The notes under the pieces: model-generated
What the model was told of the DNA's origin: nothing
Seen by the model: the letters and a program-made list of their open reading frames with translations, nothing else
The model's database searches: none
Made by a program: the position numbers and the translations under genes
In this document: piece after piece, positions 1 through 64,000 of the stretch
Position numbering within the stretch: position 1 is the stretch's first letter
Layout: each line of letters opens with the position of its first letter
Source: Micromonospora sediminimaris
GTDB lineage: Bacteria; Actinomycetota; Actinomycetes; Mycobacteriales; Micromonosporaceae
Direction: 5' to 3'
NCBI GenBank assembly: GCA_900112325.1
Contig: FOLJ01000007.1
Location: 124,001-188,000 of the forward strand
DNA: 64,000 bases

Positions 1-28
1 ATGCGCGCAGCCAGTCGTCGGCGTTCAC
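1..28 (-). CDS. Start of a gene running off the left edge
   Basis: Only nine codons are visible (M-N-D/A-rich start, reading on the minus strand from GTG at 28). The GTG overlaps the TGA stop of the upstream PadR gene in a GTGA arrangement, so the two are almost certainly translationally coupled. In actinobacteria a PadR gene coupled this way is usually followed by a membrane protein or transporter that it regulates, but nothing here identifies this one. Confidence 0.5.
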
Positions 29-363
29 CCGTCGACCCCCTTCGTGACGATGCCGGTCACCGGGGCCACGAACGCCAACCAGGCGTTGCCGCCGTGCCGC
101 AGCGCCGCTCGCCCGTCGTCGGTGAGTTGGTAGTACTTGCGTGCGGGACCGGAATCGCCCTCCCGCCACCGCGCGGTGACCAGCCCGGTGCGTTGCAGCC
201 GCAGCAGCACCGGGTAGAGCGTGCCGCCCTGGATCGGTCCGACGCCCGCGGCGTCGAGCGACTGGGCGAGCTGATAGCCGTAGGACTCGCCGTCGCGCAG
301 CAGGGCGAGCACGCAGAGATCGAGCACCCCACGCAGCCACTGCCCCCGACGGTCGGAATCCAC
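25..363 (-). CDS. PadR-family transcriptional regulator
   Basis: A 112-residue winged-helix repressor typical of the short PadR subfamily. The N-terminal helix LRGVLDLCVLALLRDG is followed by the PadR signature GESYGYQLAQSL, the wing GTLYPVLLRLQRTGLV and a C-terminal KYYQLTDDGRAAL segment. I chose GTG at 363 because TAGGGT (minus strand, 376-371) lies 8 nt upstream, the spacing of a leaderless actinobacterial promoter. A TTG at 399 would add 12 residues and start upstream of that promoter. A near-palindrome CTATCTAGATGG lies at 382-393, just upstream of the -10, and is a plausible autoregulatory operator. The gene is coupled to the partial gene at the window edge, its probable target. Confidence 0.85.
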   Translation of the reverse strand: MDSDRRGQWLRGVLDLCVLALLRDGESYGYQLAQSLDAAGVGPIQGGTLYPVLLRLQRTGLVTARWREGDSGPARKYYQLTDDGRAALRHGGNAWLAFVAPVTGIVTKGVDG

Positions 364-381
364 AGGCCGAACCCTAGTGCC

Positions 382-393
382 GCTATCTAGATG
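382..393. promoter_or_regulatory. Candidate PadR operator and leaderless promoter
   Basis: CTATCTAGATGG is palindromic except for one pair and centres on ATCTAGAT. It lies just upstream of the TAGGGT -10 element at 376-371 (minus strand) of the PadR gene. PadR proteins commonly bind short AT-rich palindromes of this sort in their own promoters. Assignment to this PadR is inference. Confidence 0.4.
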
Positions 394-445
394 GCACAAC
401 TACCTAGTGCGGTACGGCGGTCCGACCGGCCGCTGCCGGCGTACC

Positions 446-1165
446 TCAGCCGGTCACGACATCGGAGATCACCACGGTGACGTTGTCCGGCGCACCGGCC
501 TGGTGGGCGAGCTTCACCAACTGCTCGCCGCACTGGTGGCGGTCGGCGTGCATGCCCAGCGTGGCGGCGATCGCGTCGTCGGCCACGTAGTCGGAGAGCC
601 CGTCGCTGCACAGCAGCAGCCGGTCACCGGCGGCCAGGGTCACCGCGCCCATCGTCGGTGGCGCGTCGGCACCCTGCACCGCCCGGGTGACAAGCGAGCG
701 CTGCGGGTGGTGGCGGGCCTGCTCGGGGGAGAGGGCGCCCTGGTCGACAAGCGCCTGCACGAACGTGTCGTCCCGGGTCAGCTGGCGCAGTTGACCGTCG
801 CGGAGCAGGTAGCAGCGGGAGTCGCCGACCTGCGCCAGCACCAGCGTCTCCCCGGCCAGCAGAGCCGCGGTCAGCGTCGTACCCATGCCGTCGCGGGCGG
901 GGTCGGCGGCGATCGCGGCGTGGATGCGCTGGTTGGCGGTGCTCACCACGGCACGCAGCGCCTCGGTGGCGGCCTCCGGTGCGGTCGGCGGAACCAGCTC
1001 GTCGAGGATCCGGATGACGATCTCGCTGGCCACCTCGCCGGCGGGCAGTCCACCCATGCCGTCGGCCACCGCGACGAGGCGCTCGCCGGCGAGGGCGGAG
1101 TCCTCGTTGTTGGTCCGGACCAGACCGATGTCGTTGAGGATGGCCGAGCGGAGGATCAGCGTCAT
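446..1165 (-). CDS. PP2C-type serine/threonine protein phosphatase
   Basis: A 239-residue soluble PPM/PP2C phosphatase, about the size of the bacterial catalytic domain alone. Metal-binding motifs are in the usual order: GLVRTNNEDS near the N-terminus, VADGMGG (about residue 33), GTTLTAALLAG, LLCSDGLSDYV and a C-terminal DNVTVVISDVV. No membrane helix follows, unlike mycobacterial PstP, so it should act in the cytoplasm on Ser/Thr-phosphorylated proteins. No Ser/Thr kinase gene is adjacent. It is divergent from the LuxR-type regulator with a 62-nt gap. Confidence 0.9.
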   Translation of the reverse strand: MTLILRSAILNDIGLVRTNNEDSALAGERLVAVADGMGGLPAGEVASEIVIRILDELVPPTAPEAATEALRAVVSTANQRIHAAIAADPARDGMGTTLTAALLAGETLVLAQVGDSRCYLLRDGQLRQLTRDDTFVQALVDQGALSPEQARHHPQRSLVTRAVQGADAPPTMGAVTLAAGDRLLLCSDGLSDYVADDAIAATLGMHADRHQCGEQLVKLAHQAGAPDNVTVVISDVVTG

Positions 1166-1200
1166 GGGACAAGCTTGCCAAGAAGACCCTTCCCGCGTCT

Positions 1201-1227
1201 CTACGCACTACTGCGTAGGGTTGAGGA
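1201..1227 (+). promoter_or_regulatory. Palindrome and leaderless promoter of the LuxR-type gene
   Basis: CTACGCA and its exact complement TGCGTAG are separated by 4 nt (1201-1218). The right arm merges with TAGGGT (1216-1221), whose spacing puts the transcription start at or next to the ATG at 1228. A protein binding the palindrome would therefore cover the -10 element. The paired TACGC half-sites resemble NarL/LuxR-type dyads, so autoregulation by the downstream gene is plausible but unproven. Confidence 0.5.
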
Positions 1228-2325
1228 ATGTTGCCGGTGTCCATGGTCGGGCGCGCCGGTGAGCTGGCTGAGCTGGACCGGGCCTGGTCCAGCGTGGTCC
1301 TGGGCCGCCGCCGCTCCCCGGCCGTCGCGGTCGTCACCGGAGGGCCGGGCGTGGGCAAGAGCCTGCTGGTCGCCGCCGCGCTGGACGCCTTCACCCCGCG
1401 ACCGGAGGTGGTGCTCAGCGGCACCGCCCGGGTGCACAGTCCCGCACCGTACGACTGGTTGGCGGCGGTCCTGAGCGGCCGGGACACCACCCGGCTCGAC
1501 CTGCCGGCCGACGCGCTTGCCTGGCTCGCTCAGCAGCCCACCGCGCCGCGTGAGCGCTACGCCCCCGGCACCCTGCTCCGGCTGGCCGTGCGTACCGTCC
1601 GGGTGTTGGTCGGTGCCGGTCCGGCGGTGCTCGTGGTGGAGGACCTGCACGCCCTCGACCCGGCCAGCCTCAACCTGGTCGGCGAACTCGCCACCGCCGA
1701 CGGGCTGCCGGCCCTGCTGGTGGTGGCGACCAGGCCCGCCGCGCGCGCGGTCTCACCGGAACTCGCCGGCCGCACCCTGGCGCGCCTGTGCGGGGTACGC
1801 GGAGTGGTGCGCCAGCACCTCGGCCCGCTGCGTCCGGCCGAGGTCGCCGAGGTGCTGACCCAGGTGTACGCGGACCCCCGCCCCGAACTGGTGCACGAGG
1901 TCTGGCGGCGCACCGACGGCAACCCGTACGCGCTCACCGAACTGCTCGCCGCGCACGCCGGGCAGGGTATCGACGCCCTGCTGGCACCGGCGGCACCTCC
2001 GTCGGGCTCGCGTCTCCCGCCCGAGTCGAGTCCGGTCGTGCCGACGTCCCGCCGGGCCGTGCCCGAGTCCCTGTCCCCGGTCTGCCTGACCGGCCGGGAG
2101 GCGGAGGTGCTCGACTGCCTGGTCGCCGGGATGTCCAACAAGCAGGTGGCTCGCGCCCTGGGCATCTCGGTACGCACGGTCACCGTGCACGTGTCGAACC
2201 TGCTGCGGAAGACCGGCACCGCCTCCCGTACCGAGGTGGCGCTCTGGTCGGTCCGCCAGCGACCCACCCAGACCCAGAGCGTCGATCATGAAGTTGTTGC
2301 CCGGGCAAGCGCCCCGCAGCAGTAA
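1228..2325 (+). CDS. ATPase/LuxR-type transcriptional regulator (compact LAL-like)
   Basis: A 365-residue protein with an N-terminal P-loop ATPase (Walker A GGPGVGKS near residue 39, Walker B-like VLVVEDLHALD near 135, NPYALTELL segment near 233) and a C-terminal LuxR helix-turn-helix (LTGREAEVLDCLVAGMSNKQ to NLLRKTGTASRTE). It resembles LAL regulators but is far shorter than the usual 900 or so residues, because the central TPR region is reduced to a short Pro/Ser linker. The ATG at 1228 fits a leaderless mRNA; in-frame GTG 1237 and ATG 1243 are alternatives. The last 14 codons run through a palindromic repeat that also helps form the stop codon. Confidence 0.8.
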   Translation: MLPVSMVGRAGELAELDRAWSSVVLGRRRSPAVAVVTGGPGVGKSLLVAAALDAFTPRPEVVLSGTARVHSPAPYDWLAAVLSGRDTTRLDLPADALAWLAQQPTAPRERYAPGTLLRLAVRTVRVLVGAGPAVLVVEDLHALDPASLNLVGELATADGLPALLVVATRPAARAVSPELAGRTLARLCGVRGVVRQHLGPLRPAEVAEVLTQVYADPRPELVHEVWRRTDGNPYALTELLAAHAGQGIDALLAPAAPPSGSRLPPESSPVVPTSRRAVPESLSPVCLTGREAEVLDCLVAGMSNKQVARALGISVRTVTVHVSNLLRKTGTASRTEVALWSVRQRPTQTQSVDHEVVARASAPQQ

Positions 2326-2338
2326 CTTCATGATCGAC
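2281..2338. repeat. Palindromic repeat 1 at the end of the LuxR-type gene
   Basis: GTCGATCATGAAGTT at 2281-2295 is matched exactly by its complement at 2324-2338, giving a 15-bp perfect stem extendable by wobble pairs. It belongs to the GATC...AAGTT version of the dispersed family. It lies between convergent genes and probably works as a bidirectional terminator. The left arm is coding and the upstream gene's TAA (2323-2325) is partly formed by the right arm. Confidence 0.85.
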
Positions 2339-2359
2339 AGAGCGCTCCGGGGGTGGGGG

Positions 2360-2734
2360 TTACTCCTCTGGGGGGAGGGTGGCGGCGGGGGTGTTGAGGG
2401 TGACTTCGGTGGGGGTGACTGTGGAGATCTGATCGGCGAGGACGTAGACGGCGCCGGTGGGCACCAGGTCGGTGGAGACCTTCAGGTAGCCGGTGCGCAG
2501 CAGCCGGGCGGCGAGGTCCGCCGGCACGTCCGGCTCCTCCACGGTCGCGGATTCGATCAGTTCGTCCAGGCTGCTGCCGGGGTCGGTGGTCGGTGCCTGC
2601 ACGGTCACCGCGTTCGGGTCGCCGCGTTGCACGAGGTCCACGGTGCCCACGTCGACGCCGGCCGAGTCGACCACCCGCATGCCGGTGGTGACCCGCGAGA
2701 GGGTTGTCCGTTGATCGATGCCCTGCTGCTCCAT
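2360..2734 (-). CDS. PRC-barrel/DUF2171-like small protein
   Basis: A 124-residue protein. The open frame extends upstream to 2869, but that part is Gly/Trp-rich low complexity and passes through a palindrome, so ATG 2734 (MEQQGIDQRTTLSRV) is the credible start. The core MRVVDSAGVDVGTVDLVQ is the PRC-barrel pattern (a beta strand, then D/N-x-x-G-x-V). A second, similar segment near the C-terminus reads LKVSTDLVPTGAVYVLADQI. Such proteins are often stress-related in actinobacteria, but no activity can be assigned. It is convergent with the LuxR-type gene. Confidence 0.75.
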   Translation of the reverse strand: MEQQGIDQRTTLSRVTTGMRVVDSAGVDVGTVDLVQRGDPNAVTVQAPTTDPGSSLDELIESATVEEPDVPADLAARLLRTGYLKVSTDLVPTGAVYVLADQISTVTPTEVTLNTPAATLPPEE

Positions 2735-2823
2735 CCCCGCGCGGTTCCCGCCCACCCCACCCCCTAAACCCCCCCACCCCCACCCACCCACCCCCGCCCC
2801 ACCCACCACGCCTCGCCGCTCCC

Positions 2824-2884
2824 GTTGATCAAGAAGTTTTGGTCGGGATCCGCGGCGAACTCCGACCAAAACTTCTTGATCAAC
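2824..2884. repeat. Palindromic repeat 2 (23-bp perfect arms)
   Basis: The left arm 2824-2846 begins GTTGATCAAGAAGTTTTGG and is exactly complementary to 2862-2884, with a 15-nt loop. It is almost identical to the repeat at 57785. The right arm carries the TGA stop (2880-2882, minus strand) of the small gene at 3179. It lies between two minus-strand genes and probably terminates the upstream one. Confidence 0.9.
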
Positions 2885-3179
2885 GCGGGCCGGGGTGGGG
2901 ACGCGGGCCGGGGTGGGGACGCGGGCCGGGGTGGGGACGCGGGTCGGGGTGGGGGTGGGGGCGGGGGGTTAGTTCGCGCCAGGTGTCGGTGCCTTGGAGT
3001 AGGGCGCGGATGGTGTCCTCGGCCGCGTCGACGGTGTCGTACTCGTAGAACCGGGAGACGCCCTCGGCGCCACCGGCGCGCTGCTCGACGAACCATCGGT
3101 CGGCATCCGCCCGGAGGAAGACGTCCCGCCGGGCCAGTCGCCCCCATTTCCCGTTCCACCAGTGCTTTCGCTGCTCCAT
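2880..3179 (-). CDS. Small hypothetical protein behind a LexA-type box
   Basis: 99 residues and no family I recognise. The first 70 or so residues look like a compact domain (N-terminal MEQRKHWWNGKWGRLARRDV, then FLRADADRWFVEQR and YEYDTVDAAEDTIRALLQ), rich in Trp and Arg. The rest is a PRPHPG repeat tail encoded by the 18-bp tandem repeat, ending at a TGA supplied by palindrome 2. The tail may therefore be a recent extension. The ATG at 3179 lies 7 nt after a TAGAGT -10 (minus strand, 3191-3186), so the mRNA is probably leaderless. A perfect actinobacterial SOS box fills the promoter spacer, suggesting DNA-damage induction. Function unknown. Confidence 0.7.
   Translation of the reverse strand: MEQRKHWWNGKWGRLARRDVFLRADADRWFVEQRAGGAEGVSRFYEYDTVDAAEDTIRALLQGTDTWRELTPRPHPHPDPRPHPGPRPHPGPRPHPGPR
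2886..2945. repeat. 18-bp G-rich tandem repeat
   Basis: Three near-exact copies of GGGCCGGGGTGGGGACGC followed by a degenerate fourth. On the minus strand each unit encodes Pro-His-Pro-Gly-Pro-Arg, forming the C-terminal tail of the small gene at 3179. It is G-run rich and could form quadruplex-like structure. It abuts the palindrome at 2824-2884. Confidence 0.85.
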
Positions 3180-3191
3180 GGCGGGACTCTA

Positions 3192-3207
3192 TCGAACATC
3201 TGTTCGA
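3192..3207. promoter_or_regulatory. LexA (SOS) box, perfect match
   Basis: TCGAACATCTGTTCGA is a perfect match to the actinobacterial LexA consensus TCGAAC-N4-GTTCGA. It fills the spacer of the promoter for the minus-strand gene at 3179 (-10 TAGAGT at 3191-3186, -35-like ACTTGT just outside the box), so LexA bound here would block RNA polymerase. The match is seen directly; SOS control is inferred. Confidence 0.75.
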
Positions 3208-3260
3208 CACAAGTCGGCCCCTGCGGGATTCCCGCAGGAGCCGGTGTGCACTTGCCGGAT

Positions 3261-3734
3261 TCAGCGCGCGGCGGGCGGTTCGTCCCGTCGGCCGAGCACG
3301 TCGTCCAGGGCGCCGCGCTGCTGAGCCGGGGTGGTCCGGCCGGCGGCGACGAGGGCGTCCCGGATCTCGGTGAGCAGCTTGACCTCCTCGCTCGGCGCGG
3401 CCGGCGGCGGCTCCTCGCCCCGCTGGCGGCGCTCGGCCAGCCGGTTCATCGGAAACACCACCAGGAAGTACAGCGCGGCGGCGGTGAGCAGGAACGTGAT
3501 CGTCGCGTTGACGAAGGCGATCCAGTCGAAGGCGATGTCCCGGAACTCGGGCGCGGTGCCGGCGATGCCCTTGTCGCTGCCGGTGATGAGCAGCACGAAG
3601 ACCCGGATCAGTGGCTCCAGGAAGGACTTGGTCAGCTGGGTGACCACGCCGGTGAACGCGGCGCCGATGACGACGCCGACCGCGAGGTCGACGACGTTGC
3701 CGCGCATGATGAAGTCTTTGAATCCCTTGATCAT
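3261..3734 (-). CDS. mscL: Large-conductance mechanosensitive channel MscL
   Basis: 157 residues. MscL forms a pentameric inner-membrane pore that opens under membrane tension and releases solutes during hypo-osmotic shock. The N-terminal MIKGFKDFIMRGNVVDLAVG and the first pore helix GVVIGAAFTGVVTQL are unmistakable. A periplasmic loop and second helix (ATITFLLTAAALYFLVVF) follow, then a Pro-rich, charged cytoplasmic helix that is longer than in E. coli MscL. The open frame continues upstream, but ATG 3734 matches the conserved start and sits after a purine-rich leader. Confidence 0.96.
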   Translation of the reverse strand: MIKGFKDFIMRGNVVDLAVGVVIGAAFTGVVTQLTKSFLEPLIRVFVLLITGSDKGIAGTAPEFRDIAFDWIAFVNATITFLLTAAALYFLVVFPMNRLAERRQRGEEPPPAAPSEEVKLLTEIRDALVAAGRTTPAQQRGALDDVLGRRDEPPAAR

Positions 3735-3772
3735 CCATACTCCCGAGGTGTCCCGTTTTTGTCGGGGACAAC

Positions 3773-4456
3773 CTATGCCCCGGGTGGGGGCTCCAGAAAA
3801 GCGCCGGCTTCCCGGGCGGCCAGCTCCGAATCGCCGGCCCTGATCGCCGCCACCAGCCGGGCGTGGTCGACGTGCCGGTCCGGCGTCAGCGCGTCGCCCA
3901 TGGCCTGGGTGAGCGTGCTGCGCATCGCGGTGCCGATCGAGGCGTACAGCTCGGCGAGCATGGTGTTGTGCGCCGCCGCGACCACGGCGGTGTGCAGCGC
4001 GGCGTCGGCCGCCACGAACTCGGCGACCCGGCCGCCGCGCCAGGCCGCCTCCCGGGCGGTGAGCGCGTCGTCGAGGGCGGCCAGGTCCTCGGGGGTACGC
4101 CGCCGCGCGGCGAGCCGCGCGGCCTCCACCTCGAAGGCGCGGCGTACCTCGATCACCTCGGTCATCCGGTCGTCGGTGAGTCGGCGGGCCACCACCGGGG
4201 CGAGTTCGTCGGTGGAGAGCACGTAGGTGCCGGAGCCCTGGCGGCATTCCAGCACCCCCGCGTGGGCCAGGGCGCGGACCGCCTCGCGCACCGTGTTGCG
4301 CCCTACGCCGAGTGTCTCGACCAGTTGCGGCTCGGTCGGGATCCGGCCGCCCACCGGCCACTCGCCGTCCATGATCCGTTGCCGGAGCTGGACGATCGTC
4401 TCCCGGACCCGCCGTCCGCGCGGCGGAACCGGGGTGGAATCGGCTGCGGGTGGCAC
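3773..4456 (-). CDS. GntR-family regulator, FadR/FCD type
   Basis: 227 residues. The N-terminal winged helix (RETIVQLRQRIMDGEWPVGG to GRNTVREAVRALAHAGVLE, then RQGSGTYV) is GntR. The C-terminal all-helical FCD domain (EVIEVRRAFEVEAARLAA, FVAADAALHTAVVAAAHN, DHARLVAAIRAGD) carries the D/H metal- or ligand-binding pattern. It starts at GTG 4456, 50 nt from a divergent MFS transporter, the classic layout of a repressor controlling an exporter or uptake carrier. The ligand is not predictable. Its -10 TACAAT overlaps the transporter's -10. Confidence 0.9.
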   Translation of the reverse strand: MPPAADSTPVPPRGRRVRETIVQLRQRIMDGEWPVGGRIPTEPQLVETLGVGRNTVREAVRALAHAGVLECRQGSGTYVLSTDELAPVVARRLTDDRMTEVIEVRRAFEVEAARLAARRRTPEDLAALDDALTAREAAWRGGRVAEFVAADAALHTAVVAAAHNTMLAELYASIGTAMRSTLTQAMGDALTPDRHVDHARLVAAIRAGDSELAAREAGAFLEPPPGA

Positions 4457-4506
4457 TGGTTACAACCTCTCGCCGGAATTCATCCCATGATTGTAGGTTC
4501 AAGGTC
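4457..4506. promoter_or_regulatory. Overlapping divergent promoters, GntR gene and MFS gene
   Basis: In this 50-nt gap TACAAT on the minus strand (4495-4490) overlaps TAGGTT on the plus strand (4494-4499). The latter is 7 nt before the transporter ATG, suggesting a leaderless message. GGTT-AC-AACC (4458-4467) is a small dyad next to the regulator's GTG and a candidate operator half. The two genes cannot fire from these elements at the same time. Confidence 0.5.
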
Positions 4507-5832
4507 ATGCCCCCGTCACCCCCTGCCGTCCCCGCCGTCCCGACGGACGAGATCACCCGCCAGGCCGTCTCGACGGGTGCGGTCGACGGTCAGGGTGTCC
4601 CGACCGTCGAAGCGGGCGCGGTCAGCCCGGCCGGCGGCGCGGCTGCGACCGCGTCCCGCGTCAACGCGGGATGGCTGGTGCTGGCCGGGATGCTGCTGGT
4701 GGCGCTCAACCTGCGGGCCGCCGTCACCAGCCTCGGTGCGCTGCTCGACGAGGTACGCGTCGGCCTGGCCCTCTCCGGGACGATGGCCGGCTTCGTCACC
4801 ACCCTGCCCACAATCGCGTTCGCCGGACTCGGGGCGGCCACCCCGTGGCTGGTCCGCCGGTTCTCCCCGGCCAGGCTGCTGGTGCTGGCGATGCTGGCTC
4901 TCACCGTCGGGCAGGTGCTGCGGGCGGTCACCGGTTCCGCCGTGGTGTTCCTCTTCACCAGCGCGCTCGCGCTGTCCGGCATCGCGGTGGCGAACATCCT
5001 GCTGCCGATGCTGGTCAAGCAGCACTTCCCGCATCGCACCGGGCTGGTCACCGGGGCGTACACGATGGCGCTGACCGTGGGCACGACGGTGGCCGCCGCC
5101 TCCGCGGTGCCGGTGGCGCACGCCTTCGGCAGTTGGCGGGCCGGACTGGGCGTCTGGGCCGGGCTGGCGGCGGTGGCCGTACTCCCATGGCTGCCGGCGG
5201 CGCTGCGCGGCCGGGCCGCCGCACGACGCAGTGGCGCCACGCTCCGCTCGGGAGTGCGGCCCGGACGCACCCGGCTCGGCTGGGCGATGGCGGTCTACTT
5301 CGGGGCGCAGTCGCTGAGCGGGTACGCGATCATGGGCTGGTTGGCCCAGATGTTCCGGGACGCGGGTTTCCGCCCGCAGGACGCCGGGCTGCTGCTTGCC
5401 GGAGTGACCGCACTCGGGGTGCCGATCGCGCTGCTGATGCCGACGCTGGCCGGCCGACTGGGCAGCCTCCGGCCGTTGGTCTTCGCGCTGACCACTGCCT
5501 CCAGCCTGGCGTACCTGGGTCTGGCGTTCGCGCCGCGCGGCGGGGCACTGGTGTGGGTGGTGCTGCTGGCCTTCGGGCAGGGCGCGTTTCCGCTGATCCT
5601 GGCCACCATCGGGCTGCGGGCCCGCACCGCCGACGGCACGGTCGCGCTGTCGGCCTTTGCGCAGAGCACGGGCTACGTCATCGCCGCGTCGGGTCCGCTG
5701 CTGGTCGGGATCCTCCACGACGCGACCGGGGGATGGCTGGCGCCGATCGGTTTCCTGCTGGTCGCCCTGGCCGTGCAGACCTGCGCAGGCGTGCTGATCG
5801 CTCGCCCCCGCTACATCGAGGACGAGCGTTGA
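4507..5832 (+). CDS. MFS transporter, CynX/NimT-like
   Basis: 441 residues with about 12 hydrophobic segments after a Pro/Val/Thr-rich 50-residue N-terminus. The first helix LVLAGMLLVALNLRAAVTSL contains the NLRxAxTSxG signature of the cyanate/2-nitroimidazole transporter group. The AATPWLVRRFSPARLL loop is the MFS motif A equivalent. The group moves small anions or drugs; the substrate here is unknown. It is divergent from, and probably controlled by, the adjacent FCD-type GntR regulator. Confidence 0.88.
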   Translation: MPPSPPAVPAVPTDEITRQAVSTGAVDGQGVPTVEAGAVSPAGGAAATASRVNAGWLVLAGMLLVALNLRAAVTSLGALLDEVRVGLALSGTMAGFVTTLPTIAFAGLGAATPWLVRRFSPARLLVLAMLALTVGQVLRAVTGSAVVFLFTSALALSGIAVANILLPMLVKQHFPHRTGLVTGAYTMALTVGTTVAAASAVPVAHAFGSWRAGLGVWAGLAAVAVLPWLPAALRGRAAARRSGATLRSGVRPGRTRLGWAMAVYFGAQSLSGYAIMGWLAQMFRDAGFRPQDAGLLLAGVTALGVPIALLMPTLAGRLGSLRPLVFALTTASSLAYLGLAFAPRGGALVWVVLLAFGQGAFPLILATIGLRARTADGTVALSAFAQSTGYVIAASGPLLVGILHDATGGWLAPIGFLLVALAVQTCAGVLIARPRYIEDER

Positions 5833-5842
5833 GCCGTCGGGG

Positions 5843-6199
5843 TCAGGAGGAGGCCGGCGTCGGATCGCCGGCGACCGCCTGCTCGACTGTGGGATACGTG
5901 TGCAGCACCTCGACCAGGCCACTCACCTCCAGGATCCGCAGTACGCCGCGCTGTGGCGCGGCGAGTCGGACCACTCCGCCGGCCTCGTCGCAGCTGTTCT
6001 TCGCGCGGACGAACACCGACAGACCGGTAGAGTCACAGAACGAGACGTCCGACAGGTCGAACACGAGGCGGCTGCGCCCCTTGTCGAGCAGGTCGGTGAT
6101 CTGGTCCTGCAACTGCGGTGCGGTGGCCATGTCCAGCTCGCCAGCGACCGACACGACGACCACGTCACCGCGCTGCTCCGTGTGCACCGTCAAGGACAT
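5843..6199 (-). CDS. STAS-domain anti-sigma factor antagonist
   Basis: 118 residues. It shows the canonical SpoIIAA/RsbV fold: GELDMATAPQLQDQITDLL, then VFDLSDVSFCDSTGLSVFV with the phosphorylatable Ser in D-S-T-G, and a C-terminal ILEVSGL helix. In partner switching the unphosphorylated form binds an RsbW-type kinase and frees its sigma factor. ATG 6199 is preceded by AGGAGG at good spacing. It is divergent from the rsbR operon and convergent, 10 nt away, with the MFS gene. The kinases and phosphatases in 6363-11945 are natural partner candidates. Confidence 0.92.
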   Translation of the reverse strand: MSLTVHTEQRGDVVVVSVAGELDMATAPQLQDQITDLLDKGRSRLVFDLSDVSFCDSTGLSVFVRAKNSCDEAGGVVRLAAPQRGVLRILEVSGLVEVLHTYPTVEQAVAGDPTPASS

Positions 6200-6362
6200 T
6201 TGCCAGACCTCCTGTTTATCGGTGGAACGGTATCCCACCCGGACCGCGATACGCAGAACGGGAGCAGGATCAGGTGGCCACCGTCATTCCGTTGCACTGC
6301 GACAAGTAGTTGTCGGGCCTCGGTGATAGAGTCCGGCCGGTCCAGGTCTAGGGGGTATTGCC

Positions 6363-7223
6363 ATGGCGCTCAGCGCTGACGAGAGCGTCCGGTTGGGTGA
6401 GCTGCTGACCAGCCGGGCCGAGCCGGTCACCCAGCGGTGGACCGAGACCATCGCCAGGCAGTTGCGGGGCCGGCTCAGCCAGGCCGAGCTGGTCCGGCAG
6501 GTGCAGGAGCTGCACCGCGCCATGGTCGACGCCCTCAGCAAGGGCGCAGTCGACCTGAACGCCGAGGAGGCCACCGAGCTGCGGGCCGTGCTCGCCGAGT
6601 TCTCCCGCGGGCAGGCGCGGCAGGGCTTCTCCGCCACCGAGACCGCCACCGGCGTGTTCGCTCTCAAGGAGGCGCTGCTCAGCACCCTGAAGGCCGACCA
6701 GAGCGTCGAGACGCTTCGCGACTACGTCGCTTTCTCCGCGTTTGTCGACCAGATGGGCCTGTTCACCTTCGAGACCTTCGTCCGCACCCGGGAGAGCCTG
6801 ATCGCCGACCAGGCCGAGCAGCTGCTGGAGCTTTCCACCCCGGTGGTCAAGCTCTGGGAGGGCGTGGTGGCGGTGCCACTGGTCGGCACGCTCGACTCGG
6901 CCCGTGCCCAGGTCGTGATGGAACGGCTGTTGCAGACCCTGGTCGACACCGGCTCGCCGTACGCGATCATCGACATCACCGGCGTACCGGCGGTGGACAC
7001 GCAGGTGGCCCAGCACATCCTGAAGACGGTGGTGGCCGCCCGGCTGATGGGCGCCGACTGCATCATCTCCGGCATCCGGCCGCAGATCGCGCAGACCATC
7101 GTCGCGCTCGGCATCGAGTTCGGTGACATCGCCACCAAGGCGAGTCTCGCCGACGCGCTGCGGCACGTGCTGCGGCTCACCGGGGTCGAGACCTCCCGCC
7201 GCCAGTCGCGTCGGGAGGCGTGA
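6363..7223 (+). CDS. rsbR: RsbR-type stressosome scaffold (STAS co-antagonist)
   Basis: 286 residues. The N-terminal 160 residues are helical, with LTSRAEPVTQRWTETIARQL and a globin-like or RsbRD-type sensor region. The C-terminal STAS domain (LSTPVVKLWEGVVAVPLVGT, then YAIIDITGVPAVDTQVAQHI) has Thr213 at the site phosphorylated by RsbT in the RsbR family and SGIRP where the second site lies. Known RsbR proteins build the stressosome shell with RsbS and hold RsbT. It begins a tightly packed six-gene operon, with a one-base TGATG overlap to rsbS. Confidence 0.9.
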   Translation: MALSADESVRLGELLTSRAEPVTQRWTETIARQLRGRLSQAELVRQVQELHRAMVDALSKGAVDLNAEEATELRAVLAEFSRGQARQGFSATETATGVFALKEALLSTLKADQSVETLRDYVAFSAFVDQMGLFTFETFVRTRESLIADQAEQLLELSTPVVKLWEGVVAVPLVGTLDSARAQVVMERLLQTLVDTGSPYAIIDITGVPAVDTQVAQHILKTVVAARLMGADCIISGIRPQIAQTIVALGIEFGDIATKASLADALRHVLRLTGVETSRRQSRREA

Positions 7224-7636
7224 TGGAGCGGGTGCCGATCCTCAAGATCGGCGACATCCTGCTGGTCTCCATCCAGGTGGACATGTCCGACCAGACGGCG
7301 GTCGCGCTCCAGGAGGACCTGGCCGAGCGGATCGTCGCGACCGGCTGTCACGGGGTGATCATCGACATCACCGCACTGGACATCGTCGACTCCTTCGTCG
7401 GTCGGATGCTCTCCACCATCGCCTCGATCTCGCGGGTGCTCGACGCGGAGACGGTGGTCGTAGGGATGCGCCCGGCCGTCGCCATCACCCTGGTCGAGCT
7501 GGGGCTGTCACTCAACGGCATCCGTACCGCACTCAACGTCGAGCGGGGGATGGAACTCATCGCGATCGAGCGGGCTGACGACGACCACGATGAGCCGGAC
7601 GACGATCCTGTCCCAGAGCCGACGGCGTCACCGTGA
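7223..7636 (+). CDS. rsbS: RsbS stressosome antagonist (STAS)
   Basis: 137 residues. A single STAS domain beginning PILKIGDILLVSIQVD, with VIIDITALDIVDSFVGRML carrying the phospho-acceptor Ser57 (Ser59 in B. subtilis RsbS) and VVVGMRPAVAITLVELGL. After residue 120 there is an acidic, Pro-rich tail (DDDHDEPDDDPVPEP) absent from B. subtilis RsbS. ATG 7223 overlaps the rsbR stop by one base. RsbS holds RsbT until phosphorylated by it. Confidence 0.93.
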   Translation: MERVPILKIGDILLVSIQVDMSDQTAVALQEDLAERIVATGCHGVIIDITALDIVDSFVGRMLSTIASISRVLDAETVVVGMRPAVAITLVELGLSLNGIRTALNVERGMELIAIERADDDHDEPDDDPVPEPTASP

Positions 7637-8052
7637 CCAGCGGGGTCGACCTGGGCCGCCCCCAGACGCAGTCGGTCGGCAGCGACGAGGACGTCGTACG
7701 CGTCCGCCAGCTGGTACGCACCGCGGCCGTGGCGGTCCGGCTCTCCCTGGTCGACCAGACGAAGGTGGTCACCGCGGCCAGTGAGCTCGCCCGCAACACG
7801 CTCGTCTACGGCGGCGGCGGAACGGTCGAGGTGACCGCCATCGACAACGGCCGGCGACCCGGCATCCGGATCGTCTTCGCCGACTCCGGCCCCGGCATCG
7901 CCGACCTGGATCTCGCGCTGACCGACGGCTACACCACAGGTGGTGGCCTCGGCCTCGGCCTCAGTGGTGCCCGCCGACTTGTCGACGAGTTCGACATCCA
8001 GACCGCGCCCGGTCAGGGCACCCGGATCACGATCACCAAGTGGTCCCGGTGA
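7633..8052 (+). CDS. rsbT: RsbT switch-protein serine kinase
   Basis: 139 residues. A GHKL-type HATPase with N-box ASELARNTLVYGGGG, G1 box DSGPGIADLD and G2 box GGGLGLGLSGARRLVDEF. This matches RsbT, which phosphorylates RsbS/RsbR and, once released, activates a phosphatase. GTG 7633 overlaps the rsbS stop in a GTGA arrangement. The order rsbR-rsbS-rsbT is the standard stressosome core. Confidence 0.93.
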   Translation: MTSGVDLGRPQTQSVGSDEDVVRVRQLVRTAAVAVRLSLVDQTKVVTAASELARNTLVYGGGGTVEVTAIDNGRRPGIRIVFADSGPGIADLDLALTDGYTTGGGLGLGLSGARRLVDEFDIQTAPGQGTRITITKWSR

Positions 8053-9062
8053 CCGTCGAACCGGTCACCGACCGGGGCACCTGGTTCCGGGTGGAGAACG
8101 GCAGCGCCGGCAGCGCCGTGCGGCGGGCCGCCGAGCGGCTGGGCAGTCAGTTGGGTCTGCCCGCCGGACGGATCGCCGACCTGGCCATCGTCGCCGCCGA
8201 GCTGACCAGCAACCTCATCAAGCACGCCGACGACGGGTTGCTGCTGCTCCGGCCGGTACGCCGGGAGCTGGACGCCGGGGTGGAGATGGTCGCGATCGAC
8301 ACCGGCCCGGGCATGGTCGACCTCGCCGACTCCGCCCGCGACGGGCACTCCACCGCCGGCACCCTCGGCATCGGTCTGGGCGCGATCGTCCGGCAGGCGA
8401 GCTGGTTCGACGCGTACTCGCGGCCGGGCCGGGGAACGGTCATCGCCGTGCGGGTCTTCGCCGCCCCGGACACCGCAGCGTCCTGGGTCGGCGGGCTGAC
8501 CCGACCGTTGACCGGAGAGACGGTCAGTGGGGACGGTTACGCGGTCCGCATCGTGGACGATCGCCGTCAGGTGATGGTCAGCGACGGTCTGGGGCACGGG
8601 CCGCTGGCCGCGGCGGCCACCGACGCGGCGCTCGCCGCCTTCCGGGACGCCCCGGCGGCGTCGCCGGCTGAGGTGGTCGGTCACCTGCACCGGTCGATGT
8701 CGCACACCCGGGGTGCGGCGCTCGCGGTGGCCGAGCCGGACCCAGCGGCCGGCGTGCTGCGCTACGCCGGACTGGGCAACATCACCGGCGTCGTGGCCAC
8801 CGGCGACGGTCAGCGTCGCGGCCTGGTCTCCCTGCCGGGCATCGCCGGGCACCAACGACCAGTGATCCGGCAGTACGACTATCCCTTCGAGGTGGGCAGC
8901 CTGCTGGTCATGCACACCGACGGCGTGGTCGACCGGTGGCAGCTCGCCGACTACCCGGGTCTGACCGGGCGGGCACCCCTGGTGGTGGCCGCCACCCTGC
9001 TGCGCGACGCCGGCATCCGGCGCGACGACGCCGGGGTGCTGGTGGCGAGGTCCTGGTCATGA
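8049..9062 (+). CDS. Fused RsbT-like ATPase and RsbX/SpoIIE-like phosphatase
   Basis: 337 residues in two halves. Residues 1-135 are a second GHKL ATPase (AAELTSNLIKHADDG N-box, AIDTGPGMVDLAD G1, GTLGIGLGAIVRQASWFDAY G2). Residues 145-337 are a minimal PP2C domain of RsbX/SpoIIE type (VMVSDGLGHGPLAA, YAGLGNITGVV, MHTDGVVDRW). B. subtilis RsbX dephosphorylates RsbS and RsbR to reset the stressosome, so a kinase and a reset phosphatase may share one chain here. Start GTG 8049 overlaps the rsbT stop (GTGA); the in-frame GTG at 8040 is less likely. Confidence 0.88.
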   Translation: MTVEPVTDRGTWFRVENGSAGSAVRRAAERLGSQLGLPAGRIADLAIVAAELTSNLIKHADDGLLLLRPVRRELDAGVEMVAIDTGPGMVDLADSARDGHSTAGTLGIGLGAIVRQASWFDAYSRPGRGTVIAVRVFAAPDTAASWVGGLTRPLTGETVSGDGYAVRIVDDRRQVMVSDGLGHGPLAAAATDAALAAFRDAPAASPAEVVGHLHRSMSHTRGAALAVAEPDPAAGVLRYAGLGNITGVVATGDGQRRGLVSLPGIAGHQRPVIRQYDYPFEVGSLLVMHTDGVVDRWQLADYPGLTGRAPLVVAATLLRDAGIRRDDAGVLVARSWS

Positions 9063-10408
9063 CCACCACGCCGTTGCTACAGATGACACTGCGGGTGGAG
9101 CAGGACATCTTCGTGGTCCGCCAGCGCGGCCGGGAGGTCGCCGCAGCGGTCGGACTGGAGCATCAGGACCAGGTCCGGATCGCCACCGCGTTGAGTGAGG
9201 TCGGCCGGGACCTGCTGCGGGCGGTCGGCGGTGCCGACGTGGTGTTCGCCGTCGTCGAGTCGCCGGACGGGCGTTGTCACCTGCGGGTCGATCTCACCCC
9301 GGTGGCGCCCCTGCCAGGTGGGCGGTACGAACCGGAGTCGGGCGCGGTGGCACGCCTGGTGGACACATTGAGCGTCCTGACGGTTCAGCGGGATACGGTC
9401 GTCAGGATGTCCCGACGGGTTCCGGCCACCGCCCGGACGCTCACCACCGAGCGTCTGGCGGAGTTGCGCGCCCAGCTCGGCGAGAGCGCCCCGGGCACCG
9501 CCGAGGAGGAACTCGCCACCCAGAACCGCCAACTTATCAACGCCCTGGACGAGGTACGCAACCAGCGCGACGAGCTGGCCCGGCTCAACGAGGAGCTGGA
9601 GCAGACCAACCAGGGCGTGATGGCGCTCTACCAACAGCTCACCGACGAGTTGGAGGCGACCAATCAGGGCGTGGTGGCCCTCTACGCGGAGCTGGACGAG
9701 AAGTCGGCGCAGCTGCGCGCGGCGAGCGAGTCCAAGAGCCGTTTCCTGGCCAACGTCAGCCACGAGCTGCGGGCACCGGTGACCGCCATCATCGGGCTGG
9801 CCCGGCTGCTCGGCGACTCCGCGTCCGATCCGCTGACCACCGAGCAGGAACGCCAGGTCGGGCTGATCCGTTCCTCGGCGTCGGATCTGCTCACGTTGGT
9901 CAACGAGCTGCTCGACCTGGCCAAGGCGGAGTCGGGCCGGATCGAGCCGGAGTGGTCCGAGGTGGACCTGCGGGCCGTCTTCGGTCAGCTGCGCGGCACG
10001 CTGCGGGCGTTGCCAGCCGCTGACGGGGTCGAACTGGTGGTGGAGGAGCCGGCCACGCCGGCCACGGTACGCACCGACGAGGTGCTGCTCGCCCAGGTGC
10101 TGCGCAACCTGCTGCACAACGCTCTGAAGTTCACCACCGAGGGCGAGGTCCGGCTGCGGGCCGAACGGCATGGTGACGGTTGGCGGCTGACCGTTGCCGA
10201 CACCGGTCCGGGCATCCCACCGGAGCTGCACGATCGGGTGTTCGAGGAGTTCTACCAGGCCCCCGGCCCGACCCGGGTCGGCGGCACCGGCCTCGGCCTG
10301 CCGTACGCCCGGCGGTTGGTGAATCTGCTCGGCGGCACTCTGGACCTGGCCAGCGAGCCGGGTCGAGGCAGCACGTTCACGGTCTGGCTGCCCGCGGACG
10401 GGACGTGA
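9059..10408 (+). CDS. Sensor histidine kinase with a vestigial RsbT-like N-terminus
   Basis: 449 residues, no membrane helix. Residues 1-110 resemble the first part of RsbT (EQDIFVVRQRGREVAAAVGL, ALSEVGRDLLRAVGGADVVF), but the N-box Asn is Asp and the glycine boxes are missing. A coiled coil follows at residues 160-225, with a twice-repeated EATNQGV.ALY pattern. Then come HisKA with phospho-acceptor His235 (VSHELRAP) and a complete HATPase domain (NLLHNALKF, DTGPGIPPEL, GGTGLGLPYARRL). ATG 9059 overlaps the previous stop (ATGA). It should phosphorylate the receiver of the next gene, one base downstream. Confidence 0.88.
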   Translation: MTTTPLLQMTLRVEQDIFVVRQRGREVAAAVGLEHQDQVRIATALSEVGRDLLRAVGGADVVFAVVESPDGRCHLRVDLTPVAPLPGGRYEPESGAVARLVDTLSVLTVQRDTVVRMSRRVPATARTLTTERLAELRAQLGESAPGTAEEELATQNRQLINALDEVRNQRDELARLNEELEQTNQGVMALYQQLTDELEATNQGVVALYAELDEKSAQLRAASESKSRFLANVSHELRAPVTAIIGLARLLGDSASDPLTTEQERQVGLIRSSASDLLTLVNELLDLAKAESGRIEPEWSEVDLRAVFGQLRGTLRALPAADGVELVVEEPATPATVRTDEVLLAQVLRNLLHNALKFTTEGEVRLRAERHGDGWRLTVADTGPGIPPELHDRVFEEFYQAPGPTRVGGTGLGLPYARRLVNLLGGTLDLASEPGRGSTFTVWLPADGT

Positions 10409-10409
10409 C

Positions 10410-11945
10410 GTGGACGGCGCGGCGACAGTGCTGGTGGTCGACGACAGTCGGACCAAGCGCTACCTCCTGGTGAACTGGCTGACCCGAGCCGGCTTCACCG
10501 TGTTGGAGGCGGAGACGGGTGGCGAGGCGCTGAGCCGGGTCGGGGTGGACCCGGTCGACCTGGTCGTGCTCGACGTCCGGTTGCCGGACATGAGCGGCTT
10601 CGAGGTGTGCGAGCAGATCAAGTTGGCGCATCCGGCGTTGCCGGTGATCCACGTGTCCGCGCACGCGGTCGACACGAACGACCGGACCCAGGGCCTGACC
10701 CGGGGGGCGGACGCGTATCTGGCCGAGCCGATCGAGCCGGAGGAACTTGTCGCCACCGCCCAGTCGGTGTTGCGGTACTACCAGGCCCGGCGGCGAGCCG
10801 AACTGCTCGCCGAGCGGCTCACCGGGCTGGCGGACACCACCGTCGCGGTGCACGCCGCGCCGAGCTTCACCAGACTGCTACAGGTGGCGGCGGCCGGCGC
10901 CGCGGAGATCTTCAAGAGCCCTGCCGCGGTGGTCGCCGAGACCTTCGACGGCGACTGCCTCGCCGGCATCTGTGCCGGGCCGGGTGCCGAGCCCCGCGTG
11001 GTGACCTGGGTCGTCGATGACACCGGGGTGCCGACCGGCGCCACCGTCACGGTGCAGGAGCCGGGCGGTTGGTCGCTTGTCGACTGGCCGGCCGGCGACA
11101 CGGTCACCGTCGCCGCCGCCCGGCTGCGCGAGGACCGCGCGCCGCTCTACGTCGTGGTGCCCACCGCGACGCAGACCGCCCGTACCCCGGTGCTGGTCCA
11201 GCTCGCCCAGGCGGTGGCCTCCGCCGTGGAGGCGCAACGCTCCTTCGACGAGGAACACCGGATCGCGGTGACGCTGCAACGCAGCCTGCTGCCGCGCCGG
11301 ATCCCGCAGATCACCGGTCTCGACCTGGCCGTACGCTACGAGCCGGCCAGCGCCCAGACCGAGGTGGGTGGCGACTTCTACGAGCTGGTGATGCTCGACG
11401 GTCACCTGTTGCTGGCCATCGGGGACGTGGCCGGCCACTCCCTGCACGCCGCCACCATCATGGCCGAGCTGCGGCACGCGCTGCGGGCGTACGCGGTGGA
11501 GGGGCACCAGCCGGGCGAGATCCTGCACCGGGTCAACGAGCTGATGCGTACGCTGCTGCCCAGCGAGCTGGCGACGATCTGCGTACTGCTGCTGGAGCCG
11601 ACCACCGGTCACATCCGGCTGGCCAGCGCCGGCCACCTGCCCCCGTTGATCATTCAGGACGGCAAGGTGGAGTACGTAAATCATGCCGCGCCCCTGCTCG
11701 GGGTGCGTGCGCCCCGCCCCGCCGACCTGGAGTTCGTGCTGCCGGCCGGGGCGACGATGGTCTTCTACACCGACGGCCTGATCGAACGGCGGGACGCGAC
11801 GATCGACGAGGGGCTGGCCGCCCTCGCGGCCTGCGCCGCCCAGGTCGACGACGACCTCGACCGGTACTGCGAACGGCTGCTCGTCGAACTGGCCCCGGAC
11901 GAGATCCAGGACGACGTCGCCGTGGTCGTCCTGCGCCGTCGCTGA
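10410..11945 (+). CDS. Response regulator with SpoIIE/RsbU-type phosphatase output
   Basis: 511 residues. The N-terminal receiver (VLVVDDSRTKRYLL, acceptor Asp55 in VVLDVRLPDM, Ala in ADAYLAEP where Lys is usual) joins a GAF-like middle region (about 150-280) and a C-terminal PP2C domain of RsbU class (VGGDFYELVMLDG, AIGDVAGHSLHAATIMAELR, FYTDGLIERRD, DDVAVVVLRR). RsbU-type enzymes dephosphorylate an RsbV-like STAS antagonist, so this is the likely exit point of the operon towards a sigma factor, with the STAS protein at 5843 a candidate substrate. The receiver lacks the conserved Lys of the K-P pair. GTG start. Confidence 0.9.
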   Translation: MDGAATVLVVDDSRTKRYLLVNWLTRAGFTVLEAETGGEALSRVGVDPVDLVVLDVRLPDMSGFEVCEQIKLAHPALPVIHVSAHAVDTNDRTQGLTRGADAYLAEPIEPEELVATAQSVLRYYQARRRAELLAERLTGLADTTVAVHAAPSFTRLLQVAAAGAAEIFKSPAAVVAETFDGDCLAGICAGPGAEPRVVTWVVDDTGVPTGATVTVQEPGGWSLVDWPAGDTVTVAAARLREDRAPLYVVVPTATQTARTPVLVQLAQAVASAVEAQRSFDEEHRIAVTLQRSLLPRRIPQITGLDLAVRYEPASAQTEVGGDFYELVMLDGHLLLAIGDVAGHSLHAATIMAELRHALRAYAVEGHQPGEILHRVNELMRTLLPSELATICVLLLEPTTGHIRLASAGHLPPLIIQDGKVEYVNHAAPLLGVRAPRPADLEFVLPAGATMVFYTDGLIERRDATIDEGLAALAACAAQVDDDLDRYCERLLVELAPDEIQDDVAVVVLRRR

Positions 11946-11977
11946 GGTGCGACGCCCTCGGTTGCGAGCGGCCCTTC

Positions 11978-12763
11978 CTAACGCCGACCCTGGGCGTACG
12001 CGGCGGGGGAGACGCCGGTCGTCGCGGTGAAGTCGCGTACCAGGTGGGCCTGATCGCTGTAGCCGAGTTCGACGGCGAGCCCGGCCCAGTCGAGCGGCCC
12101 GTCCGCCGCCCGCTCGATCGCCTCGTGCAGCCGGTAGCGGCGGATCACCCACTTGGGACCGACCCCGACGTGAGTGAGGAAGAGCCGCTGCAACCTGCGG
12201 ACGGATACGCCGTGTTCGCTGGCGAACTCGTCGACCCGGCGTACGTTCCGGTCGGTCCGGATCGTCTCGACCAGGCGCATCACCTCGTCGTTGACGGGAT
12301 CTGCTCGGGGTGCCCAGCCGGTCAGCAGTGCGTTCAGCGCCTGGCAACGTTCGGTGTCCGTACCGGCGCAGACCACATGATCGGGTACGGCACCGGGGAG
12401 CGGCTGCCGGCGGCCGGTCAGCTCGGCGACCGACCGCCGCCAGAATGGATGGAAGCCGCCGGGCCGGAACTGCACGCCGCTGACCCGCCCGGAACCGGTG
12501 AGGGTGATCGAGAAGAGTTCCTGACTGACGCCGGCCAGCTCCGCGCGTTCCGGTTCGTCACCGTCGCGCTGGAACACCACATTTACCGCCGGATGCGGGA
12601 CGATCCGCTGCTCGAACGGTTCGCTGAGGTCCCAGTCGATCAGCCAGTAGTGCTCCACCCAGTGGCGTAGCGGAACCGCGGGCAGGTGCCGTCGGAACCG
12701 CACCCGCCGCTTCAACCCGGCCGGGTCGAGGATGCCTCGGCTATCGCCGCGCGGCTGTCGCAT
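11978..12763 (-). CDS. AraC-family transcriptional regulator
   Basis: 261 residues. The N-terminal ligand-type domain (VPLRHWVEHYWLIDWDL, then VNVVFQRDGDE and VSGVQFRPGGFHPFWR) belongs to the DUF6597-like group, where the G-V-x-F-R/K-P-G-G segment is characteristic. The C-terminal double helix-turn-helix reads VDEFASEHGVSVRRLQRLFL and AGLAVELGYSDQAHLVRDF. ATG 12763 is chosen because 12802 would overlap the divergent gene's start. Regulators of this kind often control the adjacent small enzyme; here a DinB-like gene lies 31 nt away in divergent orientation. Confidence 0.88.
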   Translation of the reverse strand: MRQPRGDSRGILDPAGLKRRVRFRRHLPAVPLRHWVEHYWLIDWDLSEPFEQRIVPHPAVNVVFQRDGDEPERAELAGVSQELFSITLTGSGRVSGVQFRPGGFHPFWRRSVAELTGRRQPLPGAVPDHVVCAGTDTERCQALNALLTGWAPRADPVNDEVMRLVETIRTDRNVRRVDEFASEHGVSVRRLQRLFLTHVGVGPKWVIRRYRLHEAIERAADGPLDWAGLAVELGYSDQAHLVRDFTATTGVSPAAYAQGRR

Positions 12764-12794
12764 TTGTTCAAGACCGCCCTCATACGCTGGCCCT

Positions 12795-13364
12795 ATGGCC
12801 ACTCAGACTAGCGACCTGCTGGCGGCTGCCGCGCCGCGAACCGTGGCGGTGGTCCGGCAGATCACCGATGACCAGCTCGACCTGCCCACCCCCTGTCAGG
12901 ACTATCAGGTCCGTGACCTGCTGAACCACCTGTACGAGGTGGTGGTCAACTTCCAGGCGCTCGCCGGGCGCTCGTCGGTGACCTGGGCAGACAAGCCTGA
13001 CCATCTCACCGACGGCTGGCGGGACCGGTTCGAGACCGAGACCGGCCGGTTGGTCGAGGCGTGGTCGGACCCGGCCAGCGAGGAGGGTGTCTCGCCGGGA
13101 ATGGGCATGCCGCAGCCGGTGGTGGGTGCGATGGCGCTGCTCGACCTGACCGTGCACGGGTGGGATCTCGCGGTCGCCACCGGTCAGCCGTATGAGCCGG
13201 CGCCCGAGGTGCTGCCCGCGCTGCACGAGTTGGCCGCTCAGCTCGCTCCGACCGCCCGGCAGATGGGTGTATTCGGCGAGGCGGTGCCGGTCGACGGCAC
13301 CCTGCCGGAGTTGCCCCGGCTGCTTGGCATGACCGGCCGCGACCCGGCCTGGACACCGCGCTGA
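12795..13364 (+). CDS. TIGR03086-family (DinB/mycothiol-type) protein
   Basis: 189 residues. The mycothiol-dependent maleylpyruvate isomerase-like N-terminal fold: DQLDLPTPCQDYQVRDLLNH with the first metal His, and ALLDLTVHGWDLAVATGQPY with the second His. Relatives are thiol-dependent enzymes acting with mycothiol, the actinobacterial low-molecular-weight thiol; the substrate is unknown. ATG 12795 follows TACGCT (12783-12788) at leaderless spacing. An upstream in-frame ATG at 12732 lies within the AraC gene and is less likely. Confidence 0.88.
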   Translation: MATQTSDLLAAAAPRTVAVVRQITDDQLDLPTPCQDYQVRDLLNHLYEVVVNFQALAGRSSVTWADKPDHLTDGWRDRFETETGRLVEAWSDPASEEGVSPGMGMPQPVVGAMALLDLTVHGWDLAVATGQPYEPAPEVLPALHELAAQLAPTARQMGVFGEAVPVDGTLPELPRLLGMTGRDPAWTPR

Positions 13365-13373
13365 CCCAGTGAC

Positions 13374-13409
13374 TTGACGGCCACTATTCACTGAGTGAAT
13401 AGTGGCCGG
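13374..13409 (+). promoter_or_regulatory. Perfect 25-bp operator and promoter of the PadR-ABC operon
   Basis: CCACTATTCACT (13381-13392), a central G and the exact complement (13394-13405) form a 25-bp perfect palindrome. A -35-like TTGACG (13374-13379) precedes it and AATAGT (13398-13403) inside the right arm can serve as the -10. The GTG start at 13410 then lies at leaderless distance. Occupancy would block the promoter fully, as expected for PadR autoregulation. The palindrome is directly visible; the regulator assignment is inferred from position. Confidence 0.75.
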
Positions 13410-13946
13410 GTGTCCACACCGCACCTGCTGCTGGGGCTGCTCGCCACCGGCACCATGCACGGGTACGAGCTGAAGCGGGCCCACGACACCCGGCTGCCGC
13501 AGGCCCGCCCGTTGGCGTTCGGGCAGGTCTACGCCACGCTGGGGCGGCTGCTGCGGGACGGTTTGGTGGCCTCGACCGGGCCGGAGCGCCTCGCCGGGCC
13601 GGATCGGACGGCGTACACGCTGACCGAGCAGGGGCGGGCCACGCTGGACCAGTGGCTGAGCAGCGTCGAGCCACCGATGCCGTACGTGAACAGTCCGCTG
13701 TTCGCAAAGGTCGTGGTGGCGTTGCTGGTGGCCGACGTGGACCGGGCGCGGGCATACCTCGTCGCGCAGCGGCGCGCGCACACCGAGCGGTTGCGTGAGC
13801 TGACCGCACTGAAGACGGCCCCGTCGGTCACCGTCGACGACATCGTGGCGGCCGACTACGCCATCGCTCATCTCGACGCCGACCTGCGGTGGTTGCACAC
13901 CACCCTGGACCGGGTCGCCGACTGGCACCGGGAGGTGCACCCGTGA
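13410..13946 (+). CDS. PadR-family repressor of the adjacent ABC transporter
   Basis: 178 residues, the longer PadR type. The winged helix (LLLGLLATGTMHGYELKRAH, FGQVYATLGRLLRDGLV, YTLTEQGRATLDQWL) is followed by a C-terminal dimerisation coiled coil (RARAYLVAQRRAHTERLREL). I prefer GTG 13410, because 13395 falls inside the palindromic operator. The stop overlaps the ATPase gene start (GTGA), and the ATPase is likewise coupled to the permease. PadR-ABC-FtsX modules typically respond to antimicrobial or envelope stress. Confidence 0.92.
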   Translation: MSTPHLLLGLLATGTMHGYELKRAHDTRLPQARPLAFGQVYATLGRLLRDGLVASTGPERLAGPDRTAYTLTEQGRATLDQWLSSVEPPMPYVNSPLFAKVVVALLVADVDRARAYLVAQRRAHTERLRELTALKTAPSVTVDDIVAADYAIAHLDADLRWLHTTLDRVADWHREVHP

Positions 13947-14644
13947 CGCAACTTCAGGCTCGCGGTCTGGTGAAGTCGTACGGACCGACACCCGCGCTGC
14001 GGGGCATCACCCTCGACATCGACGAGGGGGAGATAGTCGCGGTGACCGGGCCGAGCGGCTGCGGCAAGTCCACCCTGCTGCACTGCCTCGCCGGCATCCT
14101 GCGGCCCGACGCGGGCGAGGTGAGTTGGCGTGGGCACCGGCTGGACACCTGGTCCGAGGCGGCCCGCTCCCGGCTGCGGCGTACCGATTTCGGGGTCTTG
14201 TTCCAGTTCGGTCAGCTCGTCCCCGAGCTGACCGCGGCGGAGAACGTCGCCCTTCCGTTGTTGCTCGCCGGCACGGGGCGGCGAGCGGCACGGACGGCGG
14301 CGCTTACCTGGTTGGAGCGGCTGAGTGTGGCGGAGTGCGCCGACGTGCGTCCCGGCGAGATGTCCGGCGGTCAGCAACAGCGCTGCGCCACCGCCCGGGC
14401 ACTTGTCACCGAACCACGGGTGCTCTTCGCCGACGAGCCGACAGGTGCGCTGGACACCCTCGCCGGGGAGCAGGTGCTGACGCAACTGGTCCGGCTGGCC
14501 CGGGAGCACCGCACGAGCGTCGTCCTGGTCACCCACGAGCCACGGATCGCCGCGTACGCCGATCGTGAGGTCGTCCTGCGCGACGGCGTGATCGACCACA
14601 CCGGTCTGGGCCTCGACGCGCCGCTCGCCGGCGGCTCCCGGTGA
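13943..14644 (+). CDS. ABC transporter ATP-binding protein, LolD/MacB type
   Basis: 233 residues. Complete nucleotide-binding domain: Walker A GPSGCGKST, Q-loop FQFGQLVPELT, signature MSGGQQQR, Walker B ALVTEPRVLFADEPTGALD and H-loop VLVTHEP. The FADEPTGALD box is characteristic of the LolD/MacB/FtsE group, which works with FtsX-type permeases rather than classic solute permeases. GTG 13943 overlaps the PadR stop. Confidence 0.94.
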   Translation: MTQLQARGLVKSYGPTPALRGITLDIDEGEIVAVTGPSGCGKSTLLHCLAGILRPDAGEVSWRGHRLDTWSEAARSRLRRTDFGVLFQFGQLVPELTAAENVALPLLLAGTGRRAARTAALTWLERLSVAECADVRPGEMSGGQQQRCATARALVTEPRVLFADEPTGALDTLAGEQVLTQLVRLAREHRTSVVLVTHEPRIAAYADREVVLRDGVIDHTGLGLDAPLAGGSR

Positions 14645-16065
14645 GCCTCGCGACCCTGACCAGGCTGGCCCTCGCCGGCAACCGCACCGACGCCGCCCGG
14701 GTGGCGCTGACCGCGCTGAGCGCCCTGCTGGCCACGCTCGCCGGGCTCGCGGCCCTGACGGTGCTGGCCATCGAGAAACCGCCTGGTGACGCGTGGCAGC
14801 AGTCCGAGCAGTACGTGAACGCGTTGCTGCGCGAGCCGGGGCTGCGCGGCGGGACGGCGTTCGCGCTTGTGATGCTGACCATCCCGGTGCTGGCCCTGGC
14901 CGGCCAGAGCGCCCGGCTGGGCGCGCCGTCGCGGGACCGACGGCTCGCCGCGTTGCGGCTGGCCGGCGCGACCCCCGGCCAGGTGACCCGGGTCGCCATG
15001 CTGGAGACCGGGCTCGCCAGCCTCGCCGGAACCGTTCTCGGGCTGGCCTGCTACCTCGGCGGGCGGGAGGTGCTGCACCGGCCGGACGACAACGGCCAGT
15101 TGGCCCTGCCCACCGACGTGCTGCCGCCGGTGCCGGCGATGGCGGCGGTGGTGCTCGGGCTCCCGGTGCTCGCCGCGGCGGCCACCGCCGTCCTGCTCCG
15201 TGCGGTCGCCACCACACCGCTGGGGGTGGTCCGCCGGGCCGGACGCACCGGGTCCCCCCAGCCGTGGCCGGCGCTGCTGATCGGGCTCGGAGTGCTGGCG
15301 GCGGCGGTTGTCGAACCGATCCAGTGGGCCCTACGGGGGGCCGCCCTCGAATGGCTGGCCCTGGTCGCCATGGTCGGCATCTTCGGCGCGGTGATGGGGG
15401 TGATCTTCGGGGCCGGCTGGATCGCGCACCTGGCCGGGCGGACGCTGCACCGTCTCGCCAGGCGTCCGGCCGCGCTGCTGGCAGCCCGCCGGTTGACCGA
15501 CGACCCTTGGGCCAGCAGCCGCACCTTCGCCGCCCTGCTGGCCGCCCTGATCATCGCTGGCGGCGCGGCGGCCTTCCGAGCCTCGTTCCAGCTCAGGGCG
15601 GAGCTGGAACAGGAGCAGAACCGGCTGGCCGGTTTCGGCGACGACGCCTTCCACGACTCCTTCTACCTGAACACCATGGATCTGGTCGACCTCGCCGTGG
15701 CCGCAGCGGTGGCCATCGCCGCCGCCGGCCTGCTCGTCACACTTGTGGAGGGGATCGTCTCCCGCCGCCGGACGTACGCCGCCCTGGTGGCGACCGGCGT
15801 GCCCCGGGCCACCATCGGCACCTCGATCGCCTGGCAGGTGCTGGCCCCGGTGGTGCCCGCCGTGCTGATCGCGCTCGGCGTCGGGTACGCCATCGGCCGA
15901 CTGCTCACCGGCGACCTCAGCCCGGGCGCGCGCCGGCCGGACGTACCGCTTGAGCAGCTGGCGGTGCAGGGTGCCGGCGCGATCGTCGCGGTGCTGGTCG
16001 TGGTCGGGCTGGGGGTGCTCTTCCTGCGGTCCACCACAGCGGTGGAGGAGCTACGCGCCACCTGA
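14641..16065 (+). CDS. FtsX-like ABC transporter permease
   Basis: 474 residues with about eight hydrophobic helices in two FtsX/MacB-type blocks. One block is FALVMLTIPVLALAGQSARLG with RRLAALRLAGATPGQVTRVA, the other VAAAVAIAAAGLLVTLVEGI with RRTYAALVATGVPRATIGTS. The R-x-x-x-L-x-x-x-G-x-x cytosolic coupling motif appears in both. It is translated from GTG 14641, overlapping the ATPase stop. MacB-type systems are mechanotransmitters for export or sensing of peptides and lipids; the substrate is not predictable. Confidence 0.9.
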   Translation: MSLATLTRLALAGNRTDAARVALTALSALLATLAGLAALTVLAIEKPPGDAWQQSEQYVNALLREPGLRGGTAFALVMLTIPVLALAGQSARLGAPSRDRRLAALRLAGATPGQVTRVAMLETGLASLAGTVLGLACYLGGREVLHRPDDNGQLALPTDVLPPVPAMAAVVLGLPVLAAAATAVLLRAVATTPLGVVRRAGRTGSPQPWPALLIGLGVLAAAVVEPIQWALRGAALEWLALVAMVGIFGAVMGVIFGAGWIAHLAGRTLHRLARRPAALLAARRLTDDPWASSRTFAALLAALIIAGGAAAFRASFQLRAELEQEQNRLAGFGDDAFHDSFYLNTMDLVDLAVAAAVAIAAAGLLVTLVEGIVSRRRTYAALVATGVPRATIGTSIAWQVLAPVVPAVLIALGVGYAIGRLLTGDLSPGARRPDVPLEQLAVQGAGAIVAVLVVVGLGVLFLRSTTAVEELRAT

Positions 16066-16077
16066 GCCGCCGTCGGC

Positions 16078-16170
16078 GCTCGCGGGATGCGGGATGTCGG
16101 GCTTTCCTGCCTCCAGGAAGCCGCGAGATGCCGCATCCCGCGAGCTGACCCGGCTGGCCAGCCGGGTCAG
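16078..16170. terminator. Double palindrome between convergent genes
   Basis: GCTCGCGGGATGCGG (16078-16092) pairs perfectly with 16131-16145, enclosing a smaller hairpin. Immediately after it, CTGACCCGGCTGG (16145-16157) is exactly complementary to 16158-16170 with no loop, a 26-bp perfect palindrome. The second palindrome contains the stop codon of the minus-strand peptidase. Together they can end transcription from both sides. The sequences are unrelated to the GATC-type repeat family. Confidence 0.85.
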
Positions 16171-18263
16171 GCGCGGCCGAAGCGGTCCAGGGTCCAGGCG
16201 TTTATGAACGCCTCCTCCCGCCAGGCGTCGTAACGCCCGCTCGGCCCGCCGTGACCCGCCTCCATCTCGGTCTTGAGCAGGTAGTCACCCTGCGGCGCGA
16301 CCGCCCGCAGCCGCGCGATCCACTTCGCCGGCTCGTGGTAGAGCACCCGCGTGTCGTTGAGGCTGGTCATCGCCAGGATCGCCGGGTAGTCCAGGGCGGC
16401 GACGTTCTCGTACGGGGTGTACGACTTCATGTACGCGTACACCTCGGGGTCCGCCAGCGGGTTGCCCCACTCCTCCCACTCGGTGACGGTGAGCGGCAGC
16501 GACGGGTCCAGGATCGTGTTGAGCGCGTCCACGAACGGCACCTGCGCGACGATGCCGGCGAAGGCGTCCGGGGCCAGGTTGGCCACCGCGCCCATCAGCA
16601 ACCCGCCGGCCGAACCACCCCGGGCGACCAGCCGGTCCGGTGCCGTCCAGCCCGCCTTCGCCAGGTGTCGGGCACAGGCCACGAAGTCGGTGAAGGTGTT
16701 CTTCTTGGCGAGCATCTTGCCGTGGTCGTACCACCGGCGACCCAACTCGCCACCGCCCCGGATGTGCGCCACCGCGAAGATCACCCCACGGTCCAACAGG
16801 GACAGTCGGCCGACCGAGAACCACGGGTCCATGCTCGCCTCGTACGAGCCGTAGCCGTAGATGACGCAGGGCGCCGAGCCGTCCCGGGGGGTGCCCCGCC
16901 GGTACACCAGGGAGATCGGCACCTTGGTGCCGTCGTCGGCCAGCGCCCAGTCGCGCTGCTGCTCGTAGTCCTCCGGCCGGTACACCTGACCGTCCGGCCC
17001 GGGCAGCACCGGCCGTTGGCGCAGCAGCGTCATCTCCCGGGTGACGAGGTCGTAGTCGTACACCGAGTCGGGCGTGACAAGCGAGGTGTAGCGCAGCCGC
17101 AGCCGGCCGGTGCGGTACTCGGGGTTGGCGTCCAGGCCGACGGTGTGCAGTGGCTCCGGGAACTCGATGTCGTGGGCGTCACCGCCGCCGACGGGCAGGA
17201 CCCGCAGCCCGGTCAGGCCGTTGCTGCGTACCGTGACGACCAGGTGGTCGGCGAAGGCGTCGACCGACTCCAGCCGGGTGCCCGGCGAGTGCTCGATCAA
17301 CGGCACCCAGTCGCCCGGGGCGTCGGCCGAGGTGTACGCGAGGGCGAAATCCTCGGCATCGTCGTTGTGCAGGATCAGGAACCGGTGGCCGTGGTGCTCC
17401 ACCGAGTACTCGACCCCCTGCCGGCGGGGTGCGATCACCGCCGGCTCGCCCGTCGGGTTGCCGGCCGGGATCACCCGTACCTCGCTGGTGAGCTTGCTGG
17501 CGATGTCGATGAGGACGAACCGCTCCGAGCGGGTCAGCTCGACACCGACCCAGAACCGCTCGTCGTCCTCGGTGTGCACCACCACGTCCTCGGTGGTGGC
17601 GGTGCCGATGACGTGTCGCCAGACCCGGTTGGGTCGCCACGCCTCGTCAACGGTCACGTAGAACAGCACCGAGGCGTCGCCGGACCACGCGGTGCCGTAG
17701 AAGGTGCCGGGAATCTCGTCGGGGAGCAGCTCACCGGTGCTGAGGTCCTTCACCCGCAGGGTGAACCGCTCGTCACCGGAGAAGTCGGTGGAGTAGGCCA
17801 GGTAGCGCCCATCGGGGCTGACGTCGAAGGCGCCGAGCGAGAAGAAGTCGTGCCCCTTGGCCAACTCGTTGCCGTCCAGCAGGATCTGCTCCCCGTCGAG
17901 CGGGGCGCCATCGGTGCTGATCGGCGGGGTGGTCTCGTCGGGGCGGACCGCCCGACGGCAGTGCACGCCGTACTGCTGGCCCTCGACGGTGCGGGTGTAG
18001 TACCAGTGCTGGCCCTTGCGGGTCGGCACGGACAGGTCGGTCTCCTGGGTACGCCGCCGGATCTCCTCGAACAATGTCGTACGCAGCCCGGACAGGTGCG
18101 CCGTCCGGGCCTCGGTCCAGGCGTTCTCGGCGTTCAGATAGTTGATCGTTTCCGGATCGTCCTTGGTGGCGAGCCAGGCGTACTCGTCGACGACGGTGTC
18201 GCCGTGGTGGACACGTTCGGTCGGCACCCGCCTGGCCGCGGGAACGGGGGTCTCGGTGGTCAC
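16167..18263 (-). CDS. ptrB: S9 family prolyl oligopeptidase (oligopeptidase B-like)
   Basis: 698 residues, the usual size. A seven-bladed propeller gates an alpha/beta-hydrolase domain; such enzymes cleave oligopeptides, usually after basic residues, in the cytoplasm. Catalytic triad: Ser551 in GGSAGG, Asp637 in SLNDTRV and His671 in EAGHGGPSGR. The IYGYGSYEASMDPWFS and AHIRGGGELGRRWYDHGK segments are typical of PtrB. The GTG start at 18263 lies 6 nt after TAACGT (minus strand, 18275-18270), suggesting a leaderless transcript. A LexA-like box lies 59-74 nt upstream, nearer the divergent gene. Confidence 0.94.
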   Translation of the reverse strand: MTTETPVPAARRVPTERVHHGDTVVDEYAWLATKDDPETINYLNAENAWTEARTAHLSGLRTTLFEEIRRRTQETDLSVPTRKGQHWYYTRTVEGQQYGVHCRRAVRPDETTPPISTDGAPLDGEQILLDGNELAKGHDFFSLGAFDVSPDGRYLAYSTDFSGDERFTLRVKDLSTGELLPDEIPGTFYGTAWSGDASVLFYVTVDEAWRPNRVWRHVIGTATTEDVVVHTEDDERFWVGVELTRSERFVLIDIASKLTSEVRVIPAGNPTGEPAVIAPRRQGVEYSVEHHGHRFLILHNDDAEDFALAYTSADAPGDWVPLIEHSPGTRLESVDAFADHLVVTVRSNGLTGLRVLPVGGGDAHDIEFPEPLHTVGLDANPEYRTGRLRLRYTSLVTPDSVYDYDLVTREMTLLRQRPVLPGPDGQVYRPEDYEQQRDWALADDGTKVPISLVYRRGTPRDGSAPCVIYGYGSYEASMDPWFSVGRLSLLDRGVIFAVAHIRGGGELGRRWYDHGKMLAKKNTFTDFVACARHLAKAGWTAPDRLVARGGSAGGLLMGAVANLAPDAFAGIVAQVPFVDALNTILDPSLPLTVTEWEEWGNPLADPEVYAYMKSYTPYENVAALDYPAILAMTSLNDTRVLYHEPAKWIARLRAVAPQGDYLLKTEMEAGHGGPSGRYDAWREEAFINAWTLDRFGRA

Positions 18264-18321
18264 GGCGCCACGTTACCGGCCGTAGCGACATGTGGCGCGG
18301 TGCAATTCCACCTCCAATCGT

Positions 18322-18337
18322 TCGAACACATGTACGA
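18322..18337. promoter_or_regulatory. LexA-like box overlapping the -10 of the FAD oxidoreductase gene
   Basis: TCGAACACATGTACGA differs from the actinobacterial SOS consensus TCGAAC-N4-GTTCGA by one base. It overlaps TACGAT (18333-18338), which sits 7 nt before the ATG at 18346 and would give a leaderless mRNA. A protein bound here would block that promoter. Control of the divergent peptidase is possible but its own -10 is 47 nt away. Confidence 0.55.
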
Positions 18338-18345
18338 TCGCCGGC

Positions 18346-19692
18346 ATGGTGCCACCCCCTTCCGCCGGTACGTCCGGTGTCCGCGACATCACCCGCCGAC
18401 TGAGCGAGATCTGCGGTCCGCGCTTCGCGCGCCGCGCCGGTCCCGCCGACGAGGTGGCCGGGAGCACGGCCCGCTGGGTGGCGGTGCCCGGTGGTCCGCA
18501 CGCGGCTGCGCAGGTGTTGCGACTGGCCGCCCGGCACGACCTGAGCGTGGTGCCCCGAGGGGCCGGCACCAAGATCGACTGGGGTGCGCCGCCCGAACGG
18601 GTCGACATCATGCTCGACACCGGGAGACTGGCCGGCATCGGCCACCAGTCGCCGGACCGGGGCACTGCCGAGATCGGCGCCGGTACGCCGCTGCGTGCGG
18701 TACAGGCCGCCCTGGAGCGCACCGGCCGGCGGCTCGCGTTGGACGCTCCCTCACCCGGTGCCACGCTCGGCGGAGTGCTGGCGGCGGACGAGGCCGGTCC
18801 GTTGCGTCACCGACACGGCACCGCCTGCGATCAGCTCGTCGGCCTGCGTTACCTGGCTGCCGACGGTGAGCTGGCCGAGGCGGGCGGCGGGGCGGCCGGG
18901 CTGGCCGAGGCGCGACTGCTGTGCGGTTCGGAGGGAGCACTCGGCGTGCTGGTCAGCGCGACGCTGCGGGTGCAGGCGGTGCCGGCCGCCCGGGTCTGGG
19001 TGACCCGGCCGGTGTGGACCCCGCTGGAGGTGCACGACCTGATCCGGGCGGTGCTCGCGGCCCGGCTCGACCCGGCCGCGATCGAGCTCGATCTGCCGGT
19101 CGGCACCGGCTGTCGCCCACGACGGGACCGCCGTGCCGAGTCGATGGCACTGCACCCGTCGATGACCGGGCGCGCGTCGACCGGCCCGGCGGGCACCGGT
19201 TCGCTTGTGGTGCTCCTGGAGGGCGGCCCCGCGGAGGTGGCGGAGCGCACCGACCGGTTGATCGGTCTCTTCGGCTCCAGCACCGTGGTCGCCCGGACGG
19301 CGCCACCGTGGTGGCGCAGCTACCCCTTCGCCCCCGGCGACACGGCCTTGCGGCTGGAGGTGCCGATGACCGATCTGCACGCCGCCGTCTACGCCCTGCG
19401 CGACGCGGCCGGTGGGCCGGTGCCGGTACGCGGCTCGGCCGGGCTCGGCGTGGTGCACGCCGCCCTGCCCGGGGCGATGGCACCGAGCCGGGTCGCGTCG
19501 ATCCTGGCCGCGGTGCGTGGCGTGCTGCTCGCCCGACAGGGCCGGTGCGTGGTGCTCGCCGCCCCGCCGGCCGTCCGCCGTACCGTCGACCTGTGGGGCG
19601 AGCGGGCCGATCTGGCCCACCTACGCGCCGTCAAGCAGCACCTGGACCCGACCCACCGCCTCGCCCCCGGCCGCCTCCCCGGCGGCCTCTGA
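18346..19692 (+). CDS. FAD-binding oxidoreductase, GlcE-like
   Basis: 448 residues. The N-terminal PCMH-type FAD domain includes VAVPGGPHAAAQVLRLAARH, VVPRGAGTKIDWG, IGAGTPLRAVQ and SPGATLGGVLAADEAGPLRH. The C-terminal half is degenerate compared with full glycolate oxidase GlcD but close in size to GlcE, ending DLAHLRAVKQHLDPTHRLAPG. No GlcD or GlcF gene is nearby, so it may act alone or with distant partners; the substrate is unknown. ATG 18346 fits the leaderless promoter, and the LexA-like box suggests damage control, which would be unusual for this family. Confidence 0.82.
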   Translation: MVPPPSAGTSGVRDITRRLSEICGPRFARRAGPADEVAGSTARWVAVPGGPHAAAQVLRLAARHDLSVVPRGAGTKIDWGAPPERVDIMLDTGRLAGIGHQSPDRGTAEIGAGTPLRAVQAALERTGRRLALDAPSPGATLGGVLAADEAGPLRHRHGTACDQLVGLRYLAADGELAEAGGGAAGLAEARLLCGSEGALGVLVSATLRVQAVPAARVWVTRPVWTPLEVHDLIRAVLAARLDPAAIELDLPVGTGCRPRRDRRAESMALHPSMTGRASTGPAGTGSLVVLLEGGPAEVAERTDRLIGLFGSSTVVARTAPPWWRSYPFAPGDTALRLEVPMTDLHAAVYALRDAAGGPVPVRGSAGLGVVHAALPGAMAPSRVASILAAVRGVLLARQGRCVVLAAPPAVRRTVDLWGERADLAHLRAVKQHLDPTHRLAPGRLPGGL

Positions 19693-19750
19693 CCCACCCC
19701 TGCCCAGCCCCACGCCGCCCCGCACCCGCGCCGCCCCGCACCCCAGCCCC

Positions 19751-19830
19751 GCGCCGATCTTGCACTTTTGGTCGCCGAAATACCCCTCTTGCCCTGGTAT
19801 GCGGCGACAATAAGTGCAAGATCGCGGCGC
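19751..19830. repeat. Palindromic repeat 3 (GATCTTGCACTTTTGGTCG type)
   Basis: The left arm around CGATCTTGCACTTTTGGTCG (19755-19774) faces an imperfect complement at 19803-19830 with a few mismatches and a roughly 30-nt loop. It lies in the 169-nt gap between the convergent FAD oxidoreductase and SpoIIE-type genes, the rest of which is C-rich filler. Probable bidirectional terminator. Confidence 0.85.
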
Positions 19831-19861
19831 GGGGCGAGCGGCGCGGGGCGCGGGGGAGGGG

Positions 19862-21934
19862 TTAGGCGGCGTCGTTGCGGAGGACGAGGATGGCGATGTC
19901 GTCGCGGGGCTCCTCGACCGAGAAGTTGATCGCGGTGGAGCGTAACCGGGCCGCCACCACGTCCGCCGAGTAACCGGCCAGCGGCGCGGCGGCGTCGCGC
20001 AGCCGCCCGGTGCCGAACAGTTCCCGGCCCCGGCGACGCTCGGTCACCCCGTCGGTGTAGAAGACCAGGCAGTCACCCGGGGCGAGGGCGAGTTGCGCGG
20101 TGGGGGAGGCGATCGTGTCGAGCAGCCCGAGTGCGGTACCACCGGTGCCGACGAAGGCGGCCGGGCCGCCGCTGGATCGCAGCAGCACCGGCCGGTCGTG
20201 CCCAGCCAGGTGCAGCCCGACGTCGAGCCGGTCGCCCTCACCCGGCCCGACCGCCGCCAACGCCAGCGTGCAGTAGCGGCCGGCACCCCGATCCACAAGC
20301 GTCTCGTTGAGCCGGGCCAGCACCTCGGGCAGCGGCTTGCCGTCGCCGGCCAGCACCCGGATGACGTCCCGCACCAGCCCGGTGACCGCCGCCGCCTGCA
20401 CTCCCTTGCCGGAGACGTCGCCGATCACCACCAGCCAGCGCCCGTCCGGCAGCGGCACCACGTCGTAGAAGTCGCCGCCGACGTCGACGTCCCCGCCGGT
20501 CGGCACGTACTCGGCGGCGAAGCCGATGCCCTCCACCACCGGCAGGACCGGCGGCAGCAACGACTGTTGCAGGGTCTGGGCCACCCGGCGGCGCTCGGCA
20601 TGGATGCGGGCGTTCTCGATGGCGAGGGCGGCCCGTCGGGCCACGTCCTCCAGCACCGCGATCTCGTCCGGATCCTGCCGGTGCCGCTGGTGCCGTCCGA
20701 CGGCCAGGGTGCCGAGGCGCTGCCCTCGGGCGATCAACGGTACGGCGAAGCCCTCCATCGGCGCGCCGAGCGGGGTCCGGGTGCCGTTGCGGCTGGCCTC
20801 CCGTAGCCGAGCCAAAATGGAATCAGGGCCGGCCTCGCGGAGCGTGGCGTGCAGCTGCGGCAGCACCGACTCGTCGGCGTGGCTGGCCGCCGCGAGCCGG
20901 AGCCGGCCCCACTCGTCGGTGGTGTGCACCGCGCACCACTGGCCGAGCCGGGGCACCACCAGCTGCGGGATGAGTGCCATGGTCAGTTCCACGTCCAGCG
21001 ACTGGGCGAGCAGCTCGCTGGCCTCGGCGAGGAAGGTCAGCCAGGCCTGCCGGCGTACGTCCGCGCGGCGCAGCCGGTCGTTCTCCAGGTGCAGCGAGAG
21101 CCGCTCGGCGGTCAGCACCGCCAGCGGCTGGGCGTACGCGGTGGGCGCGGCGTCCAGTTCCAGCTCACCGGCGTACGGGCGGTGCACGGCCAGCGGCACC
21201 CGGAGCAGGTCGTTACCGGCCCGGGGCTGGCGGCCGTACCGGGCGAGGACCTGGGCGCCCTGGCCGTCGCCGCGGTCCAGCCGGACCACCCCGCCGGCGG
21301 CGCCGACCATCTCCGCCACCCGGGTCAGCAGGCCGGCGGCGAAGTCCGGCAGCGGATCCTCGGCGTACGGGTCGGGGGTGGTCTGCATCAGCGCGTTCAT
21401 CGCACCGGGGCTGGGCACGGCGGTCTGTCCGGCGCTGTCCGGTTGGGCGGCGCTCGCCGGTGGCGCGGGTGTGGCCGGTCCCTTGCCCTTCCGATCGGAC
21501 CGGTCCAGCCGGAACCACACGCCCTTGCCGGTGCGCAGGTAGGTGGTGCCCCAGCGGCTGGCGAAGTGGTCGACCAGCAGCAGCCCACGCCCCCGTTCGG
21601 CGACCTCGGCGATGTCGGTCGCCTGGTTGCGTACGCCGACGGTCAGCTCGTCGACCGGGCCGGCGGCGAAGTCGGAGACCGTGACGGTCAGCCCCGCCTG
21701 GTCGGCGGTGACCTCGATGTCCAGTTCGGTGCGGGCGTGCTCGACCGCGTTCGTGGACAGCTCGGTGGTCAACAGAAGTGCCTCGTTGAGCAGTTCGTCC
21801 AGGTCCGCCTCCGCGAGCACGGACCGGACGACCGCGCGCGCGGCGGCCGGTGTACGGCGGTCGGCGGGAAGCCGGACGCGCCGCGCGTGCTCGTCTGGGC
21901 CCGTCTTCGCCGCGGGCCCCGCCTCCGCTGACAC
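19862..21934 (-). CDS. ATPase-GAF-SpoIIE protein phosphatase
   Basis: 690 residues in three parts. Residues 15-150 are an RsbW-like GHKL ATPase (LLLTTELSTNAVEHART N-box, ERGRGLLLVDHFASRW). Residues about 215-430 include two GAF-like regions. The C-terminal 240 residues are an RsbU/SpoIIE PP2C domain (LQQSLLPPVLPVVEGIGFAA, VGGDFYDVVPLPDGRW, IGDVSGKGVQAAAVTG, FYTDGVTERR, DDIAILVLRN). Such proteins combine anti-sigma kinase and phosphatase in one chain. The frame stays open far upstream, antisense to the hybrid kinase. I chose GTG 21934 for its GGAGG; 21949 and 21955 are alternatives. It is divergent from the HAMP-array kinase. Confidence 0.88.
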   Translation of the reverse strand: MSAEAGPAAKTGPDEHARRVRLPADRRTPAAARAVVRSVLAEADLDELLNEALLLTTELSTNAVEHARTELDIEVTADQAGLTVTVSDFAAGPVDELTVGVRNQATDIAEVAERGRGLLLVDHFASRWGTTYLRTGKGVWFRLDRSDRKGKGPATPAPPASAAQPDSAGQTAVPSPGAMNALMQTTPDPYAEDPLPDFAAGLLTRVAEMVGAAGGVVRLDRGDGQGAQVLARYGRQPRAGNDLLRVPLAVHRPYAGELELDAAPTAYAQPLAVLTAERLSLHLENDRLRRADVRRQAWLTFLAEASELLAQSLDVELTMALIPQLVVPRLGQWCAVHTTDEWGRLRLAAASHADESVLPQLHATLREAGPDSILARLREASRNGTRTPLGAPMEGFAVPLIARGQRLGTLAVGRHQRHRQDPDEIAVLEDVARRAALAIENARIHAERRRVAQTLQQSLLPPVLPVVEGIGFAAEYVPTGGDVDVGGDFYDVVPLPDGRWLVVIGDVSGKGVQAAAVTGLVRDVIRVLAGDGKPLPEVLARLNETLVDRGAGRYCTLALAAVGPGEGDRLDVGLHLAGHDRPVLLRSSGGPAAFVGTGGTALGLLDTIASPTAQLALAPGDCLVFYTDGVTERRRGRELFGTGRLRDAAAPLAGYSADVVAARLRSTAINFSVEEPRDDIAILVLRNDAA

Positions 21935-22085
21935 CCTCGTATCCTCCACCGACACCTCTGAAGTGCCAAGCCGATCACCACCGGGGCTTTGCCGTCGGAC
22001 CGTGCCGTGCCGTGGCGTTTTCGAGGTCACGGGGACAATGATGGGGTGGCCGGTGGGAGCCGGTGTACCCCGAGGTGAGCGAGGA

Positions 22086-25000
22086 ATGATGACCACGGCG
22101 AAACAGTCGGTGACCGCGGAGACCTCCGCCGCCGACCACGAGGCGGTCCTCACCGAGCTGGCGGAGGCGCTACGGCGGGTCCGTGGCGGTGATCTCAAGG
22201 TGCGGTTGCCCCGGCGTTCGGGCGCGGCCGGTGAGGTGGCGGACGCCTTCAACGACGTGGTGTCGCTCCAGGAGCGGCAGCACCTGGATCTGCGCCGGAT
22301 CAGTCGGGTCGTGGGCCGCGACGGCCGGCTGACCGAGCGGCTGGACGAGGAAGGGCTGGACGGCTCCTGGGCGGAGGGGCAGCGGGCGGTCAACTCGCTG
22401 ATCGACGACCTGGGTCGACCCACCACCGAGATCGCCCGGGTCATCGTGGCGGTCGCCGACGGTGACCTCACCCAGCACATGGCGCTGGAGATCGACGGCC
22501 GCCCGCTGCGGGGTGAGTACCTGCGGATCGGTCGGACGGTCAACACCATGGTCGACCAGCTCTCGTCCTTCTCCAACGAGGTGACCCGGGTGGCCCGGGA
22601 GGTGGGCACCGAGGGCAAGCTGGGCGGCCAGGCCGACGTCCGCGGCGTCGCCGGCACCTGGAAGGACCTCACCGACTCGGTGAACACCATGGCGTCGAAC
22701 CTGACCGGCCAGGTCCGGTCGATCTCCCAGGTGGCGACCGCGGTGGCCAAGGGTGACCTCTCGCAGAAGATCACCGTCAGCGCGCGCGGCGAGGTCGCCG
22801 AGCTGGCCGACACGATGAATTCGCTCACCGACACGCTGCGCCTCTTCGCCGAGCAGGTGACGCGGGTGGCCCGGGAGGTGGGTACCGAGGGCAAGCTGGG
22901 CGGTCAGGCGGAGGTGCCGGGCGTAGCGGGCACCTGGAAGGACCTGACCGACAGCGTCAACTCGATGGCGTCGAACCTGACCGCCCAGGTGCGGAACATC
23001 GCTCAGGTCTCCACGGCTGTGGCCCGGGGTGACCTGTCGCAGAAGATCACCGTGGCCGCGCAGGGCGAGATCCTGGAACTCAAGGACACCGTCAACACGA
23101 TGGTGGACCAGTTGTCGTCGTTCGCCGACGAGGTGACGCGGGTGGCCCGTGAGGTGGGTACCGAGGGCAAGCTGGGCGGTCAGGCCCAGGTGCGCGGCGT
23201 CTCCGGCACCTGGCGTGACCTCACTGAGAACGTCAACCAGCTCGCCGGGAACCTGACCAGCCAGGTCCGCAACATCTCCCAGGTCTCCACGGCCGTCGCC
23301 AAGGGTGACCTGAGCCAGAAGATCACGGTCGACGCCCGGGGCGAGATCCTGGAGCTGAAGAACACCGTCAACACGATGGTGGACCAGTTGTCGTCGTTCG
23401 CCGACGAGGTGACCCGGGTGGCCCGTGAGGTGGGTACCGAGGGCAAGCTGGGCGGTCAGGCTCAGGTCAAGGGCGTCAGCGGTACGTGGCGGGACCTGAC
23501 CGACAACGTGAACTCGATGGCGTCGAACCTGACCAGCCAGGTACGGAACATCGCCTCGGTCACCACGGCGGTGGCGCGGGGCGACCTGTCGCAGAAGATC
23601 ACGGTGGATGCCCGGGGCGAGATCCTGGAGCTGAAGTCGACGGTGAACACGATGGTCGATCAGCTGTCGTCGTTCGCCGACGAGGTGACGCGGGTGGCCC
23701 GTGAGGTGGGCACCGAGGGCAACCTCGGCGGTCAGGCTCAGGTCAAGGGCGTCAGCGGCACCTGGCGGGATCTGACCGACAACGTGAACTCGATGGCGTC
23801 GAACCTGACCGCCCAGGTACGGAACATCGCCCAGGTCTCCACGGCGGTCGCCAAGGGTGACCTGAGCCAGAAGATCACGGTGGATGCCCGGGGCGAGATC
23901 CTGGAGCTGAAGTCGACGGTGAACACGATGGTGGATCAGCTGTCGTCGTTCGCCGACGAGGTGACGCGGGTGGCCCGTGAGGTGGGTACCGAGGGCAAGC
24001 TGGGCGGCCAGGCCCAGGTGCGCGGCGTTGCCGGCACCTGGCGGGATCTGACCGACAACGTGAACTCGATGGCGTCGAACCTGACCAGCCAGGTCCGCAA
24101 CATCGCCTCGGTCACCACCGCGGTGGCCAACGGTGACCTGTCGCAGAAGATCACGGTCGACGCGCAGGGCGAGATCCTGGAGCTGAAGAACACGGTCAAC
24201 ACGATGGTGGACCAGTTGTCGTCGTTCGCCGACGAGGTGACCCGGGTGGCCCGTGAGGTGGGTACCGAGGGCAAGCTGGGCGGTCAGGCTCAGGTCAAGG
24301 GCGTCAGCGGCACCTGGCGGGACCTCACCGAGAACGTCAACCAGCTCGCCTCGACGCTCACCACCCAGCTACGCGCGATCGCCCGCGTCTCGACCTCGGT
24401 GACCCGGGGCGACCTCACCCAGCGGATCGCGGTGAAGGCGCAGGGCGAGGTCGCCGAGCTGAAGGACAACATCAACCAGATGATCGTCACCCTGCGGGAG
24501 ACGACCCACAAGAACGCCGAGCAGGGGTGGCTCGACTCCAACCTCGCCCGCATCGGCGGCCTGCTCCAGGGCCAGCGTGATCTCGGCGAGGTCTGCCGGA
24601 TGATCATGCAGGAGGTCACTCCGCTTGTCGACGCGCAGCTGGGTGCCTTCTTCCTCGTGGACAACTCCGAGGGCGTGATGCGGCTGCGGTTGACCGCCTC
24701 GTACGGCTACGTCTCCCGGGGGCACGACGTGACCTTCGGGCCGGGCGAGGGGCTGGTCGGCCAGGCCGCCCTGTCCCGGCGCACCATCCGGGTCGGAGCC
24801 GTACCGGACGGCCGGATCACCCTGCGGTCCGGGTTGGCCGACACGCCACCGGCCGACCTGGTCGTCCTGCCGGTCCTCTTCGAGGGCGAACTGCTCGGCG
24901 TGATCGAGTTCGCCACCGTCACACCCTTCTCCGAGCTGCACCTGTCGTTCCTGGAACGGCTGGTCTCCACCATCGGCATCGCGGTCAACACCATTCAGGC

Positions 25001-26459
25001 GAACCGGCGTACGGAGGAACTGCTCGCGCAGTCGCAGCGGCTGGCACACGAGTTGCAGGAGCAGTCGGCGGAGTTGCAGCGGACCAACGCCGAACTTGAG
25101 GACAAGGCCAAACTGCTGTCGGAGCAGAAGGCGAACATCGAGACCCAGAACCGGGAGATCGAACTGGCCCGGCTGGGCCTGGAGGACAAGGCGCAGCAGC
25201 TCACCCGGGCCTCGGCGTACAAGTCGGAGTTCCTGGCGAACATGAGCCACGAGCTGCGTACGCCGCTGAACTCGCTGCTGCTGCTGGCCCGGTTGCTGAT
25301 GGAGAACTCCGAGCAGAACCTCACGCCGAAGCAGATCGAGTTCGCCCGCACGATCCACGGCTCCGGGTCGGACCTGCTGCGCCTGATCGACGACATCCTG
25401 GATCTTTCCAAGATCGAGGCTGGGCGGATGGACGTCGAGCCGACCGAGGTCCGGTTCACCGAGATCTGCAACTACGTGGAACAGGCGTTCTCCCCGCAGG
25501 CCGAGGAGAAGGGCCTGGACTTCCAGGTACGCATCGGCAAGGACCTGCCGCCGGCCGTGGTGACCGACGCGCAGCGGCTTCAGCAGGTGCTGCGCAACCT
25601 GTTGTCGAACGCGGTCAAGTTCACCGACAACGGTGCGGTGACCCTGCGGATCTCCCGGGCGCCGGAGCACGCGGTGTTCGACGTACCGGCGCTGACCAAC
25701 GCCCGGCAGGTGATCGCCTTCACGGTGATCGACACCGGTATCGGGATCTCCGACGACAAGCTGTCGCTGATCTTCGAGGCGTTCCAGCAGGCGGACGGGA
25801 CGACCAGCCGCCGGTACGGCGGTACCGGGCTGGGCCTGTCGATCAGCCGTGACCTGGCCCGGCTGATCGGGGGCACGATCACGGTCGCCTCGGCACCCGG
25901 CCAGGGCTCGACGTTCACGCTCTACCTGCCCGACGTACTGGCGCCGGACGCGGTGGTGGCACCCGCGCCACCGTCACCGCAGCGGGCGGGTCTGCCGTCG
26001 TCGTTGTTGATGCCGCCGATGGAGTTGCTGTCGGAGGCGCCCGAGGCGCCGAAGACCCGCCAGCTCGACGGTGCCACCGTGCTGATCGTCGACGACGACG
26101 TGCGTAACGTCTTCGCGCTGACCAGCGCGCTCGAACTGCACGGAATGACCGTGCTGTACGCCGACAACGGCGCCGACGGGGTCCGCCTGTTGGCCGAACA
26201 CCCGGAGGTCGATATCGTCCTGATGGATGCAATGATGCCCGATCAGGACGGATACGAGACAACCCGACAGATCAGGCGTAATCACCGGTTCGCGGACCTG
26301 CCGATCGTGTTCCTGACGGCGAAGGCCATGCCGGGGGATCGTGAGTCGGCGATAGCGGCCGGAGCCAGCGACTACATCACCAAGCCGGTCGACCTGGACC
26401 AGTTGATCGAGCTGATGGGCACCTGGATCAGTGGCAGCCGTACCGAGGAGGGCTCGTGA
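22086..26459 (+). CDS. HAMP-array hybrid histidine kinase (fungal group III-like layout)
   Basis: 1457 residues, no membrane helix seen. One N-terminal HAMP is followed by seven 92-residue HAMP repeats (about 150-800), each containing [18 protein letters not shown] or a close variant and GDLSQKITV. Then come a GAF domain (about 815-970), a coiled coil, HisKA with His1055 ([10 protein letters not shown]), HATPase ([28 protein letters not shown]) and a receiver with Asp1381 (VLMDAMMPD). Fungal osmosensing Nik1/Os-1 kinases share this layout; actinobacterial relatives exist. Start ATG 22086 or 22089. Its stop overlaps the response-regulator gene (GTGA). Confidence 0.93.
22578..24310 (+). repeat. 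Seven tandem 276-bp HAMP-coding repeats
   Basis: A 276-bp unit recurs seven times in frame, marked by the GAGGTGAC...CGGGTGGCCCG(G/T)GAGGTGGG block near 22578, 22854, 23130, 23406, 23682, 23958 and 24234. Inner copies are almost identical in DNA as well as protein, including shared synonymous codons. This points to recent duplication or ongoing gene conversion rather than protein-level selection alone. Copy number may differ between strains, and short-read assemblies could collapse it. Confidence 0.9.
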
Positions 26460-27016
26460 CGCAGGTGGCGAAGGCGCTGCTGGTCGATGATCGCCGGGAG
26501 AACCTGATGGCCCTGGAGGCGATCCTCCAGGGGCTGCCGGTGCAGTCGGTCGCCGTGGAGAGCGGTGAGGCGGCGCTGAAGCAGTTGCTGGTCGACGACT
26601 TCGCGGTGATCCTGCTGGACGCCCAGATGCCGGACATGGACGGGTTCGAGACGGCGAGCCACATCAAGCGGCGGGAGCGTACCCGGCACGTGCCGATCAT
26701 CTTCCTGACCGCTGCCGACCGGGACGCTCAACTGGCCCTGCGCGGCTACGCGGCGGGCGCGGTCGACTATCTCACCAAGCCGTTCGATCCGTGGGTGCTG
26801 CGGGCCAAGGTCTCCGTCTTCGTCGAGTTGTGGACCAAGACCCGTCAGCTGGCGGCGCAGTCCGAGATGGTGCGCGAACGTGACGCCCAGTGGCGGCTGC
26901 TCACCGACGCCGTCGACGAAGCCACCACCCTGCTCCGCAACGCCGACGACCCGGAGGCCCACGCCCGCGCCGTAGCCCTCCTCGAACAAGCCCGCTGGGG
27001 CACCACCCCCGACTAA
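26456..27016 (+). CDS. Response regulator receiver protein
   Basis: 186 residues. A single CheY-like receiver (ALLVDDRRENLMALEAIL, phospho-acceptor Asp55 in VILLDAQMPDMDG, IIFLTAADRD, VDYLTKPFDPWVLRAKV) plus about 60 C-terminal residues of helical, probably coiled-coil sequence and no DNA-binding domain. GTG 26456 overlaps the hybrid kinase stop, so it is made with the kinase and probably takes phosphate from it or competes with its own receiver. Output unknown. Confidence 0.92.
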   Translation: MTQVAKALLVDDRRENLMALEAILQGLPVQSVAVESGEAALKQLLVDDFAVILLDAQMPDMDGFETASHIKRRERTRHVPIIFLTAADRDAQLALRGYAAGAVDYLTKPFDPWVLRAKVSVFVELWTKTRQLAAQSEMVRERDAQWRLLTDAVDEATTLLRNADDPEAHARAVALLEQARWGTTPD

Positions 27017-27060
27017 CCCCCTACCCACCCCCACCCCGCCCACCCCGCCTCCCGCCGCCC

Positions 27061-27142
27061 GCCCGCGATCTTGCAGTTTTTGTCCCGACGAAAGGTGCAA
27101 TTCGGGGCATTTGGGCGACCGAAAGTGCAAGATCGCGGCGGG
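27061..27142. repeat. Palindromic repeat 4 (GATCTTGCA type)
   Basis: CCGCGATCTTGCAGTTTT (27064-27081) faces GAAAGTGCAAGATCGCGG (27121-27138) with one internal mismatch and a long loop that itself contains a partial copy of the arm (GACGAAAGGTGCAATTCG). It lies between the convergent response regulator and STAS genes. Probable terminator; it looks like a composite of two nested elements. Confidence 0.85.
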
Positions 27143-27166
27143 CGCGGGCGCGGGCGCGGGGGTGGG

Positions 27167-27502
27167 TTAGGGGGTGGGGGTGTCGTTGCGGATCATCAGG
27201 GCGCTGCGTAGGCCGGTGATGTCCAGGACGCGTAGCAGGAACTCGCCGACGTTGGTCAGGACGAGCAGGCTCTGCGCGTGACTGGCCTTGCGGCTGAGGA
27301 CGACCAGGGTGCCCAGCCCCTGCGAGTCGCAGAACGTCACGCCGCCGAGATCGAGGACGATCCGGGGCGGGGGCTCGGTGAGAACCTCGTTGACGACGGT
27401 CGATAGCTGGGCGGCCGTTTGCATGTCGATCTCACCGGCAAGGCGGAGGACTGCTTCGTCGCCCGTTCGGTGTACGGTGATGGACAGTTCGGCACGATCC
27501 AC
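27167..27502 (-). CDS. STAS-domain anti-sigma factor antagonist
   Basis: 111 residues. RsbV/SpoIIAA type with LRLAGEIDMQTAAQLSTVVN and IVLDLGGVTFCDSQGLGTLV, where the Ser in D-S-Q-G is the expected phospho-site. The rest of the fold is intact. It lies just downstream of the receiver gene in convergent orientation. The SpoIIE-type protein at 19862, with both kinase-like and phosphatase domains, is a plausible partner. No sigma factor is nearby. Confidence 0.9.
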   Translation of the reverse strand: MDRAELSITVHRTGDEAVLRLAGEIDMQTAAQLSTVVNEVLTEPPPRIVLDLGGVTFCDSQGLGTLVVLSRKASHAQSLLVLTNVGEFLLRVLDITGLRSALMIRNDTPTP

Positions 27503-27641
27503 CGGGTCAGCCTATCGCGATCTCCGTCGACCGGCCTGTCGAGGCGTGCCGTCCCCGCGCAGCGTGCCGGGGGTGAGCCCGGTAACCCCTGGCCGGGGTG
27601 GCTGCCGATCCGCAGCCGGGCGCTGACACAATGGCGGCATC

Positions 27642-28979
27642 GTGACCGAGGTGTTTACCGCCGGATCCGACCGCTACCCGGTCGACGCGCCGGCCTCAGC
27701 GGCCCTGTTCGACCGCGCCTGCGCCATCGTGCCGGGCGGGGTGAACTCCCCTGTGCGCGCCTTCCGGGCGGTCGGCGGCACCCCACGCTTCATGGTTCGA
27801 GGTGAGGGGCCCTGGCTCCACGACGCGGACGGTCGCCGTTACGTCGACCTGGTCTGCTCCTGGGGGCCGCTGATCCTGGGGCACGCTCACCCCGAGGTGG
27901 TCGCGGCCGTGCAGGCCGCCGCCGCGCACGGCACCAGTTTCGGTACGCCCACCCCCGGCGAGGTCGAACTGGCCGACGAGATCGTCGCGCGTACCCCGGT
28001 CGAGCAGGTCCGGCTGGTCAACTCGGGCACCGAGGCGACGATGTCGGCGATCCGCCTGGCGCGCGGCTACACCGGTCGCTCAAAGGTCATCAAGTTCGCC
28101 GGTTGCTACCACGGGCACGTCGACGCGCTGCTGGCCGCCGCCGGCTCCGGCGTGGCCACCCTCGGCCTGCCCGATTCGCCGGGGGTCACCGGCGCGGCGG
28201 CCAGCGAGACCATCGTGCTGCCCTACAACGACGTGACCGCCGTCGAGGCCGCCTTCGCTGCCGAGGGCCAGCACATCGCCGCGGTGATCACCGAGGCCGC
28301 ACCGGGCAACATGGGCGTGGTCGCCCCCCGTGACGGGTTCAACGCGCAGCTGGCCAGGATCGCGCACGCGCACGGCGCACTGCTGATCGTCGACGAGGTC
28401 ATGACCGGGTTCCGGGTCTCCCGCGCCGGCTGGCACGGCCTCGATCCGGTCGAGGCGGACCTGTGGACGTACGGCAAGGTCATGGGTGGCGGCCTGCCCG
28501 CCGCGGCGTTCGGTGGGCGCGCGGAGATCATGTCGCGACTGGCTCCCGCCGGTCCGGTCTACCAGGCCGGCACCCTCTCCGGGAACCCGCTCGCCTGCGC
28601 GGCCGGGTTGACCACGTTGCGGCTCGCCGACGACGCGCTCTACCGCCGGCTGGACGACACCGCCGCCGTCGTGGGCAAGCTGGCCGCCGACGCGCTGGCT
28701 GCCGCCGGGGTCCCGCACCGGCTCTCGTACGCGGGCAACATGTTCTCGATCTTCTTCACCGATGCCGACGTGGTGGACTACGACAGCGCCCGCACCCAGC
28801 AGGTGCCGGCGTTCAAGGCGTTCTTCCACGCGATGCTCGCTGCCGGGGTCTATCTGCCGCCGAGCGCGTTCGAGTCCTGGTTCGTCTCGGCGGCGATCGA
28901 CGATGCCGCCCTGGAACAGATCGCCGGCGCGCTGCCGACGGCGGCCAACGCGGCGGCAGCGGCAGGTCACGGGGGGTAG
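27642..28979 (+). CDS. hemL: Glutamate-1-semialdehyde 2,1-aminomutase
   Basis: 445 residues. A PLP enzyme of the C5 haem pathway that converts glutamate-1-semialdehyde to 5-aminolevulinate. Conserved features include [58 protein letters not shown] and the PLP lysine near residue 279 in [11 protein letters not shown]. Start GTG 27642. It is followed two bases later by a histidine phosphatase gene and then cytochrome c biogenesis genes, so haem supply and haem attachment are co-transcribed. Confidence 0.97.
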
Positions 28980-28981
28980 CG

Positions 28982-29629
28982 GTGAGTAAGACGGTGGTCC
29001 ACGTGCTCCGGCACGGCGAGGTGTACAACCCGGACGGCATCCTGTACGGCCGGCTGCCCGGTTTCCGCCTCAGCGAACTGGGCGTCCAGATGGCCAAGGC
29101 CGCCGCGCAGGGGCTCGCCGAACGCGAGGTCGTGCACGTGGCGGCCAGCCCGCTGGAACGCGCCCAGCAGACCGCAGAGCCGATCGCCGCCCAGTTCCGG
29201 CTGCCCGTCGGAGTGGACGAGCGGCTGATCGAGAGCGCCAACTGGTTCGAAGGCAAGAAGGTCTCGCCCGGCGACGGTTCCTTCCGCGACCCGCGCAACT
29301 GGTGGGTGCTGCGTGACCCGGTCACCCCGTCCTGGGGCGAGGCGTACCGGGCCATCGCCGAGCGGATGTTCGCCGCGTTGCACGCCGCCCGGATCGCCGC
29401 CGAGGGCCGGGAGGCCGTCCTGGTCTCGCACCAGCTGCCGATCTGGACGCTGCGCCGCTACGTGGAGCGCAAGCGGTTGTGGCACGATCCGCGTCGCCGG
29501 CAGTGTGCACTGGCTTCCCTCACCACCTTCCACTTCGACGGCGCCAAGATCGTCGGCATCGGCTATTCCGAACCGGCCGCACACCTGGTGGCGATGTCGC
29601 CGACCGCGCGGACGGCCAAGGGGGCCTGA
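28982..29629 (+). CDS. Histidine phosphatase (phosphoglycerate mutase-like)
   Basis: 215 residues. The catalytic RHG motif (VLRHGEVYNPDGILYGRLPG) is near the N-terminus, with SPLERAQQTAEPIA, the WFEGKKV segment and VLVSHQLPIW carrying the second catalytic His. This is the branch of the family conserved next to hemL and ccdA/resB in actinobacteria; the real substrate is unknown. GTG 28982 lies 3 nt after the hemL stop. Confidence 0.9.
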   Translation: MSKTVVHVLRHGEVYNPDGILYGRLPGFRLSELGVQMAKAAAQGLAEREVVHVAASPLERAQQTAEPIAAQFRLPVGVDERLIESANWFEGKKVSPGDGSFRDPRNWWVLRDPVTPSWGEAYRAIAERMFAALHAARIAAEGREAVLVSHQLPIWTLRRYVERKRLWHDPRRRQCALASLTTFHFDGAKIVGIGYSEPAAHLVAMSPTARTAKGA

Positions 29630-29630
29630 G

Positions 29631-30206
29631 ATGGGCGTCCGGAGGCTGGCTGTCGGCCTGCTCGCCGCCGCGGCCACCGCGATGCTCCTGAGCGGTTGTA
29701 CGGGCGACGGGCGGGAGTCCGACTGCGACAGCGCCGGCGGCATCGTCGAGTGTGCCCCGGAGCAGCGGTCCGCCGCCCCGAAGATCGCCGGTGAGCTGCT
29801 GGCCGGTGGGTCCTACGACGTGGTCGACCAGCGGGGCAAGGTCGTGGTGGTCAACTTCTGGGGCTCCTGGTGCGCGCCGTGCCGGGCCGAGGCCGACGAC
29901 CTGGAGAACACCTACCAGGCGACGAAGGACGCCGGGGTGACCTTCCTCGGCATCAACGTGCAGGACAGCCGGGACAAGGCCATCGCCTTCGAGGAGGGCC
30001 GGGTCAGCTACCCGAGCATCTTCGACCCGGGCAGCCGGCTCGCCCTCGACATGGACATCCCGCCGAACACCATCCCGGCCACCGTCGTGCTGGACCGGGA
30101 GGGACGCATCGCCACGGTGATCCGGGCGGCGGTCCGGCAGGAGGGGCTGCAACCCATTGTCGAGCGGATCGCCGCCGAGGCGCCCGCGCCGGCCGGTCAG
30201 CGCTGA
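29631..30206 (+). CDS. TlpA/ResA-like thiol-disulfide lipoprotein
   Basis: 191 residues. Lipoprotein signal with lipobox LLSGC (Cys23), then a thioredoxin fold: VVVVNFWGSWCAPCRAEADD with the CxxC redox pair, and NTIPATVVLDREGRIA with the cis-Pro loop. It should keep apocytochrome c haem-binding cysteines reduced outside the membrane, taking electrons from CcdA, encoded directly downstream with a one-base stop/start overlap (TGATG). Confidence 0.94.
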   Translation: MGVRRLAVGLLAAAATAMLLSGCTGDGRESDCDSAGGIVECAPEQRSAAPKIAGELLAGGSYDVVDQRGKVVVVNFWGSWCAPCRAEADDLENTYQATKDAGVTFLGINVQDSRDKAIAFEEGRVSYPSIFDPGSRLALDMDIPPNTIPATVVLDREGRIATVIRAAVRQEGLQPIVERIAAEAPAPAGQR

Positions 30207-31045
30207 TGGGCGGGACCTTCGGTCAGCTCGCCGAGTCCGGCCCGTTGCTGTTGGCGTTGGGCGCGGCTGCCCTGGCCGGTCTGGTCAGCTTCCTGTCTCC
30301 GTGCGTGCTGCCGCTGATGCCCGGCTACCTCTCGTACGTCACCGGGCTGGCCGGCGCGGACCTCGAAGGCCGGCACGCGCCTCCCGCGGTGGGCGAGATA
30401 CCGGGCGGTGGTGGCGGCGTCGGCACCGCGGTACGGGAGAGCACTCGGGTCGCCCCCGCGGTGAAGGGTCGGGTGCTGGCCGGGACGCTGCTGTTCATCG
30501 CCGGCTTCACCGTCGTGTTCACCGCCACGGCAGTCCTGTTCAGCGGCGTCGGCCGGGTCTTCTTCGACCACGAACGGACGCTGGAGATCATCGTCGGCGG
30601 GCTCATCGTCGTGCTCGGTCTGGGCTACCTCGGTGCGCTGCCCGGGTTCCAGCGTGAGTTCCGGATCAACCGGCTGCCCGCCGCTGGGCTGCTCGGCGCA
30701 CCGGTGCTCGGTGCCGTGTTCGCACTGAGCTGGGTGCCCTGCACCGGGCCCACGCTGGCCGCGGTGCTCGGGATGGCCACCACCAGCGGGCAGACCGACC
30801 GGGCGGTGGTGCTGGCGGTGGCGTACTGCCTCGGGCTGGGTCTTCCGTTCGTCGTCTTCGGGTTGGGCTTCAACCGGCTGCTCGGGGTGTTCCGCACGGT
30901 GCGCCGGCACAGCCGTTGGGTCACCCGGATCGGCGGGGCGCTACTGATCCTGATCGGGCTGGCGCTGGTCACCGGTGGCTGGACCAACGTGGTGATCTGG
31001 TTGCAGACCACGGTCGGGGTGGGCAACTTCGAGGTGGGCATCTGA
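30206..31045 (+). CDS. ccdA: Cytochrome c biogenesis protein CcdA
   Basis: 279 residues, about six membrane helices. The two functional cysteines appear in LVSFLSPCVLPLMPGYLSYV and FALSWVPCTGPTLAAVLG. CcdA carries electrons from cytoplasmic thioredoxin across the membrane to the TlpA/ResA-like lipoprotein. A Gly/Val-rich 35-residue insertion after the first helix is longer than in B. subtilis CcdA. It is coupled at both ends by TGATG overlaps. Confidence 0.95.
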   Translation: MGGTFGQLAESGPLLLALGAAALAGLVSFLSPCVLPLMPGYLSYVTGLAGADLEGRHAPPAVGEIPGGGGGVGTAVRESTRVAPAVKGRVLAGTLLFIAGFTVVFTATAVLFSGVGRVFFDHERTLEIIVGGLIVVLGLGYLGALPGFQREFRINRLPAAGLLGAPVLGAVFALSWVPCTGPTLAAVLGMATTSGQTDRAVVLAVAYCLGLGLPFVVFGLGFNRLLGVFRTVRRHSRWVTRIGGALLILIGLALVTGGWTNVVIWLQTTVGVGNFEVGI

Positions 31046-32691
31046 TGACCGCCGTGGACGACCGTCCCGCCACACCGGCCGAGGCGCCCCGACGCCGGCC
31101 CAACCCGCTGCTCGCGCTGCTGCGCAACTCGTGGCGGCAGCTGACCAGCATGCGTACCGCGCTGGTGCTGCTCTTCCTGCTCGCGATCGCGGCGATCCCC
31201 GGGTCGGTGCTGCCGCAGCGTGGGGTCAACCCCGAGGACGTACGCGACTTCTACACCGCCAACCCCGACCTGGCGCCGCTGCTCGACCGGGTGGGCGCGT
31301 TCGAGGCGTTCAGCTCGGTCTGGTTCTCGGCGATCTACCTGCTGCTGTTCACCTCGCTGATCGGCTGCATCACGCCCCGGCTCCGCGACCACGTCCGGGC
31401 GCTGCGGGCCCGTCCGCCGGCCGTACCGAAACGGTTGGAGCGGCTGCCGCAGCACGCGGTGGTGCCCGCGCCCGAGGGCGGCGCGGCGGCGGTCGCCGAG
31501 ACGCTGCGGCGACGGCGGTGGCGGGTGGCGGTACGCGGCGACGAGGTCTCCGCCGAGAAGGGCTACCTGAAGGAGACCGGCAACCTGATCTTCCACACCT
31601 CGATGGTGCTGGTGCTTGTCGGTGTCGCGCTCGGCTCCTGGTACGGCTGGCACGGCAACCGGCTGCTGGTGGCGGGAGCGGACCAGGTCTTCTGCAACAC
31701 CCGCCAGCAGTACGCCGAGGCGAAGCTCGGTCCGCGCGTCGGTGACGACCTGCCCCGCTTCTGTATGCAGCTGGACGAGTTCGACGCGCAGTTCCTGCCG
31801 AACGGCCAAGCGTCCTCGTTCAACGCGAAGGTGACAGTCGACGAGGACGGCGGTGCGCCCCGCCAGGCCGAGTTCTCGGTCAACGCACCGTTGCGCCTCG
31901 ACGGCGCGAACGTCTACCTGCTCGGGCACGGCTACGCCCCGGTGATCCGGTACACCGACCGGTTCGGTGGCACCCAGACCAGCACCGTGCCGTTCCTCAC
32001 CACCGGCGACATCGGGCTGACCGGCGAGGGCCTGGCCGCCTTCCCGGACGCCAACGTCGACCCGGAGACCGGCGAGCGGAACCCGGATCTCCAGGTGGCC
32101 TTCTCCGGGCTCTACCTGCCGACCGCACCGCAGCAGCCGCCGTTCGTCCGCTCGGAGCACCCGACCGAGCAGAATCCGCTGCTCGACCTGGTCGCGTACC
32201 GGGGGAACCTGGGGCTCGACGCCGGCATCCCCGGCTCGGTCTACCAGCTCGACCAGCGTCAGCTACGCAACGGCCGGCTCACCGAGATCGGTGCGAAGCA
32301 ACTGCGGATCGGCGAGAGCTGGACGCTTGACGACGGCACCACCGTCGAGTTCGTGGGCACGGAGCGGTACATCGTGCTGTCGGTACGGCACGACCCGGGC
32401 ACGATGCTGCTGCTGGTCAGCTCGATCGGGCTGGTGCTGGGGCTGATGGGTTCGCTCTTCGTCAGGCGTCGGCGGGTGTTCGTGCGGCTGCTGCCGGCCG
32501 GCCCGGGTGACCCCGACGGTGGATCTCCGACGGGCGGTAGTAGTTTGGTCGAGGTGGCTGGTCTGCCGCGTACCGAGCATCCCGGGTTCGCCGCCGAGTT
32601 CGCCCAACTGGTCGCCGCGATCGGTGGACGATCCGGTGACGCCGGCACCGACCCGGGCGCGTCGGCCCGGGCGCGGGAAGGAGCCGAGTGA
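31045..32691 (+). CDS. resB: Cytochrome c biogenesis protein ResB (System II)
   Basis: 548 residues. Three N-terminal membrane helices (first SMRTALVLLFLLAIAAIPGS), a large extracytoplasmic domain (GYLKETGNLIFHTSMVLVLV marks the third helix, then beta-rich sequence) and a last helix MLLLVSSIGLVLGLMGSLFV. ResB with CcsA/CcsB forms the haem lyase that attaches haem to c-type cytochromes. The C-terminal Gly/Ser-rich tail after the last helix is actinobacterial. TGATG overlaps with both neighbours. Confidence 0.95.
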   Translation: MTAVDDRPATPAEAPRRRPNPLLALLRNSWRQLTSMRTALVLLFLLAIAAIPGSVLPQRGVNPEDVRDFYTANPDLAPLLDRVGAFEAFSSVWFSAIYLLLFTSLIGCITPRLRDHVRALRARPPAVPKRLERLPQHAVVPAPEGGAAAVAETLRRRRWRVAVRGDEVSAEKGYLKETGNLIFHTSMVLVLVGVALGSWYGWHGNRLLVAGADQVFCNTRQQYAEAKLGPRVGDDLPRFCMQLDEFDAQFLPNGQASSFNAKVTVDEDGGAPRQAEFSVNAPLRLDGANVYLLGHGYAPVIRYTDRFGGTQTSTVPFLTTGDIGLTGEGLAAFPDANVDPETGERNPDLQVAFSGLYLPTAPQQPPFVRSEHPTEQNPLLDLVAYRGNLGLDAGIPGSVYQLDQRQLRNGRLTEIGAKQLRIGESWTLDDGTTVEFVGTERYIVLSVRHDPGTMLLLVSSIGLVLGLMGSLFVRRRRVFVRLLPAGPGDPDGGSPTGGSSLVEVAGLPRTEHPGFAAEFAQLVAAIGGRSGDAGTDPGASARAREGAE

Positions 32692-33761
32692 TGTCCGCAC
32701 TCTCCGATCAGCTGGTGTCGATCGCCACGCTTGTGTATCTGCTGGCGATGATCAGTCACGCCGTCGAGTACGCCCTCGGCAACTCGCGCGCCAGGGTCGT
32801 CGTGGCACCGGCCCGCGAGCTGGTCGGCGCGGGGGTGGGCGCGTCGACCGTCGAGGTGACTGTCGGTCCGGACGGGGACGGCCTGGCGACGAATGGCATC
32901 GCCACGGATGGCCGGAGCGCGAGCGATCTCGCCGACGGGTCGTCGGCGCTCGGTGGCGCTGTGGTGGACCCGGCGACATCGGGTCGGGCCGATCGGACCG
33001 CGCGGCGGGCGGAGCTGGGCGGCCGGATCGCGGTCGGGCTGACCGCCGTCGCCGCCGCGCTGCACCTGGCGGCACTCGTCACGCGGGGCCTGGCCGCTGA
33101 CCGGATGCCGTGGGGCAACATGTACGAGTTCGTGCTCACGGTCTCGTTCATCGGGGTCGCCGCCTGGCTGACCGTGCTGGTGAAGTGGCCGTTCCTGCGC
33201 CGCCTCGGGCTGTTCCTGACGCTGGTGATGGTGCTGCTGGTGGCCACCGCCGAGCTGGTGCTCTACACCCCGATCGTGCCGCTGGTGCCGGCGCTCAACT
33301 CGTACTGGTTCATCGTGCACGTGTCGACGATCGTCTTCGCCTCGGGCCTGTTCCTGCTGGGCGTGGTGCCGGCGGCGGCGTACCTGATGCGGGCCGGGTA
33401 CGAGAACGGCAAGCGCAGCTTCCCGTACACCCTGGCGAAGCGGCTGCCGGCAGCGGCCGGGCTGGAACGGCTCACCTTCGTGCTGCACGCCTTCTCATTC
33501 CCGATCTTCACCTTCGCGGTGATCGCCGGGGCGATCTGGGCCGAGGCGGCCTGGGGTCGCCCGTGGGGCTGGGACCCGAAGGAGACCTGGGCGTTCATCT
33601 CCTGGGTGGTGTACGCCGGCTACCTGCACGCCCGCGCCACGCCGAGCGTGCGGCGGAACACGGCCACCTGGCTGGCCATCCTCGGCTTCCTGACCGTGCT
33701 GATGAACCTCTTCGGCGTGAACATCTTCTTCGAGGGCCTGCACTCCTACGGCGGCCTCTGA
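32691..33761 (+). CDS. ccsB: Cytochrome c biogenesis protein CcsB/CcsA
   Basis: 356 residues. The haem-handling motif WGRPWGWDPKETWAFISW is present, with conserved histidines in HVSTIVFASGLFL and HARATPSVRRNTATW. About eight membrane helices. A poorly conserved soluble insert (residues 30-100) separates helix 1 from the rest, as in mycobacterial CcsA. It completes the hemL-phosphatase-TlpA-CcdA-ResB-CcsB operon. A palindromic terminator follows within 4 nt of the stop. Confidence 0.95.
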   Translation: MSALSDQLVSIATLVYLLAMISHAVEYALGNSRARVVVAPARELVGAGVGASTVEVTVGPDGDGLATNGIATDGRSASDLADGSSALGGAVVDPATSGRADRTARRAELGGRIAVGLTAVAAALHLAALVTRGLAADRMPWGNMYEFVLTVSFIGVAAWLTVLVKWPFLRRLGLFLTLVMVLLVATAELVLYTPIVPLVPALNSYWFIVHVSTIVFASGLFLLGVVPAAAYLMRAGYENGKRSFPYTLAKRLPAAAGLERLTFVLHAFSFPIFTFAVIAGAIWAEAAWGRPWGWDPKETWAFISWVVYAGYLHARATPSVRRNTATWLAILGFLTVLMNLFGVNIFFEGLHSYGGL

Positions 33762-33764
33762 CCT

Positions 33765-33811
33765 GCAAGACGTATAACCACACTTATAGTAACTGTGGTT
33801 ATACGTCTTGC
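33765..33811. terminator. 18-bp perfect hairpin after ccsB
   Basis: GCAAGACGTATAACCACA (33765-33782) pairs perfectly with 33794-33811 around an 11-nt AT-rich loop. It follows the ccsB stop by 3 nt. On the other strand its right arm supplies the TAA (33801-33799) of the 76-residue gene. The arm sequence differs from the GATC-type family, but the design and position between convergent genes are the same. Confidence 0.9.
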
Positions 33812-34029
33812 GGACAGCTCCGAGGCGGGGCCGACAGCGGCCGGTGCCGCCGTAGCGTCTCGCCCACCCGCAGGGTGACCTGGTAGGCGACCTCCGGCAC
33901 ATCGGCCAGCTCGATCCGCTCGGACCGCAGCCCGAGCTGCGCGTGCAACTCACGGGCGATGGCGTCGCGCAGCTCGACCTGCAGCGGCGACAGCCCGTCC
34001 GGCTCGCCGACGACGTACGCATCCGACAT
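33799..34029 (-). CDS. Small hypothetical protein
   Basis: 76 residues, not recognised. MSDAYVVGEPDGLSPLQVEL, then ARELHAQLGLRSERIELADV and YQVTLRVGETLRRHR, look like a short helical regulator-type protein. The last 15 or so residues are encoded by the approach to the hairpin and the stop lies inside it. Codon bias is typical of the window, which supports it being real. It is downstream of endonuclease V in the same direction but separated by a hairpin. Confidence 0.55.
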   Translation of the reverse strand: MSDAYVVGEPDGLSPLQVELRDAIARELHAQLGLRSERIELADVPEVAYQVTLRVGETLRRHRPLSAPPRSCPQDV

Positions 34030-34097
34030 GCCTCAATGGTGTCGTCGCCCGGCATCCCGGTCCACGGTCGGTGAGATGTTCCCCAAATCCGTCGAGA

Positions 34098-34140
34098 TCT
34101 TGGACAGTTCCCGTTCTTCGCTAACGGGAACTGTCCAAGA
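34098..34140. terminator. 18-bp perfect hairpin after endonuclease V
   Basis: TCTTGGACAGTTCCCGTT (34098-34115) pairs perfectly with 34123-34140 around CTTCGCT. It is 28 nt downstream of the endonuclease V stop (minus strand) and is probably its terminator. The rest of the 138-nt gap holds no gene. Confidence 0.85.
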
Positions 34141-34167
34141 ATTACTCGGTGTAATAGGCGTCGACGG

Positions 34168-34920
34168 TCAGCGGAGGGCTTCGCGGGAGAGGAAATCGGC
34201 GCGGCGGATCACCTCGGGCAGGCGGTAGCGCCGGCTCAGGTCGAGCGTGATCGTGGTCGCCTGGTTGAGGCTGGTGCGGTGGCCGACCGAGACGAAGACC
34301 GGCTTGACGTCGGTCTGCGTACGCAGCACCCGACCCAGCACCTCGTCGCCGTCGCGCAGTGCCGACCACTCGCCCCGACGGGTGCCCGGCTCGTCGTACG
34401 CACCGACGAAGGGCGTCTTGGCCACCCCGAAGGTGGGCAGCCCGGTCAGCACGCCCAGGTGGCAGGCGAGCCCGAACCGCCGGGGGTGGGCGATGCCGTA
34501 CCCGTCGCAGACCACCACCTCGGGGCGATGGCCGAGCCGGCCCAGCGCCGCCATCAGGATCGGCACCTCCCGGAAGGCCAGCAGCCCCGGCACGTACGGG
34601 AAGCTCACCGTGCCCGGTACCACGGCCGACTCCACCTCGGCGCCGGTGGTCAGGTCGATGACCACGGCGGCGGCGACGATCCGCGACGAATCCTTGTGGT
34701 ACGACACGTCCACGCCGGCGACCAGCCTCGGCGCGCCGTCCAGGCATTCCTCCAGGTCGAGGTGCCGCCGCAGCTCCTGCTGGATCCGCTCCGCCTCGGC
34801 CACGGAGGCCGGCGAGATGGCCGCCGCGCCCGGCTCCTCGGCGGTGGCCGCCGCGCCCGGCTCCTCGACTACCGCCGGCTCGTCGTCGGAGTGCGGCCGG
34901 TCGGCAGTGACGATCGTCAT
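34168..34920 (-). CDS. nfi: Endonuclease V (deoxyinosine 3'-endonuclease)
   Basis: 250 residues. Endonuclease V nicks DNA (or RNA) next to inosine produced by adenine deamination. Motifs: VAGVDVSYHKDSSRIVAAAV with the first catalytic Asp, VPGLLAFREVPILMAAL, VVVCDGYGIAHPRRFGLACH with the second Asp, LGVLTGLPTFGVAKTPFVG, and VGHRTSLNQAT. A 45-residue Ala/Glu/Pro-rich N-terminal extension containing a near-repeat (EEPGAAATAEEPGAAAIS) is not part of the E. coli enzyme. ATG 34920 is chosen; a later start is possible. Confidence 0.93.
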   Translation of the reverse strand: MTIVTADRPHSDDEPAVVEEPGAAATAEEPGAAAISPASVAEAERIQQELRRHLDLEECLDGAPRLVAGVDVSYHKDSSRIVAAAVVIDLTTGAEVESAVVPGTVSFPYVPGLLAFREVPILMAALGRLGHRPEVVVCDGYGIAHPRRFGLACHLGVLTGLPTFGVAKTPFVGAYDEPGTRRGEWSALRDGDEVLGRVLRTQTDVKPVFVSVGHRTSLNQATTITLDLSRRYRLPEVIRRADFLSREALR

Positions 34921-34949
34921 GAGGTGCGAGCGTACGACCAAAGCGGCGG

Positions 34950-35222
34950 TCAGTCGGTGGGGTGTGGGCGAGGAGCTCGTGGGGCGGCCCAGCCGAGGAA
35001 CCGCTCGTGCAGCGCGGCGGGCTTCGGCGCGTTGTGGGGGTCGAGGCGGTACAGATCCTCGACCGCGTCGTACAGCAGCCCGGCGAGGTAGATCGACAGG
35101 GCCACGTGACTGTCCCGGTACTCGGCGAGGAGGGTGAGCCGGGCGTTGGCGCAGGGCCACGGTGCGGCGCAGGCCCGGCACAGCCAGAGCGGCCGGAGCG
35201 CGACGTGGATCTGCGACGTCAT
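34950..35222 (-). CDS. Small cysteine-cluster protein
   Basis: 90 residues. N-terminal WLCRACAAPWPCANARLTLL has three cysteines in a CxxC-x4-C arrangement, hinting at metal binding, followed by helices HVALSIYLAGLLYDAVEDLY and LHERFLGWAAPRAPRP. Similar small proteins are common in actinobacteria beside Scr1-type regulators and are sometimes labelled flavin reductase, which this sequence does not support. ATG 35222 has AGGAG upstream. It is divergent from the Scr1-type regulator, with 224 nt between in which I see no gene. Confidence 0.7.
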   Translation of the reverse strand: MTSQIHVALRPLWLCRACAAPWPCANARLTLLAEYRDSHVALSIYLAGLLYDAVEDLYRLDPHNAPKPAALHERFLGWAAPRAPRPHPTD

Positions 35223-35446
35223 CTGCGTACTCCTGTCTGCCAGCCGGTTGGCGGCGGGGCCGTCCGTCGCCGACGTGCCGGACGGCCCCGCCTCGGTTGC
35301 GCCCGTCCTTTCTGCCGGATCCGGGCGGTTCCGATGGGGACAGTCTGGTGCGCCGCCGACTACGCTCGGAAGGCATCCCATCGCCCTGTGTGCCTGGTCT
35401 GTCCCCCGGTGAGGGCGGTGAGAAACGCCTGTCGTGCTGGTGAGGA

Positions 35447-36247
35447 GTGGTGTGGGTGGACGAGCGGTCGCGAGTGCTCATCGAGGAACTGCGACACATG
35501 CGGGCGGCACGCAAGGTGACGCAGGAGGATCTGGCCCGGGCGATCAACTATTCGCCGTCGACGGTGGCCATGGTGGAGACCGAGGCGCGTAAGCCGCCGC
35601 CCGACTTCTGGGAGCTGGCGGACGCGGCACTCGACACCGGCGGCGCGTTCGTCCGGATGCTGGCCCGGCTCGGTGCGCCGCAGTGGATGCGGGAGTGGGA
35701 GGCCAACGAGCGGCAGGCCACCGTGCTGCGGTCGTTCCAGCACACGGTGGTGCCGGGGCTGCTGCAAACCTCGGCGTACGCCCGCGCGCTGTTCCGCAGC
35801 GTCGGCCTCTACGACGACGCGGAGGTGGAGCGGCGGGTGGAGGCGCGACTGGCCCGGCAGGCGGTGCTCACCTGCGAGCGACCGCCGCAGCTGGTCACGG
35901 TGCTGGACGAGCACGTGCTGCGCCGGCCGGTCGGTGGGCCGGTGGTGATGCGCGAGCAACTGTGGCGGCTGGTCAAGCTGGCCACCGAGCACGCCCGGGT
36001 ACGGCTGCACGTGGTGCCCGCCTCGGTCGGCGCGTATCCGGGTGTCGCCGGGGCCTTCGTGCTGGCTACCCTTCCCGGTGGGGAGGATGTGGCCTATCTG
36101 GACGATCAGCTCAAGGGCCAGGTGATCGACCACACCGAGGACGTGCTGGCGATCCGGGCCTCCTGGGAGGCGATCCAGGGCGAGGCGTTGCCGCCCCGGC
36201 AGTCGATCGAGTTGTTGACGGAGGTGGCGGAGTCATGGCGGAGCTGA
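35447..36247 (+). CDS. Scr1/WhiJ-family helix-turn-helix regulator (DUF5753)
   Basis: 266 residues. N-terminal XRE-type helix-turn-helix (LRHMRAARKVTQEDLARAIN, YSPSTVAMVETEARKPP), then the DUF5753 domain (EANERQATVLRSFQHTVVPG, LLQTSAYARALF, VYLDDQL-like DVAYLDDQLKGQVIDHTED). This family includes WhiJ and AbaA-linked regulators of Streptomyces development. GTG 35447 is listed; 35456 gives better spacing from GAGGAG. Its end overlaps the DUF397 gene by 13 nt. Confidence 0.92.
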   Translation: MVWVDERSRVLIEELRHMRAARKVTQEDLARAINYSPSTVAMVETEARKPPPDFWELADAALDTGGAFVRMLARLGAPQWMREWEANERQATVLRSFQHTVVPGLLQTSAYARALFRSVGLYDDAEVERRVEARLARQAVLTCERPPQLVTVLDEHVLRRPVGGPVVMREQLWRLVKLATEHARVRLHVVPASVGAYPGVAGAFVLATLPGGEDVAYLDDQLKGQVIDHTEDVLAIRASWEAIQGEALPPRQSIELLTEVAESWRS

Positions 36248-36429
36248 CCGACGCCCGGTGGCGCACAAGCACCCGGAGCAGCACCAACGGCGGAGACTGC
36301 GTCGAGGTGGCCGACAACCTGCCCGGCCTGGTCGCGGTCCGGGACAGCAAGGACCGCGACGGCGCGGTGCTGGTCTTCGGCCCGGCGGCCTGGCGGACGT
36401 TCGTGGCGGTGCTTCCGATCAGCCGGTGA
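36235..36429 (+). CDS. DUF397 small partner protein
   Basis: 64 residues with the DUF397 hallmarks WRTSTRSSTNGGDCVEVAD, VAVRDSKDRDG and LVFGPAAWRTFVAVL. DUF397 proteins are encoded beside Scr1/WhiJ-type regulators in large paralogous sets and are thought to act as partner or anti-regulator. The start overlaps the regulator gene. The 3' end overlaps the convergent MarR gene by 11 nt, so no terminator separates them. Confidence 0.93.
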   Translation: MAELTDARWRTSTRSSTNGGDCVEVADNLPGLVAVRDSKDRDGAVLVFGPAAWRTFVAVLPISR

Positions 36430-36904
36430 ACCAGCCGGGGATGTCGAGGCGGAACCAGTTGGCGGGGGTGACGGCCCGCAGGTCGTCCTCGATGGCGGCC
36501 ACCCGGTCCGCGCCGAGCGTTTCCGTCCAGCGCTGTCGCAGCGCGTCGAAGATGACAGCCGACCGGCGTAGCCCGTCGAGCCCGTGCGGGGTCAGCCGGA
36601 CCAGCTTGCGGCGGGCGTCGCGGCTGTCGTCGGCGCGTTCCAGGTAGCCGAGGGCGACCAGCCGGTCCACGGTCTTGCCGGCGGCCTGCTTGGAGACGCC
36701 CAGCCGGTGACCCAGCTCGGAGGCGGTGGTGCCGTCGGCGCCGACGGCCTGGAGCACGAAGCCGTGCAGCGGGCGCAGCTCCGCGTGACCCTGCCGGGCC
36801 AGCTCGGCGTGCAGGTCGTCGATGAGCGTCCGGAAGCCGGCAAGCAACAGCAGCGGCAGCACGAAGCCGGGTCGCTGCGGTTCAGGTGTTGGCAATTTCG
36901 ACAA
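36419..36904 (-). CDS. MarR-family transcriptional regulator
   Basis: 161 residues. MarR winged helix: FVLQAVGADGTTASELGHRL, GVSKQAAGKTVDRLVALGYL, ERADDSRDARRKLVRLTPHG. The frame starts with TTG at 36904; GTG 36862 would remove the first helix. A dyad (36918-36938) lies between this start and the divergent carboxymuconolactone decarboxylase-like gene, so it probably represses both, releasing on ligand binding or oxidation. The 3' end overlaps DUF397 on the other strand. Confidence 0.88.
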   Translation of the reverse strand: MSKLPTPEPQRPGFVLPLLLLAGFRTLIDDLHAELARQGHAELRPLHGFVLQAVGADGTTASELGHRLGVSKQAAGKTVDRLVALGYLERADDSRDARRKLVRLTPHGLDGLRRSAVIFDALRQRWTETLGADRVAAIEDDLRAVTPANWFRLDIPGWFTG

Positions 36905-36917
36905 CCTGGTTTACGGT

Positions 36918-36941
36918 TTGGTCAACCACGTTGACTAATCT
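36918..36941. promoter_or_regulatory. MarR-type dyad operator with -10 of the CMD gene
   Basis: GTCAAC-CAC-GTTGAC (36921-36935) is a perfect dyad extended by outer TT and AA. TAATCT (36936-36941) directly after it can serve as the -10 for the plus-strand gene. Binding would block that promoter and probably the regulator's own. The palindrome is seen directly; the MarR assignment is inferred. Confidence 0.65.
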
Positions 36942-36959
36942 ACGGCAAGGGGCGCCGCC

Positions 36960-37505
36960 ATGTCCACGCACGTATTCACCACCCACACCATCGACACCGC
37001 GCCGGAGGCTGCCCGCGCCACCATGACCGGCGTACGCCGCAAGATCGGTCACCTGCCCGGGGCGGTCGGCCTGATGGCCGAGTCCCCCGAACTGCTCAAG
37101 GGCTTCCTGACCGCAAACGCCAGCTTCGAGAGCTGCGGGCTGGACCCGATCCAGCGGGAGGTCGTGGTGCTCACGGTCGCCGGTCGGAACGAATGCCACC
37201 TCTGCGTCGCCATGCACACCGCCACCCTCGTCCGGCACGGCGCTGCCGCCGAGCTGACCGACGCGCTGCGCGCCGGCACCGACCTGCCCGACGAGCGGCT
37301 GGAGGCGTTGCGACGCTTCACCCTGGCCGTGCTCGACAACCGGGGTGCGGTGCGCGACGAGGAACTGGCCGCCTTCCTGGCCGCTGGCTACCAGCCCCGG
37401 CACGCCCTGGACGTGGTGCTCGGCGTCGGCACGTACACCATCTCCACCTTCGCCAACCGGCTCACCCGGGCGCCGATCGACCCGCCCCTGGCCGCGTACG
37501 CGTGA
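36960..37505 (+). CDS. Carboxymuconolactone decarboxylase-family (AhpD-like) protein
   Basis: 181 residues. The AhpD-type redox motif is present as NECHLCVAMHTATLV (CxxC plus downstream His), with PIQREVVVLTVAGRN before it and VVLGVGTYTISTFANRL after. Members reduce peroxides or act as alkylhydroperoxidase partners. Control by a divergent MarR gene suggests an oxidative or electrophile response. AAGGGG precedes ATG 36960. The 165 nt to the next gene hold GCAGGC-type short repeats and no gene. Confidence 0.9.
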   Translation: MSTHVFTTHTIDTAPEAARATMTGVRRKIGHLPGAVGLMAESPELLKGFLTANASFESCGLDPIQREVVVLTVAGRNECHLCVAMHTATLVRHGAAAELTDALRAGTDLPDERLEALRRFTLAVLDNRGAVRDEELAAFLAAGYQPRHALDVVLGVGTYTISTFANRLTRAPIDPPLAAYA

Positions 37506-37670
37506 GCCGAGCCAGCTCGCCGAAGAGGCACGGTCGCGCAGGCGCAGGCGCAGGCATCGCAGGATTCGCCCGACCGCGGTGTCCCGTGACAGGCGGGGGT
37601 GGGGCGCGCCACAGGGCGTACGGCCACCCGGCGTGGGCAGCACCAGCGGACGTAGGACAGACTTGCGGGC

Positions 37671-39131
37671 ATGGCGGCTCGTGGCTTCCCGTACACCGAT
37701 CTGAAGGATTTTCTCGCGGCGCTGGAGCGCGCGGGCGAACTGCGGCGCGTCAGCGTCCCGGTCGACCCGACGCTGGAGATCAGCGAGATCGTCACCCGGA
37801 CGGTGCGGGCCGACGGGCCGGCGCTGCTGTTCGAGCAGCCCACCCGGGGTGAGATGCCGCTGGCGATCAACCTGTTCGGCACCGAGAAGCGCACCGCGAT
37901 GGCGCTCGGCGTCGAGTCGCTTGACGAGATAGGCAACCGGATCGGCGAGATGCTCAAGCCGGAGCTGCCGGTGGGCTTCTCCGGCATGATGGGCGGCCTG
38001 AGCAAGGTCATGCAGCTCAAGTCGATGCCGCCGAAGAAGGTCAAGACCGCCCCCTGCCAGCAGGTGGTCTACCGGGGTGACGACGTCGACCTGAACCGGC
38101 TGCCCGGGCTCCAGGTCTGGCCGGGTGACGGCGGGATCTTCCACAACTTCGGACTGACCCACACCAAGCACCCGGAGACCGGCAAGCGGAACCTCGGCCT
38201 CTACCGGCTCCAGCAGCACAGCCACAACACCCTCGGGATGCACTGGCAGATCCACAAGAACTCCACCGCGCACCACGCCGTCGCCGAGCGACTCGGCCAG
38301 CGGCTGCCGGTCGCCATCGCCATCGGCTGCGACCCGGTGGTCAGCTACGCGTCGAGCGCGCCGCTGCCCGCCGACATCGACGAGTACCTGTTCGCCGGCT
38401 TCCTGCGCGGCGAACGGGTGGAGATGGTCGACTGCCTGACCGTGCCGTTGCAGGTGCCGGCGCACGCGCAGGTGGTGCTGGAGGGCTACCTGGAGCCGGG
38501 TGAGCGGCTGCCGGAGGGCCCGTTCGGCGACCACACCGGCTTCTACACCCCGGTCGAGCCGTTCCCGGTGCTGCACGTCGAGGCGATGACCATGCAGCGC
38601 GACCCGGTCTACCACTCGATCGTCACCTCGAAGCCGCCGCAGGAGGACCATGGCCTCGGCAAGGCCACCGAGCGGATCTTCGCACCGCTGCTGCGCTTCC
38701 TGATTCCGGACATCGTCGACTACGACCTGCCGGCCGCGGGCGTTTTCCACAACTGCGCGATCGTGTCGATCCGCAAGCGGTACCCGAAGCACGCCCAGAA
38801 GGTGATGAACGCGATCTGGGGCGCGCACATGATGTCGCTGACCAAGCTGATCGTGATCGTGGACGAGGACTGCGACGTGCACGACTACCGCGAGGTCGCC
38901 TTCCGCGCGTTCGGCAACGTCGACTACGCCCGGGACCTGCTGCTCACCGAGGGGCCGGTGGACCACCTGGACCATTCCTCGTACCAGCAGTTCTGGGGTG
39001 GCAAGGCCGGCATCGACGCCACCCGCAAGCTCCCCGAGGAGGGCTACCACCGGGGCTGGCCCGAGGAGATGACCATGGCTCCCGAGGTCGTCTCGCTTGT
39101 CGACAAGCGCTGGAAGGAGTACGGCATCTGA
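37671..39131 (+). CDS. mqnL: UbiD-family decarboxylase of menaquinone biosynthesis
   Basis: 486 residues, full UbiD length. N-terminal YTDLKDFLAALERAGELRRV, the middle VAIAIGCDPVVSYASSAPLP, the prenyl-FMN-binding E-R region RGERVEMVDCLTVPL and LPEGPFGDHTGFYTPVEPFP are all conserved. It needs prenylated FMN made by UbiX, encoded 2 kb downstream. Linkage to a UbiA-type prenyltransferase and UbiX mirrors the Streptomyces futalosine late genes (SCO4490-4492), which supports the mqnL assignment over other UbiD substrates. The stop overlaps the mqnP ATG (TGATG). Confidence 0.88.
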   Translation: MAARGFPYTDLKDFLAALERAGELRRVSVPVDPTLEISEIVTRTVRADGPALLFEQPTRGEMPLAINLFGTEKRTAMALGVESLDEIGNRIGEMLKPELPVGFSGMMGGLSKVMQLKSMPPKKVKTAPCQQVVYRGDDVDLNRLPGLQVWPGDGGIFHNFGLTHTKHPETGKRNLGLYRLQQHSHNTLGMHWQIHKNSTAHHAVAERLGQRLPVAIAIGCDPVVSYASSAPLPADIDEYLFAGFLRGERVEMVDCLTVPLQVPAHAQVVLEGYLEPGERLPEGPFGDHTGFYTPVEPFPVLHVEAMTMQRDPVYHSIVTSKPPQEDHGLGKATERIFAPLLRFLIPDIVDYDLPAAGVFHNCAIVSIRKRYPKHAQKVMNAIWGAHMMSLTKLIVIVDEDCDVHDYREVAFRAFGNVDYARDLLLTEGPVDHLDHSSYQQFWGGKAGIDATRKLPEEGYHRGWPEEMTMAPEVVSLVDKRWKEYGI

Positions 39132-40108
39132 TGGCCACCCAGCCCGCCGACCCCCGCGATCTTGCACTTTCGGTCGCTGATTCGCCCGCTTCGCCCAGCT
39201 CTGTCCCGACGAAAAGTGCAAGATCGCGGGGGCGGGTGGGGGCGTTCCTGAAGCTCGTGGCGATTGAGCACTCGGTGTTCGCGTTGCCGTTCGCGTACCT
39301 GTCGGCCTTGGTCGCGATGCAGGTGAACGGGGGGCGGGTTCGGTGGGTGGACCTGCTGCTGATCACCGTGGCGATGGTGGGGGCGCGGACGTTCGCGATG
39401 GCGGCGAACCGGATCCTGGATCGCCGGATCGACGCTCGTAACCCGCGTACCGCCAATCGGGAACTGGTCACCGGGGCGGTGAGCCTGCGGACGGCCTGGA
39501 CCGGCGCGGGCGTCGCCCTGGTGGTCTTCCTCGCCGCCGCCGCCCTGCTCAACCCGCTCTGCCTGGCGCTCGCGCCGCTGGCCGTGGTGCCGCTTGTGGT
39601 CTACCCGTACGGCAAGCGGTTCACCAACTGGCCACACGCCATCCTGGCCGCCGCTCAGATGGTCGGCCCGGTCGGTGCCTGGCTCGCGGTGACCGGTACG
39701 TTCGCCGGCTCCGGGCCGGCCTGGCTGCTCGGCGCCGCCGTCGGCCTCTGGATCGGTGGGTTCGACCTCATCTACGCCTGCCAGGACGCCGAGGTGGACC
39801 GGGAGATCGGCGTGCACAGCGTGCCGGCCCGCTACGGGCTGCGCTTCGCCCTGCACGCCTCCACGGTCGCGCACGTGGTCACCTTCGCGTTGTTCGGCTG
39901 GTTCGGCGTGCTGATCGGCTTCGGCTGGCTCTGGTGGATCGGGCTGGCCCTCACCGCGGTCGCCTTCGGCTACCAGCATCTGGTGGTCACGCCTACCGAC
40001 CTGAGCCGGGTCAACCGGGCCTTCTTCACCGCCAACGGTTTCGTCGGCATCGCACTGTTCGCCTTCGCCCTGCTCGACCTGGTCGTCCGGCTCGGCCTGC
40101 GCGCCTGA
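39131..40108 (+). CDS. mqnP: UbiA-family prenyltransferase of menaquinone biosynthesis
   Basis: 325 residues, about eight membrane helices. Prenyl-diphosphate-binding aspartates: NRILDRRIDARNPRTANREL (N-x-x-x-D-x-x-x-D) and YACQDAEVDREIGVHSVPAR (D-x-x-x-D). It attaches the polyprenyl chain to the naphthoate precursor. ATG 39131 is coupled to the mqnL stop, but residues 8-34 are encoded by an inserted palindromic repeat and are hydrophilic, unlike the family. The family-like sequence starts at GTG 39236 (VGAFLKLVAIEHSVFALPFA). Either start is possible. Confidence 0.9.
   Translation: MATQPADPRDLALSVADSPASPSSVPTKSARSRGRVGAFLKLVAIEHSVFALPFAYLSALVAMQVNGGRVRWVDLLLITVAMVGARTFAMAANRILDRRIDARNPRTANRELVTGAVSLRTAWTGAGVALVVFLAAAALLNPLCLALAPLAVVPLVVYPYGKRFTNWPHAILAAAQMVGPVGAWLAVTGTFAGSGPAWLLGAAVGLWIGGFDLIYACQDAEVDREIGVHSVPARYGLRFALHASTVAHVVTFALFGWFGVLIGFGWLWWIGLALTAVAFGYQHLVVTPTDLSRVNRAFFTANGFVGIALFAFALLDLVVRLGLRA
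39151..39232. repeat. Palindromic repeat 7, inside the 5' end of mqnP
   Basis: CCCCCGCGATCTTGCACTTT (39151-39170, continuing to 39176) faces an almost exact complement at 39207-39232 (two mismatches) around a 30-nt loop. It is the GATCTTGCACTTT type. Unlike the other copies it is not between convergent genes: it lies 20 nt after the coupled mqnL/mqnP junction, in frame and free of stop codons. A hairpin here could attenuate transcription or slow ribosomes. Confidence 0.9.
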
Positions 40109-40141
40109 TCAGCCCGCCGGCTCGGCCTGCGCGCCTGATCA
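40087..40141. repeat. 25-bp direct duplication at the mqnP stop
   Basis: CCGGCTCGGCCTGCGCGCCT-GATCA occurs at 40087-40111 and again at 40117-40141. The first copy contains the mqnP TGA and the second lies just beyond, reaching the stop of the convergent terpene synthase gene. It looks like a small tandem duplication of the gene's 3' end. Confidence 0.85.
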
Positions 40142-41131
40142 CCTGTTGGACGGCACGGCGTAGCGGGCGCTCTCCATGGTCCAGTCGATGGTGCCGCGGA
40201 CGGCTCGGGCCACCCCGTCTAGGTGGGCGGTGACGGCCGGGTCCAGCGCCGGACCGAACGAGGGCATCGTGGCGCGCAGGGCGACGAAGCGGCGCATCGA
40301 CTCGTGCCAACGCTGCGCCGCCAGCTCGACGGCGGCGGGCACCGGCACGCGGTGTGCGGTGGCCAACGCCAGCACCAGGTTGTGGCCGCCGGAGATGGCC
40401 GCGTCCCGGTCCAGCGAGGCGATGTCGTTGTACCAGGAGAGCAGGTCGTTACCGATGTCGCGGAACTGGCCCAGCCGTGGGTGGTGGTAGACCGGGTCGG
40501 GCAGCGACCGGCCGTGGACGAACTCCACAAGCGGATACGACACGTACGCCGCCGAGGTCGCCCGGCGCAGCTCGACGTACTCCTCGACGCCGGGCGCGTA
40601 CCCGGTCGCCTTGTTGACCGCCTCCTGCCACGTGCCGTCGAGGTGATGGGCGACCGCGTCGGCGAAGCGCTGCCGCCAGCGGGCGGGCATCCGGCGGCGC
40701 GGCTCCCGCCAGGCGCTGACCAGCAGCCGACGTAGCGGACCGGCCAGACCCGGGTGCCGCAGCCGGAAGCGCAGCAGCGCGACCGCGCCGTCCCGTAGGG
40801 CACGGATGTCGTCGAGGCCGGTCCGTTCGGGCCCGTCGCAGGCGTCGTCGACCAGGAAGAACCAGGTGAACAGCGCGGTCAGGGTACGCAGGTCGGTCTC
40901 GCTGGCATCGGGGTAGAGCCGCCCCGCGTAGCGGGCGAAACCGGCCCGCCCCAGCCGCTCCCGCGTCGGCGCGTCCAACGGCAGCTCGGACACCAGCCAC
41001 GCCTGCACATCGTCGGCGTACCGGGAGAGCTGTGGCGCGATGGGGCAGGCGGCACGCAGCGACGGCAGGATGTGGTGGGCGGAGTCGGCCGACGACGAGA
41101 TGGTCCCCACATCCTTCCGGTCGGCCCCCAC
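40139..41131 (-). CDS. Class I terpene synthase
   Basis: 330 residues, typical of bacterial sesquiterpene cyclases. The aspartate-rich metal site is VDDACDGPE (DDxxD). The NSE triad is GNDLLSWYND, with Asp in place of the final Glu. A C-terminal R-Y pair (ESARYAVPS) matches the family. The middle region LRRATSAAYVSYPLVEFVHG fits the effector helix. It should cyclise farnesyl or a similar diphosphate; the product cannot be read from sequence. GTG 41131 (alternative GTG 41110). It runs antisense between mqnP and the UbiX gene. Confidence 0.88.
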   Translation of the reverse strand: MGADRKDVGTISSSADSAHHILPSLRAACPIAPQLSRYADDVQAWLVSELPLDAPTRERLGRAGFARYAGRLYPDASETDLRTLTALFTWFFLVDDACDGPERTGLDDIRALRDGAVALLRFRLRHPGLAGPLRRLLVSAWREPRRRMPARWRQRFADAVAHHLDGTWQEAVNKATGYAPGVEEYVELRRATSAAYVSYPLVEFVHGRSLPDPVYHHPRLGQFRDIGNDLLSWYNDIASLDRDAAISGGHNLVLALATAHRVPVPAAVELAAQRWHESMRRFVALRATMPSFGPALDPAVTAHLDGVARAVRGTIDWTMESARYAVPSNR

Positions 41132-41289
41132 GGTGCTTTCGTCCCCGGCAGCATGCCAGCTTGCGGTGACCCCCGCAGACCCGCCGGGCGTCGGTGGCGT
41201 AACGGCTCAACCTGCGGCGATCATAGGCACCTCGGACGCCTTCCCGGGGTGCCCGACCGGAGCCGGCGGTGACCAGGCAGGCTGAGGGC

Positions 41290-41919
41290 ATGCGCGAACC
41301 ATGGGTGGTCGGGGTGTCCGGGGCGTCCGGCACGCCGTACGCGGCCGCAGTCGTACGTGGGCTGCTCGACGCCGGGGAGCCGGTGGACCTGATCGTTTCC
41401 CGGGCTGCCCGGCTGACCGTCCTCGACGAGACTGGACGGCCGTTCCGGGACGCTCACTGGGCTCAGGATCTGGCTGCCTGGCTCGGGCGGGATGTCGCCG
41501 CCGCGGATCTGCGCCACTGGCCCGCCGGTGACCTCGCCGCCGGACCGAGCAGCGGCTCCTACCCGGTACGCGGGATGGTGGTGGTGCCCGCCAGCACGGC
41601 GGCCTGCGCCGGCATCGCCATCGGCCTGTCCAAGGACCTGTTGCAGCGTGCCGCCGAGGTGAACCTCAAGGAACGTCGGCGGGTGGTCGTGGTGCCCCGG
41701 GAGACGCCGGTGACCCGAAGCCACCTGGAACACCTGATCGCGCTGCACGACGCCGGCGCGGTGGTGCTGCCGGCCAGTCCCGGCTTCTACGGTGCGGGCG
41801 CCGCCGCCTCCGGGGCCCAGTTGGTGGACTTCGTGGCGGGCAAGGTGCTCGACGCCCTCGATGTGCCGCACACGCTGTTCAAGCGGTGGGCCGGAAAGTT
41901 GAACGCGGACCGGACCTGA
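41290..41919 (+). CDS. mqnM: UbiX-family flavin prenyltransferase
   Basis: 209 residues. Makes prenylated FMN for UbiD-type decarboxylases. Conserved WVVGVSGASGTPYAAAVVRG (GASG FMN loop), VVVPASTAACAGIAIGLSKD and RRVVVVPRETPVTRSHLEHL. ATG 41290 is preferred over GTG 41269. It is separated from the UbiD and UbiA genes by the antisense terpene synthase, so it must have its own promoter in the 158-nt gap 41132-41289, where I see no clear motif. Confidence 0.9.
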   Translation: MREPWVVGVSGASGTPYAAAVVRGLLDAGEPVDLIVSRAARLTVLDETGRPFRDAHWAQDLAAWLGRDVAAADLRHWPAGDLAAGPSSGSYPVRGMVVVPASTAACAGIAIGLSKDLLQRAAEVNLKERRRVVVVPRETPVTRSHLEHLIALHDAGAVVLPASPGFYGAGAAASGAQLVDFVAGKVLDALDVPHTLFKRWAGKLNADRT

Positions 41920-41946
41920 CGGCCGGCCCGCGTCCCGACCCGTACT

Positions 41947-42216
41947 TCAGTACATTCCGGCATTCGCCGGGCCCGCAGTGCCGGTCGAAGCGGCCGGGCC
42001 CGCGTTTTGCGGTCTACCCATCTCGTCCGCCTCGTCCAGCATGCCCTCCCCTTCAAGCAGGGCTCGCACCTCGGATTCCCGAAACCGGCGATGCCCTCCT
42101 GGAGTCCGGATGCTCCCGATCCGGCCCGCCGCCGCCCATCGCGTCACGGTTTTCGGGTCCACCCGAAACAGTGCGGCGACTTCACCCGGTGTCAGCAGGC
42201 GATCTCCAGTGTCCAC
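41947..42216 (-). CDS. bldC: BldC-like MerR-type DNA-binding protein
   Basis: 89 residues. RLLTPGEVAALFRVDPKTVT, RWAAAGRIGSIRTPGGHRRF and RESEVRALLEG align closely with Streptomyces BldC, a small MerR-type protein that binds direct repeats cooperatively and delays sporulation. The last 25 or so residues (Ala/Gly/Pro-rich) are an extension. GTG 42216 is chosen for the GGAGGG 7 nt upstream. The 268-nt gap to the divergent Lrp gene contains TAGGGT at 42471 for the latter. Confidence 0.9.
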   Translation of the reverse strand: MDTGDRLLTPGEVAALFRVDPKTVTRWAAAGRIGSIRTPGGHRRFRESEVRALLEGEGMLDEADEMGRPQNAGPAASTGTAGPANAGMY

Positions 42217-42484
42217 AGCCCCCTCCTCGCGTCGACGAAGCCCCCGGCTGAACACACTGCCCCCGGCCGGTGCGAGCCCAGAGCCGTCATGAGGGACGTA
42301 TGGCAATTACAGCACCAGCGACCTGGCGTGTCCGCCAAACGCGAAAAACGCACTGAGTGGGAAGTTAGTAAATGGTACCGGCGTCGCGCCCTCCGAACCC
42401 CGGGTATGCGAACTGTCACCCGCTGCCAGGTCAAACGGATACCGGAGTCCGGGTGTAACGCCACGCCGACTAGGGTCACAGTCC

Positions 42485-42943
42485 GTGGACGCCATCGACC
42501 TCAACCTCGTGGACCTGCTCCGCGGCAACGCCCGCCTGTCGTACGCCGAGCTGGCCCGCCAGGTCGGCCTTTCCGCTCCGGCGGTGCACGAAAGGGTCGG
42601 GAAGCTGGAGTCCGGGGGCGTCATCCGGGCGTACCGCGCGGAGGTCGAGCCGGAGACCATCGGGCTGGGTGTGACCGCCCTGATCGGCATCGTGGAGGAC
42701 TCCGGGGCGGACACCGACGACGTGCTTGAGGCGTTCCGGGTCATGCCCGAGATCGAATCCTGCTACTTCATGGCCGGCGTCGAGTCCTTCCTGCTCAAGG
42801 CCCGGGTAGGCACCATCGCGGAGTTGGAGCAGCTGATCGTTCGGCTGAACCGGACACCCGGGGTCGCCTCCACCCGTACCGGCATCGCGCTGTCGACCAA
42901 GTGGGAGAACCGACCGCAGTCGGTCGCTCCGCCGACGGCCTGA
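42485..42943 (+). CDS. Lrp/AsnC-family transcriptional regulator
   Basis: 152 residues. Helix-turn-helix ([40 protein letters not shown]) plus the RAM ligand domain ([34 protein letters not shown]). GTG 42485 follows TAGGGT (42471-42476) at near-leaderless distance. The following cysteine-metabolism enzyme lies 39 nt downstream in the same direction; E. coli DecR is an Lrp-type activator of a cysteine desulfidase, so a local cysteine-responsive circuit is plausible. Confidence 0.92.
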
Positions 42944-42981
42944 GCCCGAGCACCGCCTGTCGGCTTGCTAGGTTTCCGGGC

Positions 42982-44073
42982 GTGACTCATCTCGACCGGT
43001 GCGACGAGGCCAGCCGGCGGTGGGTGACCGAGGCGATCGCGGCGGTCGAGGCTGACGCGAACCGGTCCGCCGACACCCACCTGCTGCCGTTCCCGCTGCC
43101 CCGGCACTGGGGGATCGACCTCTACCTCAAGGACGAGTCGGTCCACCCGACCGGGTCGCTGAAGCACCGGCTGGCCCGCTCCCTGTTCCTGTACGGGCTC
43201 TGCAACGGCTGGATCGGGCCGGGTACCACGATCGTCGAGGCGTCGTCCGGCTCCACGGCGGTCTCCGAGGCGTACTTCGCCCGGATGCTCGGGTTGCCCT
43301 TCATCGCGGTGATGCCCGCCTCCACCTCGCCCGAGAAGATCGCCCAGATCGAGTTCCAGGGCGGCCGGTGCCATCTCGTCCAGGACCCGGCGAAGGTGGT
43401 CATCGAGGCACGCTGGCTCGCCGAGGACTCCGGCGGGCACTACATGGACCAGTTCACCTACGCGGAGCGCGCCACCGACTGGCGGGGCAACAACAACATC
43501 GCCGAGTCGATCTACGCGCAGCTCGCCCTGGAGCGGCATCCGATCCCGGCGTGGATCGTGGTCGGCGCGGGTACCGGTGGCACCAGCGCCACAATCGGCC
43601 GGTACGCCCGCTACCGGCGGCTGCCCACCAAGCTCTGCGTGGTCGACCCGGAGAACTCCGCGTTCTACCCTGCCTGGCAGGCGGCCGACTGGTCGGTACG
43701 CACCGGCCGGGGCTCCCGGATCGAGGGCATCGGCCGCCCGACCGTGGAGGCGTCCTTCCTGCCCTCGGTGGTGGACCGGATGGTGCAGGTGCCCGATGCC
43801 GCCTCCCTGGCGGCCATGCGGGCCGCCTCGGCGGTGTTGGGCCGGCGGGTGGGCGGCTCGACCGGCACCAACCTGTGGGGTGCCTTCGGCCTGATCGCCG
43901 AATTGCTGGCCGCCGGCCGGACGGGCTCGGTGGTCACCCTGATCTGCGACGCGGGCGACAGGTACGCCGACACCTACTACGCCGACGAATGGGTGGCCGG
44001 GCAGGGCCTCGACCTGGCACCGCACCTGGCCACCGTCGACCGCTTCCTGACCGACGGCTCCTGGCCGGCCTGA
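42982..44073 (+). CDS. PLP-dependent cysteine synthase-family enzyme (Cds1-like)
   Basis: 363 residues. Fold-type II PLP enzyme with the PLP lysine in [19 protein letters not shown], the substrate loop [20 protein letters not shown] and the phosphate cup [18 protein letters not shown]. The [11 protein letters not shown] and [12 protein letters not shown] signatures match the M. tuberculosis Rv3684 (Cds1) cysteine desulfhydrase group rather than CysK/CysM, suggesting H2S release from cysteine. GTG 42982 follows the Lrp gene directly. A 24-bp direct repeat begins within the last codons. Confidence 0.85.
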
Positions 44074-44130
44074 CCGCCCGGCCGGCGTCCCTGAACCGGC
44101 GTGCCATGGCCGGCCTGACCGCCCGGCCGG
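44062..44130. repeat. 24-bp direct duplication at a gene end
   Basis: TGGCCGGCCTGACCGCCCGG-CCGG occurs at 44062-44085, spanning the TGA of the cysteine synthase-like gene, and again at 44107-44130 just before the convergent gene's stop. Each copy also contains GGCCGG inverted elements. The arrangement parallels the duplication at the mqnP stop. Confidence 0.85.
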
Positions 44131-44134
44131 ACCG

Positions 44135-44764
44135 TCAGCGGGTGGCGGCGCGCTCGGCCAGCCCTGGGTAACGCAGCACGTAGCCGTCGGCGTCCACCTC
44201 GACCTCGGCGCTGAAGCCGCCGCTGGCGTACCGGAACCGGTTCGGGCCCAGCCCGGTGTAGACCTGCTCGGCGGGAAGCACGGTGAGGCTGGGCAGCAGA
44301 ACCCAGGCCACGCTTATCGAGTGCGCGGTGTCCGGGGGTGCGGTGTTCAGGCCGAGCCGACGCAGCGGCAGCGTGTTGAACAGCGGTGAGCCACCGAGAT
44401 CCACGTCGAGGGCGTCGGCCAGCCGATCCGGGTCCTCCACGCCGGGCAGCCCGGCCGGGGCGTGCCCGGCGGCGGTCAGGACCGCGTCGAGGTCACCCTG
44501 CTCGGCGGCGGTCACCCGCCACCGCTGCGTCGCCCGTTCCAGCCGTACGCTGCGCCGCCACCCGGCTCCCTCGACCTCGACCTCAAGGCGGACACTGGCC
44601 CAGTCGGTGTCGGTGGTCACCTGGTAGCGACACGTGTAGGGAACCGGGTCGACGGCCAACTGGGTGCCCTGCGCCGCCAAGCCGTGGCCGTCGTCGACCA
44701 GGGCGTGCTCGGCACCGGCGGTATCCGTACGGGTCCACAGCAGTGACTTCGGCGTGGTCGGCAT
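44135..44764 (-). CDS. Putative glycolipid-binding domain protein
   Basis: 209 residues. Matches the PF06475 type: N-terminal KSLLWTRTDTAGAEHALVDD, YTCRYQVTTDTDWASVRLEV, GCSPLF-like DVDLGGSPLFNTLPLRRLGL and C-terminal YVLRYPGLAERA. Family members are thought to bind glycolipids or related ligands in a beta-rich pocket; no enzyme activity is indicated. It is convergent with the cysteine synthase-like gene. Confidence 0.85.
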   Translation of the reverse strand: MPTTPKSLLWTRTDTAGAEHALVDDGHGLAAQGTQLAVDPVPYTCRYQVTTDTDWASVRLEVEVEGAGWRRSVRLERATQRWRVTAAEQGDLDAVLTAAGHAPAGLPGVEDPDRLADALDVDLGGSPLFNTLPLRRLGLNTAPPDTAHSISVAWVLLPSLTVLPAEQVYTGLGPNRFRYASGGFSAEVEVDADGYVLRYPGLAERAATR

Positions 44765-44841
44765 GAGCCGGACGTTACGCCACCCGGCGGAGCCGGGCAG
44801 CGTATGCGCCGAAGATCAGCACCGCGAGCGGCGCGCGGTGG

Positions 44842-46398
44842 TCAGTAGCTGCGGGCCCGCGGTCGGCCGCCCGTCCCACGCCGGTCGTCGCGTGGCCGAT
44901 CGTGCGTGTTCCAGCCCTCCGACCGATTCCACCCCTCCGACCGACCGCCCCGGTCACTGCCGAAGCGGCGGTCGCCGCGCGGGTTGTCGTGGTACCGGCG
45001 GTCGCCCGGTGCCTGCTCCGCGAAGCGACGTTCGCCCCGGTGACCGTGGTCGGCGTAGCGGCGCTCGCCGACAGGCCGGTCGCCGAAGCGACGGGGGCCG
45101 CCCGGCCGGCTGCCGCGTCGGGGCTGTTGCTCCGGCTCCTCGCGTACCGGCACCCCGCTCGGCTCCCGCGCCCCGGTCAGCTCAGCCAGCACCGGGTCGC
45201 CGACGCGTACCCGGGACTGAGCCGGCTCCACGCCGGCCTTCTCCAGCATGGCCAGGGTGGTGCGGCGCTGCTTCGGCAGCACCAGAGTGGCCACCGCACC
45301 GGCCTCACCGGCCCGGGCGGTACGCCCCGCACGGTGCAGGTAGTCCTTCGGGTCCTTCGGCGGGTCGACGTGCAGCACGAGGGAGACCCCGTCGACGTGG
45401 ATGCCCCGCGCCGCGACGTCGGTGGCGACCAGGACGTTTGTCCGTCCCTCGCGGAACTCCGCAAGCGTGCGGGTGCGCATCCGCTGCGTCTTGCCGCCGT
45501 GCAGCCCGCCGGCCCGTACCCCGACGGCGGCGAGCTGCGTGACCAGCCGGTCCACGCCCAACTGGGTACGGGCGAACACGATGGTCCGGCCCTGCCGCGC
45601 GGCGATCGACGCGGTCACCGGGAACTTCTCCTGCGGCGGAATGAGCAGCAGGTGGTGGTCCATCGTGGACACGGCCGCGGTGGGTGGGGCGGTCGAGTGG
45701 GTGACCGGGTCGGTCATGAACCGCCGCACGAGCGCGTCGACGTCACCGTCCAGAGTGGCCGAGAAGAGCAGTCGCTGCGCATCCGCAGGGGTCTTCGCCA
45801 GCAACTCGGTGACCTCGGGCAGGAAACCCATGTCGGCCATCTGGTCGGCCTCGTCGAGCACGGTGACCTCGACGTCGTCGAGCTGGCACACGCCCCGGTC
45901 GATCAGGTCGGCGAGCCGACCCGGGGTGGCCACCACCACCTCGACGCCGCGCCGCAGGGCATCGATCTGCCGGTCGTACGGCACCCCGCCGACGGCGGTC
46001 TTGAGGAACACGCCGACGGCCTTGCCCAGCGGCAGCAGCGCGTCGTTCACCTGCATGGCCAGTTCGCGGGTGGGCACCAGGACGAGAGCCCGTGGATGCC
46101 GGGGCCGGGCCCGCTCACCGGCGGCGATCCGGGCCAGCAGCGGCAGCCCGAACGCGAGGGTCTTGCCGGAGCCGGTCTGCCCACGGCCCAGCACGTCGCG
46201 CCCGGCCAGTGCGTCCGGCACGGTGGCTTGTTGGATCTCGAACGGAGTGGTGATGCCCTGTCGGTCCAGGGCGCGGACCAACTGCCGGGGAAGCCCGAGC
46301 GAGTCGAAGGTGACCGGGGTGGTCGTGCCGGCCGGCTGCGGCGCGGCGGGAAGGTCGGGGGAGAACGGGGGCATGCCGAGTTCAGCGGAGGTGGTCAA
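44842..46398 (-). CDS. DEAD-box ATP-dependent RNA helicase (RhlE-like)
   Basis: 518 residues. All core motifs: Q motif ITTPFEIQQATVPDALAG, I GQTGSGKT, Ia PTRELA, Ib TPGRL, II DEAD, III SAT, IV IVFARTQ, V ATDVAARGI and VI HRAGRTARAG. After residue 400 the tail is Arg/Gly/Asp-rich with repeated RRF/RRY (GDRRFGSDRGGRSEGWNRSE), typical of RNA-remodelling and cold-shock helicases that bind RNA non-specifically. ATG 46398 is listed; ATG 46374 is an alternative. The 173-nt upstream gap shows no clear promoter. Confidence 0.95.
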   Translation of the reverse strand: MTTSAELGMPPFSPDLPAAPQPAGTTTPVTFDSLGLPRQLVRALDRQGITTPFEIQQATVPDALAGRDVLGRGQTGSGKTLAFGLPLLARIAAGERARPRHPRALVLVPTRELAMQVNDALLPLGKAVGVFLKTAVGGVPYDRQIDALRRGVEVVVATPGRLADLIDRGVCQLDDVEVTVLDEADQMADMGFLPEVTELLAKTPADAQRLLFSATLDGDVDALVRRFMTDPVTHSTAPPTAAVSTMDHHLLLIPPQEKFPVTASIAARQGRTIVFARTQLGVDRLVTQLAAVGVRAGGLHGGKTQRMRTRTLAEFREGRTNVLVATDVAARGIHVDGVSLVLHVDPPKDPKDYLHRAGRTARAGEAGAVATLVLPKQRRTTLAMLEKAGVEPAQSRVRVGDPVLAELTGAREPSGVPVREEPEQQPRRGSRPGGPRRFGDRPVGERRYADHGHRGERRFAEQAPGDRRYHDNPRGDRRFGSDRGGRSEGWNRSEGWNTHDRPRDDRRGTGGRPRARSY

Positions 46399-46571
46399 GA
46401 AATGCCTTTCGAGCGGGGCGCATCTTCGCGATGTCCCGCTGCGGCCGTGGCCGCCGGATCTTCCGCAAGATCGCCCATGGGCGCTTGTGCACGCGCCAGG
46501 TCAATGATCAGCGACCAGTGTACGGCGGTCGGCGCGTGCCCACCCGCGCCGGAGTCGGGTAGTGGGCGGAC

Positions 46572-48383
46572 TCACCAACGATCCGGAAGCTGGCGGTCGC
46601 CCGGCAGGCCACTGCTCGCGCTGGGCAGCGCGTCGTTTGCGAAGAGCACCACCATCACGCTGATCGCCACCAGCACCCCCAGTGCGACCGCCATCAGGAT
46701 CACGACCCGGAGCGTGCTGCGCGACCTCTCGGCCGCCGTGTCCGCCCAGCCCTGAGCCAGGATGTGCCCGGTCAACGAGCCGGAGGTCTCCTGCTCACCG
46801 GCCGGGAAGGCCACCGTCGCCGAACTTTCCAACCCGGCGTAGTACGCGCTCAGGTCAGAGCCGCCGGGACGCTGAGCAGGCGTTACCTCAGCCGGGCGCT
46901 CCGTCTTGGCCGGGCGGTCCGTCTGCTCCTTCTCTCCGGCTGACCGGACGCCCGGCGTGGATCCGGTCGCGGACGTCCCGACCCAGGCAGGCGGTTCGGC
47001 CGTGCTGCTCTGGGTTCGCGTCGCGCCTGGATCACCGCCCGGCCCGTCCACCGCCGCGAGCGACCCGGCGGAGCCCGCGAGTGACCCGGCGGAGCCCGGA
47101 CGCAGTCCCGGACGGGACGAGGGCCGGGGCGCGAGCGCCGGGGAGATGGGCGCGGGCTCGTCCCGGCGGCCGCCGGGGTTGGTCGGTGGCGGCCAGACCG
47201 GCAGCGCCGGCGCCGGCACGACCGGAGCCACGTCAGCCTCGCCAGGGCTGGCGGGCGAGCCGGTGTGGGACACGGCGGTGGACGGTGTGGGCCGGATGGT
47301 GTCGGCGTTGGCCGGTGGCGGCGGGAACGGCGGCGCCGGCATCGGGCCCGGTGGTGGCGGTGGCGGCGGTACGGGTGGCCCGGGAGGCGGCGTCGGCGGC
47401 GGTACGGGTGGCCCGGGAGGCGGCGTCGGCGGGCCCGGAACCGGCGGCGCGGGCCGGGGGGCGGGCGGCGGAACGGGGGCTGGTCCCGGCGGGTACGGAC
47501 CGGGCGTCGGCGGCACCGGTGCTGGGGAGGGCGGTGCCGGCGACGGCGACGGTGGGGTAGGCCCAGGTGGGACCGGTCCAGGCACCGGGGGATGGGGTGC
47601 CGGTTCCGGCCCGGGTGCGGGTGGCGTCGGCGGTTCGGCCGGCTCCGGCGGCCGAGCGGGCTCCGGTGGCTCGACCGGTTCCGGTCCGGCCGGCCTGGCC
47701 GCTCCCGGTTGGGCCGGAGCGGACCGGTAGACACCGGGCGTCTTGCCGCCGCCTCCGGCGGACTCCGCCTCGTCCACGCTCACCCGGCTGAGCCCAGGCA
47801 CCCGGACACTGGCCCGCGCCGGTTTCAATGCCGTCGGATTCCGGTACGGCTGGACGGCCTCCCGCTGACCGGGTACACCGGCCGTGCCGGCCGCCGAGGT
47901 CGATCCGCCGAGGGCGACACCTCCGCTCGTGCCCACCGGTCCGGCGGTGGCCCGGTACGTGGTGCCCCCTCCGCCCCCGGTCAGCCCGGCACCGGCCGGT
48001 GGCTGACCGTGACTCACGCCGCCGGGTGCCGTCACCTTGGCGACGCCTGCCCGGCCCCGGGCCGGTCCCGCCGGCCGGGTGGCGGCGTCTGCGCTGGACC
48101 GTGCGGCGATGTCTGCGCTCGGCCCGGTGGGGATGTCCGCGTTCGACGGGGCGGCGTCCGCGCTCGGCGGGGTGGCGGCGTCTGCGCTTGGCTGGGCGGC
48201 GTCTGCGCTGGGCCGCTCGGTGGGTGGTTGGGCGGGCTCATCGGCCGTCGGGTCTGCGGAACCGCCGGCACCCGGCTCGCTGGTGGGGGCGGGTTCCGGC
48301 TGGGCGGTGGCGGTGGATTCTCGCTCGGCGGTGGGCGTGGGGGGCGGACCCGCCAGCCCCGCCGGAACCTCTTGCTCCGTCAT
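46572..48383 (-). CDS. Proline-rich single-pass membrane protein
   Basis: 603 residues, no recognised domain. Residues 1-480 are disordered and rich in Pro, Ala, Ser and Gly, with SADAA repeats near residue 45-100 and a long PPxP tract around 215-345 (PPGPPVPPPTPPPGPPVPPP). One helix near the C-terminus (LRVVILMAVALGVLVAISVM) is followed by a short tail, suggesting N-in/C-out topology with the Pro-rich part in the cytoplasm. ATG 48383 has GGAGG upstream. It could tether SH3-like or Pro-binding partners at the membrane. Confidence 0.75.
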   Translation of the reverse strand: MTEQEVPAGLAGPPPTPTAERESTATAQPEPAPTSEPGAGGSADPTADEPAQPPTERPSADAAQPSADAATPPSADAAPSNADIPTGPSADIAARSSADAATRPAGPARGRAGVAKVTAPGGVSHGQPPAGAGLTGGGGGTTYRATAGPVGTSGGVALGGSTSAAGTAGVPGQREAVQPYRNPTALKPARASVRVPGLSRVSVDEAESAGGGGKTPGVYRSAPAQPGAARPAGPEPVEPPEPARPPEPAEPPTPPAPGPEPAPHPPVPGPVPPGPTPPSPSPAPPSPAPVPPTPGPYPPGPAPVPPPAPRPAPPVPGPPTPPPGPPVPPPTPPPGPPVPPPPPPPGPMPAPPFPPPPANADTIRPTPSTAVSHTGSPASPGEADVAPVVPAPALPVWPPPTNPGGRRDEPAPISPALAPRPSSRPGLRPGSAGSLAGSAGSLAAVDGPGGDPGATRTQSSTAEPPAWVGTSATGSTPGVRSAGEKEQTDRPAKTERPAEVTPAQRPGGSDLSAYYAGLESSATVAFPAGEQETSGSLTGHILAQGWADTAAERSRSTLRVVILMAVALGVLVAISVMVVLFANDALPSASSGLPGDRQLPDRW

Positions 48384-48732
48384 CGTCGCCTCCGCGCCAC
48401 GCTCGCAACCGGACCGTGTCGCCGGACCGGGAGTGCCTGAGTGACACCGTGCCATATTCCACCCGTGCGGCACACCCGGAGTGCGTACCGCGTCGCGGGT
48501 GTCATCGGCCGCCCGGCAGCACATACATCGACCAGCCGCGATCAGATGCTATGCCGTGGCTTTGGCGTGGCTGCCCTGCGCGGACGGACACCTGTCCCAC
48601 GAGCGTCATGTCAGGGAGATATGAAAATGCCGCAGAGACATGACGGTCCAAGTGCAATCTGCACCCTGCCCTGTCACTACCGGTGGCCGGCAGGCGTGCG
48701 CGGCGCGGGCGGGCGGCGGGTGCGGGGTCAGC
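48384..48732. other. 349-nt gap with an inverted repeat
   Basis: No convincing gene. It holds CGTCATGTC at 48604-48612 and its exact complement at 48637-48645, enclosing an AT-rich stretch unusual for this DNA (GATATGAAAATG). This could be an operator or weak terminator. The left 130 nt should contain the promoter of the Pro-rich protein gene (minus strand); the right end is just past the NlpC/P60 gene stop. Confidence 0.5.
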
Positions 48733-50337
48733 TCACCGTCCGCTGGCCGTGGACGGGCTGGCCGAAGCGCTCTCGTCCGGTGCCGCGCTGCTCGCCGCCG
48801 TGGTCGGGTCGGCCTTGCTGGCGGCCGTGGTCGGAGCGACGCTGCTGGCCCCGAGGGTCGGCGAGGTGGCCTCGGAGGCCGAGGTCGTCGCCGACGGGGT
48901 GGTGGTCGCAGACCGGGTTGCCGACGGGGTGGTGGTCGCCGTCGGAGTTGCCGAGGGCGTGGTGGAGCCCGTCGGGGTCGGCGACGGCGTGGTCGAGCCC
49001 GAGGGAGTGGGCGAGGGAGTCGTCGTCTTGGTGGGCTTCGGCGTCGGCTTCGTCGTCTTGGTCGGCTTCGGCGTTGGCTTGGGCTTGGGCTTGGGGGTCG
49101 GTGGCTGCGACGGGGTCGGCGAGGACGTCGGTGCCGGAACCGCACCCACCACCCGGGTCGCGGCGTAGAGCCGGGACCAGCGAACCGTGGAGATCTTGAC
49201 CACGTCACCTGTGGTCGGCGCGTGGATCATCTTGCCGCCGCCGACGTACATCCCCACGTGGTGGATGCTCTGCCAATTGCTACCCGAGGCGAAGAAGAGC
49301 AGGTCGCCAGGAAGCAGAGCGGTGCGCGGCACCGTCCGCGAGCTGGTTGCGCGGTACTGGTCCCGGGAGACTCGCGGCAGCTGGCGGTAACCCGCCGAGC
49401 GGTATGCCGCCCACATCAGGCCCGAGCAGTCGAACGTGTCCGGGCCCTCGGCCGCCCATTCGTAGTCGTCGCCGAGCTGCTTGCGGGCGTACGCGACGGC
49501 GGCCTTTGCGATGGGGTGCGCGGCCAGCCCACCGGCGGACTGGTCGACGTAGTCGGCGCCGAGTTGCTGCTCGGCGGCCTCCTGCTGGCGGGCCAATTCG
49601 ACCAACTGCGCCGAGTTCTCGTCGCGCAGCTTGATCAGTTCCGCCTCGGCGTCGCGCAGTGCCTGCTTGGTGGCGGTGTACTGCTGCTGAACGCCCTGAA
49701 GTCGCGACTGGGCGGCGGCGTGCGCCTGCGTCGCCACCTGCTCGTCGGCGCGGGCACGCGCCATCTCGCCGGCGGCCGGGCCGGTGTCGTGCCCGACCTT
49801 CTCGCCGCGGTTCGCCCGGCTGAGCAGATCCAGGTCACGCAGGTCGGTGGCGAAACCGCCGGGTGGTAGCGCGGCGGCAGCCTTGATGGCCTCGGCGGCG
49901 ACCTGGTCGGCACGCTGCTGCGCCTGCTGGACCGCGCCCCGGGCGAACTCAAGATCACGCTCGGCGGTGAGGAACTGGGTCTGCACCTCGTTGCGCTGCT
50001 GTTCGAGTTCGAGCAGTCGGGTGCCCAACTCGGCGACCCGCGCCTCTGCGGCGGTGATCCGGGTTTCCAACGCGCTGGCACCGGGCGTGCCGAGCGCCGG
50101 TGGCGTCAGGCCCGGGGTCGTTCCGGCGGGCATGCCGGGTAGTTGGAGAGGCCCGGTGGCCGTGGGCCGGGAACCGGTGTCGGGCACCGTGACGGGTATG
50201 CCGGGCTCGGCGTATGCCGGTGCGGCGAGGACCGTACTGGCGACCGCGGCGAGCAGGGCGGACCAGAGCGCCGGCCGGAGCACAGGTGAGACCACCGGAC
50301 CTCGTCGCCGCTGCCGTCCGTTCGCGCTGTCGACCAT
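48733..50337 (-). CDS. Secreted NlpC/P60 peptidoglycan hydrolase (RipA-like)
   Basis: 534 residues. Signal peptide ([21 protein letters not shown]), a long coiled coil (about 80-270), then an NlpC/P60 domain with catalytic Cys in [18 protein letters not shown] and His in [18 protein letters not shown]. It should cut the D-Glu/m-DAP bond of stem peptides, with the coiled coil keeping it inactive until a partner binds. The last 150 residues are a Pro/Thr/Lys then Ser/Thr/Ala tail ([20 protein letters not shown]), probably wall-spanning. ATG 50337 has GGAG upstream. Confidence 0.93.
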
Positions 50338-50585
50338 TCCGCTCCCCGTCCGGCGTTGCTTTGCCACGCTCGGTCGGCGCGGCGGTTCGGGACGCTACCA
50401 GTGTGTGTCGTGCCCCACCCTGTCTTACCTCACGCGGTGCACTGGTGTCGATGTCTGGCCGGATAACGGGAGGCTGAGAGTTCGCTGCTGACCACCACGG
50501 TGTGAGTTGCCGACGCGGCCGACGTAGGCTCGGGTGGCGACCGTGTTCCGGTCGCGACCGCAGGTGGAAGGGGACGGGGCTTTCG

Positions 50586-51755
50586 ATGGACGCCGGACTC
50601 AAGCGCGAGCTCGAAGCGAAGGTGTACGCGGGGGAGCGGCTGACTCGTGAGGACGGGATCGCCCTCTACTCCAGCGACGACCTGACCTGGTTGGGGCGAC
50701 TGGCCCACCACAGGCGCACCGAGATGAACGGTGACCGGGTGATGTTCAACGTCAACCGGCACCTGAACCTCACCAACGTGTGCAGCGCGAGCTGCGCGTA
50801 CTGCTCCTTCCAGCGCAAGCCGGGCGAGAAGGACGCGTACACCATGCGCATCGACGAGGCGGTCCGCAAGGCCAAGGAGATGGAGGACGAGCAGCTCACC
50901 GAGCTGCACATCGTCAACGGCCTGCACCCGACCCTGCCCTGGCGCTACTACCCCAAGGTCCTGCGCGAGCTGAAGGCCGCGCTGCCGAACGTCAAGCTGA
51001 AGGCGTTCACCGCGACCGAGGTGCAGTGGTTCGAGAAGATCAGCGGGCTGGGCGCCGACGAGATCCTCGACGAGTTGATGGACGCGGGCCTGGAGTCGCT
51101 GACCGGTGGCGGCGCGGAGATCTTCGACTGGGAGATCCGCCAGCACATCGTCGACCACGCCTGCCACTGGGAGGACTGGTCCCGGATCCACCGGCTGGCG
51201 CACAGCAAGGGGATGAAGACCCCGTCGACCATGCTCTACGGCCACATCGAGGAGCCCCGGCACCGGGTCGACCACGTGCTGCGGCTGCGTGAGTTGCAGG
51301 ACGAGACCGGCGGCTTCCTGGTCTTCATCCCGCTGCGCTACCAGCACGATTTCGTCGACTCGGCGGACGGGAAGATCCGTAACCGGATCCAGGCCCGCAC
51401 CACCATGGCCTCACCGGCCGAGTCGCTGAAGACCTTCGCGGTCTCCCGGCTGCTGTTCGATAACGTCCCGCACGTCAAGTGCTTCTGGGTCATGCACGGC
51501 CTGTCGGTGGCCCAGCTCTCGCTCAACTTCGGTGTCGACGACCTGGACGGCTCGGTCGTGGAATACAAGATCACCCACGACGCCGACTCGTACGGGACGC
51601 CGAACACCATGCACCGCGACGACCTGCTGCACCTCATCTGGGACGCCGGGTTCCGCCCGGTCGAGCGCAACACCCGCTACGAGGTGGTCCGCGAGTACGA
51701 CGCCGCACCCACGCTGGCCGAGCGTCGGGCCGAGCCGCAGCAGGTCTGGGCCTGA
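50586..51755 (+). CDS. mqnE: Aminofutalosine synthase MqnE (radical SAM)
   Basis: 389 residues. The radical SAM cluster is NVCSASCAYCSFQRKPGEKD with Cys66, Cys70 and Cys73 (CxxxCxxC). The downstream pattern LHIVNGLHPTLPWRYYPKVL, AFTATEVQWF and LTGGGAEIFDWEIRQHI fits MqnE rather than MqnC. It joins the MqnA product to SAM-derived adenosine in the futalosine pathway. ATG 50586 is after a GGGG-rich leader. The partner mqnA is 9.3 kb downstream; mqnB, mqnC and mqnD are not in the window. Confidence 0.95.
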   Translation: MDAGLKRELEAKVYAGERLTREDGIALYSSDDLTWLGRLAHHRRTEMNGDRVMFNVNRHLNLTNVCSASCAYCSFQRKPGEKDAYTMRIDEAVRKAKEMEDEQLTELHIVNGLHPTLPWRYYPKVLRELKAALPNVKLKAFTATEVQWFEKISGLGADEILDELMDAGLESLTGGGAEIFDWEIRQHIVDHACHWEDWSRIHRLAHSKGMKTPSTMLYGHIEEPRHRVDHVLRLRELQDETGGFLVFIPLRYQHDFVDSADGKIRNRIQARTTMASPAESLKTFAVSRLLFDNVPHVKCFWVMHGLSVAQLSLNFGVDDLDGSVVEYKITHDADSYGTPNTMHRDDLLHLIWDAGFRPVERNTRYEVVREYDAAPTLAERRAEPQQVWA

Positions 51756-51779
51756 TCCGACGCGTACCCTGGCACGACG

Positions 51780-52202
51780 ATGACCGAGCAGCAGAGCGCG
51801 TTTCCCCGCCGGGACGCCGAGGGGCGGATCCGGACCCTGGGTGACCTGGTGGGTGTCGGCCTGGCCGGGGTGGTCATCGGGCTGCTGGTGCTGGTGATCT
51901 TCGACGTGGCCTTCGCCTGGTTCGGTGCCGGTGAGTTCGGCCAGGCCAACGGCTGGCTCGCCGTGATCCTGCCCGCCTGGCTGTTCTGGGAGGACTTCCG
52001 GGCGTGGGATTTCGGGGCGCCCCGGGTGGTGGCCGCGCTGGTGGCCGTGGCGATGGCGGTGGTCTCCGGGCTGCTGGTGGCCGGTGTGGCCACGACGCTG
52101 CCGCCGCTGCTGTCCGGCGTGCTCGCCGCGACCACGTTCACCGTGGTGTACGCGATGATCTGGTTTCCCGGCGTGCGCTGGCTGGCCAACCGGACCGGCT
52201 GA
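51780..52202 (+). CDS. Small integral membrane protein
   Basis: 140 residues, no family recognised. After a charged N-terminus (FPRRDAEGRIRTLGDLVGVG) come four hydrophobic helices: LAGVVIGLLVLVIFDVAFAW, WLAVILPAWLFWEDFRAW, VVAALVAVAMAVVSGLLVAG and LSGVLAATTFTVVYAMIWF. It begins 24 nt after mqnE in the same direction and may be co-transcribed. Function unknown. Confidence 0.75.
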   Translation: MTEQQSAFPRRDAEGRIRTLGDLVGVGLAGVVIGLLVLVIFDVAFAWFGAGEFGQANGWLAVILPAWLFWEDFRAWDFGAPRVVAALVAVAMAVVSGLLVAGVATTLPPLLSGVLAATTFTVVYAMIWFPGVRWLANRTG

Positions 52203-52239
52203 GGCAGAGTGACGACGTGAGCGAGCGGAGCGAACGAAC

Positions 52240-52530
52240 GTGAGTGCGGCGGTCAAGTACACGCTCGGCCGGATCGGTCTGTTCGTGGTCGTGGTGGCGG
52301 CCCTCTGGCCGGTCGACATGGACATCTTCCTCAAGTTGATCCTGGCGCTGCTGTTCTCCGCAGCGCTCTCGTTCTTCCTGCTCAAAGGCTGGCGTGACGA
52401 GATGGCCGAGGAGATGGCCGCCGCCGCCGAGCGTCGTCGCGTGGAGAAGGAGCGGCTGCGGTCCGCCCTGGCCGGCGACGACCAGGCCGACGGCGCGACG
52501 GGCGACCGGCCCACCGACGAGAAGGGCTGA
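52240..52530 (+). CDS. DUF4229 membrane protein
   Basis: 96 residues. Two membrane helices (IGLFVVVVAALWPVDMDIFL and ILALLFSAALSFFLL) followed by RDEMAEEMAAAAERRRVEKE, matching the actinobacterial DUF4229 layout: two helices plus a basic-acidic cytoplasmic helix. Such genes are usually near menaquinone genes in actinobacteria; their role is unknown. GTG 52240 follows a GAGCGAGCGGAGCGAACG stretch that seems to serve as the leader. Confidence 0.85.
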   Translation: MSAAVKYTLGRIGLFVVVVAALWPVDMDIFLKLILALLFSAALSFFLLKGWRDEMAEEMAAAAERRRVEKERLRSALAGDDQADGATGDRPTDEKG

Positions 52531-52705
52531 GCGCCCCGGCGACCTGGTCTCCGGTTACGTGGCGTGCGGTCGACGGGAACATGTCGCGGACATGAGTATC
52601 CGGTTGGGATGGGCCAAACAGCGATCGATATTGATATGACCATGTGACAGGTGGTGGGCTGTCCGCTACCGAGCGGGGGATCCCCGCGCCTCCAGGAGGT
52701 TGTCC

Positions 52706-54586
52706 ATGGCCTTCCGTTCCATCCCCGTCCGCCGTGCCCTGGCGCTCATCGTCGCCGCCGGGCTCGGCCTGCTCACCATCGCCGCGCCACCGGTCTCCGC
52801 CGAACCGGCGCCCAACCGGGACCAACAATCGGCCGCCGTGCCCTACCGGGTACTCGGCCCGAAGACGCTCGCCGATCGCAGCGCGGTCGCCCGTACGGGT
52901 GCCGCCATCGACTACTCCGAGCACGGGGTGCTGCACGTCTCGGCCACCCGAGCCGAAGCCGCCGCCATCACCCGGCTCGGGTTCCGGCTGGAGGCGATCG
53001 CCGCGCTGCCGACCGAACGGGGACAGGCGGAAGGCGACGTCGGGCTCCTCGGCTTCCCGTCGGCCGACTCCAACTACCACGACTACCCGGAGATGATCGC
53101 GGCGGTGAACAAGGTGGTGGCCGATCATCCGACGCTCGCGCGGAAGGTCAGCATCGGCAGCTCGTACGAGGGCCGCGACCTGGTCGCGGTGAAGATCTCC
53201 GACAACGTCGCCACCGACGAGAACGAGCCGGAGATCCTGTTCAACGCCCAGCAGCACGCCCGGGAGCACCTGACCGTCGAGATGGCGCTCTACCTGCTCA
53301 ACCTCTTCACCGACAACTACGGCTCCGACTCCCGCATCACCAGCCTGGTCAACAACCGGGAGATCTGGGTCGTGCCCTCGGTCAACCCGGACGGCAGCGA
53401 GTACGACATCGCCACCGGCTCCTACCGGTCGTGGCGCAAGAACCGCCAACCCAACAGCGGATCGTCGTACGTCGGCACCGACCTGAACCGGAACTGGAGC
53501 TACAACTGGGGCTGCTGCGGCGGCTCGTCCGGCTCCACCTCCTCGGACACCTACCGGGGTCCGTCGGCGTTCTCCGCCCCCGAGACGCAGGCGCTGCGCA
53601 ACTTCGTAAACAGCCGGGTCGTCGGCGGAGTGCAGCAGATCAAGGCGAACATCGACTTCCACACCTACTCCGAGCTGGTGCTCTGGCCGTACGGCTACAC
53701 GTACAACAACACCGCCCCGGGGATGAGCGCCGACCAGTACAACACCTTCGCCACCATCGGCCAGCAGATGGCGGCGACAAACGGCTTCACCCCGCAGCAG
53801 TCAAGCGACCTGTACGTCACCGACGGCAGCAGCATCGACTGGATGTGGGCGACACACGGCATCTGGGCGTACACCTTCGAGCTGTATCCGGGCTCGGCCT
53901 CCGGTGGCGGCTTCTACCCGCCCGACGAGGTCATCCCGCAGCAGACCTCGCGCAACCGCGAGGCGGTGCTGATCCTCTCCGAGTACGCCGACTGCCCGTA
54001 CCGGGCCATCGGCAAGCAGGCCCAGTACTGCGGCAGCGGTGGCGGAGGGACCACGGTCTGGTCGGACACCTTCGAGACCTCGACCGGCTGGACGACAAAC
54101 CCCAACGGCACCGACACCGCGACCACCGGGCAGTGGGAACGGGGCGCCGGGCAGGCCACCAGCTCCAGCGGGGCCAAGCAGCTCACCCCGTACGCGGGCA
54201 GCAACGACCTGGTGACCGGCCGCCTGGCCGGCAGCGGCGCGGGTGACTACGACATCGACGGCGGGGTGACAAGCGCCCGCTCGCCGGCTGTCGCCCTGCC
54301 AGCCAGCGGCACGTTGACCTTGTCGCTGGCGTGGTACCTGGCGCACGGTTCCAACTCGTCGTCGGCGGACTACTTCCGGGTCAGCGTGGTGCACAGCGGC
54401 GGCACCACGGCGCTGCTCACCCAGGCCGGCGCGGCCAGCAACCGCAACGGTGCCTGGACGGTGTCGAACCTCAACCTCACTCCGTACGCCGGCCAGTCCA
54501 TCCGGATCCTGGTGGAGGCCGCGGACACCTCGACCGCCAGCCTCGTCGAAGCGGCTGTGGACAACGTCACCATCACCTCCTCCTGA
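52706..54586 (+). CDS. Secreted M14 zinc carboxypeptidase with C-terminal domain
   Basis: 626 residues. Signal peptide ([22 protein letters not shown]) and a propeptide to about residue 115. The M14 domain has zinc ligands in [15 protein letters not shown] (HxxE) and [18 protein letters not shown], and catalytic Glu in [18 protein letters not shown]. After residue 445 a Gly linker leads to a beta-rich binding domain ([20 protein letters not shown] to VDNVTITSS) resembling P-proprotein or carbohydrate-binding modules. It resembles secreted actinobacterial carboxypeptidases of T/SG type. ATG 52706 follows CAGGAGG. Confidence 0.94.
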
Positions 54587-54592
54587 AATCGG

Positions 54593-54627
54593 ACGGGGCC
54601 CCGCCATCCCCTCGCGCGGGGCCCCGT
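54593..54627 (+). terminator. Strong GC hairpin after the carboxypeptidase gene
   Basis: ACGGGGCCCCG (54593-54603) is exactly complementary to CGGGGCCCCGT (54617-54627), 13 nt apart and 7 nt after the stop, followed by TTCC. The stem isolates the carboxypeptidase transcript from the riboswitch-controlled operon downstream. Confidence 0.85.
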
Positions 54628-54721
54628 TCCAGGGACCAAACGGGCAGACCGGCTTTCTCCCGGCGCTCACCGCCGGGCCTCCGGCAGCGCGACGGCCTGC
54701 TCGGCGGGGCACCGACGCGAC

Positions 54722-54850
54722 GTGCGCTACGGTCTTACCGACCCGTTCCAGCGAAGCCGGTGCGACACCGGCGCTGTCCCGCAACTGTGATGCCCCGTTA
54801 CCGGGGACGAGCCAGGTCGCCTGGGGCGCGGTCGCGATTCGCGCTCTCGA
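54722..54850 (+). ncRNA. Cobalamin (AdoCbl) riboswitch
   Basis: The conserved B12-box core is plain: GAAGCCGGTGCGACACCGGC (54753-54772), GCTGTCCCGCAACTGTGA (54772-54789), then the CCCCGTTACCGGGG stem-loop and GAGCCAGGTCGCCTGG. It lies 75-200 nt upstream of the btuF-like gene. A further region (54850-54915) containing GGGTGCC and the RBS GACAGGAGG can form the expression platform. It should repress B12 uptake when cobalamin is plentiful, most likely at translation initiation. Confidence 0.93.
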
Positions 54851-54925
54851 GGAAGGGCGCCTCGCGGACGGGTGCCTCGGCTCCCTGTCGGCGAAGCAGC
54901 ACATCCTCGACCGACAGGAGGACCG

Positions 54926-55861
54926 ATGTTCAGACGTACCCCCGTGGTCTTCGCCGCCAGCCTGGCGGCGGCTGCGCTCGCGCTCGGCGCCTGCGCCGAG
55001 CAGACCCCCGACACCCCCGCCGCCAGCGGCAGCCCCAGCGCCGCCACCTTCCCCGTCACCGTCGGTTCGCTGACCTTGGAACAGCGACCGGAGAAGATCG
55101 TCTCGCTGTCGGCGACGGCCACCGAGATGCTCTTCGCGATCGGCGCCGGTCCGCAGGTCGCTGCGGTGGACGACCAGTCCAACTTCCCCGCCGACGCGCC
55201 GAAGACGGACCTCTCCGGCTACCAGCCGAACGCCGAGGCGGTCGCCGCCAAGGACCCCGACCTGGTGGTGCTCAGCGACGACCGCAACAAGATCGTCGAG
55301 CAGCTCACCACGCTCAAGATCCCGGTCTACCTGACTCCGGCGGCGCAGACCCTCGACGACTCGTACCGGCAGCTCACCGAGCTGGGCACGCTCACCGGCA
55401 ACGCCGACGCGGCGGCCGACGTGGTCCAGCGGATGAAGGACGACATCACGAAGATCGTGGCCGAGGTGCCGCAGCGCGCCGAGGCGCCCACCTACTTCCA
55501 CGAGCTGGGTCCGGAGCTGTACACCGCGACCAGCAAGACCTTCATCGGCTCGATCTACAGCCTCGCCGGGCTGGAGAACATCGCCGACGCGTCCGACGCC
55601 GACGGAAAGAACGGCGGCTACCCGCAGCTGTCCCAGGAAGTGATCGTCAAGGCCAACCCCGACTTCGTCTTCCTCTCCGACGTCAAGTGCTGCCAGCAGA
55701 GCGCCGCGACGGTCAAGGCGCGCAGCGGCTGGAGTTCGCTCACCGCGGTGCAGCAGGACCAGGTCGTGGAGCTCGACGACGACATCGCCTCCCGGTGGGG
55801 GCCGCGTGTGGTGGACCTGTTGCGGACCATCGTGGACGCCACCGCCAAGGTGTCCCAGTGA
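54926..55861 (+). CDS. btuF: Cobalamin ABC transporter substrate-binding lipoprotein (BtuF-like)
   Basis: 311 residues. Lipoprotein signal with lipobox ALGAC (Cys23) and a class III (BtuF/FhuD) binding fold: KIVSLSATATEMLFAIGAGP, VAAKDPDLVVLSDDRNKIVE, then the long connecting helix and FIGSIYSLAGLENIAD. The riboswitch in its leader points to cobalamin as substrate rather than a siderophore. AGGAGG precedes ATG 54926. First gene of btuFCD. Confidence 0.9.
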   Translation: MFRRTPVVFAASLAAAALALGACAEQTPDTPAASGSPSAATFPVTVGSLTLEQRPEKIVSLSATATEMLFAIGAGPQVAAVDDQSNFPADAPKTDLSGYQPNAEAVAAKDPDLVVLSDDRNKIVEQLTTLKIPVYLTPAAQTLDDSYRQLTELGTLTGNADAAADVVQRMKDDITKIVAEVPQRAEAPTYFHELGPELYTATSKTFIGSIYSLAGLENIADASDADGKNGGYPQLSQEVIVKANPDFVFLSDVKCCQQSAATVKARSGWSSLTAVQQDQVVELDDDIASRWGPRVVDLLRTIVDATAKVSQ

Positions 55862-55888
55862 CGCTGGCCGCTGGGCGCTGACCGGGTC

Positions 55889-56992
55889 ATGCACGACGTG
55901 CTGAAGCGCGGCCGCCCCGTCGCGCCGGCCGGGGCGGCCACCCCGCCCCGGCCGGCGGGCCTGCGGAAACGCTGGCTCGCCGCCGGAGTGCTCGCCGTGC
56001 TCGTCGCGCTGGTGGCCGGGGTCTCGCTCGGCCCGGTCAGCCTGCCGCCCGGCAGCGTCGCGATCGAACTGCTCAATCTGCTACCCGGGGTAAGCCTGGA
56101 CAGCGGATTGACCGAGCGGGAGATCGCCATCGTCACCGAGCTACGGCTGCCCCGGGCGGTGCTGGGTCTGCTGGTCGGTGGGCTGCTCGCCCTGGCCGGC
56201 GGCGCGTACCAGGGGGTGTTCCGCAACCCGTTGGCCGACCCGTACCTGCTCGGCGTAGCGGCCGGGGCCGGGCTGGCGGTCACCGTGGTGCTGACCCTGG
56301 GAGTGGGCGCGGGCGGCGCGTTGAGCGGGCTGCCGGTCACCATCCCGCTGGCCGCCTTCGTCGGCTCCCTCGGCGCGGTGGCGATGACCTACCTGCTCGG
56401 CTCTGCCGGCGGACGCAGCCGCTCCCCGGCCACCCTGATCCTGGCCGGGGTGGCCGTCTCCGCGTTCCTCAGCGCCGGGCAGACGTACCTGCTGCAACGA
56501 AACGCGGAGAGCATCCAGCAGGTGTACTCCTGGCTGCTCGGGCGGCTGGCCACCGCCGGCTGGCAGGACGTCCGGCTGGTGCTGCCGTACTTCCTGCTGA
56601 CCAGCCTGATCATCCTGCTGCACCGGCGGGAGCTGGACGTGCTGTCGGTCGGCGACGACGAGGCGGCCAGCCTCGGCCTGCATCCGCAGCGGTCCCGGTA
56701 CCTGCTGATCGCCGCCGCCTCGCTGGGCACCGCCGCCGCCGTCTCCGCCTCCGGCCTGATCGGCTTCGTCGGCATCATCGTGCCGCACACCGTCCGGATG
56801 CTCGCCGGGGCGAGCTACCGGGTGATCCTGCCGCTGTCGCTGCTGTTCGGGGGTGCCTTCCTGGCGCTGACCGACGTGGTGGCGCGGACCGCCGCCGCAC
56901 CGCAGGAGATCCCGATCGGGGTGGTGACCGCGCTGCTGGGCGGCCCGTTCTTCGTGGTGGTGCTGCGCTCCGCCCGGCGGGTGCTGACATGA
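55889..56992 (+). CDS. btuC: Cobalamin ABC transporter permease (BtuC/FecCD type)
   Basis: 367 residues, about ten membrane helices. Conserved ELRLPRAVLGLLVGGLLALA, GAYQGVFRNPLADPYLLGVA and GLIGFVGIIVPHTVRMLAGA, the coupling region of BtuC. ATG 55889 lies 27 nt after btuF; the stop overlaps the ATPase gene start (ATGA). Confidence 0.94.
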   Translation: MHDVLKRGRPVAPAGAATPPRPAGLRKRWLAAGVLAVLVALVAGVSLGPVSLPPGSVAIELLNLLPGVSLDSGLTEREIAIVTELRLPRAVLGLLVGGLLALAGGAYQGVFRNPLADPYLLGVAAGAGLAVTVVLTLGVGAGGALSGLPVTIPLAAFVGSLGAVAMTYLLGSAGGRSRSPATLILAGVAVSAFLSAGQTYLLQRNAESIQQVYSWLLGRLATAGWQDVRLVLPYFLLTSLIILLHRRELDVLSVGDDEAASLGLHPQRSRYLLIAAASLGTAAAVSASGLIGFVGIIVPHTVRMLAGASYRVILPLSLLFGGAFLALTDVVARTAAAPQEIPIGVVTALLGGPFFVVVLRSARRVLT

Positions 56993-57792
56993 GCGACTCG
57001 TCGGCCGCGCCCGCCGTCGACCTGCGCGACCTGCGGATCAGCCTGGACGGTACGCCGATCCTCGCGGGCGTCGACCTGACCGTCGCCACCGGCGAGTGGG
57101 TCACGGTGATCGGCCCCAACGGCGCGGGCAAGTCGACGTTGCTGCGCGCCGTCGGCGGCCTGCTCCCCGCACCGGACGCCGTCCGCCTCTTCGGTACGCC
57201 ACTGGGCGAGCTGCGCCGCCGGGAACGGGCCCGGGTGGTGGCCACGGTCGCCCAGTCACCCGTCGTACCGCCCGGCATGGCGGTGCTGGACTACGTGCTG
57301 CTCGGTCGTAACCCGTACATCCCGCCGTTGGGCCGGGAGTCCGCCGCCGACCTGGCCGTGGTGCACGAGGTGCTCGACCGGCTGGACCTCACCGGCTTCC
57401 ACGCCCGGGAGTTGGCCACCCTCTCCGGCGGTGAGCGGCAGCGGGTCTTCCTGGCCCGGGCGCTGGCCCAGGGCGCCACCCTGCTGCTGCTCGACGAGCC
57501 CACCAGCGCCCTCGACATCGGCCATCAGCAGGAGGTCCTCGAACTGGTTGACCAGCTACGTCGGACGCACGGCCTCACGGTGCTGGCCACCATGCACGAC
57601 CTGTCCATCGCCGGCGAGTACGCCGACCGCATGGTGCTGCTGGCCGACGGCCGCGTCGTCGCCTCCGGCCCCCCCGACGAGGTCCTCACCGAGGACCTGC
57701 TCGCCCGTCACTACCGCGCCCACGTCCGCGTCATCCCCGGCCCCCACGGCCCCCTCGTCCTCCCCACCCGCCCCACCCTCAAGTCGCGTTGA
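56989..57792 (+). CDS. btuD: Cobalamin ABC transporter ATP-binding protein
   Basis: 267 residues. Walker A GPNGAGKST, Q-loop, signature TLSGGERQRVFLARALAQ, Walker B LLLLDEPTSALD and H-loop ATMHDLSIAGEYADRMVLLA. BtuD/FhuC class. The last residues (PTLKSR) approach a palindromic repeat whose left arm carries the TGA stop (57790-57792). The gene therefore ends exactly inside the repeat. Confidence 0.94.
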   Translation: MSDSSAAPAVDLRDLRISLDGTPILAGVDLTVATGEWVTVIGPNGAGKSTLLRAVGGLLPAPDAVRLFGTPLGELRRRERARVVATVAQSPVVPPGMAVLDYVLLGRNPYIPPLGRESAADLAVVHEVLDRLDLTGFHARELATLSGGERQRVFLARALAQGATLLLLDEPTSALDIGHQQEVLELVDQLRRTHGLTVLATMHDLSIAGEYADRMVLLADGRVVASGPPDEVLTEDLLARHYRAHVRVIPGPHGPLVLPTRPTLKSR

Positions 57793-57851
57793 TCAAGAAG
57801 TTTTGGTCGCGGGAGGACGCGGATCCAGACGCAAACTTCTTGATCAACGCG
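57785..57851. repeat. Palindromic repeat 8, supplying both stop codons
   Basis: CGCGTTGATCAAGAAGTTT (57785-57803) is exactly complementary to 57833-57851, with a loop of about 29 nt. It is the same type as the repeat at 2824. The TGA in its left arm ends btuD, and the mirror TGA in its right arm ends the convergent VOC gene (57844-57846, minus strand). Probable bidirectional terminator. Confidence 0.93.
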
Positions 57852-58632
57852 TAGGGCGTGGGGGTGTGGGGGTGGTTAGGGAGATTAGGGAGAAGAGGGC
57901 GCCGTGGGGGTCGCGGAGGGCGGTAACGCGGCCGGCGGGGATGTCGCGCGGTGGCACCAGGATGGTGCCGCCCAGTTCGGCGGCGCGGGCGGCGGTGGCG
58001 TCGGCGTCGGCGACGGAGAAGTACAGCGTCCAGTAGGCCGGCGAGTTGGTCGGGAACTCCTCGCCCAGCGGCGGCATCATCCCCGCCACCAGCCGATCGC
58101 CCAGCCGCCACCCGGTGTACGCGACCTGACCCATCGGCTCCTCCTCCGGCTGCCAACCGAAGACCAGCTCGTAGAAGATCCGTGCCCCGTCGGGATCGGG
58201 GGTCACCAGTTCGGTCCAGCTCATCGCACCGGGCACGTCGAACACCTCGGCCCCGGCGAAGGCCATCGGCTGCCAGACACTGAAGGCGGCTCCGGCGGGA
58301 TCGGTGAAGACCGCCATCCGACCCCGGTCGAAAACCTCGAACGGCGGCACCACGACCTGCCCGCCGGCCCGCTCCACCCGGCCGGCGACCAGATCGGCGT
58401 CGTCGGTGGCCACGTACGTCGACCAGATCGGCACCTGATCCGGCACCGCCGGCGGGCCTGCCCCGGCCACCGCCCGGCCATCCAGCAGAAAGACCGTGTA
58501 CCCGCCGGCCTCCGGCTCGGGGTCGATCCGGCCGGTCCAGCCGAACAGCTCCGGGTAGAACCGTCGGGCCGCGTCGAGCCCCGGCGTCGCCAGGTCGGCC
58601 CAACAGGGCGTACCCGGTGCGACGCTGACCAC
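57844..58632 (-). CDS. VOC family protein (two glyoxalase-like domains)
   Basis: 262 residues. Two VOC/glyoxalase domains in tandem: PCWADLATPGLDAARRFYPE with FGWTGRIDPEPEAGGY, and MSWTELVTPDPDGARIFYEL with FGWQPEEEPMGQVAYTGW. Each ends with a DPxGAxFS strand (DPAGAAFSVWQP, DPHGALFSL). It resembles the mycobacterial 27-30 kDa antigen CFP30B type. Metal ligands are not obvious, so it may bind rather than transform a ligand. GTG 58632 is chosen for GGGG 7 nt upstream; GTG 58638 is an alternative. Its stop lies in the palindrome. Confidence 0.9.
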   Translation of the reverse strand: MVSVAPGTPCWADLATPGLDAARRFYPELFGWTGRIDPEPEAGGYTVFLLDGRAVAGAGPPAVPDQVPIWSTYVATDDADLVAGRVERAGGQVVVPPFEVFDRGRMAVFTDPAGAAFSVWQPMAFAGAEVFDVPGAMSWTELVTPDPDGARIFYELVFGWQPEEEPMGQVAYTGWRLGDRLVAGMMPPLGEEFPTNSPAYWTLYFSVADADATAARAAELGGTILVPPRDIPAGRVTALRDPHGALFSLISLTTPTPPRPTR

Positions 58633-58767
58633 GGCCACCCCTTTCCGACCTGCGGCGACCACCGGCCGGCCGCCCTTCTCGGCATGGTGGCACCGGCCCG
58701 CTGCTGTCCGGGGTGGAAACCGGGGGAACGTCAACTGAACCGGCGACTCCGATCCCGCCGGTCGAGG

Positions 58768-60843
58768 TCAGCCGAGCGGTGCGGGCAGCGGAGCGACGTG
58801 CAGCACGGACAGTCGGGACACCGCCCGGGTGAGCACCACGTACAGCCGGTTCAGGCCGCGTGACTCGGCGGTCGCGATGGCGGCCGGTTCGACCGCGATG
58901 ACGTGGTCGTACTCCAGACCCTTGACCAGGGTCGCGGGCATCACCGTGACGCGCGCCCCGGCTGCCGGCCCGTCGGCGGTCGCGGTCTCCACCCCCGCCT
59001 CGGCCAGCGCCGCCCGCAGCCCGTCCACGGTGTCGTCGGCGGCGATGACGGCGATCGACCCTTCGTGCGTGAGCGCCGTCCGCACCTCGGCCACCGTCGC
59101 GGCCGCCAGATCGCTGACGGTACGCACCGCGAGCGCGCCGTCGCTGCGCAGCGACTCGGCCGGCGGCACGTCGACAGCCAGCGCCGGAAGCAGCCGGTTG
59201 GCGAAGGCCAGCACGGCGGCGGGCACCCGGAACCCGATTGTCAACGGCACCACCGTCGCGTCCGGCTTGCCCAGATGGCGCAGGCTGTCCCGCCAGTCGC
59301 TGGCGGCCCACGGCGCGGTGGCCTGCGCCAGGTCGCCGAGGAGCGTGAGCGAGCCGTGCTCACTGCGTCGGGCGATGACCCGGCACTGCATCGCTGAGAG
59401 GTCCTGGGCCTCGTCCACCACGACATGTCCGTAGCCGGCCGGTCGTTCGAGCAGGCCGGCCGCCTCGTCGACCAGCACGGCGTCGGCGGCCGTCCACCGG
59501 GTCGCCTTCGCCGTCCGCCCCAATCCGGTTCCGGTGGTGGTACGGCCGGACCCGGCACTGGTCAGCAGCCGCTGCTCGTCGGCACTGAGCAGGCCGTCAG
59601 CGGCCTGGGCGAGCCGGTCCGGCTCGGTGTACAGCGCGTGCAGCAGGCCGTCCGGCGTGAGCGCGGGCCACACGGCGTCCAGGAACCCGGCGACCGGCTT
59701 CGACCGGCTCATCCGGCGCAGCCACGCATCGCTCGGCGACTCCGCGCGCCGCGCCTCGGCCTGCCGTTGCAGCAGTCCGACCACCCGGGCCCGGACCCGG
59801 TCCCGCCCGACGGCGTACGGCAGACGCTCCGCGCGGGTGTCCTGGACCAGCCGGTGCAGCGGCTCCAGTCCGATCCGCCAGCGGAACGAGCCGTCGGAGA
59901 CGAGCACCGGTTCCGTCGGCTCGCCGACGTACGCGTCGACGGCCCGGCGCAGCACTTCGGCCATTCGGGCGTCGTGCTTGAGCGTGGCCACGACCGGCGG
60001 GTCCACCGCGCGTACCGGCACCCGGCCGACCAGGTCCTCCACGGTGGCCTGCTCCACCTCGACCTCACCGAGCGCGGGCAGCACCGCCGCGATGTAGCCG
60101 AGGAACGCCCGGTTCGGGCCCACGACCAGCACCTTCGACCGTCGTAGCCGTTCCCGGTGCAGGTAGAGCAGGTACGCCGCCCGGTGCAACCCGACGGCGG
60201 TCTTGCCGGTGCCCGGGGCACCCTGCACGCAGATCGAGTCGGCCAGGTCGGCCCGGACGAGTTCGTCCTGCTCGGGTTGGATGGTGGCGACGATGTCCCG
60301 CATCGGCCCGACCCGGGGACGCTCGATCTCGGCGGTGAGGATCCGGCTGGCCGTGCCGAGTTCCTCGCCCCGGTCCAGGTGCTCGTCCTCGAAGCTGGTC
60401 AGCTTGCCGTCGTTGAAACCGAACCGGCGGCGTACCGCCAGGCCCTGCGGATTGCGGGCACTTGCCCGGTAGAACGCGCGCGAGACCGGTGCCCGCCAGT
60501 CCAGCACCAACGGTTCGCCCTGCTCGTCGGTGACGTGCCGGCGGCCGACGTGGTAGCGGCGGCCGGCGTGTTCGGCATCCGCGTCGCCGAAGTCGAGCCG
60601 GCCGAAGAAGAGCGGCGTGCGCGGGTCGTCGGCCAGTTCGGCGACCCGCCGGGCAAGGTGCCGGCCGAGCTGCTCGGCGGTGTACGCGTCCCCGGCCACC
60701 TTGTCGCCGGTGGCGAAGAGCGCCTCGGCGCGTTCCCGCATCCGGTGCAGCGCCGCCCGCGAGCGGGTCAGGTGCGCCCGTTCGGCGGCCAGTTCGTCGT
60801 CCAGCGCGGGTGGCTGGGGGATTTTTTCGGCGTGCAGGCTCAT
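58768..60843 (-). CDS. helR: HelR/HelD-like RNA polymerase-recycling ATPase
   Basis: 691 residues. A UvrD/Rep-like SF1 ATPase: Walker A VQGAPGTGKTAVGLHRAAYL, motif II YGHVVVDEAQDLSAMQ, LLGDLAQATAPWA, IGFRVPAAVLAFANRLLPAL and RGLNRLYVVLTRAVSRLSVL. The N-terminal helical arm (ERAHLTRSRAALHRMRERAE) and ADPRTPLFFGRLD-like segment match HelD/HelR, which removes stalled RNA polymerase from DNA; in actinobacteria HelR proteins also displace rifamycins. No rifamycin-associated element is evident upstream. ATG 60843 has GAGGAG 7 nt upstream. Confidence 0.9.
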   Translation of the reverse strand: MSLHAEKIPQPPALDDELAAERAHLTRSRAALHRMRERAEALFATGDKVAGDAYTAEQLGRHLARRVAELADDPRTPLFFGRLDFGDADAEHAGRRYHVGRRHVTDEQGEPLVLDWRAPVSRAFYRASARNPQGLAVRRRFGFNDGKLTSFEDEHLDRGEELGTASRILTAEIERPRVGPMRDIVATIQPEQDELVRADLADSICVQGAPGTGKTAVGLHRAAYLLYLHRERLRRSKVLVVGPNRAFLGYIAAVLPALGEVEVEQATVEDLVGRVPVRAVDPPVVATLKHDARMAEVLRRAVDAYVGEPTEPVLVSDGSFRWRIGLEPLHRLVQDTRAERLPYAVGRDRVRARVVGLLQRQAEARRAESPSDAWLRRMSRSKPVAGFLDAVWPALTPDGLLHALYTEPDRLAQAADGLLSADEQRLLTSAGSGRTTTGTGLGRTAKATRWTAADAVLVDEAAGLLERPAGYGHVVVDEAQDLSAMQCRVIARRSEHGSLTLLGDLAQATAPWAASDWRDSLRHLGKPDATVVPLTIGFRVPAAVLAFANRLLPALAVDVPPAESLRSDGALAVRTVSDLAAATVAEVRTALTHEGSIAVIAADDTVDGLRAALAEAGVETATADGPAAGARVTVMPATLVKGLEYDHVIAVEPAAIATAESRGLNRLYVVLTRAVSRLSVLHVAPLPAPLG

Positions 60844-61049
60844 CCACGGACTCCTCGACACGGGAAGAAGGCTGCCGCTCGCGTTTCCGACTCGTGGGTC
60901 GGCGCGGGGACGTCCGCTGCGGTGCTACTCACCGCGGCCGTCGGGCGGAACGAACAGCCTACTGGAGGGCGTGCCGTGGACAACCGGTTTTCTTCCCGGC
61001 CCAGGCAGCGGCGGGTGCGGGGTTGGCCACTTCCGCGACGTCCGGCTGA

Positions 61050-61934
<885 letters not shown>

Positions 61935-61976
61935 CCCACCCCCACCCTCCCCACCCTCCCCACCCTCCCCGTCTCC

Positions 61977-62048
61977 GCGATCTTGCACTTTCGTCGCCGC
62001 TTTTCGGGCATAAGCCGCGTTTCAGCGACCAAAAGTGCAAGATCGGCG
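61977..62048. repeat. Palindromic repeat 9 (GATCTTGCACTTT type)
   Basis: GCGATCTTGCACTTTCGTCG (61977-61996) faces GCGACCAAAAGTGCAAGATCG (62025-62045) with one mismatch/bulge and a loop of about 28 nt. It lies in the 169-nt gap between mqnA and the convergent SxxK gene. The gap also holds CCACCCTCC tandem runs on the left and GGCGCGCGGCGAGG runs on the right. Confidence 0.88.
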
Positions 62049-62103
62049 CGCGGCGAGGGGCGGCGCGCGGCGAGGGGTGGGGCGCGGCGAGGGGCGGGGC
62101 GGG

Positions 62104-63039
62104 TTAGGGGGTTTGGGTTAGGAGGGCTTCGGTGATCTTCTCGCAGTTCTTCATGCCGTACTCGTAGCCCTTGTTGATCGGGTACTGGAGCATCACGCCC
62201 ATCGTCCAGGTGTCGCCGATCGCCAGGCAGTTGACGTGCATCTCCTGCTCGCGGGTGCGGTCGACCCAGCCGTTCTTGATGGCGATCTTCTTCGCCTCGG
62301 CGGCCGGGAACGCCTTACGGATGCCGAAGTCGCCGGCACCGCGTACCTGACGCATCTCGCTGAGCAGCCACTTGGTCCACTTCGGGCCGGCGGCGGTGCC
62401 GTCGGCGATGCAGTTGCCGAGGCGGGCGGTGTCCCGGGGGGAGAGTTCGGTACGGCTCCAGCCGAGATCACTGGACACCTTGCTGTCGGTCAGGTCGCAG
62501 GTGGACAACAGCCGCTTGATCGAGGCAGACCGGCCGATCTGGGTGTAGAGCTGCTCGGTGCGGGTGTTGTCGCTGTCCCGGATGATCCGGGTCAGGTCGG
62601 CCAGCTTCGCGTCGCTCGGGGTCTGCCCGGCGTCGGCGGTACGGCGCAGGTAGTCCGCGACGATCCAGGCCTTGATGAGAGAGGCGGTGGTGCTTGTCTC
62701 GTCCATGTCGTCCGAGCCGATGATCTCCCCCGAACGGCGGTCCAGCACGCTCCACGCGTACCAGCCGTCGATGTCCAGGTCGATCTCCTTCGCCTCGAAC
62801 GGCAGCGGCTCGGGCTCCGGCGAGGGACTGGGCGACGGCGACGGCCGTGCGCTCCGGTCGGTCAGCGCGCCGTCTCGGGCCGCCGGTGACTCGCCGCGTC
62901 CCCACTGGGCGGCGGCTGTGGACTCGAAGGGCGACCCGGGCAGCAGGCGCAGCGACACCAGCACCAGCCCGATCAGTACGGCGGCGATGGCGATCAGACG
63001 CAGCGGCGATGTCTCGCCGTTGCGGCTGCGGCCGGCCAT
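62104..63039 (-). CDS. Membrane-anchored SxxK hydrolase-like protein, copy 2
   Basis: 311 residues. One N-terminal anchor (LIAIAAVLIGLVLVSLRLLP), a Ser/Pro linker (PSPSPSPSPEPEPLP) and a domain with class A beta-lactamase-like motifs: S120-L-I-K123 (TTASLIKAWIVADYLRR), SDN at 156-158 (IIRDSDNTRTEQLYTQI) and KNG near the C-terminus (IAIKNGWVDRTREQEMHVNC) where KTG is usual. It matches the beta-lactamase-related class more than true resistance enzymes; a D,D-peptidase-like role or a degenerate binding role is possible. It is coupled to its paralogue by a one-base overlap. Confidence 0.8.
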   Translation of the reverse strand: MAGRSRNGETSPLRLIAIAAVLIGLVLVSLRLLPGSPFESTAAAQWGRGESPAARDGALTDRSARPSPSPSPSPEPEPLPFEAKEIDLDIDGWYAWSVLDRRSGEIIGSDDMDETSTTASLIKAWIVADYLRRTADAGQTPSDAKLADLTRIIRDSDNTRTEQLYTQIGRSASIKRLLSTCDLTDSKVSSDLGWSRTELSPRDTARLGNCIADGTAAGPKWTKWLLSEMRQVRGAGDFGIRKAFPAAEAKKIAIKNGWVDRTREQEMHVNCLAIGDTWTMGVMLQYPINKGYEYGMKNCEKITEALLTQTP

Positions 63040-63998
63040 CAGAGCTTCCCGATCGGCTGCTGCGGCACCTTGAGGGCACCGCCGGGCTGCGGCGTCACCA
63101 ACTGGCTCGCGACGCTCGCGCAGACGTCCGCCCCGTAGTCGAGCCCGCTCTGCCGGGGGTAGCGCAGCATCACCGCGAGGCTCCATTTGTCAGTCACGGC
63201 CAGGCAGTTGACGTGCCAGTTGCCGTCGTAGTTGAGGACGGTCCAGCCGTTCTTGATGCTGACCGGACCCTGACTGGTGATCGACTCCGGCAGGCCGTCG
63301 ATGATGCCCCACCGGCCGCCGCCCTCCCGGGGCTTCTGGTCCTTGGCGGCGGTGCTGCCGCGAACCTTGCTCATCTCGGTGAGCAGCCACTTCGTCCACT
63401 TGGGTCCGGCGGCGGTGCCGTCGGCGATGCAGTCGCCGAGCCGTACCGCGTCGCGCGGGGACATCCGGGTGAAGCTCCACCAACCCTCGTAGCCCTTGAC
63501 GTTGCCGGGCTTGGTGTCGGTCAGGCCGCACAGCTTGATCGCCGCCTTGAGCACCGGACCGGGCTGCCCGTTCCCGGGCGCGCGGTAGGAACCGCCCGCG
63601 GCGGCGTAGACCTTGTTGGCCGCGTCGTCGTTGCTGTCCCGGATGGCCAGGCTGGCAGCCTTCTTCAGGGACGCGGGCGGCTCCTTGTCGCCGAGCTGGC
63701 GCAGGTAGTCGGCGACGATCCAGGCCTTGAGCATCGACTCGGTCGAGCTTGTCGCGGCCATGTTCTTGGAGCCGGAGAGTTGGTCGGTCTCCCGGTCCAG
63801 CAGTGCCCAGGAGAAGAACTCGCCCTTGAAGTTCACCGAGACCTTGCCGGCGGCAAGGGTCGGCGGCGGCGGTGGCGCGGGTGTGGGCGCGGCGACGCTC
63901 TCCGGGCTGGCCTCCGCCTCGCCGGCCGAGAGTCGGGCGTAGGCGGCCGGCACCAGCATGACGCCGCCGAGCAGTACCGCCGTCGCGGCGAGCACCAT
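63039..63998 (-). CDS. Membrane-anchored SxxK hydrolase-like protein, copy 1
   Basis: 319 residues visible, possibly truncated at its N-terminus by the window edge (ATG 63998 is 2 nt from the end). Same layout as the downstream copy: hydrophobic N-terminus (LAATAVLLGGVMLVPAAYA), Ala/Pro linker, then ESMLKAWIVADYLRQLG (SxxK), RDSNDDAANKVYAAAGG where SDN reads SND, and SIKNGWTVLNYDGNWHVNC (KNG). Shared blocks such as GNCIADGTAAGPKWTKWLLS, read here as GDCIADGTAAGPKWTKWLLT, show clear tandem duplication. Function unknown. Confidence 0.78.
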   Translation of the reverse strand: MVLAATAVLLGGVMLVPAAYARLSAGEAEASPESVAAPTPAPPPPPTLAAGKVSVNFKGEFFSWALLDRETDQLSGSKNMAATSSTESMLKAWIVADYLRQLGDKEPPASLKKAASLAIRDSNDDAANKVYAAAGGSYRAPGNGQPGPVLKAAIKLCGLTDTKPGNVKGYEGWWSFTRMSPRDAVRLGDCIADGTAAGPKWTKWLLTEMSKVRGSTAAKDQKPREGGGRWGIIDGLPESITSQGPVSIKNGWTVLNYDGNWHVNCLAVTDKWSLAVMLRYPRQSGLDYGADVCASVASQLVTPQPGGALKVPQQPIGKL

Positions 63999-64000
63999 GG

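Follow-up and report, generated by a model that had tools for sequence, protein, structure and literature searches.

A LexA-type box precedes an orphan GlcE-like flavoprotein gene in Micromonospora and points to its probable recruitment into the SOS regulon

In the SOS response, LexA masks promoters until it is cleaved after DNA damage, and its regulons are known mainly for genes of repair, mutagenesis and cell division. The main text of the Streptomyces venezuelae LexA study gives the LexA motif of that species as tCGAAC-N4-GNNCGa and describes a box at dnaE2-2, TCGAACGTCCGTAC, which ends in GTAC and bound LexA in SPR (PMC9380542). The words "FAD" and "oxidase" are absent from that main text, the full regulon tables being placed in the supplements, and a literature search of partial journal coverage found no GlcE or FAD gene of actinomycetes under SOS control.

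Here, we analysed a LexA-type box that stands before a gene for a GlcE-like FAD-binding protein in a Micromonospora genome (Table 1). The window, by which we mean the whole 64-kb stretch of DNA that was analysed, had been given a preliminary description from its letters, in which the gene was proposed to encode either an unrecognised damage-response oxidase or a protein governed by a repressor related to LexA. We consider it highly likely that the gene is a LexA-repressed, damage-induced orphan paralogue of GlcE that has been recruited to the SOS regulon, and conservation of the box, which runs deep in Micromonospora and its relatives, makes a damage-response gene that has received little study very probable.

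Table 1. Features of the locus, in window positions
Feature	Position	Strand	Basis or remark
LexA-type operator (SOS box) TCGAACACATGTACGA, predicted	18322..18337	+	Consensus match, weight matrix, conservation
Predicted -10 element TACGAT	18333..18338	+	Overlaps right half-site; start-codon spacing across orthologue loci
Gene for 448-aa orphan GlcE-like FAD-binding protein (P0001)	18346..19692	+	Pfam, NCBIfam, AlphaFold, alignment, tree; probably leaderless
Prolyl oligopeptidase gene (Peptidase_S9_N + Peptidase_S9)	16167..18263	-	Divergent from FAD gene

Identity and conservation of the box

As had been claimed earlier, the box TCGAACACATGTACGA departs from the consensus TCGAACNNNNGTTCGA by a single base, and the case for a predicted LexA-type operator is even better than that claim made it. 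A consensus search of the window is weak evidence by itself, because 7 strand matches with up to two mismatches were found where 2.83 were expected, and as many as 7 turned up in 5 of 100 shuffles. With a weight matrix trained on the Micromonospora recA/lexA boxes, themselves chosen by consensus likeness, the box ranked second in the 64 kb at 25.2 bits, between a site at 3192-3207 (27.6 bits) and a third-ranked site of 14.0 bits, and among 5 million random 16-mers generated with the base composition of the window, not one scored 25.2 bits or more. Across the whole genome of the strain, 593 consensus matches per strand (up to two mismatches) compared with 205 for the reversed control, and the box-pattern sites that were inspected lay mainly without evident promoter context; a single-genome consensus search is too noisy, and the question was settled by conservation.

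The orthologue set (79 loci and 30 from a family search, the window's own included) amounted to 108 loci beside the window, and the box was present by pattern in 100 of the 105 that have upstream DNA. Outside the pattern, L077 and L079 carry the near variant TAGCACATGTGTACGA and L082 the near variant TCGAACATATGTACGT; the last two misses (L084 and L168) represent a single operonic sequence in duplicate, with glcD directly upstream. Since the pattern was fitted to these same sites, with nine box columns fixed, the invariance of those columns is partly a matter of construction; the T flanking the box on each side lies outside the pattern and carries 1.86 bits before and 2.00 bits after the box, most upstream flank columns being below 0.8 bits. 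Over the 660,006 bases of the orthologue loci, the pattern gave 200 strand matches, which we read as 100 near-palindromic sites and no others. The sequence TCGAACANNTGTACGAT occurs in 53 of 61 Micromonospora genomes, usually once, and its reversed control in 0; among 30 loci fetched from this search, the FAD gene was present in 25, and the other five have the sequence ahead of a small WWNGxWGR-type gene, which is shortened in one.

There is also a clean contrast between stand-alone and operonic homologues, for which we scored boxes as consensus positions out of 12, with a threshold of at least 10 chosen in this analysis. In 148 loci, three of which have no upstream DNA, such a box stands before 113/113 stand-alone genes and 0/32 genes preceded by glcD, L084 being counted in the latter class since its glcD lies between the peptidase and FAD genes; a lack of conservation, which the preliminary description had named as a refutation of its reading, was thus not observed. 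Removal of 10 duplicates left 104 of 104 orphans against 0 of 31 operonic loci, although these counts are not independent events, as the loci are related by descent even after deduplication. The best scores were 12 in 83, 11 in 18 and 10 in 3 of the deduplicated orphans, and 9 in 19, 8 in 11 and 7 in 1 of the operonic loci, so that the best operonic score adjoins the weakest orphans, yet 83/104 orphans reach 12.

Distant orphans have the boxes TCGAACGTATGTTCGA, TCGAACGCATGTTCGA, TCGAACATACGTTCTA and TCGAACATATGTTCTA, some with a GTTCGA or GTTCTA half, and the letter changes among them appear to be those that a LexA site allows. In five loci (L086, L160-L162 and L169), the box is reversed (TCGTACACTTGTTCGATG), and the ATG starts on its last base; there, TACACT sits within the box 6 nt before the ATG, and for this reason the palindrome seems to outlast a shift of the -10 element.

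Other LexA-type boxes were noted along the way. The top-ranked site at 3192-3207 is a perfect LexA box before a small protein gene (2880-3179, minus strand) with a WWNGxWGR motif, for which Pfam returned no family above cut-off. Of 61 Micromonospora genomes, 60 encode homologues of this protein, with up to 10 matches in a single genome, and a LexA-type box lies just upstream in 27 of 31 loci examined, the four misses matching from residue 14 or later only; these proteins are possibly an undescribed SOS small-protein family. Elsewhere in the genome, the LexA-type box TCGAACATGCGTACGA (L128, C33:10776-10791) surrounds the start codon (ATG) of a short ORF, and a gene for an ATP-dependent DNA ligase lies some 300 bp downstream. 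A perfect LexA box (L129, C27:32405-32420) lies between two divergent genes, by eye those of a dCTP deaminase-like protein and a pyridoxamine-phosphate-oxidase-type protein. A further feature of the window is a gene for a very long sensor kinase (21543-26459, plus strand), in which many near-identical repeats of ~92 aa look HAMP-like by eye and the C-terminus resembles a receiver.

The probable repressor and the predicted promoter

In 36 Micromonospora genomes searched, 30 recA and 30 lexA loci were fetched. Upstream of recA, TCGTAC-N4-GTTCGG was present in all 30 (28 of these being TCGTACACCTGTTCGG), and upstream of lexA, TCGTACAGATGTTTGA was present in all 30, with a second box in 29; the TCGTAC half-site is thus common to every recA (30/30) and every lexA (30/30) region. 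Read on the opposite strand, the present box is TCGTACATGTGTTCGA and belongs to this type as well. As this half recurs at recA and lexA and in the SPR-bound Streptomyces box, GTAC in place of GTTC is an ordinary form of the LexA half-site here. In the recA gene of this genome itself (L126, L174-L176; C25:49592-53167), the match to RecA is split into three pieces of a single 1345-aa open frame, one break falling directly after the P-loop GPESSGK; the gene probably contains two intein-like insertions.

The box lies over the predicted core promoter: it takes in TACGAT but for one of its six bases, the start codon follows this element after 7 nt, and no -35 element is obvious by eye upstream. A single box is present in 100 orthologue loci; in 85 of them an in-frame ATG or GTG follows 6-7 nt past the T of TACGAT or TACTAT, 5 have the reversed box and 10 have no start at this spacing. 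The gene is probably read from a leaderless mRNA, and the overlap and start spacing agree with the earlier proposal that the box covers the -10 of a leaderless promoter.

Several alternative rationales for these observations have to be weighed. A repressor other than LexA but with LexA-like specificity would suit the nearly fixed GTACGA half before the FAD gene in Micromonospora, and a second LexA-like protein (55-61% identity over most of the query) is encoded in 7 of 36 genomes, once with an internal stop; however, the TCGTAC half-site is also that of recA and lexA in the same genus, distant orphans show the plain TCGAAC/GTTCGA palindrome, and the present genome gave one LexA protein by TIGR00498 and one match in a LexA-like protein search. 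We regard such a repressor as quite unlikely, and the "site for a related repressor" of the preliminary description loses ground, because there is one LexA by TIGR00498 and the box type matches that of recA and lexA. Its reading as a LexA-like box of the damage response gains from the conservation, the shared half-site and the orphan-operon contrast, all of which favour a predicted role for LexA itself.

Two further explanations concern what the box is conserved for. The palindrome would be incidental if conservation reflected just a strong -10 and the start region; the overlap with TACGAT and the 6-7 nt to the start codon in 85/100 loci fit this, but conservation extends to the left half, which lies upstream of the -10, and the five reversed-box loci have their likely -10 elsewhere within the box. 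Alternatively, LexA may also, or mainly, govern the prolyl oligopeptidase gene; the box is 59-74 bp upstream of its start, and 104 of 108 orthologue loci show the divergent pair (L084 among them, with glcD in between). Against this, the spacing of the box is near-constant relative to the FAD gene start, and L084 has no box scoring at least 10 save one inside the peptidase gene. L319, which retains the box though its fetched stretch of 1.2 kb gave no peptidase match, speaks against both accounts. An incidental palindrome strikes us as very improbable and control of the peptidase as unlikely, and LexA control of the FAD gene remains the preferred reading.

The flavoprotein and its origin

The single Pfam match of P0001 is FAD_binding_4 (PF01565, 82.4 bits), and a possible kinship with the mitomycin-resistance oxidase MCRA was dropped on that account. 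The nearest NCBIfam model is GlcE, with 78.9 bits against a cut-off of 284. The AlphaFold model (pLDDT 82.2) has its best PDB matches in LDHD structures, with a TM of about 0.75 and about 20% identity; in domain and predicted fold, P0001 is a VAO-type flavoprotein, and we infer that it binds FAD. In an alignment of 19 sequences, one of them a GlcD, neither orphans nor operonic GlcE have the HAGDGNLH...GEHGVG motif of GlcD, which we take to be a metal-binding His/Glu motif. All 26 operonic proteins and 0 of the 20 orphans among the 46 rows of the tree contain the V[VI]K[ND]VAGY loop, and a C-terminal DP-x-x-R-x-x-PGR motif is common to P0001 and GlcE. Of the label "GlcE-like FAD oxidoreductase" given earlier, the FAD domain stands and the likeness to GlcE is weak; of "damage-response oxidase", the SOS part finds strong support in the sequence, but the oxidase part should not be taken for granted, since the GlcD-type metal motif and the V[VI]K[ND]VAGY loop are both absent. 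P0001 is most likely a stand-alone FAD protein that would act on a small redox compound.

The best reading of the origin of the orphan lineage is that it would descend from the GlcE subunit of a Micromonosporaceae glcDE operon. In the tree, orphans are nested inside operonic GlcE with 1-2 label changes, and the operonic L168, L321 and L322 fall in the orphans' well-supported clade; orphans may have arisen from operonic GlcE once, or a second time too. The gene order of L084 (peptidase, glcD, glcE, with no box between peptidase and glcD) may represent the older state, as seen in one metagenome-assembled sequence. In three genomes (G116, G101 and G112), an orphan coexists with a glcDE pair and is therefore no replacement for GlcE there. 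P0001 is not encoded next to glcD, its upstream neighbour being the divergent prolyl oligopeptidase; TIGR00387 found no match above cut-off in 12 genomes, all of which (12/12) have weaker GlcD-like genes.

Proposed regulation and comparison with known systems

From these comparisons we infer LexA occupancy, damage induction, a leaderless start and a small-molecule redox role. In the undamaged cell, a LexA dimer on the box would hide the -10 and block RNA polymerase; upon DNA damage, RecA filaments would trigger self-cleavage of LexA and the promoter would open, giving a leaderless mRNA and, from it, the stand-alone flavoprotein. In this lineage, the gene would have become separated from glcD, the V[VI]K[ND]VAGY loop would have been lost and the LexA box gained. 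It is conceivable, and offered tentatively, that, on one or two occasions early in the history of Micromonosporaceae, a subunit came free of its operon, lost its partner and the loop, and turned into a dedicated SOS effector. Such a flavoprotein, made upon damage, might remove or rewire a redox-active compound, of which the DNA-damaging metabolites of the family itself would be an example. To our knowledge, such an effector lies outside the known SOS functions.

That a flavoprotein gene has kept a LexA-type box across a family that produces antibiotics suggests that the damage response has a metabolic arm. The Micromonospora site type, with its TCGTAC half at recA and lexA, should aid regulon prediction in these actinomycetes, and the orphan-operon contrast provides a clear example of subunit recruitment to a stress regulon.

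To conclude, the locus resembles three described systems and departs from each. With GlcE of GlcDEF, P0001 shares the FAD_binding_4 domain, a similar length and the C-terminal DP-x-x-R-x-x-PGR motif, but it has no adjoining upstream glcD and no V[VI]K[ND]VAGY loop, and its gene carries a LexA-type box. With LDHD, D2HGDH and GlcD, it shares the predicted VAO fold (TM about 0.75 to LDHD), whereas identity is about 20% and the GlcD motif HAGDGNLH...GEHGVG is absent. As far as the main text of the S. venezuelae study describes that LexA/SOS regulon (PMC9380542), the likeness extends to the 16-bp tCGAAC-N4-GNNCGa box, the GTAC half at dnaE2-2 and the position of several boxes near the start codon, while the regulated gene at the present locus is that of a stand-alone GlcE-like flavoprotein.
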